64,000 nt of DNA from NCBI GenBank assembly GCA_022710935.1, contig JAKLFY010000001.1:124001-188000 (forward strand), read 5' to 3'. The notes beneath the pieces are model-generated. The model was given only the letters and a program-made list of their open reading frames with translations. It made no database searches and had not been told where the DNA came from. The DNA comes from Verrucomicrobiota bacterium (GTDB lineage Bacteria > Verrucomicrobiota > Verrucomicrobiia > Limisphaerales > J093). This document shows, piece after piece, positions 1 through 64,000 of this stretch (within the stretch, counting starts at the first letter, position 1; each line of letters begins with the position of its first letter). A program made the position numbers and the translations under genes.

Positions 1-2
1 TC

Positions 3-1136
3 GATCAGGCCCAGACAACTCTCGAAGCGGAACGGGGTCGTTCGGCCATCCTCGAGTCCGAGAAACTCACCCTCGAGAACCGGGTGATGACCCTGTCCGC
101 TCGCCCCTCCGCTCCCGCGCCGGCCCCGGCCGCGCCCGCAACTGCCAGCGCCGCCCCCGCCCCCGCTCCAACGCCGGCCGCCCCAAGCCCGACTCCGGTG
201 ACTGCAGCCGCGCCCGCTGTCAGCCCGGCACCCGCCGTGGCGCCCGCCACCAAGGCGGAGAAGGCCGCCGAAAAGGCATGGATCAAGCAACTCGAGCGCG
301 AACGCAACGATTTGCGCAAGCGGGTGGCCGCGCTCTCGCGCGAGGTCCAGGACCGCAAAGTGCGCGGCGGAACCGCGCAGCAGGATCGGCTCGCGGAGGA
401 ACTGGCCATGCTGCGGGCGCGCATCCAAGTCTATGAAGCGCGTCAAGTGCCCTTCACACCCGAGGAGTTGGCCCTCTTCAACACCAAGGCCGCCCTGAGC
501 GATCGGGCCGAGCTGTCCGCGTCCAAACGCTCCGCGCGACAGATCCCGGCGGGCGCCGCGGCCCTCGTTGCCGACGCCAGGCGCGCCTTCCAGCGCGGCC
601 AGCTTGCCGAAGCCGAGCAGAAATTCAAGCAGGCGCTGGTTCTGGACGAGAAGAACGTGAATCTTCTGACCGACCTGGCTGCGACGCATCTGCAGCAGGG
701 CCAACTCGAGGCGGCGGAAGTGGCGTTGAACAAAGTGACCGCGCAGGAGCCAAACGATCCTGAGGCCCTCGCCCTGCTGGGTCTGCTGCGCTATCAGCAG
801 GCCAGATATGACGAGGCTCTCGATGTCCTGAGCCGGGCCGCGCAATTCAACCCGGACAACCCGAATACCCAAAACTACCTTGGCATCACGCTCGGCCTCA
901 AAGGCCAGCGCGGCCCCGCCGAACAGGCGTTCCGAAAGGCCATTCAACTCAGCCCCGACTACCCGGAAGCCCACTACAACCTCGCCCTCATCTACGTCCA
1001 CCAGAAGCCCCCGTTCCTCGAATTGGCGCGCTGGCACTACAACAAGGCCCTCGCGGCAGGCCACCAGGCCAATCCTGAGATCGAGCGATTGCTCAGCGGC
1101 ACCGCCTCGACGTCATCGGCGCCTCAGAATCCCTGA
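3..1136 (+). CDS. TPR-repeat protein with coiled-coil N-terminal part (5' end outside window)
   Basis: The reading frame is open to the first bases of the window, so the true start lies upstream and only the last 377 residues are seen. The visible part begins with a heptad-like, Glu/Leu-rich coiled coil (residues about 1-30). A strongly Ala/Pro-rich linker follows (about 35-85), then a second charged helix rich in Glu, Arg and Leu (about 85-145). The C-terminal 170 residues hold about five tetratricopeptide repeats, with the usual spacing of small residues (motifs such as GQLAEAEQKFKQAL and YPEAHYNLALIY). TPRs are protein-interaction modules, so a scaffold role in the envelope or cytoplasm is likely, but no partner is evident. 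An FG-GAP protein follows 44 bases downstream on the same strand and may be co-transcribed. Confidence 0.8.
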   Translation, partial: DQAQTTLEAERGRSAILESEKLTLENRVMTLSARPSAPAPAPAAPATASAAPAPAPTPAAPSPTPVTAAAPAVSPAPAVAPATKAEKAAEKAWIKQLERERNDLRKRVAALSREVQDRKVRGGTAQQDRLAEELAMLRARIQVYEARQVPFTPEELALFNTKAALSDRAELSASKRSARQIPAGAAALVADARRAFQRGQLAEAEQKFKQALVLDEKNVNLLTDLAATHLQQGQLEAAEVALNKVTAQEPNDPEALALLGLLRYQQARYDEALDVLSRAAQFNPDNPNTQNYLGITLGLKGQRGPAEQAFRKAIQLSPDYPEAHYNLALIYVHQKPPFLELARWHYNKALAAGHQANPEIERLLSGTASTSSAPQNP

Positions 1137-1180
1137 CTTCCGGGCTCGCCAATCGCCGTTCCGCTGCCATAATCCTCAGC

Positions 1181-3523
1181 GTGCATGCATACGAGAACAC
1201 TCTGAAGCAAGCCGTGAGGACCATTACCGCCATGACGCTCAGCGTCCTGGCCTTGTTTGCCGTCTGGGCCGGGCGCGCGGCCGACGACCAGGCCGGGTTC
1301 GGTTTCCAGGGGCCGGAGATCTTCCCCATCGACAACCTGATCAGCCTCCTGCGCGCGGCGGATTTCGACGGCGACGGGGCCCAGGATCTGATCGTGGTGA
1401 ACAACGCCCGCTCGAAAATCAACATTCTCTTCAATCGCGCCGGCAAGACCAACGATCTCGCCGCCCAACCGATCAGGCGCGAGATCAATGAACTGCCGCC
1501 CGATGCCCGGTTTCGCATCGAGTCGCTGGCATCCGAGAAGACCATCTCGGCCCTGGTGGTGACCGATTTGAACCAGGACCAGCGGCCCGACCTGGCCTTC
1601 TTTGGCGCCCCCAAGGAACTTGTCGTCCAGTACAACGAGGGCGCCAACACATGGAGCGCCCCGCGCCGTTGGAGCCTGGAAGACGGCCTGCTGGATCCGA
1701 ACGCCCTGACAAGCGGCGACCTCAACGGCGACGGACTCGAAGACCTCCTGCTGCTCGGGGAGAGCACGCTCTACTTCCTGGCCCAACAGCCCGACCACGC
1801 CCTCGCCGAGCCGGAGAAGATCCCGTACAGCGGAGTCGTCAAAGCGGCGCAGATCATCGACATCGACGGTGACGGGCGCTCGGATCTGATGCTGGTGAAT
1901 TGGGAGCATGCCAATCCGTTCCGGTTCCGCCTTCAAAATGCAGCCGGCCAGCTCGGCCCCGAGGTCCACTTTACCCTCCCCGCCATTCGCTCCTATGCCA
2001 TGGAAGATCTCGATGGCGACAAGAAGACCGAGGTCATGACCATCGCCGCAAAATCGGGGCGCGCCCAGATCTCCAACTTCATTCTCAAGCCGGCTGAGGC
2101 GCTGACCGGCGATTTCAGCCAAGGCCAGTTCCAGGTCGTTCCCTTCGCGAAAACGACCAAGAATCGCCGCGGAATCGCCTGGGCCGACGTCAGCCACGAC
2201 GGCTTGTCGGATCTCCTGGTCGCCGAGCCGGACAGCGGACAGGTCTCGTTGTTTCTCCAGCAGCCCGACGGCTCGCTGGCCGCGCCCCGCACCTTTCCGA
2301 CTTTCACCGGCGTCGGTGAACTGGGCGTTGCGGACTGGGACGGCGACGGGCGGGCCGAGATCTTCTTCCTCAGCGCGGATGAGCGCCAGATCGGGGTCAG
2401 CCGCCTCGACGAGGCCGGGCGGATTGCTTTCCCGACCCTGATTCCGATCGAGGGGCGGCCTTTGACCATGGCCGCGGGCAGGGTGCGCGCCGATCAGAAG
2501 CCGCTGCTGGCGGCCGTCGTGGATGTGGACGGCAAGCGCGAGCTGTGGCTGCGGGCCGCGGACGGGGCCGTCACGCGTCAGAAACTCAGCGAGGCCTTTA
2601 AGTCGAACCCATCGAGCCTGACAATCCACGATCTCAATCATGACGGCTTGCCCGACCTGGTGGTGTTGATTCCGTACGAAAAGGTGAAGGTCCTGCTCCA
2701 GGGCGACACCGAGTCCTTCGACGAACAGGACGTCGCCCCACCCGGCGGCAGCGCCGAGCAGCCGTGGTTGAGTGCCGCCGACGTGGACGGCGACGGCAAA
2801 GCGGAGCTGCTGCTCGCCCAGAAGAACTTCGTCCGGGCTGTGGTCCTGCAAGCCGACGCCGGCCCCAAGGAAGGCGCATCGAGGGCAACTTGGACCTTCC
2901 GTGTCAAGGAGCAGATCAATGGGGCATCGAGCAGCTCGCGCATCGTTGGGGCGGCTTCCCTGCGCAACGGAACCAACGACGTATCGAGCCTCTTCCTGCT
3001 CGATGCCGAGCGCAAAGCCCTGACCTTGTGCGAACGCGATCCCTCGGGCGTCTGGCAGGCCCTGCGCAATGTGCCCCTGCCGGTGACGGATTTCACCGCT
3101 CTCGAAGCCGTGGCTCTGGGCGGCGATCAGCCCAACGCCGTCCTGTTCCTCGGCTTGAACAGCGTCGCCTGGCTCCCCCTGCGCGGAATGGTCTGGGAGT
3201 TCTCGAGCCTCGACGACTACGAGACTCCCGTCAAAGACGGATTCCTCCACGACGTCGTCCCCGGCGATCTCAACCACGACGGTTGCCAGGACCTCGTCTT
3301 CCTCGAAACCGCCAAGAATTACCTCGACCTGGTCCGGTTCGAACCGCCGCATCGACTCGTCCCAGCCAACCGCTGGCAGGTCTTCGAAGAACGGACCTTT
3401 CGGTCCCGCCGACCCGACACGCCCGAGCCGCGCGAGGCGTTGATTGCCGATCTGACCGGCGACGGCAAGAACGATCTGGCCGTCGTCGTCCATGATCGCA
3501 TTCTCGTTTATCCCCAGGAATAG
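1181..3523 (+). CDS. Secreted FG-GAP/VCBS repeat protein
   Basis: A 780-residue protein with an N-terminal hydrophobic segment ending near AGRAADD, which looks like a signal peptide. The frame opens at a GTG; an in-frame ATG at 1232 (MTLSVLALFAVW) gives a cleaner signal peptide and may be the real start. The mature part carries about eleven calcium-loop motifs of the form D-x-[DN]-x-D-G-x-x-D-[LIV], for example DFDGDGAQDL, DLNGDGLEDL, DIDGDGRSDL, DLNHDGLPDL and DLTGDGKNDL. These are FG-GAP/VCBS blades, which usually build integrin-like beta-propellers on the cell surface or in the periplasm. No enzymatic domain is seen. It lies between a TPR gene and a UvrD helicase gene that starts six bases after its stop. 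Confidence 0.85.
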   Translation: MHAYENTLKQAVRTITAMTLSVLALFAVWAGRAADDQAGFGFQGPEIFPIDNLISLLRAADFDGDGAQDLIVVNNARSKINILFNRAGKTNDLAAQPIRREINELPPDARFRIESLASEKTISALVVTDLNQDQRPDLAFFGAPKELVVQYNEGANTWSAPRRWSLEDGLLDPNALTSGDLNGDGLEDLLLLGESTLYFLAQQPDHALAEPEKIPYSGVVKAAQIIDIDGDGRSDLMLVNWEHANPFRFRLQNAAGQLGPEVHFTLPAIRSYAMEDLDGDKKTEVMTIAAKSGRAQISNFILKPAEALTGDFSQGQFQVVPFAKTTKNRRGIAWADVSHDGLSDLLVAEPDSGQVSLFLQQPDGSLAAPRTFPTFTGVGELGVADWDGDGRAEIFFLSADERQIGVSRLDEAGRIAFPTLIPIEGRPLTMAAGRVRADQKPLLAAVVDVDGKRELWLRAADGAVTRQKLSEAFKSNPSSLTIHDLNHDGLPDLVVLIPYEKVKVLLQGDTESFDEQDVAPPGGSAEQPWLSAADVDGDGKAELLLAQKNFVRAVVLQADAGPKEGASRATWTFRVKEQINGASSSSRIVGAASLRNGTNDVSSLFLLDAERKALTLCERDPSGVWQALRNVPLPVTDFTALEAVALGGDQPNAVLFLGLNSVAWLPLRGMVWEFSSLDDYETPVKDGFLHDVVPGDLNHDGCQDLVFLETAKNYLDLVRFEPPHRLVPANRWQVFEERTFRSRRPDTPEPREALIADLTGDGKNDLAVVVHDRILVYPQE

Positions 3524-3529
3524 GGCGCC

Positions 3530-5611
3530 GTGCCACGCGACTCTGTGTTGCCTCGATTTCAGGCGCCCGCCGCGCCGCAGATCGACTATGCCCGGGAGCT
3601 GAACCCCCAACAGTTCGCCGCGGTCACCGCCTTGCCCGGCCCCGCCCTGGTCATCGCCGGCGCCGGCGCCGGCAAAACACGCACGCTCGTCTACCGCGTG
3701 GCTTTCCTGATCGAACAGGGGATTCCTCCCGAATGCATTCTCCTCCTCACGTTCACCAACAAGGCAGCGCGGGAGATGATGCAGCGCGTGCGCGAGCTGC
3801 TCGACAACGACTTGGGCGGCCTCTGGGGCGGCACATTTCATTCCATCGGTCACCGCATCCTGCGCCGACACGCCGAAGCCATCGGGTATCCGCCCGACTT
3901 CACCATCCTGGACCGGGAGGACGCAGCCGACTTGATTCGCGCCTGCCTGGGCGAGGCCAAGGTCGCGCCGCAGGAGCCTCTCTTCCCGAAGGCCGATGTG
4001 CTCGCCGAGATCTTCTCGCTGGCCGCAAACATGCAGATCGCCATCCCCGAGACCCTCGAACGGCATTTCCCGTCGTTCGAGACGCTGGCGGAGACCATCG
4101 TCGACCTCGAGAGGCGCTACACGGAACGCAAACGCCAGGCCGGCGTGGTCGATTTCGACGATCTCCTGGCGCTCTGGCTCGCTCTGCTCCGCGACCACCC
4201 GGACGTGCTCGAAGGCCTGCAGCGCCGCTTCCAGTTCCTCCTCGTCGATGAGTACCAGGACACCAACCGGATTCAAAGCGACCTGGTCGATCTGCTGGCC
4301 GCCCGACACGACAATATCATGGCGGTCGGCGACGATTCCCAGAGCATCTACTCGTGGCGCGGCGCCAACTTCCAGAACATCCTCCGGTTCCCCGATCGGC
4401 ATCCCAACACCACCGTCTACCGGATCGAGACCAATTACCGGAGCACGCCCAATATCCTCCGCCTCGCCAACGCCGCCATAGCTCCCAATATCCATCAGTT
4501 CCCCAAGGAACTCGCCGCCGTGCGCCCGCCCGGGGCCAAACCGGCGCTGGTTGTGTGCCCTGACGGCCGGGTCCAGGCGGCCTTCGTGGCCGCGCGCGCG
4601 ACCGAGTTGCGTGAGGAAGGTACGTCGCTGAACGCGATGGCCGTCCTGTACCGCTCCCATTTCCATGCGCTCGAACTCCAGTTGGAACTGACCCGGCGCC
4701 ACATCCCCTTCAGCATCACCAGCGGCATCCGTTTCTTCGAGCAGGCCCATGTCAAGGATCTGACCGCCATCCTCAAACTGGTCTCGAATCACCGCGACGA
4801 AATCGCCTTCAAGCGCCTGGTCCGCCTGCTCCCCGGCATTGGCGCCGTCGCGTCCGGACGGCTCTGGGCGCAGTTCGCCCGCCAATTGCCCCCGCAGCCG
4901 TCCGCATCCTCATCGGCCCCGGACGACCTGCCGCCGCCCTCCCCCGCCCTGCTTGCCCGCTCCTTCCAGGCCATGGCGTCATCCGTGCCCAAGAAGGCAT
5001 CCTCCTCCTGGACGCAGCTCTCCGCAACACTCGGGCAACTCGAACAGGAGCGGGCGCGAGGCAAGGTCTCGGACCTGATCGCTCTCGCGCTTGATGGCTT
5101 CTACAGAACCCATCTCGAGGCAACCTACGCCAATGCCCGCGCCCGGATCGACGACCTCGACCAGCTCGCTTCCTATGGCCGACAGTTCGCCAGCCTGCAC
5201 GAGTTCCTCGCCCAGCTCGCCCTGCTCAGCAATGTCGAGGCCGAAGGCGAAACCCGCCCTCAGCAGGATGACGAACGCATCCGCCTCACGACGGTCCACC
5301 AGGCCAAGGGCCTCGAATTCGACGTCGTGTTCCTCATCATGCTCTGCGATGGCTTGTTCCCCTCAGCCCGGGCCGCCAAAAGCGTCGAGGGCGAGGAGGA
5401 AGAGCGGCGCCTGTTCTATGTCGCCATCACGCGCGCGCGCAATGAGCTCTACCTCTGCTACCCCGCCATACGCAGCTTTGGCGCCGGCGGCGCCGAGACC
5501 CCCCAACAGCCCTCGCGGTTTCTTGAGGATCTTCCCGCCGAATTGATGGAAACCTGGAATCTCCACCCCCCCGAGTGGGGCAACGAAACTCAGACACTGG
5601 AGCCTGGCTAA
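3530..5611 (+). CDS. UvrD/PcrA/Rep-family ATP-dependent 3'-5' DNA helicase
   Basis: A 693-residue superfamily 1A helicase. All core motifs are visible: the Q-motif region (LNPQQFAAV), Walker A (GAGAGKT, about residues 44-50), motif Ia (TFTNKAAREM), Walker B/motif II (DEYQDTN, about 239), motif III (VGDDSQSIYSWRGA, about 266), motif IV (ETNYRSTPNIL), motif V (TVHQAKGLEFD, about 588) and motif VI (FYVAITRAR, about 628). Family members unwind DNA in excision repair, restart and recombination. The GTG start, six bases after the FG-GAP stop, is the first in-frame start. The region around residues 450-490 is a Ser/Pro/Ala-rich insertion in the 2B part. Which paralogue it is (UvrD, PcrA or Rep) cannot be decided from sequence alone. 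Confidence 0.93.
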   Translation: MPRDSVLPRFQAPAAPQIDYARELNPQQFAAVTALPGPALVIAGAGAGKTRTLVYRVAFLIEQGIPPECILLLTFTNKAAREMMQRVRELLDNDLGGLWGGTFHSIGHRILRRHAEAIGYPPDFTILDREDAADLIRACLGEAKVAPQEPLFPKADVLAEIFSLAANMQIAIPETLERHFPSFETLAETIVDLERRYTERKRQAGVVDFDDLLALWLALLRDHPDVLEGLQRRFQFLLVDEYQDTNRIQSDLVDLLAARHDNIMAVGDDSQSIYSWRGANFQNILRFPDRHPNTTVYRIETNYRSTPNILRLANAAIAPNIHQFPKELAAVRPPGAKPALVVCPDGRVQAAFVAARATELREEGTSLNAMAVLYRSHFHALELQLELTRRHIPFSITSGIRFFEQAHVKDLTAILKLVSNHRDEIAFKRLVRLLPGIGAVASGRLWAQFARQLPPQPSASSSAPDDLPPPSPALLARSFQAMASSVPKKASSSWTQLSATLGQLEQERARGKVSDLIALALDGFYRTHLEATYANARARIDDLDQLASYGRQFASLHEFLAQLALLSNVEAEGETRPQQDDERIRLTTVHQAKGLEFDVVFLIMLCDGLFPSARAAKSVEGEEEERRLFYVAITRARNELYLCYPAIRSFGAGGAETPQQPSRFLEDLPAELMETWNLHPPEWGNETQTLEPG

Positions 5612-5751
5612 CCCGCTTCGCGCCGGTACTTGCCGCCGTGGTCCGGTTCGTAAAGCCGCAGACCCAACACATCGCGCATCGCATCGAAATGCCGATCGCG
5701 CGCATAGACACGCCATCCGCGGCTCACGCTCACGGTAGCCACCAGAATCAT
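5608..5751 (-). pseudogene. Fragment of a VapC-type PIN-domain toxin (C-terminal end)
   Basis: On the minus strand, a 47-codon open frame reads SRGWRVYARDRHFDAMRDV and then GLRLYEP before its stop. The layout 'RGW-V-TRD-HF' followed by a Leu-rich end is typical of the last strand and helix of PIN-domain ribonucleases of VapBC toxin-antitoxin pairs. A stop codon lies a few codons upstream in frame, and the first two-thirds of the domain, with most of the catalytic acidic residues, is missing. The stop overlaps the end of the helicase gene on the other strand. I read it as a decayed toxin gene. No antitoxin partner is visible in the 100 bases next to it. Confidence 0.5.
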
Positions 5752-5849
5752 CAGAACGTCAGATTATGCCCTGCCAAGTGCTTTGATACGAAACAACTTG
5801 GCCAGAGCCCGGGCATCAGAGCAGAGCACGCGCAGCCTTGTGAAACGGG

Positions 5850-6707
5850 CTATGCAAACAAGCTACTCGGATTCACCCCGGCCGGCAGGTTGCGCCCACC
5901 CTCGTAAAACCGCTCGAGGCGCGCGCCAGTCCAGCGTCGCAACCGGTACAGGGTGGCAAAGACAAAATCAGGCGCCGCCTGCCCCTGGCCGCCGACGAGT
6001 TCCCCTCCGCGCCGGACGTTGTCCTGCATCCAGGGCGGCAAGACGAGGTGATACGGATTGCGCTTCACCTCGCCCACGTGAAACGTCAGAGCGGTCACCA
6101 TGTCCGCGACGTCGGTGGCCGTCAGCTCGACCATCAGGTTCGGATCGTCCATCTGCCCCCAATACTCGATCTCGACACTGAAGCATGAGAGTCGCGCGCC
6201 GATCGCCTGCAGGGCGTCCGTGACCAGGCAATGCACTCCCTCATGCGTGCTGTTCCAATCCTGGTCGTGAGGAAAAAAGATCACGCGCGGCTGATGTTCG
6301 AGGAGGATTTCGGCGATCGTGCGGACCATCGGTTGCCAGACGGCGGGTTGACCCTGGCGTGTCTTGCGATTGACTTTCTCGAGACCGGTCGGCCCGGTCT
6401 GAAGCAGGCCAAAGCCGAGGTACTGACAGGCGTTTCTGAGTTCCTCGAACCGTCCCGCCCGGCGGGCGGGATTGCTGCCTTGAGTGACAGCGACGTTGAT
6501 CACGTTCATGCGGGCCTCACGCAACAGGCGCAGCGCAAGACCGCCGACGATGCACTCGTCATCCGGATGGGGCGAGAAGATCAAGGCCTTCGGCGCGTTC
6601 GCCGGGATCTCCGGCTTCGGGGCAGGCGGAAACCCGCCCAGAGGATAGTTCTTCGCTTCCCGGGCGTACCGGGCATATTCGTTAACAAGGTGGTGATACG
6701 GGTTCAT
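5850..6707 (-). CDS. PIG-L/LmbE-family N-acetylglucosamine deacetylase-like protein
   Basis: A 285-residue protein of the PIG-L/LmbE family, zinc enzymes that remove acetyl groups from GlcNAc-containing substrates (MshB, BshB, PIG-L). The zinc-binding signature HPDDE sits in IFSPHPDDECIVGG (about residue 50). A second region, FFPHDQDWNSTHEGVH, supplies the distal His motif. No signal peptide is seen, so it is probably cytoplasmic. I use the ATG at 6707; a TTG nine bases upstream would touch the stop of the preceding ROK-like gene. The two genes are thus end to end and probably translationally coupled. A deacetylase next to a sugar kinase suggests amino-sugar turnover, but the substrate is unknown. 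Confidence 0.88.
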   Translation of the reverse strand: MNPYHHLVNEYARYAREAKNYPLGGFPPAPKPEIPANAPKALIFSPHPDDECIVGGLALRLLREARMNVINVAVTQGSNPARRAGRFEELRNACQYLGFGLLQTGPTGLEKVNRKTRQGQPAVWQPMVRTIAEILLEHQPRVIFFPHDQDWNSTHEGVHCLVTDALQAIGARLSCFSVEIEYWGQMDDPNLMVELTATDVADMVTALTFHVGEVKRNPYHLVLPPWMQDNVRRGGELVGGQGQAAPDFVFATLYRLRRWTGARLERFYEGGRNLPAGVNPSSLFA

Positions 6708-6716
6708 AGCTGACAA

Positions 6717-8129
6717 TTACGGGTGAGACACCACGGGCAGACTTGCCGCGGCGATGGCCTGGCCATGTCGTTTCTGCGTTTCATCGGGGGTGTGCAGATT
6801 CACCCGGCTGGCCAATTCCGGGAACTCGGCCTGCAGCACGTGCTTGGCCCCGTCGAGAATCACCGCTCCACCCGTGCCGGACGTGACCCGTCCGAGGATG
6901 AGGAGATGGCGAAACTCGTAGAAATCGGCGAAGTGAGCGATGGCATATCCGAGATAGATGCCGATGGTTTCGTAGATGCGACGGGCGCGCGCGTCGTTCG
7001 CTGCCATCAGGGCCTGGACTTGTTTGAGGCATTCCGGCAAGGGTGTCCCGGCGGCCACCGGGATGCCCGCCGCCTCGACCAACCGCCCGACGCATTGTTG
7101 GGAGAAATACCTCGCGCCGCAGCCAAAATCGCCCGACCACTCGTCCACCGAAGCGCCGGGATTGTAGTCGACCGGCACAAACGCCAATTCGTTAAGCCAG
7201 GAGGTGATGTTGCCCTGAGGGGTCACGTAGCCGCCCGCGGTGCTTGTGCCCAGCGCAATGCCAAGCACCGCGTTGTCGCCGAGCGCCATCGACCCGGCCA
7301 GCGCCGTCACCTCGCCGTCATTGACGACCTCGAAGGGGACATTGTTCCAGGCCTTGCGGATCTCGAAGAACAGGTCCTTGACACGGCGATTGAAGAGATC
7401 GGGCGGCACGCCGCGGAAGAGCGAGGCGACCTTGACGCGATTGTTCACATACACCCCGGCCGCGCTGCCGCCGATGGCATCCACCCGCGGCAAGTGCTCG
7501 GCCGCGCGCCTCAGCGAGTGCATGATGCCGTCGTAGTGATACTGCGGGTCGGGTTGGCGCACCGGATCCCAAACCACCTCCTCGCTGAACACGACGCGCC
7601 CGTCGATCACGGCCGCCACCTTGCGGTCGCTCCCGCCCAGATCGAAGCCGATGCGGCAGCCTTCGAGGTGGCGTCCGAGCGGCTGCGTGTTCGAGCGGTG
7701 TGGCGGCAGTTCATCCGGCTGGCACCAGCGCACCTCGAAAGGCCGCTCATAAACCCGCCCGCCCATCATCTCCGCATCGAACTTGCCGGTCGCATGCGTC
7801 TTGTAATGACCGGCGAGAGCCTCGGCAAGCGGGGCCGGCCCGGCAAAATGAATTCGGAAACCGCCGCGCGACCAGAGGAGGAACTTGAGCCAACGCTCGA
7901 CGTGCAAGAAGTTCCCGCCGGCATCGGGATGATCCTCCGGCAGCACGGTCGTGGCGAAGTGCTCGATGGAACCATCGGCCTGTTCGAGTCCCACGCGCAC
8001 CGGCACGGCCCGCCCGGTTTGGGCCGCCAGGGCCTGGAAGGCGCGGTTTGCGAGCACCGGCGGGCGAAACGCCGAATCCAGAGGAGGCGCGACGCGCGGG
8101 GCGACGAGTTTCAAGCGTGTGTTAAGCAT
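6717..8129 (-). CDS. ROK-family-like sugar kinase (ASKHA fold)
   Basis: A 470-residue protein whose C-terminal ~300 residues match ROK/hexokinase-like ATPases. It has a phosphate-1 loop (IGFDLGGSDRKVAAV, about residue 155), a candidate catalytic Asp in VVNDGEVTALAG and a phosphate-2/adenosine region (GIALGTSTAGGYV). The usual ROK zinc cluster CxCGxxGCxE is not recognisable; only FGCGARYFSQQC is in that area. An N-terminal extension of about 150 residues is unusual for ROK kinases and has no family I recognise. It lies directly upstream of the PIG-L deacetylase and is probably co-transcribed with it, so an amino sugar or related sugar is a plausible substrate. It could also be a regulator-like ROK protein, but no helix-turn-helix is seen. 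Confidence 0.8.
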   Translation of the reverse strand: MLNTRLKLVAPRVAPPLDSAFRPPVLANRAFQALAAQTGRAVPVRVGLEQADGSIEHFATTVLPEDHPDAGGNFLHVERWLKFLLWSRGGFRIHFAGPAPLAEALAGHYKTHATGKFDAEMMGGRVYERPFEVRWCQPDELPPHRSNTQPLGRHLEGCRIGFDLGGSDRKVAAVIDGRVVFSEEVVWDPVRQPDPQYHYDGIMHSLRRAAEHLPRVDAIGGSAAGVYVNNRVKVASLFRGVPPDLFNRRVKDLFFEIRKAWNNVPFEVVNDGEVTALAGSMALGDNAVLGIALGTSTAGGYVTPQGNITSWLNELAFVPVDYNPGASVDEWSGDFGCGARYFSQQCVGRLVEAAGIPVAAGTPLPECLKQVQALMAANDARARRIYETIGIYLGYAIAHFADFYEFRHLLILGRVTSGTGGAVILDGAKHVLQAEFPELASRVNLHTPDETQKRHGQAIAAASLPVVSHP

Positions 8130-8455
8130 ACAATGCTGGCGAGCCTACGACGAATCCCGATTGCGAATCAAAGCGGAAATCGCGGTCAGCGGGAGATCCG
8201 CACCCGGACGTGCGCTTGCCTTTCGCTCAGCCGCGGGCCACAGTCGGCCGCAATGGTATCCCGAGACGCAGCGCGGCAAAGCCGCAGCCAACGCAACGGG
8301 AACCTCACGCACGTCCGGCGACGACGCACGCGCCGGTCGCCGCGCTGCGCTGGCGCTGCTGCGCAGCGCTGGAGAATAGAAGTGCGGAAATCCTGCCAGA
8401 AATGCAAGACTGTCACCGATTGCAGTGCAAAGAGCGGCTCACTGTGGATTGGATA
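8130..8455. other. Intergenic region between divergent ROK-like and glycosyltransferase genes
   Basis: This 326-base stretch lies between two divergently transcribed genes and must hold both promoters. I see no convincing gene. An open frame continues upstream of the glycosyltransferase start, but it is Arg/Pro/Ala-rich with no family features. The region holds one copy of a dispersed palindromic repeat (8266-8286). It also holds a second hairpin at about 8334-8357 with arms GCTGCGC and GCGCAGC. No clear -35/-10 pair can be called with confidence. Confidence 0.5.
8266..8286 (+). repeat. Dispersed palindromic repeat, family A, copy 1
   Basis: A 21-base sequence that occurs again, perfectly but inverted, at 41069-41089. 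Its core GCGGCAAAGCCGC is a 5-bp stem with an AAA loop. Both copies are intergenic. It resembles a REP-like element. I believe closely similar sequences recur in verrucomicrobial genomes, but that comes from memory and was not checked. Confidence 0.7.
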
Positions 8456-9850
8456 ATGAACATCATCCAGCTCACCCCAGGCGCGGGCGGCATGTACTGC
8501 GGCAACTGCCTGCGCGATAACGCCCTGGTCGCCGAGTATCGCCGACGCGGCCACACCGCACTCATGGTGCCGCTCTACCTGCCGCTCACCCTCGACGAGC
8601 CCGACCTGAGCGCGGGAACCCCCGTCTTCTTTGGCGGGATCAATGTCTATCTCGACCACAAGACGCCGCTCTTCCGCTCAGCACCCGCCTGGCTGCGCCG
8701 GTGGCTGGCCTCCCCTGCCCTGCTCCGCTGGACCGGACGGTTCGCCGCCAAAACGCGCGCGCGCGACGTGGCGGATCTGACGCTGTCGATGCTGCGCGGC
8801 GAGGAAGGAAACCAGGCGCGCGATCTGGATGAGTTCATCGTCTGGCTGCGCGCTCAGCCCAAGCCGGACGTGGTCTGCCTGTCGAACGCGCTGCTGATCG
8901 GAGCTGCTCGCCGGATCCGACGCGACCTGGGCGTTCCGGTGGTGTGCCTGCTGGCCGGCGAAGACAGTTTTCTCGACAGCATGCCCGAGCCGTGGCGAAC
9001 CGAGGTCTGGAAGACCCTCGCCGTCCGGGCGGCTGACATCGCGTTGTTCATCGCCCCAAGCCGCTACTTCGCGGATCGGATGCGCGCGCGTCTGGGGATG
9101 GCGGACGACCGCATCGAGGTGGTGCCGACTGCGATCAATCTCGATGGCTACCCCGCCCCGCCTGCCGCCCATCCCCCCGCATCCAAAGCGCCGCAGTCCA
9201 CAACCCAGGCGTCCGCCTCCGCGCCCGACGCCGCACGGCTGACGACCGACGGAGCGCGGGTCGTGCCTTCGGGCCACGCCCCCGTCCTCGGCTACTTCGC
9301 CCGCATGTGCCCGGAGAAAGGCCTCGACACGCTGGTTGACGCGTTCATCGCGATCCGACGCCGCGCGCGAGTGCCAACACTCCGTCTGAAGGTGGGCGGC
9401 GGCTGCGGACCGGCCGATGCGGCCTTTGTCGAAGAGATGCGCACGCGGCTGCGGGCCAGCGGCCTGCTGGCCGATGTCGAGTTCCATCCAAACCTGCCTC
9501 GCTCGGCAAAGATCGCATTCCTGACCTCGCTGACGGTGTTTTCGGTTCCAGCCCTCTATGGCGAGGCCTTCGGAATGTACCTGCTCGAGGCGATGGCCGC
9601 CGGCGTGCCGGTTGTCCAACCCGACCATGCAGCCTTTCCTGAGGTTGTGCGGGCGACGGGCGGCGGCGTGGTCTGTCCCGCGGGCGACCCTCGAGCCCTG
9701 GCGCAGGCTATCGAGGATCTGGTGCTCGATCCGGCGCGCTGCCGGGCACTGGGCGAGGCCGGTCAGCGCGCCGCCCATACCGCCTACTCGATCGCATCGG
9801 GGGCCGACGCCATGCTCCGGTTGTTCCAGCGCTTGACATCCGCCGCCTGA
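8456..9850 (+). CDS. Glycosyltransferase, GT4-like (GT-B fold)
   Basis: A 464-residue GT-B glycosyltransferase. The start chosen is the ATG at 8456 (MNIIQLTPGAGGMYCGNCLR), because the Gly-rich donor/acceptor loop of GT4 enzymes follows it directly; the open frame upstream is low-complexity. The C-terminal nucleotide-sugar domain shows GYFARMCPEKGLDTLVDAF (the R..K pair, about residue 280), then the E-x7-E region in YGEAFGMYLLEAMAAG and GVPVVQPDHAAFPE. Residues about 235-270 are an Ala/Pro/Ser-rich linker between the two lobes. It is probably cytoplasmic and acts in exopolysaccharide, glycolipid or LPS sugar transfer. Neighbours do not identify donor or acceptor. Confidence 0.88.
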   Translation: MNIIQLTPGAGGMYCGNCLRDNALVAEYRRRGHTALMVPLYLPLTLDEPDLSAGTPVFFGGINVYLDHKTPLFRSAPAWLRRWLASPALLRWTGRFAAKTRARDVADLTLSMLRGEEGNQARDLDEFIVWLRAQPKPDVVCLSNALLIGAARRIRRDLGVPVVCLLAGEDSFLDSMPEPWRTEVWKTLAVRAADIALFIAPSRYFADRMRARLGMADDRIEVVPTAINLDGYPAPPAAHPPASKAPQSTTQASASAPDAARLTTDGARVVPSGHAPVLGYFARMCPEKGLDTLVDAFIAIRRRARVPTLRLKVGGGCGPADAAFVEEMRTRLRASGLLADVEFHPNLPRSAKIAFLTSLTVFSVPALYGEAFGMYLLEAMAAGVPVVQPDHAAFPEVVRATGGGVVCPAGDPRALAQAIEDLVLDPARCRALGEAGQRAAHTAYSIASGADAMLRLFQRLTSAA

Positions 9851-9899
9851 GCCCGTTGCCTAACGCGTCGTCGCAACACGCCGTCGACAACCCGCATCC

Positions 9900-10343
9900 A
9901 TGGCTTTCGAAATCAAACTCCAGAGGCGCGTCGAGTTCTCGGAAACCGATGCGGCCGGCATCGTCCATTTCTCGAATTTCTTCCGCTACATGGAAAGCGC
10001 CGAACACGCATTTTTCCGGTCGCTCGGCTATTCCATCATGATGAGGCGTTTCGACCCCCCGCTCGGATTCCCTCGCGTCCACGTCTCGTGCGATTACCGG
10101 TCGCCTCTGCGATTCGAGGATCTGGTCGAGGTTCATTTGCTGGTCCGCATGAAGAAGGCGAAGGTGCTCAGTTACCTGGTCAAGTTCCACAACCTCACCG
10201 CCGAGCCGGCCGTCGAGGCCGCGCGCGGCGTCTTGACCGTCGTCTGCGTGACGCACACGGCCGACGGCCAACTCAAGGCGAGGCCGATCCCGCAAGAGCT
10301 GGCCGACCTGATCGATGTGGCGCCGTCCGATCTGCTGGCCTGA
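9900..10343 (+). CDS. Acyl-CoA thioesterase, 4HBT/YbgC-like hotdog fold
   Basis: A 147-residue single-domain hotdog protein of the usual family length (130-150). The 4HBT/YbgC signature is near the N-terminus: RRVEFSETDAAGIVHFSNFF, whose Asp in ETDAAGIVHF is the expected catalytic or substrate-positioning residue, followed by the helix RYMESAEHAFFRSLG. Such enzymes hydrolyse short- or aromatic acyl-CoA thioesters, and YbgC proteins are often tied to the Tol-Pal envelope system, although no tol gene is present here. It starts at ATG 9900, 49 bases after the glycosyltransferase. Downstream, 9-bp inverted arms at 10348-10356 and 10393-10401 could form a weak terminator. Confidence 0.88.
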   Translation: MAFEIKLQRRVEFSETDAAGIVHFSNFFRYMESAEHAFFRSLGYSIMMRRFDPPLGFPRVHVSCDYRSPLRFEDLVEVHLLVRMKKAKVLSYLVKFHNLTAEPAVEAARGVLTVVCVTHTADGQLKARPIPQELADLIDVAPSDLLA

Positions 10344-10464
10344 GGAGACGCGCGCGCCCACGATGGCAGGTGTCGTGATTGCAGGTTGACGCCGCGCGCG
10401 TGTTGGGTTGAATACCTCACGACGATGACATCGTGTTGGCAGACGCTATGACTCCAATCCTTGT

Positions 10465-11343
10465 ATGAACAGACGCCTCTCACGCCGTTCCGTGCTCAAG
10501 ACCCTCGCAGGCAGCGCCGCATTGGCCGGCGCGGCTCAATGGACATCGACCGCCCTGGCCGCCGAGAGCGGCTCGACCGGGCTCAAGGGCAACATTCACC
10601 ACTCGGTCTCGCGCTGGTGCTATGGAAAAACCAGCCTCGACGCCCTCTGCGCCGCATGCAAGGAGATCGGCATCGAGTCGGTCGAACTCCTCGGACCGGA
10701 CGACTGGCCGGTGGTCAAGAAGCACGGACTGGTCTGCGCCATGTGCAATGGCCCGGACAGCATCGGTTACGGATGGAACCGGGTCGAGCACCATGAGAAG
10801 CTGCTCGCGGGCTTCGAGCGGATGATCCCGCAGGTCGCCGAGTTCGGCTTCCCGAACATCATCACCTTCTCGGGCAACCGCCGCGGGATGTCCGACGACG
10901 AAGGCCTGAGGAATTGCGCCCTTGGCCTCAAGAAGCTCATCCCCATCGCCGAGAAACACAAGGTCACGGTCATTGTCGAGTTGCTCAACAGCAAGGTGGA
11001 TCACAAGGATTACATGGCCGATCACACCGTCTGGGGCGTCGAACTCTGCAAACAGGTCGGCTCCGAACGGCTCAAGCTCCTCTACGACATCTACCACATG
11101 CAGATCATGGAGGGCGACCTGATCCGTTCGATCAACGATTACAACGCCTATATCGGCCATTACCACACCGGCGGCAACCCGGGCCGCAACGAGATCGACG
11201 AGACCCAGGAAATCCACTACCCGGCTGTCATGCGGGCGATCGTCGCCACCGGATACAAGGGATTCGTCGGTCAGGAGTTTGTCCCGAAACGACCCGACCC
11301 GATCGCGTCGCTGCGCCAGGCAATCCGAATTTGCGACGTGTAA
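10465..11343 (+). CDS. Tat-exported hydroxypyruvate isomerase-like TIM-barrel protein
   Basis: A 292-residue xylose-isomerase-like TIM barrel. The N-terminus has a twin-arginine motif (SRRSVLK), a hydrophobic stretch and an Ala-x-Ala site near ALAAES, so it is probably exported folded through Tat. The barrel matches hydroxypyruvate isomerase (Hyi) and related sugar-phosphate epimerases. One acidic metal ligand is likely in VTVIVELLNSK (about residue 170), a His/Asp stretch is DIYHMQIMEGDL, and a second Glu is in GFVGQEF (about 268). The substrate in the periplasm is unknown; hydroxypyruvate is only the family name. Its last codons overlap the likely TTG start of the exonuclease gene by 13 bases. 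Confidence 0.85.
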   Translation: MNRRLSRRSVLKTLAGSAALAGAAQWTSTALAAESGSTGLKGNIHHSVSRWCYGKTSLDALCAACKEIGIESVELLGPDDWPVVKKHGLVCAMCNGPDSIGYGWNRVEHHEKLLAGFERMIPQVAEFGFPNIITFSGNRRGMSDDEGLRNCALGLKKLIPIAEKHKVTVIVELLNSKVDHKDYMADHTVWGVELCKQVGSERLKLLYDIYHMQIMEGDLIRSINDYNAYIGHYHTGGNPGRNEIDETQEIHYPAVMRAIVATGYKGFVGQEFVPKRPDPIASLRQAIRICDV

Positions 11344-12323
11344 TCGAAGTTGCGCCCGAAGGCCTGTTCTGTCCCGCGGGCGATTTCCACATCGATCCGC
11401 GGCGCGGGGTGGCCCGTGCCCTGATCACGCACGCCCACAGCGATCATGCGCGCCCCGGTTCGCAGGCCTATCTCTGTGCCGAACCGGGCGCCGGCCTCCT
11501 CGCTGCACGCCTCGGCGGCAAGGCCAACATCACCGGGATCGCGTATGGCCAGACCGTCTCGATGGACGGAGTCCGGGTCTCGTTTCACCCGGCCGGCCAT
11601 GTCCTTGGCTCCGCCCAGATCCGCATCGAGCATCACGGCGAAGTCTGGGTGGTCAGCGGCGACTACAAGCTCGACGCCGACCCAACCTGCTGTCCATTCG
11701 AGCCGATCCGATGCCACACGTTTGTCTCCGAGTCCACATTCGGCCTGCCGCTGTTCCATTGGCCCCCGACAACGGAAGTCGTGGCGGACCTGCACGCGTG
11801 GTGGATTGCCAATCAGCATGCGGGGCGAACCAGCGTGATCTTCGCCTACGCGTTCGGAAAGACGCAGCGCCTCCTTGCGCACCTCGACACCTCGATCGGA
11901 CCTGTCCTGGTGCATGAGGCTGCGCATCGGCTGCTCGCCTGCTACCGCGCTGCGGGTGTCCCCCTGCCTCCAGTCGCCCCGGCAACCGACGAGAACATCC
12001 GGCGAATCGCTGGGCGCGGCCTGGTCATCGCCTCCCCGACGTCAGATCCGTCCGCCCTGCTCAACCTCTCCGGGCCGCCCTCGACCGCGTTCGTGTCGGG
12101 CTGGATGCTGCTGCGCAAGATGCAGCGCGACCGAGGCGTGGGGCGAGGCGTGGGGCGCGGGTTCGTGTTGTCCGACCATGCCGATTGGACCGGGTTAGTG
12201 ACGGCCATTGGCGCGAGCGGCGCCAATCTGGTGCTGACCACCCACGGCTATGCCGAGCCGCTGGCGCGCTATCTTCGGGAAAACGGGCGCCCGGCTGAAG
12301 TCCTGCCAACACATCGAGGATGA
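11331..12323 (+). CDS. Ligase-associated DNA exonuclease, metallo-beta-lactamase/beta-CASP fold
   Basis: About 330 residues, the normal length for the family. It opens with APEGLFCPAGDFHIDP, the conserved start of ligase-associated exonucleases, followed by the metal motif HAHSDHAR (HxHxDH). PAGHVLGSAQI, SGDYK and SDHADW follow, and they supply the remaining metal and nucleic-acid contacts of SNM1/CPSF-type nucleases. Family members sit beside ATP-dependent ligase, a DEXH helicase and PdeM in a DNA damage-response cluster. The best start is the TTG at 11331, because no ATG or GTG lies before the conserved region; this start is uncertain by a few codons. The stop overlaps the ATG of the ligase-like gene by four bases (translational coupling). 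A short direct duplication encodes GVGRGVGRG near the end. Confidence 0.88.
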   Translation: MRRVIEVAPEGLFCPAGDFHIDPRRGVARALITHAHSDHARPGSQAYLCAEPGAGLLAARLGGKANITGIAYGQTVSMDGVRVSFHPAGHVLGSAQIRIEHHGEVWVVSGDYKLDADPTCCPFEPIRCHTFVSESTFGLPLFHWPPTTEVVADLHAWWIANQHAGRTSVIFAYAFGKTQRLLAHLDTSIGPVLVHEAAHRLLACYRAAGVPLPPVAPATDENIRRIAGRGLVIASPTSDPSALLNLSGPPSTAFVSGWMLLRKMQRDRGVGRGVGRGFVLSDHADWTGLVTAIGASGANLVLTTHGYAEPLARYLRENGRPAEVLPTHRG

Positions 12324-13777
12324 AGGCCTTCGCGCAACTGATCGAGACGGTCCGCGCCACGCCATCCTCCTCCGGGAAGGTGGCGGCTCTGGCCGATTAC
12401 TTCTGCCGGGCGGAGCCTGCGGACGCCGCGTGGGCGTTGGCCCTGCTCAACCGACGCCGCTCGAGACAACTGGTCGAACCGGCCCTCCTCCGCCTCTGGG
12501 CGGCCGAGGCCGCCGCCATTCCGCTGTGGCTGATCGACGAGTGCCATCAGGTGGCTGGCGACCTGGGCGAGACGTTGGCGCTGATCCTGCCGCCCGTCGC
12601 AGGTCTGAACACGGCGCCGCGCGTTCCCGTCGGCGAATCAAGCCCGGACCCTCAAGGGCCTTGTCCGCCCGCACACGGCGGATCGGCGGAATCCGCCCTC
12701 AGCCTGCGCCAACTCATCGAGAACCGACTGTTGCCCCTGAGTGGTCTCGATACCGCCGCCCAGCATGACCTGGTTCTCGCGACATGGGCCGAACTTGGCA
12801 CGCGCCAGCGCTTGCTTTGGAACCGACTCCTGACTGGCACGTTCCGAATTGGCGTGTCACGCGCCATGCTCGCCCGCGCACTCGCCCGCCAAACATCCAT
12901 CGACCCCGCGATCCTCGAATACCGAATGATGAGCGGTTGGGAGCCGCGCGCGGAGGACTTCCGCAGGCTCGTCTCACCCGAGACGACGCTCGATGACGCC
13001 GCCCGCCCGTACCCGTTCCATCCTCTCGCCGAACCCGATGAGGCGGCGTCCGCTCAGCCCCCTGCGCCTGATTGCCAGGTCGAATGGGACTGGATCGGCC
13101 AGCGACTCCAAGTGATTCGGCGTCGCGGCCACACGATCCTATGGTCCGAGCCGAAAGGGATTCTCACAGACGCCCTGCCCGGGCTGGCGCAGGCAGCCTC
13201 GCTCCTCCCCGACGGAACGGTGCTCGAAGGGGTCCTCTCGCCTCGGCACGGCGGAGGTGGACCCGCGGAACCTCCCGCTTCCGCATCACCCCTCCTCCGC
13301 GAACTCGCGCGCCGACGCACCGCCACACACCCGCTGCTGTTCATCGCCCGCGACCTGCTCGAAAGCCGTGGGGTGGATTGGCGCATACGTCCTCTGACGA
13401 AGCGGCGCGAGGAGCTTGAACGCCTGTTCGGATCGACCGTCTCGGCCTGGGGCGACGCGCAGAGGCAGTCACAAAAACGCTCATTCGAGCAGGGGGAACT
13501 GTTCGAAAACTCGGCGATCTTCTCACGATCGCGCGCCAACTGCACGCGGACCCCCAATCCGTCCCGCCCGCCACCCTGTCCTCTTCAATTGTCGACGCTC
13601 GTGCCGGTTGCTGGTAGCGAATGGTCGGCGATGCGGCTCGAGTCAGTGTGCCCGCCCGGCGCGGCGGGTCTTCTGTTCAGGAGACTCGATTCGGTCTATG
13701 GAGGGTGTCGGCGCGAGGATGCCTGGCAGAGAGTTCCCCTTTCGCGCGCTAAAAGCTCAGCAGACACTGCCAGATGA
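12320..13777 (+). CDS. Degenerate ATP-dependent DNA ligase-like protein (catalytic lysine lost)
   Basis: 485 residues. The N-terminal ~230 residues are a good ligase DNA-binding domain (ADYFCRAEPADAAWALALL, WNRLLTGTFRIGVSR, LEYRMMSGWEP), as in ligase-associated cluster ligases of about 530 residues. The nucleotidyltransferase domain is damaged. Where KWDGxR with the adenylated Lys is expected, the sequence is EWDWIGQR, so the Lys and its neighbouring Asp are gone. Motif III reads DGTVLEGVLSP, without the usual Glu. About 40 extra low-complexity residues follow ELERLFGSTVS. The end (LLFRRLDSVYGGCRREDAW) matches motif IIIa/IV, then stops, so the OB domain is absent. It cannot adenylate itself by the known mechanism. 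Either a decaying gene or a structural partner of the exonuclease, with which it overlaps by four bases. Confidence 0.75.
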   Translation: MKAFAQLIETVRATPSSSGKVAALADYFCRAEPADAAWALALLNRRRSRQLVEPALLRLWAAEAAAIPLWLIDECHQVAGDLGETLALILPPVAGLNTAPRVPVGESSPDPQGPCPPAHGGSAESALSLRQLIENRLLPLSGLDTAAQHDLVLATWAELGTRQRLLWNRLLTGTFRIGVSRAMLARALARQTSIDPAILEYRMMSGWEPRAEDFRRLVSPETTLDDAARPYPFHPLAEPDEAASAQPPAPDCQVEWDWIGQRLQVIRRRGHTILWSEPKGILTDALPGLAQAASLLPDGTVLEGVLSPRHGGGGPAEPPASASPLLRELARRRTATHPLLFIARDLLESRGVDWRIRPLTKRREELERLFGSTVSAWGDAQRQSQKRSFEQGELFENSAIFSRSRANCTRTPNPSRPPPCPLQLSTLVPVAGSEWSAMRLESVCPPGAAGLLFRRLDSVYGGCRREDAWQRVPLSRAKSSADTAR

Positions 13778-15191
13778 ACATGTTGCCCATGCCGTCGATC
13801 TCTTCCCACACCCGGCGCACCATCGCCGGATCGCCCGTGATCGGAGGCAACTGAGCGGCCTTGTCTTCCCACGGGTAGCACACGCCGGGCGCAACCCGGG
13901 GCTTGGGGCGTCCCGCCAGTCCGCCGAGCTCCGCACGGTCCGCCACCGACGCGGGCAGGTCGGCGGGCGGGGTCGCTGTCGGCGGGGCGTACGAACCGGA
14001 GGAATAGACGCCTTTCTCGCGGCAGACATCGGTCATCACTCGCACGTTCTCGATGCTGGTGTCATCCTGCATGATGGCGCCGGCATCCATGATGTACCCG
14101 CCCTCGGAGGCCACCTCATCGAGCACGCGCGTGCAGAAGGCCCGCACTTCGTCGGGTCGACCGTAGCTCAGCAGCCCGTTCGGAATCCCGCCGCTCAAAC
14201 AGAACTTGTCATGGAGCCGACGATGCGCCTCGAAGATGTCGTCTCGATCGCAGTGGAACACGATACTGCGGTCGGGCAGTTCGCGGAACGAATCGAAGTG
14301 ATGCTGCCACTTGCCCTCGGCGTAGAAGAGGGTCTGGTGCCCGTTCTTCCAGAATTCCTCGATGATCGGTTTGAGCGTCGGCCAGTAGTGCGAGGCGTAC
14401 TGGGCCGGATTGATGAGCGGCACGCACCCGCGATGCATCCAGAATCCGATCGGCACCTGCCTGTTGGGATCCGAGGTCGCCAGGCCGATGTGGCAGAGGT
14501 GGGGCATGAGCGCCTCGCACGCCTCGAGCACTTTCTTGGGCTGCGTGTGCATGTCGAGCGTCAACCCCACATAGCCGCGCAGCTTGTCGGCAATGATGTC
14601 GAAGGGGGCCTTGAAAATCCCGGCAATAGCCGAGGCGGTGCCGCACTCCGCCCGCAACCGGGCCGTCTGCGGGCCGAACGCGTAGAAGTACGTGAGCATG
14701 GCCATCGCCCCCTTCACGAACGCCAGGTTGTTGCGGTACGTCGAAGACTCCCCGATGCGGCTCACCTCCGTCGAAACCCGCGGGAACCAGACATTGTAGA
14801 GAAAACCGGTCGGATCGTCGATCAACGCATCGTATTCGTCCGCCTTCATGAAGGCCTGATCCTCCGACGGCTCGATGTAGTTGAAACCGACGGTGTGCGG
14901 GATGCCGATGCCCGGGATGCCGTAGTAGCGCAAACCCATCGCCTGGGCGAGACCGGTCCAGACATAGACCATGTTGGGCACGACGGCATCCCAGCCGAAA
15001 TCCCTCGCGCACCTGATCGCGGCCTCGAATGCCTTGGGGTAATCATGGGCCACCTCCTGACAGGTGTAGCCGGCATACTTGGCGGTGAATTCGGCGACGA
15101 AGGGCCGGATGGGGACCCGATCCGGCTTCTCGTTGCGCAGGGCCGTCACGTAACGGTTAAAACGTTCCTGATAGAGTTGTTCCGTGTTCAT
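13749..15191 (-). CDS. Uroporphyrinogen decarboxylase (URO-D) family protein, methyltransferase-like
   Basis: A 480-residue URO-D-fold protein, longer than HemE or MtaA (about 340-360). The start MNTEQLYQERFNRYVTALR and the region GWDAVVPNMVYVWTGLAQAMG, then YYGIPGIGIPHTVGFNYIEP, follow the pattern of PVC-group URO-D proteins. Later ILDEVASEGGYIMDAGAIMQ gives the conserved C-terminal barrel strand. HemE-type proteins decarboxylate uroporphyrinogen, whereas relatives (MtaA, CmuA) move methyl groups to or from cobalamin or coenzyme M. The length and the lack of other haem genes favour the second group. An mtaB gene is found 18 kb away. The C-terminal codons overlap the tail of the ligase-like gene on the opposite strand by 29 bases. 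Confidence 0.78.
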   Translation of the reverse strand: MNTEQLYQERFNRYVTALRNEKPDRVPIRPFVAEFTAKYAGYTCQEVAHDYPKAFEAAIRCARDFGWDAVVPNMVYVWTGLAQAMGLRYYGIPGIGIPHTVGFNYIEPSEDQAFMKADEYDALIDDPTGFLYNVWFPRVSTEVSRIGESSTYRNNLAFVKGAMAMLTYFYAFGPQTARLRAECGTASAIAGIFKAPFDIIADKLRGYVGLTLDMHTQPKKVLEACEALMPHLCHIGLATSDPNRQVPIGFWMHRGCVPLINPAQYASHYWPTLKPIIEEFWKNGHQTLFYAEGKWQHHFDSFRELPDRSIVFHCDRDDIFEAHRRLHDKFCLSGGIPNGLLSYGRPDEVRAFCTRVLDEVASEGGYIMDAGAIMQDDTSIENVRVMTDVCREKGVYSSGSYAPPTATPPADLPASVADRAELGGLAGRPKPRVAPGVCYPWEDKAAQLPPITGDPAMVRRVWEEIDGMGNMFIWQCLLSF

Positions 15192-15352
15192 GGGCTTCGA
15201 TGCGTCTCGGCCCCTATCAAAACGCGCCCCGCAACTCGATTACAACTCCAATCGCAGTTTGTGAAACTTCGCCGGGCACAGCGGGGTCTTGAGGGTGCTG
15301 GGAATCCAATCCCCGCACAAACGAAAGTCGGTGCAAAACCAGAGGAACTGTT

Positions 15353-15922
15353 ATGAACGCAACTCTTCGCCATGCCGTGGCCGCCACTGCGCTGGCCGCT
15401 TGCCTTGCCGTCCCCGTCTTCGCCGCGGAACCGCCCGATGCCCAGATCGACTTCGGCGCCTTCGCTCCGTCTGATTCCGGAGGCGAGTTCGTCGAGGTCC
15501 ACATCCGCAGCAACCTGATCGCCATGGCGGCGCGCCTTGCGGAAAAAGCCGAGCCTGAGGTGGCCCAGTTGATCCGCGGCCTCCAGCTCATCCGTGTCAA
15601 TGTCATCTCCCTGGACGACAAGAACCGTGCCGAGATGGAACAGCGCGTCAAAACCATCCGGGCCGATCTGGACGCCCGGGGTTGGGAACGCATTGTCACG
15701 GTGCAGAATCCAAAGGAAGACGTGGGCGTATACCTCAAGCTGCGAGGCGACGAGGCCATCGAAGGACTTGTTGTCACCGTGATCGGGGACGCCAAGGAAG
15801 CCGTTCTGGTCAACATCGTGGGCAATCTGAAGCCGGAGAAGCTGGCCATGATCGGCGAGCGATTCCACATCGAACACCTCAAGAAACTGGGGCCTGTCGC
15901 CGAGCCGCCCAAGGCGAACTGA
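15353..15922 (+). CDS. Secreted DUF4252-like protein
   Basis: A 189-residue protein with a clear signal peptide (TALAACLAVPVFAAE, cleavage near residue 25). The mature part matches the DUF4252 pattern: an early amphipathic block with VEVHIRSNLIAMAARLAEK, a middle block KTIRADLDARGWERIVTVQN, and a strand EGLVVTVIGDAKEAVLVNI-type end. DUF4252 proteins are small envelope proteins of unknown function, often found beside regulators of ECF sigma type; none is seen here. An AGAGGA-like ribosome-binding site lies seven bases before ATG 15353. The next gene on the same strand is a divergent, membrane-anchored relative, so the two are probably one operon. Confidence 0.8.
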   Translation: MNATLRHAVAATALAACLAVPVFAAEPPDAQIDFGAFAPSDSGGEFVEVHIRSNLIAMAARLAEKAEPEVAQLIRGLQLIRVNVISLDDKNRAEMEQRVKTIRADLDARGWERIVTVQNPKEDVGVYLKLRGDEAIEGLVVTVIGDAKEAVLVNIVGNLKPEKLAMIGERFHIEHLKKLGPVAEPPKAN

Positions 15923-15966
15923 CCCCGCATCCCTCGTGCGCCATTGCGCCCGGAGCCTCTGTTCCC

Positions 15967-16599
15967 ATGAGCCCTCCTTTAAACACACCCGCTTTCCGCG
16001 CTGTGCGCGGCTCGGTGCAGACCATCCTGCTCGGCGGGTTGGCACTCGCGCTGGCGTCCGTCGTCCTCCTGCCACTCATGGTTCCGGCAGCCCTCTATCT
16101 GTCCCTGCGTCCCAGCGGCAGCCTCGATGTCGTGCGCCAGGCCGTGGCTCGATCGGCCCGGGTCGATCTCGAGCCCGAGATCGAGATCGCCCTGCGGCCC
16201 GCGGCCTGCGCCCTCCTGCGCGCCGGGGCGGCGCTGGCCGATCATCCGCCTGAATTGCACGCCGCGCTCGGCGCCGTCCGCGCCGTCGAGGTGGGCGTCT
16301 ACCAGGTCGCCTCTTCGAAGCTATCTGCAAAACCCCGGGACATGCTCGGCGATATCGACCGCGCCATGGCGGCGCGCGGATGGGAACGGGTTGTCGGGGT
16401 GATGAACGCGGGCGACATGGTCGCCGTGTTCGCCCCTCAAAAGATCCGTTCGCATCGCGACCTCTCGCTGGCAGTGTTGGTCTTCGACGGCTCCCGGCTC
16501 GTGGCAGCCTCCATCCGCGGCGATCCCGAAGCAGTGATCGATCTCGCCTTGGAGCACGCGCCACGTCATCATGCCCCCCGGCTGGCCCTGACCCGGTGA
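15967..16599 (+). CDS. Membrane-anchored DUF4252-like paralogue
   Basis: 210 residues from ATG 15967. Residues about 20-45 are one long hydrophobic segment (LALASVVLLPLMVPAALYL) that would anchor the protein in the inner membrane. The rest parallels the preceding DUF4252-like protein. DIDRAMAARGWERVVGVMN lines up with its KTIRADLDARGWERIVTVQN, and the ends LAVLVFDGSRLVAASIRGD and VVTVIGDAKEAVLVNIVGN are alike. I therefore read it as an old tandem duplicate. The function is unknown. It starts 44 bases after its neighbour and is followed by a hairpin (16632-16657) that probably ends transcription. Confidence 0.65.
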   Translation: MSPPLNTPAFRAVRGSVQTILLGGLALALASVVLLPLMVPAALYLSLRPSGSLDVVRQAVARSARVDLEPEIEIALRPAACALLRAGAALADHPPELHAALGAVRAVEVGVYQVASSKLSAKPRDMLGDIDRAMAARGWERVVGVMNAGDMVAVFAPQKIRSHRDLSLAVLVFDGSRLVAASIRGDPEAVIDLALEHAPRHHAPRLALTR

Positions 16600-16631
16600 G
16601 GGCAGACTCGATGTCGCGATGCCGCGTCAGC

Positions 16632-16657
16632 CCCGGATGATCCTCGTGTCATCCGGG
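16632..16657. terminator. Bidirectional terminator-like hairpin between convergent genes
   Basis: Perfect 9-bp arms CCCGGATGA and TCATCCGGG with an 8-base loop, placed between a plus-strand gene ending at 16599 and a minus-strand gene ending at 16695. There is no T-run on either side, so termination is inferred from the position and the stem only. Confidence 0.55.
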
Positions 16658-16694
16658 CCCAGCCCTCGCCGCGATCCGCTTTGCCATCGCCTGA

Positions 16695-17453
16695 CTATCG
16701 CCTGCGGGCCACGACGAACGCGTTGAACATCGCGTACCGCAGCGGGGTGAGATTGAGCAGATAGTCGATCGGCTTCCGCACATAGCGGTCGGTGCATTCG
16801 ACACGCTCGATCGCGCAGCCGAGGCGATCCAGGAAGAAGGCCATCTCCAGACCGTTTGTGGCCACGATCGCGTCATCGTCCGGTGTGAACGGTTCCTTCA
16901 CGATCGGCTGCATCCGGTCGAATCGCACCTCGCCGGGCGCGGTGCGGATTTGGCGTCGCTTGGCCAGCAACCGCCGCGCATTGCGCCACTTGTTGCCCAA
17001 ACCGCGCATCGCAGGATGATAATCGCGCCAGCCCAACGCGCGAAAGAAGTTCGGACTCGATACAACCACCCGGGCGCCTGGACGCGCCACACGCACCAGC
17101 TCGGCGAGAAACCCTTCCGGATCCTCGACGTGTTCAAGCACGTTGAGCGCGCCCACCGACCCGAAATGCCGATCCGGGAATGGTAACTTGCGCCCGTCGT
17201 AAACCTGGCAATCGAGGCCGACTTGGCGGGCCTTTGCGACATTCGGTTCCGACACCTCGACGCCGCGGGCCTCATATCCCCCGTCCCGCAATCGGCGCAC
17301 CACCTGTCCCACCCCGCACCCGACATCCAGCGCCCGGTCCCCCGCCTGCTCCGGACGCAACGTGTCGGCGTACTTCGCGTAGAAGCCCTCGTCCCATCCC
17401 GCCAGGAACTCCGCATAGGCCTCGTTGTGCAGATACGTTTCTTGGTGACCCAT
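16695..17453 (-). CDS. Class I SAM-dependent methyltransferase
   Basis: A 252-residue Rossmann-like methyltransferase. Motif I is ALDVGCGVGQVVRRL (about residue 40). The acidic ribose-binding residue follows in ARGVEVSEPNVAKA. Motif II/III is seen in SVGALNVLEHVEDPEGFL and then VRVARPGARVVVSSPN, the layout of type 11 methyltransferases such as UbiE-like or sugar methyltransferases. Nothing in the C-terminal half (KWRNARRLLAKRR and a final YAMFNAFVVARR) identifies the substrate. No transmembrane segment or signal peptide is present. The start ATG at 17453 is the first in frame. The upstream side borders the RAYT remnant, so its promoter must lie in or before that element. Confidence 0.85.
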   Translation of the reverse strand: MGHQETYLHNEAYAEFLAGWDEGFYAKYADTLRPEQAGDRALDVGCGVGQVVRRLRDGGYEARGVEVSEPNVAKARQVGLDCQVYDGRKLPFPDRHFGSVGALNVLEHVEDPEGFLAELVRVARPGARVVVSSPNFFRALGWRDYHPAMRGLGNKWRNARRLLAKRRQIRTAPGEVRFDRMQPIVKEPFTPDDDAIVATNGLEMAFFLDRLGCAIERVECTDRYVRKPIDYLLNLTPLRYAMFNAFVVARRR

Positions 17454-17500
17454 TCGGATTCCGACAATGCATCATCCCCCTCCCCCGGGCAAGAACCGCA

Positions 17501-17743
17501 ACAGGCAATGGGGTCAGATCCAAACAGGCAATCGGGTCAGATCCATACTGTTTACATAGGAGGAAGGAAGTGGCTTGCGGGGGTTACACAACTGCAAAAG
17601 GTATGGCTCTGTTCCCATTACCGCGGTGCGGGTTTCGTACCCGAGTCCACCCGCCCGCCACCACGATCCTCAACGGTCGCGCCATGCCCCGGGGCTGCTC
17701 AAACCGGATCTGATATGTCAATAGTACGGATCTGACCCTATTG
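17501..17743. mobile_element. Remnant of a REP-associated tyrosine transposase (RAYT) element
   Basis: A 240-base relic. On the left, a 23-base unit containing GGGTCAGATCC is repeated in tandem (17501-17523 and 17524-17546, with two mismatches). On the right, GGATCTGACCCTATTG (17728-17743) is the inverted copy of CAATGGGGTCAGATCC (17506-17521), 15 of 16 bases. A minus-strand fragment between them starts MARPLRIVVAGGW, the typical start of RAYT proteins. The element therefore keeps both ends and the first codons of its gene but has lost nearly all of the transposase. It fills most of the 346-base gap between the methyltransferase and the secreted-protein gene. Confidence 0.7.
17584..17685 (-). 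pseudogene. Truncated Y1-type (REP-associated) transposase, first ~33 codons
   Basis: On the minus strand an ATG at 17685 opens MARPLRIVVAGGWTRVRN, then RGNGNRAIPF before a stop. Y1_Tnp/RAYT proteins typically begin MARPLRI..PG..YHV..RGN..Q.IF, so the alignment is clear up to about residue 30. The tyrosine-containing catalytic core, the HUH motif and the remaining ~200 residues are missing. It is a dead fragment inside the inverted repeats of the surrounding element. Confidence 0.7.
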
Positions 17744-17799
17744 CGTTTTGACCTGTATTTGGCTTGCGCGGGCCCTCCGACTTTTTGCACGCTGACACA

Positions 17800-19944
17800 A
17801 TGCTAACGACAGCAACTCAAAACGGCGCCTCCGAAGCTCTCAAGGCGAAAGCCGCAGACGCGGAAAACGGCCATGGCGCAGTCCCGATCCAAACGGCTCC
17901 CGGCCGCGCGATGACTCGAGGCGGGGCGCGCTCGCGCCCCGCTCGGTTGGCGCGCTCGACATCTCTATGGGTCTTTGCGGCCGCGGCGCTGCTGGCGGGC
18001 GCGGGCACGGCCCTGGCGCAGACCTACCTGATTGATTTCGGCGGGGCGAACACGACCATTCGCGGCGCGGCGCCCGACGATCCGAACAACGACTGGAACA
18101 ACATCACCACGGGGATCGGCAACACGGACAACGGCGTGTTGAGCAATCTTGTGACGACCGCGGGGATCCCGAGCGCGATCAACCTGGCGATGATCAGCCG
18201 GTTCAACGGCGTCAACGAAAACGGCACACAGAATGCCACCGTGTACCCATCCGAAGCGACGCGCGACTCGTGGTTCGGCAACACCGGCGATCACGGCGGA
18301 TTGACCGACATCTACCCCAAATTCAAGTTGACCGGGCTTGATCCCGCCACGGTCTACACTCTCACCTTTTACGCCTCGCGCGCGGGGGTCAGTGACAACC
18401 GCGAGACGGGCTACACGGTCACGGGCGGTAATGCGGGTTTCGCGGCCCTCGATGCGGCCAACAACGTCGACGAGACGGCGGTTGTTGCGGACATCACCCC
18501 CGACGGCGCCGGCGAGATCAAGATCGAGATCGGCCCGACCGAGAACAACAACAACTCCGTCAAGTACACCTACCTGGGGGTGCTGCGGATCGACGCCGTT
18601 CCGCCCCAGACACCTCTGACCTTCACCACGCAGCCGGCGAGCCAGCGCGTGGTCCAGTTCAAGCCCGCGACCTTCACCGCCGCGGTGACCGGGTCACCGC
18701 CTCACTTCGTGCAGTGGTATCAGAATGACCAGCCGCTCGAGGGCGAGAATCGGTTCACCCTGACCATCCCCTCGGTGACCCTCGACATGGACGGCTGGCT
18801 CTACTCCGTCAAGGTGAGCAACCTGGCCTACGAGATCACCAGCACCAACGCGGTCCTGACGGTCTACAGCGACGCGGTCCCGCCGACGGCGACCGAGGCG
18901 GTCAGCTACGACGGCACCACGATCGTGGTGACCTTCGACGAGCCGATGGACGACACCACATACGATCCGTCGAACTACAAGGTGAACGGCGGGGCGGCGG
19001 AGCTCTGGGCGGCGACGCTGAATCCGGACGGCCAGAGCGTGACGCTCAGCCTGGCGGCCCCGATCACCGGCACCTTCACGCTCGTCTTGAACAATGTCCA
19101 GGACCTTGCCGGCAACCCGATCGCCTCCGGCACCACCCTCGTCGGCCATGTTGTGCCGATCGACGACCAGGACCTGCTGTTCGATTTTGGCGCAACGGGC
19201 ACCACCACCGGCTTCGGACCGGCCCCAAACGACCCAGTGCGTCACTGGAACAATGTCACCACCACGGTCGGCAGCTCGGATACCGGACAACTGTTGGACG
19301 TGGTCACCGTGCACAACGTGCTGACACCGATCACCGTGGCGATGATCAGCCGTTTCACCGGCGCCAACGAGAACGGCACGCTCGCTTCGACTCAGTTCCC
19401 GCCACAGGCCACCCGCGACTCGCTCTACGGCAACACGGAACTCTGGAGCGGCCTCGAGAACATCTTCCCCAGCTTCAAGCTGACGGGCCTTAACCCCGCC
19501 CGGAAATACAACCTCACCTTCTACGCGTCGCGCACCAGCGTCTCGGACAACCGGGAAACCGGCTTCACCGTCACGGGTGCGAACGGGGGCTTCGTCGCCT
19601 TGGACGGCGCGAACAACGTGAACACCACGGCGACCGTTGTGATGATCGCGCCGACCGAATCGGGAGAGATCACGATCAGCCTGGCGCCCACCGCGAATAA
19701 CAACAACACCTACCACTTCACTTACCTGGGCGTGCTCCACGTATGGCCCTACGCCGAGCCGTCGCAGTTTCTGCCCGTGACCGTCGAGAATGGCAAGATC
19801 AAGCTCGAATGGACCGGGGCCGGCCAACTGCACTGGGCTCCCTCGGTTTTCGGCCCGTGGAACCCTGTTCAGCCCGCGCCGACTTCGCCCTACATCGAGG
19901 ACATTGTCGCAGGCGAGAGCCGGTTCTATCGGCTCGCGGAATAG
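17800..19944 (+). CDS. Secreted modular protein with two copies of an undescribed ~190-residue domain
   Basis: 714 residues from ATG 17800; a second ATG at 17911 (MTRGGARSRP) would place the signal peptide (WVFAAAALLAGAGTALAQ) closer to the N-terminus and is equally possible. Order in the mature protein: repeat domain copy 1 (about residues 76-267), an Ig-like domain (268-357), a second beta-sandwich of the SwmB/Big_5 type (VVTFDEPMDDTTYDPSNY, 361-449), repeat domain copy 2 (455-650), and a short C-terminal module (LEWTGAGQLHWAPSVFGPW to SRFYRL). The repeat domain has landmarks RFNGVNENGT, ATRDSWFGNT, FYASRAGVSDNRET and YTYLGVLR. No catalytic motif is seen; carbohydrate or surface binding is a guess. 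The next gene has the same domain twice. Confidence 0.8.
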   Translation: MLTTATQNGASEALKAKAADAENGHGAVPIQTAPGRAMTRGGARSRPARLARSTSLWVFAAAALLAGAGTALAQTYLIDFGGANTTIRGAAPDDPNNDWNNITTGIGNTDNGVLSNLVTTAGIPSAINLAMISRFNGVNENGTQNATVYPSEATRDSWFGNTGDHGGLTDIYPKFKLTGLDPATVYTLTFYASRAGVSDNRETGYTVTGGNAGFAALDAANNVDETAVVADITPDGAGEIKIEIGPTENNNNSVKYTYLGVLRIDAVPPQTPLTFTTQPASQRVVQFKPATFTAAVTGSPPHFVQWYQNDQPLEGENRFTLTIPSVTLDMDGWLYSVKVSNLAYEITSTNAVLTVYSDAVPPTATEAVSYDGTTIVVTFDEPMDDTTYDPSNYKVNGGAAELWAATLNPDGQSVTLSLAAPITGTFTLVLNNVQDLAGNPIASGTTLVGHVVPIDDQDLLFDFGATGTTTGFGPAPNDPVRHWNNVTTTVGSSDTGQLLDVVTVHNVLTPITVAMISRFTGANENGTLASTQFPPQATRDSLYGNTELWSGLENIFPSFKLTGLNPARKYNLTFYASRTSVSDNRETGFTVTGANGGFVALDGANNVNTTATVVMIAPTESGEITISLAPTANNNNTYHFTYLGVLHVWPYAEPSQFLPVTVENGKIKLEWTGAGQLHWAPSVFGPWNPVQPAPTSPYIEDIVAGESRFYRLAE

Positions 19945-19994
19945 GCCCGTCGCCTGTGATCGAGTCACCAGGGCTACTGCCCTCTCCGATCCCA

Positions 19995-20027
19995 TCCCTC
20001 TCTCCGGATCGAACCCGGAGAGAGGGA
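19995..20027 (+). terminator. Strong hairpin terminator-like structure
   Basis: Perfect 13-bp stem (arms TCCCTCTCTCCGG and CCGGAGAGAGGGA) with a 7-base loop, 50 bases after the stop of the secreted modular protein and before the next gene. It has no T-tract after it, so it may act as an intrinsic terminator of the GC-rich type or protect the 3' end. Confidence 0.6.
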
Positions 20028-20177
20028 ACTCTAGTGACCGGTCAGGGACTCTCCCGCGCCTGCGGAATCGTCCCTCCGAGACTGAGTTCATGGGCGCAGT
20101 GCGTTGTAAAACAGAAACTTCGCTCTCGATGAGCCTGCATTCCTCCGCTGACCTCAACTCCTGAACCCGGCACACTG

Positions 20178-22700
20178 ATGTCCAAGCTCTTCATTCTCGG
20201 GATTTTCACCGCGGCGCGATTCGGCATCGCCGCCCTGCTCTGCTCTCTTGCCGCCCAAGCCCAGCACCGTGTGCTGTTCATCGGCAACAGCTTCACAATC
20301 GGCAGCGGAGGGGGCGGTGTGCCGGGCATCTTTGACCGATTGGCTCAAGCGGGGGGGCATCCCGACCCCGTCAGCGTCATGCGCGCGGTCGGCGGTCAGG
20401 ACTTCCAATACCACAGCCAGGACGCGACCACACAATCCACACTCGAATCGCAGCCCTGGACGCATGTCGTGTTGCAGAACTACAGCACGGAGCCGACGCA
20501 TCTAGCCGGTGGGAGCATCGACGATCACTTCGCATTTGGAGCGGCGCTTTACCAACAGGCGATGGCGAACAATCCAGCGACGCGGGTCATCCTGTTCGAG
20601 ACCTGGTCGCGCGCGGCGGTGCATCCGATGATCACCGGCGCATCGTCGCCGACCAGTTTCGCGAGCACAGCGGAGTTCCAGGCCGAGCTCCGATCCAATT
20701 ACCAGGGCCTCGCGGACGTTTTAAACGCGACGCACCCGGCGCATCCGCCGGTTGTCGTGGCGCCGGTGGGAACGGCGTGGGAACGGACGGGCGGATTGCT
20801 CCGACCGACGGATCCGGGTTTCGTGCCGTTGTTTGGCAGCGACAATTACCACGGCAACAACAACGGCTATTACCTCGCCGCCTGCGTCATCTACAGCACC
20901 ATCTACGGTGTCAGCCCCGTCGGGCTGTCGACCAATGCGCTCGTTTCGAGCCTCAATCTCGGGCTGACCGTGCCGGGGGCGCGGCTCGAGGAATCGGCCT
21001 GGGCAACGGTCTCGAGTTCGAGCCAGGCGGGTCTGCAATCGTTCCTGCTGGATTTCGGCGCTGACGCCACACCGACCGCTCGGGGGCCCGCGCCCGACGA
21101 TCCCGCATGGCACTGGAACAACATTACCGAGGCGATTGGAGCGTCGCCAGACGGACGGTTGCCCAACCTCGCAACCGCCGCGAGTCTCTCGACCGACATC
21201 GGCTTCGAGATGGTGAGCCGCTTCAACGGGGCAGACCATGAGGGCAGCGTCACATCGAGCGCGTTTCCCGCCAACGCGACGCGCGACTCGCTCTTTGGCA
21301 ACACCGAACTCTTGAACGGCCTTGCCGACGTCTTTCCACGCTTCAGGTTCGTCAACCTCAATCCGTCCCGCACCTACAGCTTCACCTTCTACGCCTCGCG
21401 CGCCGGCGTGCAGGACAATCGCGAGACCGGCTACGAAGTGAGCGGTCTCAACTCGGGCTTCGCCGCCCTGAACGCGGCCAACAACTCCGACGCGACCGCG
21501 CGGGTGACCGGCATCAGCCCGGACGCGTCCGGCGCGATCGCCATCCGGCTTGCGCCGACGGCCAACAATGACAGCGCCAATCACCTCACCCACCTGAGCG
21601 CGCTGCGGATGGACGCGGTGCCACGGCAGGAGCCGGTGGTGTTCACGCGGCATCCGGCGAGCCAGAAGGTCTTCGCGGGGATGCCGGCGCAGTTCACCGC
21701 GGCGGTCGAAGGCACGCCGCCCTTCTTTATCCAATGGTTCACCAACGGCGTGCCTCTCCCCGGCGCGAACCAGTTCACCTGCATCGTGCCGGCGGTGAGC
21801 ACCAACATGAACGGCACGGTCTTCGCCGTGACGGTGAGCAACCTCGCGTTTACAGCCACCAGCAGCAATGCCGTGCTCGAAGTCGCCCCGGCCGCCCAGA
21901 ACCCGGCGGGAGAAGCCCTCTTTTTCGATTTCGGCGGGGCGAGCACCACCTCATACGGGCCCGCGCCCAACGACCCGTTGTATGCCTGGAACAACGTGAC
22001 CACTGGGGTCGGTTCGTCCGCAACGGGGCGTCTGACAAACCTCGTCACGGGCGCGAATGCGCCGACCAGGGTTGGGCTGGTCATGCTGAGGCGGTTCAAC
22101 GGGGCCAACGAGAACGGCACGTTGAACTGGCCGTTGCTGCCGGCCAATGCCACGCGCGACTCGCTTTTCGGCAACACGGAGTCGTTCGGCGGCCTGGCCA
22201 ACGTCTTTCCCAGCTTCAAGCTCGCGGGGTTGAATCCGGACGCCCGATACGATCTGACGTTCTACGCCTCCCGCACCGGGGTGAGCGACAACCGGGAGAC
22301 CAGCTACACCGTCGTGGGGAAGAACTCCGGGCAGGCCATGCTCGATGCGGCCAACAACGTCACCAACAGCGCCCGGATCATCGCCATCATCCCCAGCGAA
22401 ACGGGCGATCTTGTTGTCAGCCTCGCGCCCTCATCGAGGAACAACAACGCGAATCACTTCACCTATCTGGGCGTGCTGCGGCTGGATGTCGTGCCGCCCC
22501 CGCTGGCGTTCCTGCCGCCCGTGTTTGACGGAGGGCGGGTGAGACTCGAATGGACCGGCGCGGGTCGACTCGAACAGGCGGCCTCGATCCTCGGCCCATG
22601 GTCCGCCATCGCGGACTCGCCCGCGCCGCCGCATACCGAAGACATTCTGCCGGGTGAAGACCGATTCTTCCGCCTCACAGCGCCTCTGTCGCGCCGTTGA
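20178..22700 (+). CDS. Secreted SGNH-hydrolase-like protein with two copies of the same ~190-residue domain
   Basis: 840 residues with a signal peptide (ARFGIAALLCSLAAQAQ). The first domain (about 29-281) looks like an SGNH/GDSL-type hydrolase: LFIGNSFTIGSGG holds the nucleophile Ser in the GNSFT block, VVLQNYS a middle block, and SDNYHGNNNGYYLAA the D-x-x-H catalytic Asp/His. Such enzymes remove acetyl or other acyl groups, often from polysaccharides. Repeat domain copy 1 follows (288-484), then an Ig-like domain (486-571), copy 2 (580-774) and the EWTGAGRLEQAAS...FFRL tail. The preceding gene has the same two-copy design, so the pair probably arose by duplication and acts on the same extracellular material. 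The last 26 bases overlap the end of the dynamin-like gene on the other strand. Confidence 0.8.
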   Translation: MSKLFILGIFTAARFGIAALLCSLAAQAQHRVLFIGNSFTIGSGGGGVPGIFDRLAQAGGHPDPVSVMRAVGGQDFQYHSQDATTQSTLESQPWTHVVLQNYSTEPTHLAGGSIDDHFAFGAALYQQAMANNPATRVILFETWSRAAVHPMITGASSPTSFASTAEFQAELRSNYQGLADVLNATHPAHPPVVVAPVGTAWERTGGLLRPTDPGFVPLFGSDNYHGNNNGYYLAACVIYSTIYGVSPVGLSTNALVSSLNLGLTVPGARLEESAWATVSSSSQAGLQSFLLDFGADATPTARGPAPDDPAWHWNNITEAIGASPDGRLPNLATAASLSTDIGFEMVSRFNGADHEGSVTSSAFPANATRDSLFGNTELLNGLADVFPRFRFVNLNPSRTYSFTFYASRAGVQDNRETGYEVSGLNSGFAALNAANNSDATARVTGISPDASGAIAIRLAPTANNDSANHLTHLSALRMDAVPRQEPVVFTRHPASQKVFAGMPAQFTAAVEGTPPFFIQWFTNGVPLPGANQFTCIVPAVSTNMNGTVFAVTVSNLAFTATSSNAVLEVAPAAQNPAGEALFFDFGGASTTSYGPAPNDPLYAWNNVTTGVGSSATGRLTNLVTGANAPTRVGLVMLRRFNGANENGTLNWPLLPANATRDSLFGNTESFGGLANVFPSFKLAGLNPDARYDLTFYASRTGVSDNRETSYTVVGKNSGQAMLDAANNVTNSARIIAIIPSETGDLVVSLAPSSRNNNANHFTYLGVLRLDVVPPPLAFLPPVFDGGRVRLEWTGAGRLEQAASILGPWSAIADSPAPPHTEDILPGEDRFFRLTAPLSRR

Positions 22701-24354
22701 GATCGACCGCTTCCTCGATCAGGGCCGCGATCCGCGTCGTCTCGGTCTCGATTCGGGTCATGGGATCCCTGAGGTCGTGTTCGATTTCGAGGAATAGACG
22801 ATCGAACATGAGCGTGATCTCGCGATCCAGGCGATCGCGGAAATCATCTCGGGACTGGGCCAGTCTGTGCGAGAACTCGTGGAGAATGCTTGAACGCTTC
22901 CAGAGCAGCGTCACGGCGACCAGGCCTGCCCCCACAGCCGCGAGGATGCCGCCGGTGATGTCGAAGGCAATGAGGTGAGTCGCCAGGGCGATCACCGTGC
23001 CCAGCGCGGCCAGGCCACCGCCGGCGAGGGTGAGCCGGCCCAAATCGGAGCCCTGGATCTCCTTGTCCGAGACAATGTCCGCCACGCGCAGATCGCGCAG
23101 TTGGCGTCCCAGCGTTTCGAGGATATCGACCCGGGCGCTCGCGACCGGCATGCTCTGCAGGCGCTGGCCGTTCTGACGCCGGGCGACGGCCTCTCCCAGT
23201 TCGAGGAGCAGCGCCTGCATCTCGTCCGACAGATCCTTCGAGACGCGCGAGGACTCCGTCTCGATTTCCGCCCCGGCCGCGCGCTCGAACTGGACATGCA
23301 GATCCTTGAGCCAGGTCTTGACGTCCTTGTCGCGGATCAGGGGCAGCGCGCGTCGCAGGATGGTCCCCACGCCCAGGCCCTCCCTGAAGTCGGTTTCCAG
23401 TCGGGACGACAGGCGGTCGTAGACGGCGCAGAGGCTGTTGACCACCAGGCGGGTGAGGGAATTGGCTTTGCGGCGGCGTGCTTCGAGCCGGCCCAGGAGG
23501 TCCTGATAGAACGCGTTGTCCTCGGCGAGCAAAGACCGCTCTTTGCGAAGCCTGGCGAGAAGGTCCGCGACGGTCTTCCGCAGGATCTCCCTCCCCCCTT
23601 CGAGCTTCATTCTCCACACATCGCCGCTCTCGACCGCCTGGCGCAGGTAGTGCCGAAACGCGGCGAACCCGGTGTCGGCGCCCTCCTCGGACTCGCGTTT
23701 GGCGGACAGCGCGAACACCAGAGGCGCCTGGACGCCGCGTTCGCGCGCGTACTGCTTGACCTTCTCGACATTGATGTCGAGTTCATGCTGGCTGGCGCGG
23801 TCGGCCTGCTGCAAGACAAAGACCGTCTTTCGATGCCATTCCTTGCTGATGAGGCGCAGTAGGTCCCACTCGCTGCCGCGGTGGGGATTGCTGGCGAGCA
23901 ACACGTAGATGACCAGGTCGCTGCGCGGGATGTACTGTTCGGTGATTGTCTGGTGATGCGGGATGACGGAGTTGGTGCCGGGGGTATCGACAATCGTGAT
24001 CTCGCGCAGGCCGGGTTTCGGGAGGCGGATCCTCTCCCACTGCTCGCCCAGGCTCGTCCTCGAGCGTTGTTCGCCGTAGGAGATTTCCTGGATGACCATG
24101 GTGCAGGGATCGGGCGCCACCTCGCACACCTCCTCGCCCAGAAGGGCGTTGACGAAGCTGCTCTTCCCCGACTTCACCTCGCCCACGATGACAAAGAGCG
24201 CCGCGGACTCGACATGCGCCAGCCGATCCCGCAGCAGGGCCGTCGCGTCCGCCTCGCCGCACTGCTCAGTCAGGGCGAGACAGCGCTCGAGGAGGATCCT
24301 GAGCGATTCGCACTGTCGCTTGAACGTCGCGCTGAGAACGGGCGGGGGAGGCAT
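22675..24354 (-). CDS. Dynamin-like GTPase
   Basis: 559 residues. The GTPase domain is N-terminal: G1 is GEVKSGKSSFVNALLG (about residue 58), G3 is VDTPGTNSV (about 118), and a G4-like QQADRAS follows FVLQ. After it comes a long helical region (about 230-440) of the stalk type. A hydrophobic segment at about 450-500 (LGTVIALATHLIAFDITGGI, then AAVGAGLVAVTLLW) would insert as a membrane paddle or hairpin. A final amphipathic helical part follows (REITLMFDRLFLEIEHDL). Bacterial dynamin-like proteins bind, tubulate or repair membranes. It is the last gene of a series after hflK-hflC, 58 bases from hflC, so a role in membrane maintenance together with the SPFH complex is plausible but inferred. 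Confidence 0.85.
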   Translation of the reverse strand: MPPPPVLSATFKRQCESLRILLERCLALTEQCGEADATALLRDRLAHVESAALFVIVGEVKSGKSSFVNALLGEEVCEVAPDPCTMVIQEISYGEQRSRTSLGEQWERIRLPKPGLREITIVDTPGTNSVIPHHQTITEQYIPRSDLVIYVLLASNPHRGSEWDLLRLISKEWHRKTVFVLQQADRASQHELDINVEKVKQYARERGVQAPLVFALSAKRESEEGADTGFAAFRHYLRQAVESGDVWRMKLEGGREILRKTVADLLARLRKERSLLAEDNAFYQDLLGRLEARRRKANSLTRLVVNSLCAVYDRLSSRLETDFREGLGVGTILRRALPLIRDKDVKTWLKDLHVQFERAAGAEIETESSRVSKDLSDEMQALLLELGEAVARRQNGQRLQSMPVASARVDILETLGRQLRDLRVADIVSDKEIQGSDLGRLTLAGGGLAALGTVIALATHLIAFDITGGILAAVGAGLVAVTLLWKRSSILHEFSHRLAQSRDDFRDRLDREITLMFDRLFLEIEHDLRDPMTRIETETTRIAALIEEAVDLNGATEAL

Positions 24355-24412
24355 GGAGATGTCGCTCGGAATGCGGCTGCGGCGGGCGGCCCTGCCGGCG
24401 CCGCCAGCCGGA

Positions 24413-25390
24413 CTACGGGGTGGCGGGCTGGAGCGGATTGGCCTTCTTGAGGAATTTGAAGAAATCGCTGTCGGTGGTCAGGATCAGCGATGTGTCGTTG
24501 GTGAGCACGGCCTTGTAGGTGTCCATCGTCTTGATGAACTCGTACAAAGCCGCCGCCTGCGGGCTCTGGTTGTACGCCCCGGCGTAGATCTCCGTCGCCT
24601 CCGCATCGGCGTCCCCTTTGATCTGCTGCGTCTTTCGATACGCCTCGGACTCGATCGTCTGAAGGTCCTTCTCCTTTTGACCCAGGATCTTGGCGGCTTC
24701 GCCCGCGCCTTCCGACCGGAAGCGCTCGGCGATCTGCTGCCGCTCGCTGACCATGCGCTCGTAAATGCGGGTCCGAACGCTGGTGTTGTAGTTGATCCGC
24801 TTGAACTGAACGTCCATGAGTTCGATGCCGAACACCTGGATCTTCGGAGCCGCATTGGCGAAGATCTCCTGTTGCACCTTGGCCCGGCCCTTGTTGATGG
24901 GATAGAGGTTCCCGACGTTGCCGCGGGCGTTCTCGATGGCCGCGTCGCGCTCGGGCTCGCGGTCCTTGGTGGTGCGAATGACCTCGATGAGCTCGTGCCT
25001 GGCGATCGCGTTGCGAATCTCGCTTCCGAGAATGTCGTCCAGGCGCGACAATGCGCTCCGTTCATCCTTGAGGCGCAGATAATACTGCTTGGCATCGCTG
25101 ATCCGCCATCGGCCGAAGGCATCGACAATGATGTAGGTCTTGTCCTTGGTGGGCATTTCGCTCGGACGCCCGTCCCACCGGAGCACGCGTTTCTCGATCC
25201 GATTGACGTCCTGGATGAAAGGCATCCGGAAGTGGAGTCCGGCATTGGTGACGGCCTGGCCCACAGGCTTGCCGAACTGGGTAATGATGACCTGCTCGGT
25301 CTCGCTGACCGTATAGGCCGCGGTCAGCAGTAGAATGAACGCCAGAACGACGAGGACGACGATCGGGATGAAGGGGACCGTTGGTTTCAT
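24413..25390 (-). CDS. hflC: HflC, SPFH-family membrane protease modulator subunit
   Basis: 325 residues. It has one N-terminal transmembrane helix (IPIVVLVVLAFILLLTAAY) followed by the SPFH/prohibitin domain (SETEQVIITQFGKPVGQ, GLHFRMPFIQDV) and a long Ala/Glu/Arg-rich coiled coil. The order and the RWDGRPSEMPTKD-type loop match HflC. HflK and HflC form a large periplasmic cage that surrounds FtsH and limits its proteolysis. The ATG overlaps the hflK stop by four bases (ATGA), the usual coupled arrangement. A dynamin-like GTPase gene follows on the same strand. No ftsH is in the window. Confidence 0.93.
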   Translation of the reverse strand: MKPTVPFIPIVVLVVLAFILLLTAAYTVSETEQVIITQFGKPVGQAVTNAGLHFRMPFIQDVNRIEKRVLRWDGRPSEMPTKDKTYIIVDAFGRWRISDAKQYYLRLKDERSALSRLDDILGSEIRNAIARHELIEVIRTTKDREPERDAAIENARGNVGNLYPINKGRAKVQQEIFANAAPKIQVFGIELMDVQFKRINYNTSVRTRIYERMVSERQQIAERFRSEGAGEAAKILGQKEKDLQTIESEAYRKTQQIKGDADAEATEIYAGAYNQSPQAAALYEFIKTMDTYKAVLTNDTSLILTTDSDFFKFLKKANPLQPATP

Positions 25391-26358
25391 GGACGCTTGG
25401 ACTCCGTGCCGAGTTGCAGCAGGGGCAGCGGCTGCGACGCCTTGTCATCGAGGATGATCTTGGACCGCACCTGGGGCATCACTTCCTCCATCGTTTCAAG
25501 ATAAATCCTCCGGCGCGTCACCTCCGGAGCCTTGAGGTACTCGGCAAGCAGCGCGTTGAACCGCGTGGCATCGCCCTGCGCCTCGTTGATGCGTTTGACC
25601 GCGTAACCCTCCGCCGCGCTGATCCGCTGTTCGGCCTCGCCGCGGGCGCGCGGGACGGCCCGGTTGTACTCGCCGTTGGCGACATTGATCGACTTTTCCC
25701 GCTCCTGCTGCGCCTGGTTCACTTCGTTGAAGGACGGCTGCACCGGGGTGGGCGGGTTGACGTTCTTAAGCTGGACCTGGTCGATGCTCACACCGATGTC
25801 GTACCTATTCACGACCGTCTGTAATCGCACCAGCGCCTCGCTCTCGATCTCCTGGCGTCCGATGGTGATCACCTCGTCCACAGTCCGGTCGCCCACCACT
25901 TCGCGCATGACCGATTCGGAAACGTCCCGCAGGGTCTCGCCGGGCTCCCTGAAGTTGAACAGAAAGGCGCGCGGGTCCTTGACCCGATACTGAATGATCC
26001 ACTCGACGGTCGCGGCGTTGAGATCGCCCGTCACCATGCTCCGTTCCGCCTCCTGCTCGTCGGGAGAACTGACCTGGGTCGGGTTGCTGCTCCCAAGGGT
26101 CCCGAACCCGAATTCCTGCTTGAGCTGGCGCCGGACCGGGACCGAAAGGACTTGGTCCAGTCCGTAGGGTAGCTTGAAATGCAGGCCGGGCTCGACGGTT
26201 TTGACATAGCGTCCGAAGCGCAGGACGATTCCTTGGGACTCGGCCTGGACGGTGTAGATGACCGTGCTCAGGAAGCTGATCACCAGCGCCGCACCCGCCA
26301 AAATCAAGAGCAGGCGCGGACGAATGTCATAGTAGGTATTGCCAACGCGTATTTCCAT
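25387..26358 (-). CDS. hflK: HflK, SPFH-family membrane protease modulator subunit
   Basis: 323 residues from ATG 26358; a TTG 45 bases upstream would add a charged leader and is less likely. A single transmembrane helix (LLLILAGAALVISFLSTVIY) is followed by ESQGIVLRFGRYVKTVEPGLHF, the hallmark SPFH start of HflK, and then VPVRRQLKQEFGF. The C-terminal coiled coil includes INEAQGDATRFNALLAEY. It partners with HflC to control the FtsH protease. The Gly-rich N-terminal cytosolic tail of enterobacterial HflK is not present. Its gene is 130 bases downstream of pyrG, enough for its own promoter. Confidence 0.93.
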   Translation of the reverse strand: MEIRVGNTYYDIRPRLLLILAGAALVISFLSTVIYTVQAESQGIVLRFGRYVKTVEPGLHFKLPYGLDQVLSVPVRRQLKQEFGFGTLGSSNPTQVSSPDEQEAERSMVTGDLNAATVEWIIQYRVKDPRAFLFNFREPGETLRDVSESVMREVVGDRTVDEVITIGRQEIESEALVRLQTVVNRYDIGVSIDQVQLKNVNPPTPVQPSFNEVNQAQQEREKSINVANGEYNRAVPRARGEAEQRISAAEGYAVKRINEAQGDATRFNALLAEYLKAPEVTRRRIYLETMEEVMPQVRSKIILDDKASQPLPLLQLGTESKRP

Positions 26359-26488
26359 CACCGGATGCACCCTCGCAAAACCTCGCCCGAGGTCAATCTT
26401 CAATCTTCACACCGATCGCTCCCGACGACCTTGGGCGGCACGCGGACGTCCGATCGCCTTCACTCCAGTCTCTGGCGCCTCACAAGGA

Positions 26489-28117
<1,629 letters not shown>

Positions 28118-28858
28118 CTACCCGCCCCCGAGCATCCGCTCGACCCGCTCGGCGTCCTCCGGCGTATCCACGCCCACGCTCTCATAGTCGACACGCAGCA
28201 CGGCGATTCCGACATCATTCTCCAACGCCCGCAGTTGCTCGAGCCGCTCCGCCCGTTCGAGGGCGGACACCGGCCATCGGACGAGCCGCAACAGCGTTTG
28301 GCGCTGGTAACCGTAGATCCCGATGTGCTTCAGAAAAGCAAACGCCGCCAACTGATCGGGAATCGAACGACTGGCGGCCTCTCGCAGATACGGAATCGTG
28401 CGCCGGGAGAAATATAGGGCCCGCCCGCTCGAGCTGACAACGACTTTTACGACGTTCGGGTTGTCGTAATCGGCGGGATTGCGGATGGGGGTGGCGGCGG
28501 TGGCCATTGTATTCGCCGCCAAGGCGCCGGCAACCGCGTCGATCACCGCCGGGTCCAGAAGCGGTTCGTCGCCCTGGATGTTCACCGCCGCCTCCGCCTC
28601 AGAGCGCTCCACAACCTCGGCGATCCGATCGGTCCCGCTCGCATGGTCCGCCGCGGTCATCTCCACACGCGCAAACCGGCCCGCCACCGCCCTGATCCGC
28701 TCGTCGTCCGTGGCCACGACGACGTCCGCCAGCGCCCGCGCCTGGCGGCATCGCTCGACCACGTGCTGGAGGAGCGGTTTGCCAGCGATCACATGCAGCG
28801 GTTTCCCCGGAAACCGGGTCGAGCCATAACGTGCCGGTATCACGCCCAGAATCTTCAT
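28118..28858 (-). CDS. kdsB: 3-deoxy-manno-octulosonate cytidylyltransferase
   Basis: 246 residues. It opens with the CTP-binding motif IPARYGSTRFPGKPL, followed by VVATDDERI, INIQGDEPL-type sequence (VNIQGDEPLLDPAVID) and SRRTIPYLRE; the end is LRALENDVGIAVLRV and GVDTPEDAERV. All are diagnostic of KdsB, which activates Kdo as CMP-Kdo for transfer to lipid A. This implies a Gram-negative outer membrane with Kdo. The ATG overlaps the gmhB stop by four bases. Confidence 0.96.
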   Translation of the reverse strand: MKILGVIPARYGSTRFPGKPLHVIAGKPLLQHVVERCRQARALADVVVATDDERIRAVAGRFARVEMTAADHASGTDRIAEVVERSEAEAAVNIQGDEPLLDPAVIDAVAGALAANTMATAATPIRNPADYDNPNVVKVVVSSSGRALYFSRRTIPYLREAASRSIPDQLAAFAFLKHIGIYGYQRQTLLRLVRWPVSALERAERLEQLRALENDVGIAVLRVDYESVGVDTPEDAERVERMLGGG

Positions 28859-29463
28859 CGGTAATCCTCTCTCCTCCCCTCCCCCATGCGGCCCGCCGTG
28901 TCGGATCCCGACCCGCCGGGTGCCTCGTTCAGGATCCAGGCCACAGCCGACGCCAGGTCATCAACCACCACCGCCCGGCCCAGCTTCTCCGGCGCGTCCC
29001 GTTCCACTTGGGCGCCATAGCCCGTGCGGACAAGCAGGCTGCGGCGCACCCCGGCATTCCAGCCGCACTCGAGATCGGCCAGCTTGTCGCCGATCATGTA
29101 GCTTCGCGACAGATCCACGCCGAACTCATCCCGCGCATCCAGAAGGAACTGGGGCGAAGGTTTCCGACCGCGACTCGGCTGATCGGGGGCCTCGGGGGCG
29201 AAATAGATGCGCCTCAACCGAACCCCATAACGGCCCAGCTCGGATTCGAGATGGTCGTGCAACCGATGCATCGCCTCGACGGTGAAATACCCGCGCCCGA
29301 TCCCCGACTGATTGGTCACCAGAAACAGGAGATAACCCGCATCCTGGAGCCGGCGCAGGGCGTGTCCCGTGCCGGCGAAAAGCCTGAAGTCCTCGATGCG
29401 ATGGATGTAGCCGAGATCTTCGTTCAGCACGCCATCGCGATCGAGAAACACGGCCAGGCGCAT
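28855..29463 (-). CDS. gmhB: D-glycero-manno-heptose-1,7-bisphosphate 7-phosphatase-like HAD phosphatase
   Basis: 202 residues, a HAD-IIIA phosphatase. Motif I is FLDRDGVLNEDLGYI with the nucleophile Asp, motif II is VTNQSGIGRG, the conserved Lys is in RGRKPSP, and motif III is MIGDKLADLECG. Context (rfaE1 before, kdsB after) supports the heptose pathway: GmhB removes the 7-phosphate before the nucleotide is added. The zinc-binding loop of classical GmhB (CPH ... C-x-C before RKP) is not kept: here the sequence is FAPEAPDQPSRGRKP with no Cys. A histidinol-phosphatase or another HAD specificity is less likely. It is five bases after rfaE1. Confidence 0.85.
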   Translation of the reverse strand: MRLAVFLDRDGVLNEDLGYIHRIEDFRLFAGTGHALRRLQDAGYLLFLVTNQSGIGRGYFTVEAMHRLHDHLESELGRYGVRLRRIYFAPEAPDQPSRGRKPSPQFLLDARDEFGVDLSRSYMIGDKLADLECGWNAGVRRSLLVRTGYGAQVERDAPEKLGRAVVVDDLASAVAWILNEAPGGSGSDTAGRMGEGRREDYR

Positions 29464-29468
29464 GGTTG

Positions 29469-30488
29469 TCAGCGATTGAAACTCGCCAGCAATTCCCCGC
29501 CGTCCACGGTCGCTGTCCCCACCTTTCCAACAACCACGCCCGCGGCATGGTTCGAGAGAACGGCGGCCTCGACCGGCGAGCCTCCGGCGGCGATGGCCAG
29601 CGTGAACGTGGCGATCACGGTGTCGCCGGCGCCCGACACGTCAAACACATCGCGGGCCACCGTCGGAATGTGAAACGGGGGCCGTGCGCGCTGGCACAAG
29701 AGCATGCCCTGCTCGCCCAACGTCACAAGCAGGAGGGCCGGCTGCAGTCTGGACAGAAGCCGATCGACGGCGCGCATCAGAGCGGCGTCCAAGCCCTTGC
29801 CGCCGCTCCTGGCACCGTCGGGTTCGCCCGCCAACTCGAAGGCCTCCTTGCGATTGGGCGTGATGAGCGACAGCCGGCTCAGATCCAGGCTGTGGACCGG
29901 CTTGGGATCAAGGCTCAGCCAAATGCCCCGCTCCCGGCACCAGACCCTCAGTTGGTCCAGGAGCATCTGCGACACCACCCCTTTTCCGTAGTCGCCAACG
30001 ATGACGGCATCGGCCCCGTCCAGGCGCCCCCGGATCGCGGCCAGCAAGGCCCCCGTAGCGTCGGCATCGAGACCGTTCCGCGCCTCGCGATCGACCCGCA
30101 CGACCTGCTGCCGATGCGCCAGAATGCGGGTCTTGACGCTCGTCGGGCGGGTCGCATGGCTCAGACATCCGCCGCAGGCGACGTGGTTCTCTTCGAGGAG
30201 CCGACGCAGCCGCGCCCCCGAATCGTCGCGTCCCACAACGCTGAACAACTCGGTTCGGACACCGAGGGCCGTGAGGTTGCGGGCGACATTCGCGGCTCCG
30301 CCCGGCATGAAGCTCTCCCGTTCGAAATCAATCACAGGGACGGGGGCCTCGGGCGAGATTCGGCTCACCTCGCCCCAGACAAACTGATCGAGCATCACGT
30401 CGCCGACAACGAGGATTCGCCGGCAAGTCGCGGCCGCCAGCAGGGCGCGTACGCGAGAGACGCTCAGGGTCGGAATGGACTCGTTCAT
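29469..30488 (-). CDS. rfaE1: D-glycero-beta-D-manno-heptose-7-phosphate kinase (RfaE1/HldE N-terminal type)
   Basis: 339 residues, a PfkB/ribokinase-family kinase. The start region [20 protein letters not shown] matches heptose-7-phosphate kinases closely. [14 protein letters not shown] gives the first PfkB signature and [13 protein letters not shown] the second, with the catalytic Asp and anion hole. Only the kinase domain is present, so the cytidylyl- or adenylyltransferase partner (RfaE2 or the HldE C-terminal part) must be encoded elsewhere. It phosphorylates heptose-7-phosphate to the bisphosphate, the substrate of gmhB next door. The start overlaps the thiG stop by four bases. Confidence 0.92.
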
Positions 30489-31291
30489 GCCGCTCCGAGG
30501 AAGGCGGTGAGCGGGCTTGTCGGACTGGCGGTCTGTCGCTCGCCAGCCAGCCCCATCTCGAAGGCGGCTCGTCCCGCTTCAACCGCCTGCTTGAACGCAA
30601 CGGCCATGCGGTTGGGATCGCTCGCCACCGCGATCGCCGTGTTCACCAGCACGGCGTCCGCTCCCAGTTCCATCGCCTCCGCGGCGTGACTCGGCGCCCC
30701 CAAACCCGCGTCGACCACGACCGGGATCGTTGCCTGCTCGATGATGATGCGCAGTTGATCCCGCGTCTGGAGACCGCGATTGGACCCGATGGGCGATCCC
30801 AGCGGCATGACGGTGGCCGCGCCGGCCTCTTCGAGCCGTTTCGCCAACACCGGATCCGCATTGATGTACGGGAGCACCGTGAAGCCCTCGCGCACAAGCG
30901 TCTGGGCGGCCGCCAGGGTCTCCACCGGATCGGGCAGCAGATAGCGCGGGTCCGGGTGGATCTCGAGTTTGACCCACTTGGGCAAACCCGCCGCCGCTGC
31001 CAGCCGTGCCAGCCGAACCGCCTCGCTCGCGTTCATCGCGCCGCTCGTGTTCGGCAAAACCAGGTAGCGCGCCGGATCCACGAACTCGAGGATGTTAGCA
31101 AAGGGGTCTTTCCGCCCGCTCAAATCGGCGCGCCGCAACGCCACCGTCACGATCTCGGTTTCGCTCGCCGCCAAGGCGTCGCGCATCGCCTCGGGCGATG
31201 CGAACTTGCCCGTCCCGACCAGCAGGCGGGAGCGGAACGAACGCCCCGCAATCGTCAAGGGTTGGGTCATCGGTTGAGTGACCAGCGACAT
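30485..31291 (-). CDS. thiG: Thiazole synthase ThiG
   Basis: 268 residues, a (beta/alpha)8 barrel. Conserved blocks seen are [16 protein letters not shown], the Schiff-base Lys region [43 protein letters not shown] and [18 protein letters not shown], ending with [13 protein letters not shown]. ThiG combines deoxyxylulose phosphate, dehydroglycine and ThiS-thiocarboxylate to form the thiazole of thiamine. ThiS is often fused or adjacent, but I see none here. It is the first gene of the rfaE1-gmhB-kdsB-pyrG series, with its stop overlapping the rfaE1 start. A second Met seven residues in is also a possible start. Confidence 0.95.
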
Positions 31292-31385
31292 GCCGGTAAA
31301 CTAGACGCGTTTTCCGACGTGTGTCGAGGCGCAAACCGGCCGGATTTGTCACCTCTGCCGCCAGCGTGTATTGTCGCGCAGCCCA

Positions 31386-33011
31386 ATGCGTGCGCCCATC
31401 TTTATTCTGCTCGCGCTGACGCTCTACGTGAGTTCCTGGCCACAGGCCGCCGCGCCTGCGGGCAGCAAAGAACGCCTGCGGCGTCTCGTGCGCCTGCCGC
31501 GCCTCAGTCTGACCCTCGGGATGAGCTTCGATCCATTGCGCGGTATCGCCCTCATGCCGGACCGTGTCCTGGCCATGCACGAGATCGAGGATTTGCGCAA
31601 GGGGATGCAGGACAACGCCAGCGACGCTCCGCGACACACGCGGATCGGGCGCCTGCTCGAAGGGATCGGCAGCCACAACGAGGCCCGCCAGGCCTACACC
31701 AATGCCGTCTCCCTGCATCGCCGTCAGGGCGCCGAGCAAAGCGATGACGGAGCGATGCTGGCGGACTACGGCGCCGCTCTGCACGGTCTGGGAGAACTGG
31801 ATGCCGCGGAGCGGGTGCTGCGCAGGGGCGTCCAGGTGGCGCCCGCCGCATGGACACCCCACGCCGCCCTCGGCAGATTGCTGTCCGCCCAAGCGCTCGC
31901 ATCGCTCGCGCCGGCCGCGGGGAGCGGAGGAGGTGATCCGTTCGAGACGCTGATGTCCGGTGAGGCAGCCTCCGCAAAGCTCAAGCCCGCCCAACTCGAA
32001 CAAGCCCAAAGCCGCATCGAAGAGTCAGTTCTCTGCTACGACCGCGCGATCGGATTGGCGCCCGACGTCGCGGAGCCGTACACCGGACGCGCCGCGGTCC
32101 GGGTCTTTCGCAACCTGCTGAAATGGATCCGCGATCCCGATGCCGGGTCGGAACCGCAGCCCGTGCGTTTTGCCAGGGCGCTGTACCCGCCGGAGGCGCT
32201 GCCAGACCTGCGCCAGGCGATGCGGCTTGCGCCGAAGGATCCGATGGCCCTGGGCACGGCCCTGTTGTTCGAGTTGTTCAGCAGCGCGCTCGAACAGGGA
32301 TCGGCGCAGTCCGGATCCATCGGCACAAGCGAGTCCTGGGCGAATCTGCCCGAGCGGACCCGCCAATCGGTCCGTGAATCGCTCACCCGGCTCGAAGAGA
32401 TGAGCCAGGCCGCGGAGAGCCACACCGCGGCCGCCGCGCTCGAATTGCTGGGGTCCTTGCAGTGTTTTGTCGTCAACGATGTGCCGGGCGCCGAGCAGAC
32501 CCTGCGCCGCGCCACAACGCTGGATTCGAAACGAACCCAGGCCTGGGAGACGCTCATCTTTATCCTCGCCACGTCCAAGCGGTCGGAGGCGCTCCAGGCG
32601 GTCTGCGAGGACCGGTTGAAAGCCGAGGAATCCGCCCGCGCCCGCCTGCTCCTGGCCAAGAGCCACGAGATGCGGTCGGATTGGAACCGGGTTGTCGAAA
32701 CGACCGAGACCCTCGTGCGGCGTTACCCCGAGGATGTGTACGCCAATCTCGCCGCCGCCGCCGCCGCCCTCCACACCACACGGGACGAAGCCGGCCTGCG
32801 ACGCGCCGCCCAGTCCATCGCCAAAGTCGAGAAACTGCTCGGCACTGCCCCCGCCCGCGACGAAGTCGTCAACCTGCTCTTCCTGCGCGGGCTCCTGTTC
32901 GCCTTGGCCGACGCCACGGAGCCCGCCCTCCGCCAGCTCAGGCAGGTCAAGCAGATCGAGCCGCATTTCGAGGGAGTCGACGAGGCCCTGGAAATCGTCG
33001 AGCAGATGTGA
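31386..33011 (+). CDS. Secreted or anchored TPR protein
   Basis: 541 residues from ATG 31386 (MRAPIFILLALTLYVSS), which begins with a signal peptide or anchor ending near AAAPAGS. At least four TPR-like units are visible: HTRIGRLLEGIGSHNEARQAYTNAV, DYGAALHGLGELDAAERVL and FVVNDVPGAEQTLRRATTL are examples, given only in part. A helical middle part and a C-terminal Ala/Leu-rich repeat region (LFLRGLLFALADATEPAL) complete it. No enzymatic motif is seen; a periplasmic scaffold is likely. It is divergent from thiG (95 bases between the starts) and converges on mtaB. Confidence 0.8.
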   Translation: MRAPIFILLALTLYVSSWPQAAAPAGSKERLRRLVRLPRLSLTLGMSFDPLRGIALMPDRVLAMHEIEDLRKGMQDNASDAPRHTRIGRLLEGIGSHNEARQAYTNAVSLHRRQGAEQSDDGAMLADYGAALHGLGELDAAERVLRRGVQVAPAAWTPHAALGRLLSAQALASLAPAAGSGGGDPFETLMSGEAASAKLKPAQLEQAQSRIEESVLCYDRAIGLAPDVAEPYTGRAAVRVFRNLLKWIRDPDAGSEPQPVRFARALYPPEALPDLRQAMRLAPKDPMALGTALLFELFSSALEQGSAQSGSIGTSESWANLPERTRQSVRESLTRLEEMSQAAESHTAAAALELLGSLQCFVVNDVPGAEQTLRRATTLDSKRTQAWETLIFILATSKRSEALQAVCEDRLKAEESARARLLLAKSHEMRSDWNRVVETTETLVRRYPEDVYANLAAAAAALHTTRDEAGLRRAAQSIAKVEKLLGTAPARDEVVNLLFLRGLLFALADATEPALRQLRQVKQIEPHFEGVDEALEIVEQM

Positions 33012-33033
33012 CGAGGACGACCCCACTCTCTTC

Positions 33034-34416
33034 TCACCCAAGCTCGTAGTCTCCGGGGACGAACCTGGTGGTGTCCACGCGCGCCATCATCTGACTGATG
33101 AACGCGCCTTCGGTTGAGGCCAGTCCGTCGAGGCTCTTCTCCATCCGGTCCAGCCACGGGACTTCGCGCGGATGGAGGTGGAGCGCGTTGTCCCGATGGC
33201 CTTCTCGGAGCAATCGGAGCGCGGCCCGGGCGACAGCCTGACCGGCCGCATAGGGATTCGGGGCTTCTACGATGGCGTGAGCGAGCACCACGGCGCTCTC
33301 GGGCGAAAGCACGTAGGCCTGCGGGTCCCGGCCGACATCGGAGGCGATCATCCACTTGCGGTAGAGCCGCGCGGCGTCCGGTCCGTCGGCCAGGGCCTGG
33401 TTCATCAAGCGACAGTCGTAGATCAGTTGTTCGAGATAGCAGGTCGGGGCCATGCCCCCGAGCAGCTTGATGTTCTGCACGGACTCGTTGCTCCAGGTGT
33501 CGCACGTCGCGGCGGCGATGTTGCCAAGCGGGCTGAGGTGGGCGCAGGCGGCCGTCTTGCCCTCCATGGCCATTGGAAACCCGGTGATCGCTTTCAAGAT
33601 CGGGTTTTCGTAGCCGCAGTCCTTGCCAGGGCCTGCCGCGCCACACTCGTAGCAGACCAGCGTCCGCACCGCGGAGATCGCCCGCACCACCGCCGCGAAT
33701 ACCCGCGGGATCATCCTCTGTTCCGCCAGCACCATGGCGGTGTTGGCAAAGCCGCAGGCCGTGTCGCCGGCGCAACGCGCGCCCTGTTGACCCGCGATGC
33801 GCTGCAAATCAGTCCAGAGAAACCGCATGTCCCGGACGCCCAGCACGCAAAGCGCGAAGATGACCGCCGGCAGATCGCACAGCATCAGGGCTTCGTCGTG
33901 GACCTCCTTGCCGCCCACCGACTCGATGCTGAGGAGTTCCGCTCCGGCCGCGGCACACCCCGCGAAGGTCCCGATCATGGCCTCGTAGAGCGGACCGCTG
34001 CGCATCCGCGGCGGGCGCACCATCTCGCGCGTGTCATTGGGAGTGATCCGAAGAACGCTCTTGAGCCCTTGCCTGGTGTGGCTCTCCTCCATCGCATCGA
34101 GCAGAATGCGGGTCAGTTCGATGCCCCAGTCCGGATTCTCCGTCATGGGCGGCAGGGTCTCGAACTCGACCACCAGGCCGGGCGCCTCCAGTTCGACCGC
34201 GCGTCGAAGAGCACCCGCGATGATTTGGCGATAGTGCTCCCGCACCTCGGGCATGGTTTGCTCGTTCACCAGCATGGGCGGCAAAGTGAAATTCAGCTCT
34301 GGATAGACCAGGCCGCCCCCAAGCGTCAGTCCCTGGCGCGTGGTCAGAGGATGCGGACAGACACCAAACCGCAGGTCAGCAGCTTCGGCGACAGCAAGTT
34401 GTTTGAAGGAAGGCAT
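33034..34416 (-). CDS. mtaB: Methanol:corrinoid methyltransferase, MtaB-like
   Basis: 460 residues from ATG 34416, equal to the family length (about 461). The open frame continues 94 codons further upstream, but that part is low-complexity. Diagnostic blocks are VYPELNFTLPPML, AGDTACGFANTAMVLAEQ (zinc Cys), GPGKDCGYENPILKAITG (second zinc Cys), EGKTAACAHLSPLGNIAAA and WSNESVQNIKLLGGMAPT, plus LSIESVGGKEV with a candidate zinc Glu. MtaB activates methanol on zinc and passes the methyl group to the corrinoid protein MtaC. No mtaC, mtaA or corrinoid-activating gene is adjacent. The methyl acceptor is unknown here, and methoxy or other methyl donors are possible. Confidence 0.9.
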   Translation of the reverse strand: MPSFKQLAVAEAADLRFGVCPHPLTTRQGLTLGGGLVYPELNFTLPPMLVNEQTMPEVREHYRQIIAGALRRAVELEAPGLVVEFETLPPMTENPDWGIELTRILLDAMEESHTRQGLKSVLRITPNDTREMVRPPRMRSGPLYEAMIGTFAGCAAAGAELLSIESVGGKEVHDEALMLCDLPAVIFALCVLGVRDMRFLWTDLQRIAGQQGARCAGDTACGFANTAMVLAEQRMIPRVFAAVVRAISAVRTLVCYECGAAGPGKDCGYENPILKAITGFPMAMEGKTAACAHLSPLGNIAAATCDTWSNESVQNIKLLGGMAPTCYLEQLIYDCRLMNQALADGPDAARLYRKWMIASDVGRDPQAYVLSPESAVVLAHAIVEAPNPYAAGQAVARAALRLLREGHRDNALHLHPREVPWLDRMEKSLDGLASTEGAFISQMMARVDTTRFVPGDYELG

Positions 34417-34985
34417 GGCAGGTTGGGAACGCGTTGGATCTCGGGCAATGGTTGAGCGGATCAGAGTCGGGCAAGTCACAACCGCAGGCCAGCCGCTCGG
34501 CGGAGCAACGGATCCGCCGTTGACGCCCGGCCCCTCGATGAGGCCGGGTACGTCCGCTGCAGCGCCGTGGTCACGACTCCACGAAACATGCGGGCCAAGC
34601 ATCGGACTCCGCCCCCCGCACGCGCAGGGCGTTTCGACCGCCAGGACGAGACGGATCGCACTGCCGCCTATCGGAACTCGAAAACGACCGGACAGCAATG
34701 GGAAAATCGTTCCAGAAATCGCCCTTGACTGCTATTCGAATTCAAGATAAATACGACCTGTTCAATAGACATTCATGACGCCCAGTGTATCAAAGTCAGC
34801 CAAGACGTATTGGGTTCGAACTTGCGTGTTCCCGTTGTTTGGAGACCGCCTTTTTTTGTTCATAATAGCTATCATATGAGTCGTTATTCTTGTGGCCGCT
34901 ACCTTGCCAAGAGTGAATTCCCGATCTCTGAGCCAACTTCATCCGGCCCACGGCGGCCGCTCGAAGACGCGCCGCGCCAATCCCC
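34417..34985. other. Long intergenic region upstream of mtaB, with an AT-rich segment
   Basis: 569 bases between the divergent mtaB and the broken M14 gene. The half next to mtaB is GC-rich and has an open frame without recognisable features. From about 34720 to 34890 the sequence is clearly more AT-rich than its surroundings, with a T-run (34852-34858) and a -35-like TTGACT at about 34724-34729. These could be promoter parts, but the strand and start cannot be fixed. I see no RNA gene or coding region I can support. Confidence 0.4.
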
Positions 34986-35500
34986 ATGATCGCAGCCTCA
35001 CCAACCACATCGCTGCGGGCCCACGCCCAGCGCAACCCGCGTCGCTCCCTGGATCTCATCACGGGGCCTCTGGACGAAATCGCCCGGGATTCCGCCAGCT
35101 TCATTGCCGGCGAGCCCGTCCGGTTCGATCTGGCGGGGCAGACGCACGCACTGCCGCGCTACATGTTCATCGGTCCTCAAGGCGGGGCCGAACCGATGCG
35201 GATTGGCCTGTTCGCCGGGATTCACGGCGACGAGCCTGCGGCCTCATTCGCGTTGCTGCGCTTCGTGCGGTGGCTCGAGGAAGACCCCGAGATTGCCCGC
35301 GGCTATTGCCTGTTTCTGTATCCGACGGCCCCGAGGGTGTGTTGCGCGCGCCGCCGGCACTCAAGCCGCGTCCGTTTGAAGTAATCCTTGAAACCCCAAA
35401 CCAGGCTCCGCAGTATTTGCAGGAAGCCGCCCTGGTGGTCGCCCTGTGCAGCATCTTGGGCGAATACCGAAAGTTCATTGCCCATGCTCAGAGCCTCTGA
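34986..35500 (+). pseudogene. Broken M14-family (aspartoacylase/AstE-like) peptidase gene, internal deletion with frameshift
   Basis: The first ~115 codons in one frame read RIGLFAGIHGDEPAASFALL, with the H-G-D-E zinc motif of the M14 AstE/AspA family, to GYCLFLYPTAP. At about 35325 the match moves to another frame, which reads EGVLRAPPALKPRPFEVI, then LETPNQAPQYLQEAALV to the natural end (FIAHAQSL). The two parts are the beginning and end of a ~300-residue enzyme, so about 120 residues with the distal zinc ligand and catalytic Glu are missing. The gene is non-functional. A short 35-codon frame (35484-35591, ending DIGEDLDAALEQMTA) overlaps the end and reaches the start of the next gene; its origin is unclear. 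Confidence 0.75.
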
Positions 35501-35587
35501 CACCTCTTGCTTTTGCGCGAAGGCCGTTCAGCAGGGACGCGAGGACATCGGCGAGGATCTCGACGCCGCGCTCGAGCAGATGACCGC

Positions 35588-37045
35588 ATGATCAACCGCG
35601 ATCTCCTCCAACACCCTGTCTGGCAGCCCCATGAACTTGGCTGTCCCATTCCTGATTCGCAGCATGCGGTGTCTGTTGCCCTGCCCTGCTGGCAGGACGT
35701 GGTTGCCTACGAGGAAAAGGCGCCCGAGACGATGCGCCGCATCCGCACAGGCTACCCGCGCTTCGTGGTCCATCCCTTGGTGCAGGAGATGGGCCGCGCG
35801 CTCGGCGGAGATCAGCCTTGTCTGCCCTTCCCCTCCGCGACCACGGCGGAACTGGCGGCGCAGTTCGTCAGGGCTTCGGGCGCGCCGGCCCGGTTGGTGA
35901 TGCAGAAGGGAATGTGCGGAGTCGCGACCGATGGCGAGGGCCTGGTGTCCCTGCGGGCCTTTTGGCAACATACCGGCCTGGTGGTCTCCAGCCGCCAGGC
36001 TGAAGTCTGGATGGCGGGCGCAGGTGAAGACGCAGACGCGGACGCCATCCGGCGCGCGTTGCGGCGGCAACTGGCGGCTCTCTATGATTGTGCTGCCGAG
36101 GATGTCTTTCTGACGCCCAGCGGGATGGCGTCCGCCTTTGCCGCCTTGCGCGCGGTCCAGCGGCGCACGCCTGGTTGCCCGACGGTCCAACTGGGATTCC
36201 CTTACGTCGATACGCTCAAGCTCCAACAGAAGGTGGGCCACGGCGGCCATCTGCTTCACGACCTCGATCGCGCTGAGCCGGACCTTCTCGAGCTGCTGCC
36301 GGAGCGGAAATTTGCCGCCTGCTTCTGCGAGGTCCCGGGGAATCCGCTGCTCGGCTTGGCGGACCTCAAACGCATCACGCCAATCCTGCGGCGATGGGGC
36401 CTGCCCCTGGTCGCCGACGACACGGTCGCCACGCCTCTCAACGTGGACCTGAGCGGTCATGCCGACCTGATCGCGACCAGCCTGACCAAGTTTATCACGG
36501 GCACCGGCGACGCGATGGGCGGCGCCCTCATCTGCAATCCACGCTCGCCCTACTATGGCCAGCTCAGAGCCATGATCGAGGCCGACCACGAAAAACTGCT
36601 CTGGGGGGCGGAGGCGAGAGTCCTGGAAGCCCAAGTGCGCGGTTTTCCCGACCGGATGCGGCAACACAATGCCAACGGTCTCCTCGTGGCGGAGAAGCTG
36701 CGTCGGCACCCGGCGATCGAGCGCGTCTGGTATCCGCGGTGGGTCAACACCGAGGCCTACGAGGCGGTGCGTCGCCCCGGCGGCGGCTGGGGCGCTCTCA
36801 TCACCTTCCTGCCGCGTCAGGCTGAGTCCCGTGCCGCGCGGGTCTACGACGCCCTCGAGGTCTGCAAAGGGCCCAGCCTGGGGACCGTGTTCTCGCTGGC
36901 CTGCCCCTTTACCTACCTGGCCCACTACTGCGAACTCGAGTGGGCAAGATCCTGTGGCGTCTCCCCCTACCTCATCCGCCTTTCCGTCGGTCTGGAAGCA
37001 CCCGACGATTTATGGCGCAGGATCGAGCGAGCCCTGGACACCTGA
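35588..37045 (+). CDS. PLP-dependent Cys/Met metabolism (trans-sulfuration family) enzyme
   Basis: 485 residues from ATG 35588, longer than cystathionine gamma-synthase (about 385) because of an N-terminal extension of ~100 residues. The fold-type I core shows the cofactor-binding block FLTPSGMASAFAALRAV and the Asp of ADDTVATPLN. The lysine for the Schiff base is in SLTKFITGTGDAMGG, and the C-terminal region is PYLIRLSVGLEAPDDLW. This is the Cys/Met metabolism PLP family (cystathionine gamma-synthase, beta-lyase, O-acetylhomoserine sulfhydrylase). The exact reaction cannot be decided. The start overlaps the stop of a short leftover frame. It follows the broken M14 gene. Confidence 0.85.
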   Translation: MINRDLLQHPVWQPHELGCPIPDSQHAVSVALPCWQDVVAYEEKAPETMRRIRTGYPRFVVHPLVQEMGRALGGDQPCLPFPSATTAELAAQFVRASGAPARLVMQKGMCGVATDGEGLVSLRAFWQHTGLVVSSRQAEVWMAGAGEDADADAIRRALRRQLAALYDCAAEDVFLTPSGMASAFAALRAVQRRTPGCPTVQLGFPYVDTLKLQQKVGHGGHLLHDLDRAEPDLLELLPERKFAACFCEVPGNPLLGLADLKRITPILRRWGLPLVADDTVATPLNVDLSGHADLIATSLTKFITGTGDAMGGALICNPRSPYYGQLRAMIEADHEKLLWGAEARVLEAQVRGFPDRMRQHNANGLLVAEKLRRHPAIERVWYPRWVNTEAYEAVRRPGGGWGALITFLPRQAESRAARVYDALEVCKGPSLGTVFSLACPFTYLAHYCELEWARSCGVSPYLIRLSVGLEAPDDLWRRIERALDT

Positions 37046-37384
37046 AGCGGGGTCGCATCTAATGACAATGCCATGAGGACGACAGTGAATCTCGTCCCAC
37101 ATTGAAACTCGCCTTCCCTCCGCGGCTGAGTATATTGTGCTCCTACTGGCCAGAGCGAGCCGGTCAGCGGGCGTTCGGCCAGCGATGCTCCGATCCCGAC
37201 GAAATCTGCCGGGGCTTCGAGTTGCCTATCGGCAGACAGATGCCTGCTGAACGACCGAGGAATGAACATCGGCTGCACGTTCGCCCCCGCCGAGTGCGGC
37301 TGATGGGCCGTCCAAGGCGCAGGGGATGGGAGTGAATCCGACTCCGCTGAGGCTCACAGGCCAGCCGAACAACCACCCAGTCCT
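37046..37384. other. Intergenic region with one copy of the 14-base direct repeat
   Basis: 339 bases between the PLP enzyme and the surface protein. It begins with a copy of the direct repeat (37049-37062) that recurs after the surface gene. No coding region, RNA gene or strong promoter can be supported, and the remainder looks like degenerate sequence. Confidence 0.45.
37049..37062 (+). repeat. 14-base direct repeat, left copy
   Basis: GGGGTCGCATCTAA directly after the stop of the PLP-enzyme gene. The same 14 bases recur at 39628-39641, directly after the surface-protein gene. It resembles the GGGGTCAGATC ends of the RAYT remnant at 17501-17743. Confidence 0.7.
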
Positions 37385-39604
37385 ATGAAGAGAACACACC
37401 GGGGACTCGAATCAGGCAGTCGCGCCACGGCGCGCTCGTGCCGGTACGGGATCGGGCTGCTTGCCGCCACGGCCCTTCTATGCCTGTGGATGCCGCTGAC
37501 AGTGGCACAAACCAGAGTGATCGCTTACGCCGTGCCCGCCGGCACGGCCGGCAACCAGCCGTTCGGGGGCGCACTCGGCATGGATTTCGATGTCGACAAT
37601 CCAATCGTGATCACTCGCCTGGGTGTTTTTGACGACCTGGGAAACGGCCTGAACCTGCCGATCACCGCTCGTCTCTACAGACGCTCGGACCTCGCCCCGT
37701 TGGCGCGGATCGATTTCACACCGGGAGACTCGGGGGAGTTGATCGGCGGCAGCCGATTCAAGGCGCTGCAGGAGCCGCTCCGGCTCGAGATCGGCTTTCA
37801 GGGCACGATCGTTGCCGAAGGTTACGGCGCTACGGAACGTCTCCGAAACGCCTCGATTGCCCCGATCGGGCCCGTGTGGACCTTGAACGATGGCAATGGC
37901 TCGCTCAAATTCGTGGGCACCAGCCGCTGGGGTGCGGCGCCTGGGGAGTACCCGGTCCACGCCGACACGATGGTCGCTGAGTATGCCGCCGGCACGTTCG
38001 AGTTCGAGGTCCTGCCGCCGCTCAGACCAGGCACGCCGGCTCTCCGCGTCCGACTCCCTGCCGAGGACGCCGCCGCCACGCTGCTCTGGGACCCGGTGAC
38101 CGAACCCATGCCCGCGGCCAAGTACGTTGTGTATCGCGCGGGTTCGGCCGACGGCCCATTCAGTCCGATCGGTGAGGGAGGCCTGACCAGCTACTACGAC
38201 AGCGGATTGGCGAACGACGTGCCGGTGTTCTACAAGGTGGTGGCCGTGGGCAGCGGCGGCGAAGCGAGTTTGGACTCGAACATCGTCACGGTGACACCGA
38301 ATCCGCGCCGTCCGGGCGTGGCCTACGTCAACCCACCGTTTCAAGAGGGTAACCAGGCCTTCAGTGGTTCCCTCGGCATGGACTTTGACGTCGTGCGTCC
38401 GATCCAAATCACGAAGCTGGGCGTGTTCGATGAGTACTGCGACGGGCTTTCTCGCATCCTGCACGCGGCGATCTGGAACAGGAAAGCCACAAATGAACTG
38501 GTCAGCCTGGAATTCACGCCTGAGGACCCCGGCGAGTTGGCCGGCGGCAGCCGCTTCAAGGAGTTGCCCCATCCGTTGGTGTTGTCTGCTGGATTCCAGG
38601 GAACCATCGTCGCCTACGGTTATGGCCCGAATGAGCGGGTGTTCAACACTGAGAATCGGCCCGACGATGTGGCGAAGCTGGGGACCTTCGACGGCGGCTC
38701 ATTGTTGTTTGTCGGCCTGAGCCGATGGTCCGCTGAACCGGAGCTTTTCCCGGAGCGGGCTGACCGCGGCCCCGCCAACCGGTATGCGGCGGGGACTTTC
38801 TGCTTTGAGCCGATCACGCCCGGCCCGACCCTCTCGATACGATCCATGGCTTCGGGCAGAGTTGAGGTGTCCTGGACAGGACGAGGGACGATCCAGGAGG
38901 CGAACCAGGTGACCGGGCCTTGGACGGTGTCCGGGTCGCAAGCGAACCCCCAGGAGTTTCCTGTCGCATCCGTGAGCAAGTTCTTTCGCGTCATCGATGA
39001 CGCGGGGCAGCGCTCAGTGAATGTCGTGGGCTATTGCCAATCCACCGTGAAGCCAGGCTTCAACCTGATTGGCAACCCGCTCAACAACACCGGGGTGGGC
39101 GGCAACGCCATCGGCGCGCTCTTTGGCACGGCGTTGCCCGACGGCACATGCGTCTACAAGTTCGTCCACGACGGTCTCTGTCAGTCCGGCGGACACTACG
39201 AAGCGGCCAATGGCTATACCACGCTGTTCGGCTGGGATTGGCCAACGATGACGTTGGAGCCCGGTGAAGGCATGTTCCTTTACCTTCCGCCAGGCCCGGA
39301 CATCGCCATTCTGTTCGTCGGCGAAGTCGAGGAGGGGTCGTTGGTCATTGAGTTGTGTGCTGGCTACAACATGGTGTCATCGAAGGTCCCGCAGGCTGGC
39401 AGGCTGCAAAGCGATCTTGGGTACGTGCCCTCGGACGGCGACTTGTTCTTCCGACATATTCGGGGCGGCCCCTACGACCGCCCGGTGAATTACACCGAAG
39501 GTTTCGGCTATGTACCGGCCGAGCCTTCGACGGAAGTGGGCGAGGCCTTCTGGATCTGGAAGGCTTCGGCTGGCGCATGGACACGAGATTCCCGGCTTTG
39601 GTGA
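37385..39604 (+). CDS. Secreted surface protein with duplicated beta-domain and Gly/Asn-rich C-terminal modules
   Basis: 739 residues with a signal peptide (YGIGLLAATALLCLWM, cleavage near VAQT). Two similar ~160-residue domains are present. One opens NQPFGGALGMDFDVDNPI (about 50-215), the other NQAFSGSLGMDFDVVRPI (about 317-480). Both contain GGSRFK...L, GFQGTIVA.GYG and SLxFVG.SRW. A fibronectin-III-like domain lies between them (VVYRAGSADGPFSPI). The rest has the WTGRGTIQEANQVTGPW module and a two-part 'GFNLIGNPLN ... GYNMVSSKVPQ' module with LEPGEGMFLYLP and EAFWIWK, typical of verrucomicrobial exported proteins. No enzyme motif. The gene stands alone between two copies of a 14-base direct repeat. 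Confidence 0.78.
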   Translation: MKRTHRGLESGSRATARSCRYGIGLLAATALLCLWMPLTVAQTRVIAYAVPAGTAGNQPFGGALGMDFDVDNPIVITRLGVFDDLGNGLNLPITARLYRRSDLAPLARIDFTPGDSGELIGGSRFKALQEPLRLEIGFQGTIVAEGYGATERLRNASIAPIGPVWTLNDGNGSLKFVGTSRWGAAPGEYPVHADTMVAEYAAGTFEFEVLPPLRPGTPALRVRLPAEDAAATLLWDPVTEPMPAAKYVVYRAGSADGPFSPIGEGGLTSYYDSGLANDVPVFYKVVAVGSGGEASLDSNIVTVTPNPRRPGVAYVNPPFQEGNQAFSGSLGMDFDVVRPIQITKLGVFDEYCDGLSRILHAAIWNRKATNELVSLEFTPEDPGELAGGSRFKELPHPLVLSAGFQGTIVAYGYGPNERVFNTENRPDDVAKLGTFDGGSLLFVGLSRWSAEPELFPERADRGPANRYAAGTFCFEPITPGPTLSIRSMASGRVEVSWTGRGTIQEANQVTGPWTVSGSQANPQEFPVASVSKFFRVIDDAGQRSVNVVGYCQSTVKPGFNLIGNPLNNTGVGGNAIGALFGTALPDGTCVYKFVHDGLCQSGGHYEAANGYTTLFGWDWPTMTLEPGEGMFLYLPPGPDIAILFVGEVEEGSLVIELCAGYNMVSSKVPQAGRLQSDLGYVPSDGDLFFRHIRGGPYDRPVNYTEGFGYVPAEPSTEVGEAFWIWKASAGAWTRDSRLW

Positions 39605-39627
39605 CGCACTGTGGTCCCCGGTGCAAT

Positions 39628-39641
39628 GGGGTCGCATCTAA
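39628..39641 (+). repeat. 14-base direct repeat, right copy
   Basis: GGGGTCGCATCTAA, identical to 37049-37062, here within GCAATGGGG... and followed by a TTGACA. It lies 24 bases after the surface-protein stop. Confidence 0.7.
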
Positions 39642-39775
39642 ATAGTTGACAAATGGATTCTCGCGGTGTCGTGTTCGGGGCCTGTGGGGGGGCGCCGCGG
39701 ATTGACGTGGCGGGCGCGGGCCGCCGTTCTTCGCGGCGATGAACCCCGTTCGGGCGCCGTCGGATCGCGGCGCAA

Positions 39776-40855
39776 TCAGCGCCGCCACAGATCGAAAGGC
39801 CTGGCCGCCTGGGACGGGAAAGGCAGCGCAACCTTGCGTCCGGTCCCCGCCGATTCATAGGCGGCGAACAGGGCTTCGAGCACGGCGCGCCCGTCTTCGC
39901 CGGTCACCAGCGGTTGCCGGTCAGAGCGGACGCAGTCGACGAAGTGTTCCATCTCCTGGTGGAATCCGTAGTTCCAGGCCTCTTCGTACATCGTGAAGCT
40001 CCAGCCCTGGGTGGAACCGCCTTTCTCGACCGCGTAGTCGTAGCCGCGGCGGCTGTAGGTCTCGATGGCGTTTCCATGGAGGAGATCGGCGTAGGCAACA
40101 CCGTCGGAGCCGTGCACTTCGGCGCGATCGTCCATTCCGCCCGGCTTCGTCCAGCTCTCCTCGGCGACGCCAATCACACCGTTTTCGAACTCGACGATCA
40201 GGATGGCGTTGTCGTCGCCCCTGGTCCTGGCGCCGTGAACCAGCGTGGTCATTTGGGCGTAGACGGACTTGATTTCGGGCCGCCCGAGCATCCAGCGGAA
40301 GAACGCGATGGCGTGGCACCCCATGTCCATCGTCACGCCGCCGCCCGCGCGGTCGACGTCCCAGAAATGCGGGGCGTGCGGACCGTCGTGTTTCTCGGAC
40401 TGCTTGACCAGCGTCGGAGACCCCAGGGCGCCGCTGTCGAGGAGCTGCTTGAGGCGCACGTATTTCGGGGCAAAACAGAGTTCCTCGGCGTACATCAGCT
40501 TCACGCGGGCTTGGCGGCAGGCCGCGATCATGCGGTCGGCCTCGGCCAGATTCAAGCAGAGCGGTTTCTCGATGACCACGTGTTTTCCCGCGCCGGCGGC
40601 CTCGACAGCGATCTGACAATGGAGATCGTTTGGCACGCCGACAACCACGAGGTCGAGATCGCCGAGGTCGAGCAGCGCGCGATAGTCCGTGTAGTGGCGC
40701 GGAATGCCCCATCTGCGGGCGAACGCTTCGACATGCGCCGCGGTGGGCGATGCCACGGCCACAATCTCGGCGGACGCGCAGCGACGCAGCGATTCGGCGT
40801 GTATGGTCGAGATGAACCGCGAACCGATGATGCCGACACGGACTTGATCCTTCAT
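39776..40855 (-). CDS. Gfo/Idh/MocA-family NAD(P)-dependent oxidoreductase
   Basis: 359 residues from ATG 40855. The N-terminal Rossmann domain begins VRVGIIGSRFISTIHAESL; the conserved EKP motif is in HVVIEKPLCLNLAEAD. The C-terminal domain has GGGVTMDMGCHAIAFFRWMLG with the catalytic Asp/His region. Family members oxidise or reduce sugars, inositols and related polyols with NAD(P). No signal peptide is seen, so it is cytoplasmic. The next gene on the same strand is an amino-sugar-6-phosphate isomerase 237 bases upstream, which supports sugar catabolism without fixing the substrate. Confidence 0.9.
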   Translation of the reverse strand: MKDQVRVGIIGSRFISTIHAESLRRCASAEIVAVASPTAAHVEAFARRWGIPRHYTDYRALLDLGDLDLVVVGVPNDLHCQIAVEAAGAGKHVVIEKPLCLNLAEADRMIAACRQARVKLMYAEELCFAPKYVRLKQLLDSGALGSPTLVKQSEKHDGPHAPHFWDVDRAGGGVTMDMGCHAIAFFRWMLGRPEIKSVYAQMTTLVHGARTRGDDNAILIVEFENGVIGVAEESWTKPGGMDDRAEVHGSDGVAYADLLHGNAIETYSRRGYDYAVEKGGSTQGWSFTMYEEAWNYGFHQEMEHFVDCVRSDRQPLVTGEDGRAVLEALFAAYESAGTGRKVALPFPSQAARPFDLWRR

Positions 40856-40926
40856 GGGGTGGACGTTTGACACGATGATTGGCGCGGCATTCCTGCCATT
40901 TTCAGAACCCTGCACTGCAATTGTTC

Positions 40927-40954
40927 AAGTTGCTCGCAGGCTGCGAGCGAATTC
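40927..40954 (+). repeat. Dispersed palindromic repeat, family B, copy 1
   Basis: Contains a perfect 7-bp hairpin (GCTCGCA, loop GGC, TGCGAGC) followed by GAATTC. It matches the inverted sequence at 49853-49880 in 24 of 28 bases. Both lie in intergenic regions. It could serve as a terminator for the minus-strand gene behind it, but its recurrence favours a REP-like element. Confidence 0.6.
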
Positions 40955-41068
40955 CGCGATGGGCTTTCTGTTCGTTTGACACCATTCTCTGCGCATCAGC
41001 GCCATCGCAGCGCGGCGACCAGCGTGATCGTCGGAGCTGGGCGCGTACGAGGGTACAATCACCTCGGT

Positions 41069-41089
41069 TGCGGCTTTGCCGCGCTGCGT
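41069..41089 (-). repeat. Dispersed palindromic repeat, family A, copy 2
   Basis: A perfect inverted 21-base copy of 8266-8286, core GCGGCTTTGCCGC on this strand. It ends three bases from the stop of the amino-sugar isomerase gene and might also function as its transcription terminator. Confidence 0.7.
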
Positions 41090-41092
41090 GCC

Positions 41093-41866
41093 TTACCGAA
41101 ACCTGCGCGCATCGGTCTCGGCCAGGGCTGCCCGGTCGGCGATGATCGTCAGCGCCGGGTGCAGCCAGAGAAACGACGCCGGGAACTCGGGCGTGATTTG
41201 CCGCTCGGCGAGCCGGCGCATCGCCTCCGCCTTGTGCGCCCCGTTGACGAGCAGCAGAAGCCGGCGCGAGTGAAGAATATCGGCCATGCCCAGGGTGAGG
41301 CCATACCGGATGCCGGCGCGTTCTCCGCCCAGCATCGAGTGCGTCAGCGAGGCGGACGAGAGCGCCGCCACATGCGGGCCCGGCTGCAATGCCGGGGCCG
41401 GTTCGTTGAATCCGAGATGCCCATTGAGTCCGAGGCCGAGCACACAGAGGTCGATGGGCCCATGTGCCGCAAGCCAGTCGGCCATGCGTTGGCATTCGGC
41501 GTCCGCGTCCTCCGGCTGACTCTGCCAGCCGAAAAAGCGGGCGGCAGGGACTTCGAGGGGAATCATGAGCCTGTCGAGCAGATAGCGTTCGCAGGTTGCC
41601 GGGTGGTCGATCGGCAGACCGCCCCACTCATCCAACTTGAGCCACCTCACGCGGCCAAACAGCTCCGGCTCCAGGCGTCCGTGGGCGGCCAGCAGTTCGT
41701 ATGCCCGTGCCGGTGACGAGCCCGTGGGCAGACAGACCAGTGCGTCCGGGACACGCCGAATCGCGCCCATGATGAACTCGGCGCCCGACCGGCTCATCGC
41801 CTCGTAATCGGCAGACACCACCAGCGTCACGAGAGGAGGATGTCCAAGATCAGGGACGAATAACAA
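41093..41866 (-). CDS. Glucosamine/galactosamine-6-phosphate isomerase (NagB/AgaI family)
   Basis: 257 residues. Family blocks: LPTGSSPARAYELLAAHG (phosphate loop), VRWLKLDEWGGLP (general-base Asp), LGLGLNGHLGFNEP (active-site loop, His and Glu) and GMADILHSRRLLLLVNGAHKA. It isomerises and deaminates an amino-sugar 6-phosphate to a ketose phosphate plus ammonia. In E. coli NagB the loop is ..DGHIAFNEP; here Asn replaces that Asp, as I recall for galactosamine-6-phosphate isomerases, so the sugar may be galactosamine. The frame starts at TTG 41866; a GTG at 41830 gives the usual family N-terminus. It is probably linked in function to the PIG-L and ROK genes. Confidence 0.85.
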   Translation of the reverse strand: MLFVPDLGHPPLVTLVVSADYEAMSRSGAEFIMGAIRRVPDALVCLPTGSSPARAYELLAAHGRLEPELFGRVRWLKLDEWGGLPIDHPATCERYLLDRLMIPLEVPAARFFGWQSQPEDADAECQRMADWLAAHGPIDLCVLGLGLNGHLGFNEPAPALQPGPHVAALSSASLTHSMLGGERAGIRYGLTLGMADILHSRRLLLLVNGAHKAEAMRRLAERQITPEFPASFLWLHPALTIIADRAALAETDARRFR

Positions 41867-41990
41867 ATCCTGCCCGCATTGATTGCCAACAACTTGCGCT
41901 TTGGTTCATGGGCAGGACCACCTCCACGGTTCATGAGAGGCGATGACATCCGACAGTTGAATGCGCGCGCGGGGACCATGAACCCGAGAA

Positions 41991-42025
41991 CGTTCAACGT
42001 TCAACGCTCAACGTTCAACGTTCAA
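41991..42025. repeat. Heptamer tandem repeat, 5 x CGTTCAA
   Basis: Five contiguous 7-base units, CGTTCAA four times and CGCTCAA once in the middle. It ends nine bases before the stop of the small Cys/Lys-rich gene on the minus strand. The same unit length appears in the AT-rich repeat inside cas4 (56486-56513). Confidence 0.85.
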
Positions 42026-42034
42026 CTGGCAGGC

Positions 42035-42298
42035 TTATGGGGAGGTCTTCTTGGCCGTCTTTTTTTCGGCTTTGGCGCTCTTCTTGGCCGCTTTGGCCGC
42101 TTCCTTGGCGGCCTTGGCAGATTCCTTTGTTCCCTTGCAGGTCTTCGCGCAGCAAGCTGCCTGGCCAGGGGCTTTTGCGCACTCGGCCTTGCTGACCACG
42201 CAGCAGGCGGGTTTGCCCGCGGGTTTGCCATCCGCCGCGAGAATCTCAGGCACCAACATCAGACCCATGACCACCGTCAAAGCAACGAGTTGTTTCAT
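42035..42298 (-). CDS. Small secreted Cys- and Lys/Ala-rich protein
   Basis: 87 residues in three parts. A signal peptide comes first (LVALTVVMGLMLVPEILAAD). A short segment with six Cys in the pattern CC-x5-C-x8-CC-x3-C follows (CCVVSKAEC, then CCAKTC). The last ~30 residues are almost only Lys and Ala, with some Ser and Thr (KAAKEAAKAAKKSAKAEKK), histone-H1-like. I do not recognise a family. The Cys array suggests metal binding or disulfides outside the cytoplasm, and the basic tail could bind polyanions such as LPS, DNA or wall polymers. The length and clean start (ATG 42298) support a real gene. It is divergent from the giant surface-protein gene. Confidence 0.65.
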   Translation of the reverse strand: MKQLVALTVVMGLMLVPEILAADGKPAGKPACCVVSKAECAKAPGQAACCAKTCKGTKESAKAAKEAAKAAKKSAKAEKKTAKKTSP

Positions 42299-42471
42299 GC
42301 ATGGGATTACGGCCTAGCCCCTTGCGGGTTGGCAAGCGAAATCTGAGCCCGAGAAGTCTGAGCCGGGGTCACTCCCGCCGAGCACGGAGGGAAGAGTGGA
42401 ATCCAAGCTGCGGTTCGGGGGATCTTCGCCGTATTGACGCCCCGAATCCCGAGAACTACCCTGCCCATTCG

Positions 42472-45400
42472 ATGACCAAGAAGACTTTCTGCCGGGTTTG
42501 TGCGCGACCCGGCGTTTCCTTGCACGTCGAGGCGCGAGGAGGGGTTCGATCCTGCCGCCTAAGTCTCTGTCTGTTCGCGCTACTCGGTGTCTGGCGGATG
42601 GCGTCGGGGTCGGACTGGGCGCCGAACCCGCCGGACCAATCCACGAATGTCACCGCCGCGCCCGTCTTGACCTGGGCGTCCGGTTCGCCAAGTCACATCG
42701 AGAACGGCGGATTCGAAACGGGACTACTCGACGGCTGGAGGACTCAGGGTGGTCAATCGGGACGGTGGATTCGTGCAACCGACGGGTTCAAGACCGTCAC
42801 CGGCGACCGTCCGCCGCCGCTGGGCGGCACGAACATGGCGGCCACGACTCGAGGGGCGGCGGGGATGCCCTATGTCTGCCATCTGTGGCAGGAGGTCGGG
42901 CTGCCCTCTGGAGCGACTGGCGCCGTCCTCAGTTGGGGCGACCTCTGGCGGAATCAGGCTCCTTGGTTTGACGATGAGACCACCGAATTCCGGGTCGAGG
43001 TCCGGTCCTCCTCCGGCGCCTGGCGCGAGTTGCTCTTTTCCACCGGCCCCGGCAGTCGACCGCGGAGCGATTGGACCCGGCGCAGTGCGGACCTCACCGC
43101 GTGGCTTGGCCAGGATGTGCGGGTGACCTTCGCCGTGCACGATGTGTTCGCTGGGATGACTGCGCTCGTCGACGAGGTGCGCGTTGAAACCTGGCCGAGG
43201 GAGGGGACGCAGTTCCGCGTGTATTTGAGCACCAACGCGATTCCGCTCGCATCGGACCTTGTGGGAACCATCGGTCGCGCGATCTGGTCCTCGGCGGTGT
43301 TGGCTCCCGGAACCACTTACTTCTGGCAGGTCGCGATGCTGGTCGACGGCAGCGAAACACGCTCGCCCGTCTGGCAGTTCACAACCGCGCCGGCGGGATC
43401 CGTCGCCCGCTTCGCCTGGCGCATCCCCGCCGGCCAGGCGTACGCCGGCTATCCGTTCCCCGTCGTCTTGGAGGCCGTGGACGCCGCCGGTCGAATGGTG
43501 CCGGATTACAGCGGCCGGGCGGTCGTGGGCGGACAAGCGGACCGCAGCGAACCGCCGCAGGTTGTGATCAGCGAGTTGATCGAGGACGGGACCGCATTGT
43601 CGCTGGTCGAATTGGCGAACGCCTCAGCCGCCCCAGTCGATTTGAGCGGGTGGCGCCTTGCGTTCTATGACGCGACTCTCTGGCCCGCGCCCAAGGCGGA
43701 GTTTGCTTTCCCGAGTTTCCCTCTCGTTCAACCGGGAGCGGTCGTGACCGTCCGGAGCGGCGGCACCGCCCCGGGGACCGCACCCCGCTTCCGCCTCGGC
43801 ACGCCTTTGAACTGGGGGTGGACGACGACCAACAGCCTGGCTGCGGCTCTGCTGCGTAACCCAGCCGGCAATGTCGTCGATTTCGTGTGCGCAGGCGGCG
43901 CCTGGCCCGAGGACATTCGCTTGCCCGTGCCGGTCCCTGCCGGCGAGTGGGTCGGCGCGCCCCTGGCCACCCCGGCCGCGCGGCGGGGCGATTCCCACCA
44001 GCGGCTCATGGGCGACGACCGGAACCAGCCCTCCGACTGGGTCCTGGGCATCCCGTCGGCCAACGAACTGAACCCCGGGCTGCCCTCGCCGCTCTTTAGC
44101 GGACGAAGCGCGCTGAGCATCGAGCCGGGAACCGTCGAACTGGCGAATGGCTCGTGGACCGGCCTTGTCACGGTGCCCTCAGCCGGCCCTGGGGTCGTCC
44201 TGACCGCGGCAAACACGAACGGCCTCGCCGGTTGCAGCCCGGCCTTCGAGGTTCGGGCCTCTCCACCCTTGCATCTGGCGCTGCCCGCGCACGTGACGGA
44301 GGGCGGGCCGGACGCGCTTTCAGCGCAGGTGCGTCTGCTGTTCCCCTTGAGCACGAATCTCACCGTGACCCTGACCGCCAGCCAGACCGACCAGATCGTT
44401 CTGCCCCCAGAGGTGGTTGTCGCCGCCGGCTCCACCGAGACTGATTTCGTAGTGGGCGCCCTGGACAACCTCTTACTGGACGGCACACGCGCGATCGTGG
44501 TTTCCGCCGCGGCGCCCGGCTTCGAGCCTGCGACTGGTCGACTCTGGGTGTGGGACAACGAATCGGCCGCCCTGAGCCTGACGTTGCCGGCTTTCGTGCG
44601 CGAGGGGGCGACTGACGCCCTCGGTCGCGTCACGGTCTCGCGCCCGCCGGATCGCGATGTTCTGGTGGCTCTGGCCGGAGTGCCCGGCGGGGAACTGGAC
44701 TTGCCTTCGGCGGTGATCATCCCGCGGGGCGCCACGAGCGTGGATTTCGCCTTGCGGGCCACAGACGACAATCGCATCGACGGCTCGCAAGTCGTGACCG
44801 TGTCGGCCGATGTGGCGAACTGGAGCGGGGCGGCAGGGTCCGTCAACGTGGAAGACAACGAAACACTCGACTTGGCGGTGACGCTTCCTGCGATCGTAGT
44901 CGAGGGCCTGGGCAATCAAGCTGGAGAAGGGCGTGTCTCGATCAGCGGCCTGATCACGACCGACCTGCCGGTTGTTCTGGCCAGCACACGCCCCGACCAG
45001 TGCGGCGTGCCTGCCTCAGTCGTCATTGCCAAAGGGCAAACCTCAGTTGCTTTTCCCATCGCGACCGCCGACGACACCGAACCGGAACAGCCCCTGTCAG
45101 TCGAGATCAGTGCGACTGCCGCCGGTTTCGCGAGCGGGAGCGCAACCACAACCGTCGAGGATGACGATCCTCATCATTTCGCCTGGGATTTCATCTTCCC
45201 ACGACAGTTCAGCGGGCAGCCTTTTGCAGCGGGGATCCGGGCAGTGACCGCCGAGGGGGCCACCGTCGTCCACTTTCGCGGTGCAGTCCAACTCGGTGTC
45301 GAATCCCTGGATCCAGTGTCGCTGACACCCACCAACACGGCGGCCTTCGCGCAGGGCCAGTGGCCTGGAGTCCTCACTCTGTTTGGAGAGTCGGCGCAGG

Positions 45401-48400
45401 TGGAATTGACCGCGGACGACGGCGCGGGCCACACGGGCACGAGCGAAGGATTCGAGCTCTTCGAGGCGCAGATCAGGACTATCGAACTGCCGGCGTCCGA
45501 TTTCGTTTCCGATCCCCACACGGGCCGTCTGTACGCGGTGGGGGCGTCGGCGGCGGGCGCGTTGGCCGGCCGGGTCGTGGTGGTCGACCCTGTCACTCTG
45601 GCCACGGGTGCCAGCACGGCCGTCGAGGGAGGCGCAACCCGCGTCGAGGTGTCCGACGACGGCCAGTTTCTCTATGTGGCCGCCGACGGCGGACGCCGGG
45701 TGGTGCGCCTCCGATTGCCCGGCCTCGAGGCGGATCTCGACTTCGCTCTTGGGGAACCAAACCTGGTCGAGGACATGGCGATTCGCCCCGGACATCCTCG
45801 CACCGTGGCCATCGCGATGTATCAGGCAGGCATCAGCCCGCGCGAAACCGGCGTCCGGATCTACGACGACGCAGTGGCGCGCCCGCTGACGGGGATCGGC
45901 AACCGGATCGAGTGGGGTGAATCGTCGGACCTGCTCTACGGATTGCACGTGACCGCCACCGGCTTTGGCGCCACACGACAGCAGCTCGAATCCAATGGCA
46001 TCGTTGCCCTCGAATGGGTTCCGGCGGCTGACGGCTTTGACAACGATTTCCACAGCATCGGGGACCGGCTCTATGCCGATTTCGGACAGGCGTTCGACTT
46101 GGCGAGCCAGCACTCCGAGCCGGGTTTCCCGTTTCTGGGGTCGCGCGGCGCTACCGTCGTCACCGCCGATCCGAGTCTGGCTCGGGCGTTCGCGGTGATG
46201 CCGGTGTCCGGCAGGCTCTGGGCCATGTCCTACGATCTCGAGACCCTCAATCCGCTCAACAGCCTGCCGGTGGCGAACGAGGCAACCACCGTGGCTCGGC
46301 TCGCCCGTTGGGGAAGCGATGGTCTCGCCTTCCTGCGCGGCCAGGCGCTCACGTTAGTCCGTGGCGACCTGGTGCCCTCCGCCGAGGCGACCGACATCGC
46401 CGTGCGGCTCGAAGACAGCCCGCGCGCGGCGCCGCTCGGCAGCAATGTCACCTACACGATCACCGTCGCCAACGCCGGGCCCAATCTGGCCCGGCGCGTG
46501 GTCGCGAGCCTGCCGATGCCTCCCGGCGCCAGTTTCGTTTCCGTCGCGGCCGCCGTCGGCGCCGCGAGTCTGACCAACAACGGCCTGACCTGGCTGATCG
46601 GCGATCTCGCCGCTGGCGGGCAAGCGTCCTTGCAGGCCGTGGTGAGGAGCGCCGAGGCGGGTCTGCTGATCGCCACGGCCACGGTGCATAGCGGGAGCGT
46701 CGACCTCGACACCGCCAACGATCGGGCCACGGTGTTTACCGGCGTCGATCTGCCGCTGGCGTCCAATCAGGCTGCGGTGTTTTCCTTGGGTCTAGCCGAT
46801 TTTGTTCAGGATCCCACAGGCCAGAGAGTCTATGCCGCGGTGCGATCGCGCGTGTTTGCCGGACAGCAACTCAACGCCAACCCGTCGTTCGGGAGCAGCA
46901 TCGTGGTCATGGACCTGCGTGATGGCCGGGTGGACCCGCCCCGCTACGTCGAGGGTGACCCGCAGCGACTGGCGGTGTCCGACGACGGTCAGTTCCTCTA
47001 CGCCGTGGTGCATGGCGGACGCGACATTCGGCGCCTGCGCCTGCCCGACCTCACTCCGGACTTCGAGATCGAGCTGGGAAAGAAGCTGGAACCGCCCTAC
47101 GGCGACTACGGTGCTTACGCCATCGGAGTGGTCCCCGGCGCGCCTCGAACCCTCCTGGTGTCACGCTGGAATGGCGGGGTGGTGGCCTACGATGATGCCG
47201 TCATGCGCCCAATCGCAACCGCCTGGGACGACCAAATCACCCAACTCGAATTGGCGGGTTCTCCGGCCACCTGGCACGGGTACGGCGCCTGGGGCACCGA
47301 ACGGCGGTTTTACCGTCTGCGTTTGGACGCCGACGGCGTGCGGGTCGAGCGGATGTGGCCCTGGTTGTTTGGCGGCGCCGCCATCGCCGCGGCCGGCGAC
47401 ATGGTCTATTCCACCGCCGGCGAGGTATTCGACGCGGCCCTGGGACAAATGCGCCAGCCACTGGCGGGGATGGCCGGCAATGAACAAGCCGTGGTGGTCG
47501 ATCCTCATGCGGGCCGGGTGTTGTTCGCTTACGGAAACATGTCTGCCAACCTCTCCGCTTACGATCGGGACACCGTCCAGTTTCTTGAGCGCCTGGCTGT
47601 CCCCTGGCCGGTCGGCAACCTTCCGCCCTGGCTCTGGCCGCTGACCGGCCTGCGGCGTTGGGGCGATGACGGCTTTGCCCTGCTGGCCAACACCCTGATG
47701 GTGGTTGGCCGTACGGAACTCGTCCCTTGCGGCGAACCCGTCGATCTGGGGTTGAGGTTGACGGACGCGCCCGAGTTGAACCACCTGGGCGAGACCGCCC
47801 GATACCTGTTCACCGTTGCCAACCAGGGTGCGGCGGGCGTGCCCCTGCCCACTCTGCAAGTGCGTTGGTCCGCCGCGTTCAGCAACGTGACGGCGACCGC
47901 ATCGAGTGGGAGCGTTTTGGTCGCCAGCAATGTGGTGACGTGGCGGATGACCGAACTTGCGGCGGGCAGTCTGGCGACAATCGAAGTGTGCGCGACGCCG
48001 GGCGCGGTCGGTCCCTTCACGGGCAGCGCGGCGCTGAGGTCAACCCGGATCGAGAGCACGCCGATCGACAATTACCTGACCTTGGACCTCGAAGTGGCGG
48101 CAACGCCCGGATTCGTCGACGTGCCGGCCCCGGGCGGCCTGGTGAGCTACCCGTTGAAGGCGAATGACCTGGTGTACAACGGCGCCACGCGTTGTCTCTA
48201 TGCGTCCGTCAGCGCCTACGCCACGCAATGGGCCGGGTGCGTCGTGCGGCTCGACCCGAGCAACTGCACGATGACCGCCTCGGCTCCGCTCGGGGGCGAT
48301 CCATGGCGGCTGGCAGTGGCGGACGACGGCTCGTGTCTCTACGTGGCGCTCGATGACACGTGGCAGGTGGTGCGCCTGCGTCTGCCCGAACTGATCGAGG

Positions 48401-49458
48401 ATCAGCGTTTCGGCTTCGGCATGGCGGGCATTTACCCGGTCGTGCCGGAAGACATGTTGGTGCCGGCCGGACGCCCCGAGTCAGTCGTGGTCGCCCGGAA
48501 ACGCGGAACGGGCACCGACCACGCGGGGCATCACGGGGTGGCACTTTATGAAAACGGCGTCCTGCGCGGCGCCGCCACGCCTTCGTCCCCCTCGTTGAGC
48601 CGCCTGGTCGTCGGCACAAACGACACCCAACTGTTCGGATTCGACACCAGGCAAGGAGGGCGCATCGTACGGCTGACGATGACCGCCTCGGGTGTGAGCT
48701 CGTCCGGAACGCTTGGCACGACGGTCTTTCCGCCGGTGTCCGAATTCCTGTTTCACACGGATCGAATCGTGCTCAACAGCGGCACAGTCGTGGATGCGGG
48801 GACTGGCGCTGAGTTGGGGGTGATCCCCGGGGTCGGCGGGTACCCGATGGCCCTGGACGCCGGCACCGGCCGGATTCTGTTCGCCACCGGCTATGGGACG
48901 ACAGTGACGATCCTGCCGGCGGACGACCGGGAGTTCAGCACTGCCGCGACCGAACCGCTCGCCGTCAATGCGGGTGTGCCGCTCAAACTCGTGCGCTGGG
49001 GACCGGACGGTCTGGCGCTGGCGAATCAGGACCGCATCCTGCTCTGGCGCAGCCGCCTCGCGGCGCCGACGGCGGGCACGGACTTCGATCGCGATGGGCT
49101 GCCCGACGATTGGGAGGCCGTCCACGGTCTGGACGCCTTGGCCGCCGCCGACGCAAGCGCGGATCTGGATCGCGACGGGGCGATGAACCGCGACGAATAC
49201 AGTGCAGGCACCAATCCGACCGAAGCCGGCAGCGTCTTGCGCATTGAGAGTCTCGACCGTGTCGCCGGCCATCCTCAAGCGTGGGTGCGGACAATTGCGG
49301 GCAAGCGCTACCAGTTGGAGCGAACCGAGTCGCTCCGGCCGCCCGCCTGGGTCGCCGTCGGTCCGCCGACCGAAGCGACCGGCGAAGCTCTGACCATCAC
49401 CGATCTGACGCCCCTGACCGAGACCACTGCGTATTACCGCGTCCGGTTGGTCCCCTAA
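42472..49458 (+). CDS. Giant multidomain surface protein (Calx-beta, DUF11, triple beta-propeller)
   Basis: 2328 residues from ATG 42472. An N-terminal signal region (LSLCLFALLGVWRMASGS) is followed by a jelly-roll-like domain (ENGGFETGLLDGW, about 77-243). Next are an FN3-like domain (245-306), a lamin-tail-like domain (VVISELIEDGTALSLVELAN, about 361-470) and three Calx-beta repeats (about 598-898). Then a ~300-residue propeller-like block alternates with DUF11 domains: propeller 1001-1303, DUF11 1306-1427, propeller 1428-1750, DUF11 1755-1878, propeller 1880-2198. Each propeller has VSDDGQFLYV-type and RLRLPxLxxD motifs. The end has a calcium-loop segment (DFDRDGLPDDWE, DLDRDGAMNRDE) and a final beta module. 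Adhesion or surface-layer roles are likely. Confidence 0.85.
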   Translation: MTKKTFCRVCARPGVSLHVEARGGVRSCRLSLCLFALLGVWRMASGSDWAPNPPDQSTNVTAAPVLTWASGSPSHIENGGFETGLLDGWRTQGGQSGRWIRATDGFKTVTGDRPPPLGGTNMAATTRGAAGMPYVCHLWQEVGLPSGATGAVLSWGDLWRNQAPWFDDETTEFRVEVRSSSGAWRELLFSTGPGSRPRSDWTRRSADLTAWLGQDVRVTFAVHDVFAGMTALVDEVRVETWPREGTQFRVYLSTNAIPLASDLVGTIGRAIWSSAVLAPGTTYFWQVAMLVDGSETRSPVWQFTTAPAGSVARFAWRIPAGQAYAGYPFPVVLEAVDAAGRMVPDYSGRAVVGGQADRSEPPQVVISELIEDGTALSLVELANASAAPVDLSGWRLAFYDATLWPAPKAEFAFPSFPLVQPGAVVTVRSGGTAPGTAPRFRLGTPLNWGWTTTNSLAAALLRNPAGNVVDFVCAGGAWPEDIRLPVPVPAGEWVGAPLATPAARRGDSHQRLMGDDRNQPSDWVLGIPSANELNPGLPSPLFSGRSALSIEPGTVELANGSWTGLVTVPSAGPGVVLTAANTNGLAGCSPAFEVRASPPLHLALPAHVTEGGPDALSAQVRLLFPLSTNLTVTLTASQTDQIVLPPEVVVAAGSTETDFVVGALDNLLLDGTRAIVVSAAAPGFEPATGRLWVWDNESAALSLTLPAFVREGATDALGRVTVSRPPDRDVLVALAGVPGGELDLPSAVIIPRGATSVDFALRATDDNRIDGSQVVTVSADVANWSGAAGSVNVEDNETLDLAVTLPAIVVEGLGNQAGEGRVSISGLITTDLPVVLASTRPDQCGVPASVVIAKGQTSVAFPIATADDTEPEQPLSVEISATAAGFASGSATTTVEDDDPHHFAWDFIFPRQFSGQPFAAGIRAVTAEGATVVHFRGAVQLGVESLDPVSLTPTNTAAFAQGQWPGVLTLFGESAQVELTADDGAGHTGTSEGFELFEAQIRTIELPASDFVSDPHTGRLYAVGASAAGALAGRVVVVDPVTLATGASTAVEGGATRVEVSDDGQFLYVAADGGRRVVRLRLPGLEADLDFALGEPNLVEDMAIRPGHPRTVAIAMYQAGISPRETGVRIYDDAVARPLTGIGNRIEWGESSDLLYGLHVTATGFGATRQQLESNGIVALEWVPAADGFDNDFHSIGDRLYADFGQAFDLASQHSEPGFPFLGSRGATVVTADPSLARAFAVMPVSGRLWAMSYDLETLNPLNSLPVANEATTVARLARWGSDGLAFLRGQALTLVRGDLVPSAEATDIAVRLEDSPRAAPLGSNVTYTITVANAGPNLARRVVASLPMPPGASFVSVAAAVGAASLTNNGLTWLIGDLAAGGQASLQAVVRSAEAGLLIATATVHSGSVDLDTANDRATVFTGVDLPLASNQAAVFSLGLADFVQDPTGQRVYAAVRSRVFAGQQLNANPSFGSSIVVMDLRDGRVDPPRYVEGDPQRLAVSDDGQFLYAVVHGGRDIRRLRLPDLTPDFEIELGKKLEPPYGDYGAYAIGVVPGAPRTLLVSRWNGGVVAYDDAVMRPIATAWDDQITQLELAGSPATWHGYGAWGTERRFYRLRLDADGVRVERMWPWLFGGAAIAAAGDMVYSTAGEVFDAALGQMRQPLAGMAGNEQAVVVDPHAGRVLFAYGNMSANLSAYDRDTVQFLERLAVPWPVGNLPPWLWPLTGLRRWGDDGFALLANTLMVVGRTELVPCGEPVDLGLRLTDAPELNHLGETARYLFTVANQGAAGVPLPTLQVRWSAAFSNVTATASSGSVLVASNVVTWRMTELAAGSLATIEVCATPGAVGPFTGSAALRSTRIESTPIDNYLTLDLEVAATPGFVDVPAPGGLVSYPLKANDLVYNGATRCLYASVSAYATQWAGCVVRLDPSNCTMTASAPLGGDPWRLAVADDGSCLYVALDDTWQVVRLRLPELIEDQRFGFGMAGIYPVVPEDMLVPAGRPESVVVARKRGTGTDHAGHHGVALYENGVLRGAATPSSPSLSRLVVGTNDTQLFGFDTRQGGRIVRLTMTASGVSSSGTLGTTVFPPVSEFLFHTDRIVLNSGTVVDAGTGAELGVIPGVGGYPMALDAGTGRILFATGYGTTVTILPADDREFSTAATEPLAVNAGVPLKLVRWGPDGLALANQDRILLWRSRLAAPTAGTDFDRDGLPDDWEAVHGLDALAAADASADLDRDGAMNRDEYSAGTNPTEAGSVLRIESLDRVAGHPQAWVRTIAGKRYQLERTESLRPPAWVAVGPPTEATGEALTITDLTPLTETTAYYRVRLVP

Positions 49459-49523
49459 CCCGGAAATCTCACCAGTGGGGCGGTCGCGGCATTCCTGACG
49501 GTCCGCGGGTGAGATTTCCGGGT
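49458..49523. terminator. Perfect 16-bp inverted repeat after the giant surface gene
   Basis: ACCCGGAAATCTCACC (49458-49473) and GGTGAGATTTCCGGGT (49508-49523) are perfect complements with a 34-base loop. It starts in the stop codon of the giant gene, so it may terminate transcription, although the loop is long and no T-run follows. It may instead be one end of a mobile-element remnant. Confidence 0.5.
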
Positions 49524-49666
49524 CTATGAAACCCGCGCCCAGCAAGGAGAATCGGCTCATCGGTTCAGCAACGCCGGGACGCGCCCCAGCCGCTTGGGTG
49601 ACCCGGGCACGCGGACACAGTGTGGTCGAGATTGGGTCCATCGGTTTGGGGCGCGGGTTTCGGATG

Positions 49667-49737
49667 AGCCCGCATTTCAGGTGAAATGTGACGGTCACCG
49701 GTCGGATGACATCAAAAGCTGGTGAGAAATGCGGGCT
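49667..49737. repeat. Inverted repeat upstream of the cas operon
   Basis: Perfect 12-bp arms AGCCCGCATTTC (49667-49678) and GAAATGCGGGCT (49726-49737). The intervening sequence contains a second GTGAAATG / GGTGAGAAATG similarity. This could be the footprint of an excised insertion or a miniature element; no transposase is present. Confidence 0.55.
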
Positions 49738-49852
49738 AACAGCCACTGCATAAATCTCCCGAAACTTTTTTTGGGGGGGTGTCAGCAGATGTCAGACCCC
49801 CTGCAGTAGGATGGCGGGCGATGAACGGAAGTCGAATGCCGAAAATGGCGCC

Positions 49853-49880
49853 GAATTCGCTCGGAGCTTGCGAGCGATTT
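49853..49880 (-). repeat. Dispersed palindromic repeat, family B, copy 2
   Basis: Inverted relative of 40927-40954, with 24 of 28 bases identical. It keeps GAATTC and a CGCTCG/CGAGCG stem. It lies 92 bases before cas3. Confidence 0.6.
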
Positions 49881-49972
49881 CGACGATTGCGTGCAGAGAC
49901 CGACGAACCGCTCCGCCGGTTCCGCCGCTTGCCAATGACGCTTGCCCATGTTGAAATCACCGCAATGCTGCC

Positions 49973-52303
49973 ATGAGCCCCTACCCTCTCGCCTCCGACA
50001 TGAAGTACTACGCGCACACGGCGGAGGACGAACACGGCAGGCGGTTGAAGGATCAAAGCCACTGGCAATTGCTCAAGGACCATCTGCAGGCCGTGTCAGA
50101 ACTGGCCAAGGGCTTCGGGAGCTTTCTGGGTCCAGAACTGGAAAACGAAGCGGAACTCGCTGGACTACTGCATGACTTGGGAAAATACCGCACCGAATTC
50201 CAAGCCTACCTCCGAGGCGAGCGTGGCAGCAGTGCCGACACACAGCATGCCGTCTTCGGCGCGGCTTGGGCGTTCGACCGCGCTGCAAGCGAAAACAAAC
50301 TGGCGGGAATGGCCTTCGCCGTGGCGGGGCATCACGCGGGGCTGCACGATTTGGCCGACCTGCAGGAGCTTGTCCGCAGCCCGAAACTCCGACCGCTTGA
50401 GACCGCTTCCGGTGTGCTCCCCCTGCTAAAGAGTGAGGTTCAAGCCTCGCCGGGGAAGGCCCTGGCGAGCCTGTCTGATCCGCCCAGCCCGCCTCCGTAT
50501 GTTCGAGATGCACTCGCCACCGACTTCTACTCTCGCCTCCTGTTCGCGTGTGTGGTTGACGCGGACAGGCTTGATACCGCGACATGGCCGGCGAAGCCAG
50601 CGCCAGAACAGCTCTTGCAGGCAGAGCGCCTGCTCGCAAGCGTCTTGGCAGAGCGCCAACAAAAGAACATCGCCAATCCCGACAGCCCATTGAAGACGCT
50701 GCGCAACCGTGTGTTTGACACCTGCCTTGCGCGGGCCGACCGGGCCCAGGGCTTCTTCTCGCTCACCGTCCCAACGGGTGGGGGCAAGACACTGGCCTCG
50801 ATGGCGTTCGCGTTGGCGCACGCGAAGGCGCACGGTCTGCGTCGCGTGATCGTTGTGATTCCTTACCTTTCCATTATCGAGCAAAACGCGGCGGAGTATC
50901 GACGCATTCTGGGCGAAGACGTGGTTCTTGAAAACCACTCTGGCGTCCGTCCGGCGGAAGACCGGAGCGAGGAGGAGAAGTCGCGCCTGGAGTTGATTTC
51001 GGAAAACTGGGACGCGCCGGTCATCGTCACGACCTCAGTTCAATTCCTTGAATCGCTCTTTGCCGCCTCGCCCTCCCGCTGCCGCAAGCTTCACCGCATC
51101 CCTCGCTCCGTGGTGATTTTCGATGAAGTGCAGACCTTGCCAGCACACCTGCTTGCTCCGTCGTTCAGTGTCTTTCGGGAATTGCAGAAGAACTACGGCG
51201 TGAGCTTCGTGTTTTGCTCCGCGACGCAGCCGGCTTTCCGCCGCGGCGGTTCGCTCCCAGCGGACTTCTTCGCGCCGAACGAGTTGCAGGAAATCGCGCC
51301 CGATCCGCCGGAGCTGTTCCAGCAATTGCGACGCGTGGACTATCACATGCCTTCCGATGGCGAGGCGATGGACTGGCCGGCGCTTGCGGAGCGCCTCAGC
51401 ACCGAGCCGCAAGTTCTCTGCGTTGTCAACCTCACGCGGCACGCCAAGGAGTTGTGGGAAGAGCTCGGCCGGCGCACCGGGACGCAAGAGCCGATTCACC
51501 TGTCCGCAGCTTTATGCCCGCAGCACCGGCTCGACCTCATCAAAGACATCCGCCGACGGCTCAATCCAGAGAACCATGAAAACTGCCGCGTCATTTCCAC
51601 CCAATTGATCGAAGCTGGCGTCGACGTCGATTTCCCCGTCGTCTGGCGGGCGCTCGGACCGCTGGATTCCATCGTGCAAGTCGCTGGTCGCTGCAACCGG
51701 GAAGGACGGCTTGCGGCCGGCCAGATGCATGTCTTCCGTCCGGCCGACAACAAACTACCCGGTGACCTTTACGAGACGGCCACGGGTCACACAAACAAAA
51801 CGCTCCAATCGCTGGGTGACGCCACTTCCCGTCTCGCCACTGATCCGGCGCTCTTTGCGGATTACTTTCAGCAGCTTTACAGCGACCTGAACCTTGACTA
51901 CGCCCGGAAACGGAACGGAAGGAAAGAATCCACCATTCAGGAGGACCGCGCCCAACTCCGCTTCCGCGAAGTTGCCCGCAAAGCCAGGGTCATTCAAGAC
52001 GAAGGCACGCCGGTCATCATCGCGCGCGACAGCCACGGCAAGCCCTATGCTGCGCCGTTCGTCGAGGAGATTCGCAGCCGTGACCCCGACTCCGACCAGC
52101 CACGTTTCACCCGCGACGACTTGCGCCGCCTGCAGGGCTTCATGGTCAACGTCCGCGCGAGGAACTTCGCCACGCTCCAGAGCCTTCACGCCATCAAAGA
52201 ACTCCTTCCCAACCTCGAACTCTACGTCCTCGACGCCGGCTACTATCACCCCGACCTAGGCTTGGTGATTGAGGACCGCCCGCTGGACGAATTCCTCGCA
52301 TGA
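49973..52303 (+). CDS. cas3: CRISPR-associated nuclease/helicase Cas3, type I-C
   Basis: 776 residues with an N-terminal HD nuclease fused to an SF2 helicase. HD-domain metal residues are in LLHDLGKYRTEF (about residue 66) with AVAGHHAGLHD (about 120). Helicase motifs follow: I VPTGGGKTLASMAF (about 265), II VIFDEVQTLPAH (DEVQ instead of DEAH, as in I-C), III SATQP, and V/VI VISTQLIEAGVDVDFPV with QVAGRCNREGR. Cas3 is recruited by Cascade to the R-loop and shreds the non-target strand. ATG 49973 is used; a second Met at residue 10 (MKYYAHTAEDE) is also plausible. The stop overlaps the cas5c start by four bases. Confidence 0.96.
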   Translation: MSPYPLASDMKYYAHTAEDEHGRRLKDQSHWQLLKDHLQAVSELAKGFGSFLGPELENEAELAGLLHDLGKYRTEFQAYLRGERGSSADTQHAVFGAAWAFDRAASENKLAGMAFAVAGHHAGLHDLADLQELVRSPKLRPLETASGVLPLLKSEVQASPGKALASLSDPPSPPPYVRDALATDFYSRLLFACVVDADRLDTATWPAKPAPEQLLQAERLLASVLAERQQKNIANPDSPLKTLRNRVFDTCLARADRAQGFFSLTVPTGGGKTLASMAFALAHAKAHGLRRVIVVIPYLSIIEQNAAEYRRILGEDVVLENHSGVRPAEDRSEEEKSRLELISENWDAPVIVTTSVQFLESLFAASPSRCRKLHRIPRSVVIFDEVQTLPAHLLAPSFSVFRELQKNYGVSFVFCSATQPAFRRGGSLPADFFAPNELQEIAPDPPELFQQLRRVDYHMPSDGEAMDWPALAERLSTEPQVLCVVNLTRHAKELWEELGRRTGTQEPIHLSAALCPQHRLDLIKDIRRRLNPENHENCRVISTQLIEAGVDVDFPVVWRALGPLDSIVQVAGRCNREGRLAAGQMHVFRPADNKLPGDLYETATGHTNKTLQSLGDATSRLATDPALFADYFQQLYSDLNLDYARKRNGRKESTIQEDRAQLRFREVARKARVIQDEGTPVIIARDSHGKPYAAPFVEEIRSRDPDSDQPRFTRDDLRRLQGFMVNVRARNFATLQSLHAIKELLPNLELYVLDAGYYHPDLGLVIEDRPLDEFLA

Positions 52304-53154
52304 AACCAAACCTCATCACCCTCCGTGTCTGGGGCGACTTCGCCTGCTTTACCCGCCCCGAGATGAAAGTCGAGCGCGTCAGCTATCCAGTGATAACGCC
52401 CTCCGCCGCGCGCGGTGTCCTCGAAGCCGTCTTCTGGGAGCCGCAGATGTTCTACCTCATCGACGCCGTCCGCGTCGTCAAGAAGGGCCGGTGGTTCTCC
52501 TTCCGGCGGAACGAGGTCATCAAAGTCATCAGCCTCGACAGCGCCCGCACCTGGATGCGCGAGCCGCAAAAGACCACGCCTATTCAAGCAGGCGGTGGGG
52601 CGGACGACGGTACCCAGCGTAACATGCTCGCCCTACAAGACGTGGAATACCTCATCACAGCCGAAGTGCGCACGACGCCACTGGCGGGCCGCCCCGAAGA
52701 TCGCCTGCAGAAGTACCTCGACGAAATCGAGCGCCGCGCCCGCCAGGGAAAGTGTTTCCATCGACCGGCACTCGGCGTTCGCGAATTCGCGGCGGACTTC
52801 GAGTGGGTCGAAGGCGAACCCGATGGCACGCTCGCCCGCCGGGCCGCCGAAAACGGCCAGGCCCCGGAGCAATTCAACGAGGACCTCGGCCTCATGCTCT
52901 ATGACGTCTTTGACCACCGCGAGCGCGAAGCGGGCTTCCGCTGGCTGCGCGACGGAGAGATCTCAAGTCTGCAATCACCAGACTCACATTCCTCAAAGGC
53001 TCGTCGCCCCAAGAAGCCCGCCGAAGTCCCGCGCTGGAGAGGCAGACTCATCCAGCCCCAGCCCGCCTTTTTCCGCGCCCGCATCGAGAAGTCCAAACTC
53101 GATTGCCATCCAGACCGCGTTAGAATCCTGACTTCAACCCCCGGAGGAAACTGA
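52300..53154 (+). CDS. cas5c: Cas5c (Cas5d), type I-C crRNA-processing Cascade subunit
   Basis: 284 residues, a RAMP protein. The start ITLRVWGDFACFTRPEMKVE and the block YPVITPSAARGVLEAVFW are diagnostic of I-C Cas5. KCFHRPALGVREFAADFE carries the Lys/His region implicated in cleavage of pre-crRNA. In I-C systems, which lack Cas6, this protein cuts the repeat at the base of its stem and stays on the 5' handle. A hydrophilic insertion near residue 230 (LQSPDSHSSKARRPKKPAE) is longer than I expect. ATG overlaps the cas3 stop by four bases, and cas8c starts two bases after its stop. Confidence 0.95.
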   Translation: MKPNLITLRVWGDFACFTRPEMKVERVSYPVITPSAARGVLEAVFWEPQMFYLIDAVRVVKKGRWFSFRRNEVIKVISLDSARTWMREPQKTTPIQAGGGADDGTQRNMLALQDVEYLITAEVRTTPLAGRPEDRLQKYLDEIERRARQGKCFHRPALGVREFAADFEWVEGEPDGTLARRAAENGQAPEQFNEDLGLMLYDVFDHREREAGFRWLRDGEISSLQSPDSHSSKARRPKKPAEVPRWRGRLIQPQPAFFRARIEKSKLDCHPDRVRILTSTPGGN

Positions 53155-53156
53155 CC

Positions 53157-55154
53157 ATGCTGCTGAAACTCCTTTACGACTTCGCCGAGTCACGCCGGCT
53201 CTTGGACCACCTCGCCTTCAAACGGAAAACGCCTGTCCGCTGGATCATCGAATTGGATGAAGAGGGCAAGCTGCTCGGTGTTGGGCCGCGCGAAACCCAA
53301 GGAAGCGAGCGCAACAAAGGAAAGGAATACGATGTGCCCAAAACCAGCCGCGCGACCGGCAGTGGCCAAGTGGCTGACTTCCTCGTTGACGACATCGGGG
53401 CGATATTCGGGCTCAATACCAAACCCGATCAGGAGTTAAAGCCACGCGCCATCACGAACCTTCGCGCCAAGCACGAGGACTTCTGGCGGCAAATCAAGGA
53501 AGCCCATGCTGTCACCGGGAAGCCTACGTTCCACGCGCTGCTTCGGTTTCGCGAGAGCCTCGCTGGTGCTCAGCCGAGTTTTCTTCGTCTGGACTCCAGC
53601 GGCTCACCAAAGTGGATAATACGTCGCGCCAGCGATGACGAAGTCCGGCTGGGGAATGACCTGTTCACATTTGATGTCGGCGGCATCCTGATTGACGACG
53701 AGGCAGTTTGCCAATACTGGCGACAGGTTCACGGCAAAGAGATGACTCAGGCGGAGGAAGCGGCTCAAATGGGCGTGTGCCTCATCACTGGTGAAACCGG
53801 AGTTCCAATCGCCCGCACGCATACCCCAATGGTGACCGGGCTTCCGAAGCCGGCGAAAGGGACTGGTGCCGGGATCGTCGGAGCAGACAAAGCAGCTTTC
53901 TGGTCCTACGGGCTCCAAAAGGCAGCGATTGAGGAGGCCGGCGAGGAACCAGGGGGCGGCCGGGACAAGAATCCTGGCTACCTGTCACCCTGCTCGATAC
54001 GCGCTTCGAAAGGCTACTTGCTCGCGTTGCAGCATCTTTCCTCTCACGACGATCATTGGTTGGCGCTTGGCCCGGCCTGGCTTTGCTTCTGGGCAGCGGA
54101 AACCGAAAAAGCGTCCGGCCTTTTCGCTCAACTCCTGCGCAGGCCTGACACGTTGACGATCCGGCGGTTCATGACGTCGCCGTGGAGCGGGCTGGAAAAG
54201 CCTCCGCCGGACACCGAGAAGTTCAATGTCGTGACGCTTACGGCTGCAGGCCCGCGCATTGTTGTGAAGGACTGGCTCCAAGTCAGCCTCGGTGAAGCCG
54301 TCGTCAATTTCAAAGCGTGGTTCGGCGACATGGAGATCCAGCCCATCAATTGGGGCAACGTGGAAGACGACGACGACCGCGCACCGCTGTCCGTTCGCCG
54401 ACTGGCGCATGCGACTTTGCGCCCGGACAGTCGGGGGCGTTTCGACGAGGACAAGTTGAAACCTGACCTGATGGCCTCCCTTTATCGTGCCGCGCTGAGC
54501 GGAAGCGCGCCCTCCATCACTCTCCTGAAGCCGCTGTTGGAACGGCTCCAGGCCAACATCGCCAAGACCGGAACGAAGGCGCTGTACGACCAATCGCGCT
54601 TTGCCCTGCTCCGGCTCATCGTCAACCGCCACCACCGAAACCGAAACGAACAAAACATGCAAATTCAGGCAAAACTCCCAGCCAAGACCGACGACACCGC
54701 CTACAACTGCGGATGTCTGCTCTCGGTTCTCAACAGCCTCCAGCGTTCCGCCCACGACGGGAAGCTCCAAGGGGCGAGTATCGCGGAGCGATACTACGGC
54801 TCCGCTTCAACCAACCCAAGCGCCGCGTTCTCCATCCTCTGGCGCTTGCACCAGCACCACTTGAAGAAGCTGCGGCAGAAAGGCGAGAAGGGCCAGAGAG
54901 CTGCTCATCGAATCAAGGAGAGCATCACGGGCATTTGCTCGCAGTTCGCGCCGCCCAAGCCGTGCCAGCCTCCGCAAATGCCGCGTGTCTTCACGCTGGT
55001 CGAACAGGCGCGTTTTGCCTTGGGTTTTTACCAGCAGGAGGCCGCTCGCGCTGAAGCCGTCCGGCTTTGGAAGGAAAAGCAGCTTGCGGCGGGCAAACCT
55101 GCCGCCGAGGAGGAGGCCCCGGAGGAAGAACTTTTCGCGGACAACCAAGTTTAA
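53157..55154 (+). CDS. cas8c: Cas8c (Csd1), type I-C Cascade large subunit
   Basis: 665 residues, close to the Csd1 length (about 600). It has the typical I-C start LLKLLYDFAESRRL, followed by a beta-rich N-terminal part (KRKTPVRWIIELDEEGKL), VADFLVDDIGAIFG, FWRQIKEAHAVTG, the CLITGETGVPIARTHTPM block, and a C-terminal helical part (YYGSASTNPSAAFSIL, LVEQARFALGFYQQEAA). Cas8c recognises the PAM and anchors Cascade; part of the C-terminus can also be made as a small subunit (Cas11c) from an internal start in other I-C systems. I did not identify a specific internal start here. Confidence 0.95.
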   Translation: MLLKLLYDFAESRRLLDHLAFKRKTPVRWIIELDEEGKLLGVGPRETQGSERNKGKEYDVPKTSRATGSGQVADFLVDDIGAIFGLNTKPDQELKPRAITNLRAKHEDFWRQIKEAHAVTGKPTFHALLRFRESLAGAQPSFLRLDSSGSPKWIIRRASDDEVRLGNDLFTFDVGGILIDDEAVCQYWRQVHGKEMTQAEEAAQMGVCLITGETGVPIARTHTPMVTGLPKPAKGTGAGIVGADKAAFWSYGLQKAAIEEAGEEPGGGRDKNPGYLSPCSIRASKGYLLALQHLSSHDDHWLALGPAWLCFWAAETEKASGLFAQLLRRPDTLTIRRFMTSPWSGLEKPPPDTEKFNVVTLTAAGPRIVVKDWLQVSLGEAVVNFKAWFGDMEIQPINWGNVEDDDDRAPLSVRRLAHATLRPDSRGRFDEDKLKPDLMASLYRAALSGSAPSITLLKPLLERLQANIAKTGTKALYDQSRFALLRLIVNRHHRNRNEQNMQIQAKLPAKTDDTAYNCGCLLSVLNSLQRSAHDGKLQGASIAERYYGSASTNPSAAFSILWRLHQHHLKKLRQKGEKGQRAAHRIKESITGICSQFAPPKPCQPPQMPRVFTLVEQARFALGFYQQEAARAEAVRLWKEKQLAAGKPAAEEEAPEEELFADNQV

Positions 55155-55179
55155 CCAAAACCAAAAACACACGAAATCC

Positions 55180-56184
55180 ATGAACACAGACCTGATAAAC
55201 CGCCACGACTTCCTGCTCTTGTTCGAAGTCACAAATGGCAACCCCAACGGCGATCCGGACATGGGCAACATGCCCCGTCTGGACCCAAATACGAATCGAG
55301 GCATTGTTTCCGATGTTTGCCTGAAACGCAAAGTGCGCAATTACTTCACGCACTTCGCGCCAGCGGCTGAAGACGGACACGACTACCGCATTTTCATTCA
55401 GCAGGGCGCGGTCTTGAATGAGTTGATTGACGAAGCCGAGCCTCACGCCAACCAGCGCGCCAACCCGGAGGAGAACCGTGACGAATGGGAGCGAGAGGCG
55501 CTTGAGTGGCTTTGCCGGCGTTACTACGACCTACGCGCCTTTGGTGCCGTGCTCTCTACGAAGAACAAAGTCTTCAAAGGCTCCGCCTACGGCCAAGTGC
55601 GGGGGCCGGTTCAGTTCACCTTTGGGCAGTCCTTCCACCCAATCACGCCCCTCGAAGTCTCGATTACTCGCTGTGCCGTCACAAACGCGCAGGAGAAGAA
55701 GGAAGTCGAGGATGCGGAAGCCCAACAACCCGGCAGCGGACGCAATCGTACCATGGGCAACAAACACATCGTCCCGTACGCCCTCTACGCGGCCAAAGGC
55801 TACGTCTCGCCCGCCTTTGCCGAACGCACGGGCTTCACCGATGCCGATCTCGAGCATCTGTTTCAGGCGCTGCTAAACATGTTCGAGCACGACCGTTCCG
55901 CCGCCCGAGGCGAGATGATCGTGCGCGGCCTCTACGACTTCGAGCATTGCGGCACCCAACACCCAAACAACGCCGAGCAGAATCGCCGGGAGGCCCGCCT
56001 CGGCTGCCACCACGCCCACAAGCTCATTGAGGGCGTCAAGATCGCGCTGAAGGACGGCAAGACCTTCCCCGAGTGCTTTGCCGACTACGATGTGAAGTGC
56101 GAGTGGACTGAAACCAACCTCCCCAAGGGCATCAAGTTGAACCTGCGGCATGAAGGGCGATCCCTCGGCCCCAATCAAGGCTGA
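55180..56184 (+). CDS. cas7: Cas7c (Csd2), type I-C Cascade backbone subunit
   Basis: 334 residues from ATG 55180. The open frame extends upstream into cas8c, but the start MNTDLINRHDFLLLFEVTNG is the Cas7 N-terminus. The RAMP block NPNGDPDMGNMPRLD, the RGIVSDVCLKRKVRNYF region and AYGQVRGPVQFTFGQSFHPI follow, then TMGNKHIVPYALYAAKGYVS. Several copies form the helical backbone along the crRNA spacer. It is somewhat longer than the usual ~285 residues, mainly from an Asn/Glu-rich loop (VEDAEAQQPGSGRNR). The gene starts 25 bases after cas8c. Its stop at 56184 lies 49 bases before the cas4 start I prefer. Confidence 0.95.
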   Translation: MNTDLINRHDFLLLFEVTNGNPNGDPDMGNMPRLDPNTNRGIVSDVCLKRKVRNYFTHFAPAAEDGHDYRIFIQQGAVLNELIDEAEPHANQRANPEENRDEWEREALEWLCRRYYDLRAFGAVLSTKNKVFKGSAYGQVRGPVQFTFGQSFHPITPLEVSITRCAVTNAQEKKEVEDAEAQQPGSGRNRTMGNKHIVPYALYAAKGYVSPAFAERTGFTDADLEHLFQALLNMFEHDRSAARGEMIVRGLYDFEHCGTQHPNNAEQNRREARLGCHHAHKLIEGVKIALKDGKTFPECFADYDVKCEWTETNLPKGIKLNLRHEGRSLGPNQG

Positions 56185-56233
56185 CGTGTCCGGCGTGCCA
56201 CAAGCCGGCTCTACAATCGGGAGGGAGCGGGAG

Positions 56234-56881
56234 ATGATCCCGCTCTCCGCCCTTAACCACTACCTGTTCTGCCCTCGGCGTGCCGCCCTGATCCACGTCG
56301 AGGGCATCTTCGAGTCCAACGAGCACACGCTGCGCGGCGACATCGTGCACGAGCACACGGACCTGCGCGGCTACGAGGTGAGGCAGGGCGTGACGTTGTT
56401 GCGCGCCCTGCCGGTGTTCTCGGTGCGGCTGGGCCTCAACGGCAAATGCGACATCGTGGAGGCCGAGCCCGCGCGGGCCATCTCGAATTTCAAATCTCAA
56501 ATTTCAAATTTCAGATTCCTGAAGCCGGTCGAGTTCAAGCTGGGGAGGCGGCGGCGATGGGAGAACGACGACGCCCAGCTCTGCGCCCAGGCGCTCTGCC
56601 TCGAGGAGATGTTCGGAATCCCGGTGCCGCGCGGCGCCGTCTTCCATGCCGACAGCAAACGCCGCCGCGAGGTCGAATTCACGCCGGGACTTCGGAGACT
56701 CACCGAGGAAGCGACCAGGGAACTCCACGCCCTGCTCTCCGCAGGACCCGAGCGGTCATTGCCGCCCGCCGTCTTCAAGTCCGCCTGTCAGGAATGCTCC
56801 CTCTACGAAGTCTGCCTCCCGCAAGTCACGTCGCAACCCGCCACGCTGGCGCAGGCCAGTCGGGCTTTGTTCCAGACCTGA
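56234..56881 (+). CDS. cas4: Cas4 adaptation nuclease (RecB-like), with in-frame heptamer insertion
   Basis: 215 residues from ATG 56234, preceded by a GGGAG-rich ribosome-binding site. Upstream in-frame starts (GTG 56186, ATG 56150) would overlap or abut cas7. The N-terminal Fe-S Cys is in LNHYLFCPRRAAL, the His in GDIVHEHTD, the acidic residues in LNGKCDIVEAE and KPVEFKLG, the Gln in DDAQLCAQAL, and the three C-terminal Cys in SACQECSLYEVC. Cas4 trims and selects PAM-bearing prespacers for Cas1-Cas2. Between CDIVEAEP and LKPVEFK the peptide ISNFKSQISNFRF is encoded by an AT-rich 7-base tandem repeat not found in other Cas4 proteins I know. It lies in a loop between catalytic strands. Confidence 0.93.
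   Translation: MIPLSALNHYLFCPRRAALIHVEGIFESNEHTLRGDIVHEHTDLRGYEVRQGVTLLRALPVFSVRLGLNGKCDIVEAEPARAISNFKSQISNFRFLKPVEFKLGRRRRWENDDAQLCAQALCLEEMFGIPVPRGAVFHADSKRRREVEFTPGLRRLTEEATRELHALLSAGPERSLPPAVFKSACQECSLYEVCLPQVTSQPATLAQASRALFQT
56486..56513. repeat. Heptamer tandem repeat, 4 x AATTTCA, inside cas4
   Basis: Four contiguous 7-base units (AATTTCA, AATCTCA, AATTTCA, AATTTCA) within an otherwise GC-rich gene. It changes no stop or frame in cas4 as read. Unit length equals that of the intergenic repeat at 41991-42025. Confidence 0.85.
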
Positions 56882-56886
56882 ATCTC

Positions 56887-57984
56887 ATGGCCGACATCCA
56901 GCAGAACACCCTCTATCTCATCACGCGCGGCAGCTACCTGAGCCGCGATCATCTGACGCTGATCGCCGAAGTGCCGGTCTACCCGTCGGATCTGCCCGAG
57001 GAGGAGCGGTCGCGTGAGAAGGCGGCCGACTGGCGGAAGCTCTCGATCCCAATCCATCATCTCGAGTCGGTGTGTGTGTTCGGCGCCAGCACGGTCAGTC
57101 CGCCGGCGCTGGACCTGTGCTGGGACCACGGGGTCGGAGTGAACTTCCTGAGCGATCACGGCCATTTTCAGGCCCGGCTGACCGGGGTGGCCGATACCAG
57201 CGTGACCCTGCGCCGGACGCAGTTCCGGGCGGCGGACGACCCGGCGAAGAGCGCGGCGATCGCCCGGCAGATCGTGGGCGGCAAGCTGCAGAACTCCCGC
57301 AACAGCCTCCTGCGCGCGGGACGCGAAACCGGGAGCGAGGGCGAGCAGGCCCGCTTGCAGGAGGTGGTCGATGGGCTCGCCCGCCAACTCCAGTACCTGG
57401 GAGCCCTTTCGCCGGCCACAAGCCCGCTCGACACCATACGGGGCGCGGAGGGGATGGGATCACAGCAGTACTTCTCCGTGTTCACGTTCCTGCTCAAGCA
57501 ACAACGGGACGCGTTTGCCTTCACCACGCGCAGCCGCCGTCCGCCCCGCGACCGCGTGAACTGCCTGCTGTCGTTCCTCTACGCCCTGGTCCGGCACGAT
57601 TGCGTGGCCGCATTGACATCGGTTGGCCTGGACCCGTTCGTGGGCTTCCTGCATGCGGATCGCCCCAACCGGCCGTCGCTGGCGCTGGACCTCATGGAGG
57701 AGTTCCGTCCATGGCTGGCCGACCGCCTGGCAGTCACCCTGATCAACCGGCAGCAGGTCGATCCGGGGGACTTTGTGGTCCGTGAAGGCGGCGCGGTCGA
57801 ATTCACGGAGGCCGGGCGGAAGCGAGTGATCAAGGCCTACCAGGAGCGAAAGCAGGAAAGCCTCAACCACCCGTTGCTTGGACAGAACCTCCGGGTGGCC
57901 CAAATGCCGTTTGTCCAGGCCCGAATCCTGGCCCGCCATCTGCGGGGCGACCTGCCCGACTACATGCCGCTCGTGCCAAAATAG
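56887..57984 (+). CDS. cas1: Cas1 spacer-integration nuclease
   Basis: 365 residues from ATG 56887, five bases after the cas4 stop; the open frame upstream belongs to the cas4 region. The start IQQNTLYLITRGSYLSRDH is typical of I-C Cas1. The metal-binding triad is seen as the Glu in IRGAEGMGSQQYFSVF (about residue 190), the His in VGFLHADRPNRPS (about 255) and the acidic residue in ALDLMEEFRPWLADR (about 268). Two Cas1 dimers and a Cas2 dimer form the integrase that inserts new spacers at the leader end. A long charged part (RETGSEGEQARL) links the N- and C-terminal domains. Confidence 0.96.
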   Translation: MADIQQNTLYLITRGSYLSRDHLTLIAEVPVYPSDLPEEERSREKAADWRKLSIPIHHLESVCVFGASTVSPPALDLCWDHGVGVNFLSDHGHFQARLTGVADTSVTLRRTQFRAADDPAKSAAIARQIVGGKLQNSRNSLLRAGRETGSEGEQARLQEVVDGLARQLQYLGALSPATSPLDTIRGAEGMGSQQYFSVFTFLLKQQRDAFAFTTRSRRPPRDRVNCLLSFLYALVRHDCVAALTSVGLDPFVGFLHADRPNRPSLALDLMEEFRPWLADRLAVTLINRQQVDPGDFVVREGGAVEFTEAGRKRVIKAYQERKQESLNHPLLGQNLRVAQMPFVQARILARHLRGDLPDYMPLVPK

Positions 57985-58038
57985 CGGGAAACCAGTGCAG
58001 CGGCAGTCACCATCCGGACTCAACTCAATCCACGCGCC

Positions 58039-58329
58039 ATGCTGATCCTGGTCACCTACGACGTCTCGACTGTGGAAGCGGCTGGACGCCGTCGATTGCG
58101 GCGCGTTGCACGAGCGTGCGAGGACTATGGCACGCGTGTCCAGAAATCCGTCTTCGAATGCCAGGTGGGCCAGAAAGAATGGGTGAGCCTGCGCGATCGC
58201 CTGCTGCGCGAGTACAAGGAGGAGGAAGACTCCCTGCGCTTCTACTTTCTGGACGCCGCCGCCGCCAACCGTACAGAACATCACGGGGTAGCCAAGCCCG
58301 TGGATCTGACCGAACCACTGATCTTGTGA
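58039..58329 (+). CDS. cas2: Cas2 adaptation protein
   Basis: 96 residues, the normal length. It starts MLILVTYDVSTVEAAGRRRL with the conserved Asp, followed by RRVARACEDYGTRVQKSVFE, and ends SLRFYFLDAAAANRTEHHG, a ferredoxin-like fold. It forms the core dimer of the Cas1-Cas2 integrase. It is the last gene of the operon, 54 bases after cas1 and 187 bases before the first CRISPR repeat. Confidence 0.96.
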   Translation: MLILVTYDVSTVEAAGRRRLRRVARACEDYGTRVQKSVFECQVGQKEWVSLRDRLLREYKEEEDSLRFYFLDAAAANRTEHHGVAKPVDLTEPLIL

Positions 58330-58516
58330 ACACGTCTCCGCGAACCCCAAGCGTCGGCTTGACCACCGATGTTTCGCGCCGGGCCAAAAACCCAGCAAAA
58401 CACATCCGCCCCGCCAGTTCTTTGACATGTCAACCTCGGTCGGACGGATGTGGATTGGCAAGTTCGCGAAAGTGGGTTAGTAACGTCTTGCGGTCGAACC
58501 GGAAGGGCCGACCGAG
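58330..58516 (+). promoter_or_regulatory. CRISPR leader
   Basis: 187 bases between cas2 and the first repeat, so the leader side of the array is known. It contains a perfect 12-base palindrome TTGACATGTCAA (58422-58433), whose first six bases could serve as a -35 box. It also holds a 10-bp inverted repeat: CCTCGGTCGG (58434-58443) and CCGACCGAGG (58508-58517), the right arm abutting and including the first base of repeat 1. Such sequences may position Cas1-Cas2 or drive pre-crRNA transcription. No -10 box is obvious. Confidence 0.7.
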
Positions 58517-61500
58517 GTCGCCCCGGTGTTCGCACCGGGGCGCGGATTGAAACGGGCACGTCGGGCGGCGCTTGTGGGCGTGCGGGTGTCGCCCCGGTGT
58601 TCGCACCGGGGCGCGGATTGAAACCGCGCCGCATGAAATGACGCGGCTGTCCGGCGAAGTCGCCCCGGTGTTCGCACCGGGGCGCGGATTGAAACCCGTG
58701 TGGCTTTGGGTGAATCATTGGAGTTGGCTTGTCGCCCCGGTGTTCGCACCGGGGCGCGGATTGAAACATCGTGTGTCCCGGCGTTCGCGCGGTGTGCGGG
58801 GTCGCCCCGGTGTTCGCACCGGGGCGCGGATTGAAACCCGCTTGGTAAGTAGTCACCAAGTGTAACGGTTCAGTCGCCCCGGTGTTCGCACCGGGGCGCG
58901 GATTGAAACCCGGCGCATATCCAACAAGGGAACACTGTGACCGGTCGCCCCGGTGTTCGCACCGGGGCGCGGATTGAAACCTCGATGATCGTTGGGGACC
59001 CCGGCGGCGGTGGTGTCGCCCCGGTGTTCGCACCGGGGCGCGGATTGAAACCGAACAGGGAACGCGAATCGAAAATCGAGTGGCTGGTCGCCCCGGTGTT
59101 CGCACCGGGGCGCGGATTGAAACTGGCCCAAACTGGCCGGGGATGACGTGCTCAACGAGTCGCCCCGGTGTTCGCACCGGGGCGCGGATTGAAACAACTG
59201 GGTCGCTCGTATTAACAGACTCCGAGGGAAGTCGCCCCGGTGTTCGCACCGGGGCGCGGATTGAAACACGGCGTACGTGGACGGGCTCGCGGCTAGCAGC
59301 GGTCGCCCCGGTGTTCGCACCGGGGCGCGGATTGAAACAGGCAGTGTAACTATTGACGCAACCTCGACGGACGTCGCCCCGGTGTTCGCACCGGGGCGCG
59401 GATTGAAACTGCCGCTTGCACGTAGATAGGTGCAAGCGGTCCGGTCGCCCCGGTGTTCGCACCGGGGCGCGGATTGAAACGCAACGGATTCGCGGGCAAA
59501 ATCACCGAGCGCGGAGTCGCCCCGGTGTTCGCACCGGGGCGCGGATTGAAACTAGCGTAACAGGTAGTGGGACTACAGTCATCAATATGTCGCCCCGGTG
59601 TTCGCACCGGGGCGCGGATTGAAACAGCCGTGATCCTCAGATCGTCCGCAAGTGCTGTAGTCGCCCCGGTGTTCGCACCGGGGCGCGGATTGAAACTCGA
59701 ACATGTAGGCATCTCGCCGGGCTGGTGTGCGTCGCCCCGGTGTTCGCACCGGGGCGCGGATTGAAACTAGATCGAGTTGCCTTCCCTATAGGCGGTGATA
59801 ACGTCGCCCCGGTGTTCGCACCGGGGCGCGGATTGAAACCGTAACTGTAGAGTAGAACAAGCGATGATCTGTCGTCGCCCCGGTGTTCGCACCGGGGCGC
59901 GGATTGAAACGAGTCGAGCGACACAATCGAGGGCGTGGTGACGGGTCGCCCCGGTGTTCGCACCGGGGCGCGGATTGAAACCTGGGGGCCGGCTGGCAGC
60001 GGGAGGAGGAGGTAAGGTCGCCCCGGTGTTCGCACCGGGGCGCGGATTGAAACAACGCAATTGTGTAGCGCGTATATAGAGGGATTGGTCGCCCCGGTGT
60101 TCGCACCGGGGCGCGGATTGAAACACTTCTCACACTGCCGGTACGTTTACCATTGCTTTGTCGCCCCGGTGTTCGCACCGGGGCGCGGATTGAAACCGAT
60201 TACAATCTGTCCAGCGTGACGAACTTATCCAGTCGCCCCGGTGTTCGCACCGGGGCGCGGATTGAAACCCGCCACGACCAGGCTGAGGTCGGCACGCCCG
60301 AGGTCGCCCCGGTGTTCGCACCGGGGCGCGGATTGAAACCACTCGCGTCGCGGCTGGATCACAGCGAGCCAGTGGTCGCCCCGGTGTTCGCACCGGGGCG
60401 CGGATTGAAACACCGCGCTGATGCGCGTTTTGGTGGACGGCAACGAGTCGCCCCGGTGTTCGCACCGGGGCGCGGATTGAAACCGCAGCGCTCGAGGCCT
60501 CGACAGCCCCCTGCGCAGTCGCCCCGGTGTTCGCACCGGGGCGCGGATTGAAACTACTCCAGATCTAAGGCAGGCCTAAATCGTTGGTGTCGCCCCGGTG
60601 TTCGCACCGGGGCGCGGATTGAAACTGCCAGTTCGACGCGAAGAAGCTGAAGCGCGTCGAGTCGCCCCGGTGTTCGCACCGGGGCGCGGATTGAAACCTT
60701 TTCGACGTCCCGCACGGTGACCATCACATGCGTCGCCCCGGTGTTCGCACCGGGGCGCGGATTGAAACTTGAAGTCGTGGCCATACTTGAGTTTTTCGCG
60801 AAAGTCGCCCCGGTGTTCGCACCGGGGCGCGGATTGAAACCGCTCGATCTGCCGTCGGGCGTGACGGTCACGACGTCGCCCCGGTGTTCGCACCGGGGCG
60901 CGGATTGAAACCTTCGAGGGTCGGCGGCGGCTGAGTATGCCGCGCAGTCGCCCCGGTGTTCGCACCGGGGCGCGGATTGAAACCTGGTATCGGGCAGCCT
61001 TGCCGACTAGGTCTTTGGTCGCCCCGGTGTTCGCACCGGGGCGCGGATTGAAACTTACCGACTCCGGTCTGGGCCAGGCAGGCGAAGACGTCGCCCCGGT
61101 GTTCGCACCGGGGCGCGGATTGAAACAAGCCTCGTATTACTGGAGACTCTGGGGCCGTGTGTCGCCCCGGTGTTCGCACCGGGGCGCGGATTGAAACAAA
61201 GTGGTCGAGTTCATCTTCGGTTGGCTCTGGACGTCGCCCCGGTGTTCGCACCGGGGCGCGGATTGAAACCAGCTCCCCGCGCTCCCTGCGACCGCCGCCT
61301 GGAGTCGCCCCGGTGTTCGCACCGGGGCGCGGATTGAAACTCGACCCTCAGGTCCGACCCTCGAACCGTATTCAGTCGCCCCGGTGTTCGCACCGGGGCG
61401 CGGATTGAAACTCATTGACCAGGTCCTTGATGATCCGCATGAGCAGTCGCCCCGGTGTTCGCACCGGGGCGCGGATTGAAACGAGGTGAGGGACGGGGAG

Positions 61501-64000
61501 TCGGTGGGCGGTGCGTGTCGCCCCGGTGTTCGCACCGGGGCGCGGATTGAAACGAAGGCACCCACAACCGAACAGCACGACGAGGAAGTCGCCCCGGTGT
61601 TCGCACCGGGGCGCGGATTGAAACAACATAATGCTGCGAGATGGATGCACCTATTCCAGTCGCCCCGGTGTTCGCACCGGGGCGCGGATTGAAACTCCTA
61701 TCGGAGCTGCTTGTTGTGGGGAAAAGCCGGTCGCCCCGGTGTTCGCACCGGGGCGCGGATTGAAACGACGCCGAGGGCCTGCTGGCCCGCAGAGCGGCAC
61801 GGTCGCCCCGGTGTTCGCACCGGGGCGCGGATTGAAACTGAACGACATTCGGGATGCTCGCGACATCAACGCGTCGCCCCGGTGTTCGCACCGGGGCGCG
61901 GATTGAAACGGGATGCTCGGGTTTGCTTCATTGAGTGCTTTGAGGTCGCCCCGGTGTTCGCACCGGGGCGCGGATTGAAACTGATGCGACTGCGGTCGCT
62001 GTCACGACTAACGCGGGTCGCCCCGGTGTTCGCACCGGGGCGCGGATTGAAACCTTACGACAGCATCGACGTTTGCGGCGGGGGACATGTCGCCCCGGTG
62101 TTCGCACCGGGGCGCGGATTGAAACTGGGACGTGTCGAGCCGGGCCGGCGTCGGGCGGCGGTCGCCCCGGTGTTCGCACCGGGGCGCGGATTGAAACCGC
62201 ATCAAGTGAACTGCACCATGCAAGCCGCTTGGTCGCCCCGGTGTTCGCACCGGGGCGCGGATTGAAACACCTTGCGCCCCTCGCCAAGAATCCTAGCTTT
62301 CGCGTCGCCCCGGTGTTCGCACCGGGGCGCGGATTGAAACAGCGTTAGCGCATCGCGGTCCAAGGTCCAAAGCAGTCGCCCCGGTGTTCGCACCGGGGCG
62401 CGGATTGAAACTCTTGACTACTTGGCGGCAATCGGGCGGGCATGGGGTCGCCCCGGTGTTCGCACCGGGGCGCGGATTGAAACAAACCGCGGCGTGAAAT
62501 GCGCCACTATCGCCGCCCGTCGCCCCGGTGTTCGCACCGGGGCGCGGATTGAAACTATCCGGTTGCTGGTCCGCAACGTCGCCGTCCAGCGGGTCGCCCC
62601 GGTGTTCGCACCGGGGCGCGGATTGAAACTCTGAGGATGAGGGGCCCGAGTACGACGGCGGCAGTCGCCCCGGTGTTCGCACCGGGGCGCGGATTGAAAC
62701 CATGAGGATTTGATTTCCATCGGGGTGGTTCCTTGTCGCCCCGGTGTTCGCACCGGGGCGCGGATTGAAACTATAAGGGCAGCTTGATCCGCGCAATGCG
62801 GATCAGTCGCCCCGGTGTTCGCACCGGGGCGCGGATTGAAACAAGGATTCTTTCGCCAACTTTTCGGCGCGGATTGGTCGCCCCGGTGTTCGCACCGGGG
62901 CGCGGATTGAAACTACGATACATGCAGACGTCAAGCTGTTTTTGCGAGTCGCCCCGGTGTTCGCACCGGGGCGCGGATTGAAACGACCCGAAAGGCGCGC
63001 ACACCATGCAGGCCGCCCGTCGCCCCGGTGTTCGCACCGGGGCGCGGATTGAAACCGAGTCGAATGGAGCGATGAGGGGCGCGCGGCGATGTCGCCCCGG
63101 TGTTCGCACCGGGGCGCGGATTGAAACGTGAGCCAGCCGGCGGTGTTCGTGGACGCTGCAGTCGCCCCGGTGTTCGCACCGGGGCGCGGATTGAAACTTC
63201 GCCGCATGGCAATGCCTACGGAGGATTCATGCGTCGCCCCGGTGTTCGCACCGGGGCGCGGATTGAAACATCCGGGAGCAGGTTCGGGCGTTCGCCCTTT
63301 GCGGTCGCCCCGGTGTTCGCACCGGGGCGCGGATTGAAACGGGCCGAATCGCGCCGATCCTCCAGCGGACCACCAGTCGCCCCGGTGTTCGCACCGGGGC
63401 GCGGATTGAAACTTGCCCGTGCCGTTTGGCGCCAGCACGACCAGGATGTCGCCCCGGTGTTCGCACCGGGGCGCGGATTGAAACATCTCGAAGAACGGAT
63501 GCCGGTCGTCTCGAGGGGTCGCCCCGGTGTTCGCACCGGGGCGCGGATTGAAACCCCATAGCGCCTGGGTCGGCAGCGTTAAGCCCTAGTCGCCCCGGTG
63601 TTCGCACCGGGGCGCGGATTGAAACTCCAGGTTGGTGAGCATCAGTACGCATTCACCGGGTCGCCCCGGTGTTCGCACCGGGGCGCGGATTGAAACGTTC
63701 CCTACGGTTGGGCTGTGGTGAGTACCACAGCCAGTCGCCCCGGTGTTCGCACCGGGGCGCGGATTGAAACATCAAGAGGAGGAAAGAGGCGTGAGCCACG
63801 GATGAGTCGCCCCGGTGTTCGCACCGGGGCGCGGATTGAAACTGGGACGTGTCGAGCCGGGCCGGCGTGGGGCGGCGGTCGCCCCGGTGTTCGCACCGGG
63901 GCGCGGATTGAAACTTTTGGAGGGCGTGAAAGATAGGTTCCCGCGGGAGTCGCCCCGGTGTTCGCACCGGGGCGCGGATTGAAACTACGTCAGCCGTCAG
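58517..64000 (+). CRISPR. Type I-C CRISPR array, 77 repeats seen, continues beyond window
   Basis: The first repeat is 58517-58553 and the last complete one 63949-63985; a cut spacer of 15 bases follows. The repeat is 37 bases long, starts GTCGCCCCGG and ends GATTGAAAC, and I read every copy as identical. Bases 3-12 and 17-26 form a perfect 10-bp stem with a TTCG loop, leaving 11 bases at the 3' side, equal to the known I-C crRNA handle. The 76 complete spacers are 33-37 bases, mostly 34-35. Transcription should run from the leader rightward. Because the last repeats show no decay, the old end of the array is not reached. The seeming long open frames on both strands come from the stop-free repeat and are not genes. 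Confidence 0.98.

Follow-up and report, generated by a model that had tools for sequence, protein, structure and literature searches.

A candidate carbohydrate-binding domain of predicted malectin-like fold in two neighbouring genes of a Verrucomicrobiota bacterium

Introduction

Malectin domains (family CBM57) and the related malectin-like domains of plant receptors are among the closest described systems for the domain analysed here. The malectin domain of the receptor FER reportedly binds pectin. ANX1 and ANX2 lack the known sugar sites, and neither ANX1 nor HERK1 detectably bound any of the oligosaccharides tested (PMC6038381). A further relevant system is the N-terminal module of YxiM from B. 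subtilis. PMC9487903 describes it as a CBM appended to the protein, with galactose-binding domains as its relatives.

Verrucomicrobiota encode many secreted proteins that are unassigned. The phylum is known for its polysaccharide degraders (PMC3335022). Here we analyse genes A and B in a 64,000-nucleotide stretch of DNA from a Verrucomicrobiota bacterium (the window), in which a preliminary description made from the sequence had recognized a repeated extracellular domain.

Results

Four copies of one domain in two adjoining genes

Genes A and B adjoin on the + strand and carry two copies each of the domain (Table 1). The copies are 192-193 residues long, share 51-59% pairwise identity and have 67 invariant columns in their common alignment, in agreement with the preliminary description of four copies of a domain of about 190 residues in two neighbouring genes. 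The motifs that it named are present in all four copies and in the same order. The likeness among the copies is not due to chance, because the end of gene B, C-terminal tail included, used as the sole query sequence, recovers the remaining three copies (E 1.9e-74, 1.5e-59 and 7.8e-56). A profile built from the copies necessarily matches all four, and its search of the own genome passed no further place, with 8 of 17 candidates scored. Broader profiles gave one weak fifth match in the genome (E 9.6e-5).

Table 1. Location and content of the two genes, the four domain copies and the hydrolase domain in the window.
Feature	Position	Strand	Description
Domain copy A1	18022-18600	+	In gene A; groups with four counterparts, tree support 100/99
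Domain copy A2	19174-19752	+	In gene A; tree support 99/95
Domain copy B1	21042-21620	+	In gene B; tree support 94/92
Domain copy B2	21918-22493	+	In gene B; tree support 91/88; the copy modelled, pLDDT 94.9, predicted malectin-like beta-sandwich
Gene A	ORF 17764-19944	+	Signal-like segment, domain, I-set Ig, Big_5 Ig, domain, C-terminal tail; non-catalytic; orthologues in L036-L039
Gene B	ORF 20178-22700	+	Signal-like segment, SGNH hydrolase, domain, Ig, domain, C-terminal tail; orthologues in L036-L039
SGNH-type hydrolase domain (DUF4886-like) of gene B	20259-21038	+	PF16227 below cut-off; conserved positions in 11 aligned sequences

The signal segments and C-terminal tails of both genes were assigned by eye. 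Gene A probably starts at an ATG further in than the listed 17764, at about 17800, judging by eye from the orthologues. A single Ig-like separator between the copies had been proposed for both proteins. This holds for protein B, where an I-set domain scores 22.4 bits and falls under the Pfam cut-off of 23.7, but protein A has two separators, an I-set (E 2.3e-6) and a Big_5 domain (E 4.8e-5), both above the cut-off. The SGNH hydrolase noted on one of the proteins is found in protein B only, at the N-terminus.

The C-terminal tail (about LEWTGxGxLxxA...GPW...SPY...G...FYRL), at about 19755-19944 and 22495-22697 of the window, is common to genes A and B. The same tail occurs in L005, an otherwise unrelated protein of the same genome, and in relatives including L008 and L011. 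It may serve in sorting or anchoring. The match of L005 in the search with the end of gene B stems from this tail inside the query and not from the domain.

An uncatalogued sequence family

Over the domain, genes A and B match no Pfam or NCBIfam family above cut-off, with GH36C as the nearest at 26.6 bits against a cut-off of 27. Wider family scans covered 31 copies from eight records (the window and L036-L042). A Pfam scan of these copies at E 1 returned sub-threshold matches only. PF11721 and PF21254 are absent from its list, and PF12819 (Malectin_like) matches one of the 31 copies at E 0.038. Two further families, the GH36 C-terminal domain (in 15 of the 31 copies, E 0.009 at best) and fn3 (in 5 of 31), remain below the Pfam cut-off, cover a short stretch around FYASR where a range is given, and were taken as chance beta-strand likeness. 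Matches of the 31 copies were at chance level in both NCBIfam and PHROGs (best E 0.029 in the latter). The best hit of a PDB sequence search, a nozzle protein at E 0.015, was likewise taken as chance. A search of viral contigs gave no relative of the domain, and phage records yielded chance matches only, at E 0.8. When the domain family (128 rows, of which 105 were used) was compared profile to profile with 19 Malectin domains of relatives, the result was P 0.018 at a probability of 2.6%, in the C-terminal half of the sandwich.

Literature searches found no paper describing the domain. We also looked for a sequence match to a named family of known function and found none in the family libraries. 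By Pfam, NCBIfam, PHROGs and the literature searches, the domain is an uncatalogued sequence family of known, predicted fold. The earlier label of an undescribed domain therefore stands for the sequence, which has no family in these three libraries, but not for the predicted fold, which is a known malectin-like or galactose-binding-type beta-sandwich.

The motifs FYASR and DNRET had been proposed to form an invariant structural or ligand core. Both are invariant in the four copies, but the wider family is less strict. We aligned 94 non-redundant members, obtained by thinning 114 domains at 62% identity (median pairwise identity 26%). Near-invariant in B2 numbering are D4 (96%), W24 (97%), N25 (99%), L105 (98%), Y111 (95%) and N147 (95%), and all such figures lean high because the members were chosen by profile search. 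Conservation is lower in the two motifs, with 79% of members for the Arg of FYASR, 63% for the Arg of DNRET and 68% for its Thr. Judged from this alignment, FYASR and DNRET are features of the nearer relatives and not of the family as a whole.

A predicted malectin-like beta-sandwich

The AlphaFold2 model of copy B2, built from a 31-row alignment, reached a pLDDT of 94.9 and a pTM of 0.91, and the five models range from 92.1 to 94.9. The long elements of the model are almost all beta and form a beta-sandwich. The Foldseek comparison with the PDB is modest, with a best E of 1.8e-4 and query TM-scores of at most 0.50 among the best 50 matches listed. After re-scoring of this list, the best twelve matches have Z 12.2-13.0 over 139-164 residues and consist of plant malectin-like domains, the YxiM N-terminal module and the C-terminal domain of a Bacteroides glucuronidase. 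These include ANX2 (Z 13.0, 2.8 A, 162 residues), YxiM (PDB 2o14 residues 14-158; Z 13.0, rmsd 2.7 A, 139 aligned), FER (Z 12.8) and residues 718-886 of the Bacteroides beta-glucuronidase (Z 12.8). Human malectin scores Z 10.5, at 3.2 A over 146 residues. Models without a clear match typically have a best Z of 7-8, so the leading matches lie well above this yardstick. For the one copy modelled, agreement with the malectin-type fold spans Z 10.5-13.0 and rmsd 2.8-3.2 A over 146-164 residues. The comparison with carbohydrate-binding modules proposed in the preliminary description thus points to a malectin-like fold, with several CBM-type domains at Z 7-9, a range that also holds domains of the CDTb, iota and Cry toxins. 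The fold match together with the undetectable sequence link suggests a separate sequence family of known fold.

The full-length model of protein B, built from five sequences, is poor (pLDDT 48.8). Four predicted viral proteins resemble the B2 model (query TM 0.64-0.71), one of them named as a Vibrio phage tail-fibre protein and three nameless, with no sequence support for the likeness. On their predicted structures, these proteins might represent receptor-binding modules that share the fold.

Distribution and enzyme partners

A 4-row profile detected the domain in 32, and a 60-row profile in 74, of the 387 genomes of the phylum that were sampled. With the 60-row profile this includes 66 of the 311 genomes with at least 90% completeness and at most 5% contamination. 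Copy counts from these searches, which score at most 8 candidates per genome, are minima. Three of the 14 genomes of the window's own family carry the domain. A Phycisphaerae record (L042) encodes an SGNH protein with two copies.

Enzyme partners were assessed among 71 distinct ORFs from the 32 genomes with 4-row profile matches (83 less 12 from L036-L039 and L041-L043), a sample that leans to closer relatives. Pfam scans covered 60 of these ORFs, and the remaining 11 are short ORFs judged by eye. L084, L090 and L102 were scanned only as the parts contained in L023, L028 and L033, and L121, part of an 8028-residue frame, as two pieces excluding the domain. An enzyme part is carried by 35 of the 71 genes, and 36 are without a recognised enzyme. 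Enzymes of the SGNH clan are the partner in 19 genes, with 8 DUF4886, 6 GDSL_2 and 1 sialic-acid-type acetylesterase by Pfam and 4 by alignment or eye. Eight further genes encode alpha/beta-hydrolases (6 by Pfam, 2 by eye), and some of these could be peptidases given matches to Peptidase_S9 or Esterase_PHB. Other partners are metallophosphatases (5), a sulfatase, a PL8 polysaccharide lyase and an FGE-sulfatase-like domain. By family assignment, 33 of the 35 enzyme fusions involve ester-cleaving folds (SGNH, alpha/beta-hydrolase, metallophosphatase, sulfatase). The enzyme was assigned by alignment or eye in six cases (L011, L017, L022, L116, L083, L112), and matches under the curated Pfam cut-off underlie gene B of the window, L027, L098 and L091.

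Judged by eye, 22 of the 71 are short proteins in which a single domain lies between a signal segment and a PEP-CTERM-like anchor at the C-terminus. Twelve of these were scanned, and 7 match PEP-CTERM at E <=0.01, 4 of them above the Pfam cut-off. The other 14 genes without a recognised enzyme include gene A. At the E-values applied, no glycoside hydrolase catalytic family matches among the 60 scanned ORFs, and L104 matches a lambda-carrageenase propeller in Pfam. The domain stands before or after the enzyme, occurs on several unrelated hydrolase folds and is also found without an enzyme. According to the Pfam assignments, it is appended to carbohydrate-active enzyme families (PL8, sialic-acid-type acetylesterase, GDSL_2, sulfatase), as are carbohydrate-binding modules. 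Recurrence on either side of unrelated hydrolases looks like an accessory targeting module but is no proof of one.

Some architectures are unusual. L118 (1331 residues) has a PL8 polysaccharide lyase with one domain copy at either end. In L121, part of a giant 8028-residue frame of G206, the domain follows a sialic-acid-type acetylesterase and a PLD-like domain. An arrangement unfamiliar to us recurs in five proteins (L084, L087, L089, L090, L093; 935-1175 residues), which carry the domain, a middle region of conserved sequence (SLRRAGFHV...PLPLD...DVDLI) and a calcineurin-like phosphoesterase.

The enzyme of gene B

The N-terminal 260 residues of gene B were aligned with 10 relatives, and G-N-S, Gly, Q-N and D-x-x-H are invariant across the 11 sequences. 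The Gly and Asn positions correspond to SGNH blocks. The Ser and DxxH are SGNH blocks according to PMC9487903, which also states that no member of the DUF4886 family is characterised. DUF4886 (PF16227) is the Pfam family nearest to gene B, at 23.8 bits and below the curated cut-off of 26.7, while the relatives L008 (36.6), L009 (35.2), L081 (32.2) and L014 (27.5) score above it. Gene B is the sole DUF4886 match in the genome at E 0.001. Between the window and L037, the dN/dS of the SGNH part is 0.08, at a nearly saturated dS.

Conservation of the gene pair

The A-B pair occurs in the same order in four other records (L036, L037, L038 and L039). DNA matches of these records to the window (blastn, E 1e-8) are confined to 17977-22681. 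The matches stop at the pair, hence the flanks differ and the two genes stay together in different genomic contexts. No carbohydrate genes flanking the pair were seen by eye between 13.4 and 28.1 kb. In a tree of the 31 copies, A1, A2, B1 and B2 each form one group over five genomes, with bootstrap values of 99, 99, 98 and 92%, respectively, and the B1 and B2 groups fall below the strict support mark of the tree program. A2 and B2 are closest to one another. Since each copy groups with its counterparts, the duplications predate these lineages, and the copies have escaped homogenisation. The dN/dS between the window and L037 is 0.17 for A1, 0.19 for A2, 0.18 for B1 and 0.15 for B2, at a dS of 1.0-1.6 that is near saturation. 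By these ratios the four copies are under purifying selection.

L043, a probable same-genus relative, contains only remnants of the pair at 5711-6322. The pieces match window positions 19721-19781 and 20959-21360, corresponding to about 60 bases of the end of gene A and about 400 bases across the SGNH end and half of B1. They are directly followed by sequence matching the window from 22665 onward at 93%. Unless the record is misassembled, the pair looks dispensable in this lineage.

Discussion

The domain family is real and widespread, and its proposed role is plausible and putative. On balance, the predicted fold, the recurrent enzyme fusions and the conserved gene pair under purifying selection favor the domain being a CBM-like, malectin-like module, with gene B encoding a polysaccharide-held SGNH esterase and gene A a non-catalytic binder. 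The family, mainly of Verrucomicrobiota, would act as a carbohydrate-binding module. Gene B would encode a secreted SGNH O-acyl (probably acetyl) esterase, and its two domain copies would hold the esterase on an ester-decorated polysaccharide. The non-catalytic protein of gene A would use two more copies to bind or gather the same polymer. What the computation shows is the copies, their predicted fold, the fusions to enzymes, the retained gene pair and the purifying selection. We infer that the proteins are secreted, that the domain binds sugar, that the enzyme deacylates and that A and B share a substrate. Polysaccharide binding is suggested because the predicted fold is like that of known sugar-binding domains and because fusion to enzymes is recurrent. 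The preliminary description had ventured such binding beside a deacetylase-type enzyme, and these two lines lend it indirect support.

More tentatively, and with somewhat less than even confidence, we suggest that the domain is a malectin-like adaptor common to ester-removing enzymes of four unrelated folds and to stand-alone surface proteins. Such an adaptor would read the ester decorations of a polymer, or a backbone always bearing them, so that the partner enzyme strips them. Several points argue against a carbohydrate-binding module. By analogy, the closest structural matches ANX1 and ANX2 would speak against it, as they lack the known sugar sites and ANX1 and HERK1 showed no oligosaccharide binding (PMC6038381). 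The Foldseek scores are modest, toxin domains also appear at Z 7-9, and by sequence the domain falls outside Pfam Malectin. By eye, the 13.4-28.1 kb region around the pair has no carbohydrate gene. Enzymes are unrecognised in 36 of the 71 genes, and some of the 8 alpha/beta-hydrolases could be peptidases. No glycoside hydrolase catalytic partner was found in the 60 of 71 ORFs scanned, though some might be expected for a CBM.

A structural role is unlikely but deserves consideration. The domain could be a stable beta-sandwich that extends surface proteins like Ig and Big domains and has no ligand. It adjoins Ig-like domains, it occurs in very long multi-domain proteins (L121, L122, L099), and its most conserved residues (W-N, L, Y, N) could all be part of the core. 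Spacers tend to vary in number and to homogenise, whereas the four copies keep their own identity over five genomes and are under purifying selection. The short proteins also contain, by eye, little beyond the signal segment, the domain and the C-terminal anchor.

Protein or peptide binding, with the domain assembling enzymes in a surface complex and gene A serving as a scaffold for gene B, seems rather improbable. The retention of both genes together in L036-L039 would fit a scaffold, but the domain can also stand alone in a single copy. The partner families PL8, sialic-acid-type acetylesterase and GDSL_2 are known for action on carbohydrates, and the malectin domain of FER is reported to bind pectin. 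Plant malectin-like receptors are nevertheless among the best structural matches, one FER entry being a complex with the peptide RALF23 and LLG2, and ANX1 and HERK1 bound no tested sugar (PMC6038381). A domain that merely shapes the SGNH active site as part of the catalytic unit, binding nothing alone, would explain why as many as 19 of the 71 genes join it to an SGNH-clan enzyme. This reading is very improbable for a domain that accompanies several unrelated hydrolase folds, on either side of them, and also occurs in enzyme-free proteins.

Roughly a fifth of the sampled genomes of the phylum (74 of 387) are picked out by the domain profile, which is useful for annotation. The profile also points to sets of esterases, phosphatases and sulfatases, including DUF4886 enzymes. 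If the domain binds a glycan, it would provide a handle on the substrate of all partner enzymes.

Comparison with known systems

Malectin and malectin-like domains (PF11721, PF12819) resemble the domain in the predicted beta-sandwich, at Z 12.2-13.0 for ANX1, ANX2 and FER and 10.5 for human malectin. The domain differs from both families in lacking significant sequence similarity, in scoring below the Pfam cut-off and in having its own invariant residues. PF11721 itself has six separate matches elsewhere in the same genome. Compared with the SGNH family DUF4886 (PF16227), gene B conserves the catalytic positions, but its score is below the cut-off. The AGA-YXIM_GBD family (PF21254), which includes the N-terminal module of B. 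subtilis YxiM (PDB 2o14), is like the domain in fold at Z 13.0, but does not recognize the domain copies at the Pfam cut-off. PF21254 has matches in none of 20 genomes of relatives, own genome included. Both the YxiM module, as described in PMC9487903, and the present domain appear to be accessory to an SGNH esterase-type enzyme. YxiM has one N-terminal module, whereas gene B has two copies placed after the enzyme and flanking an Ig domain.
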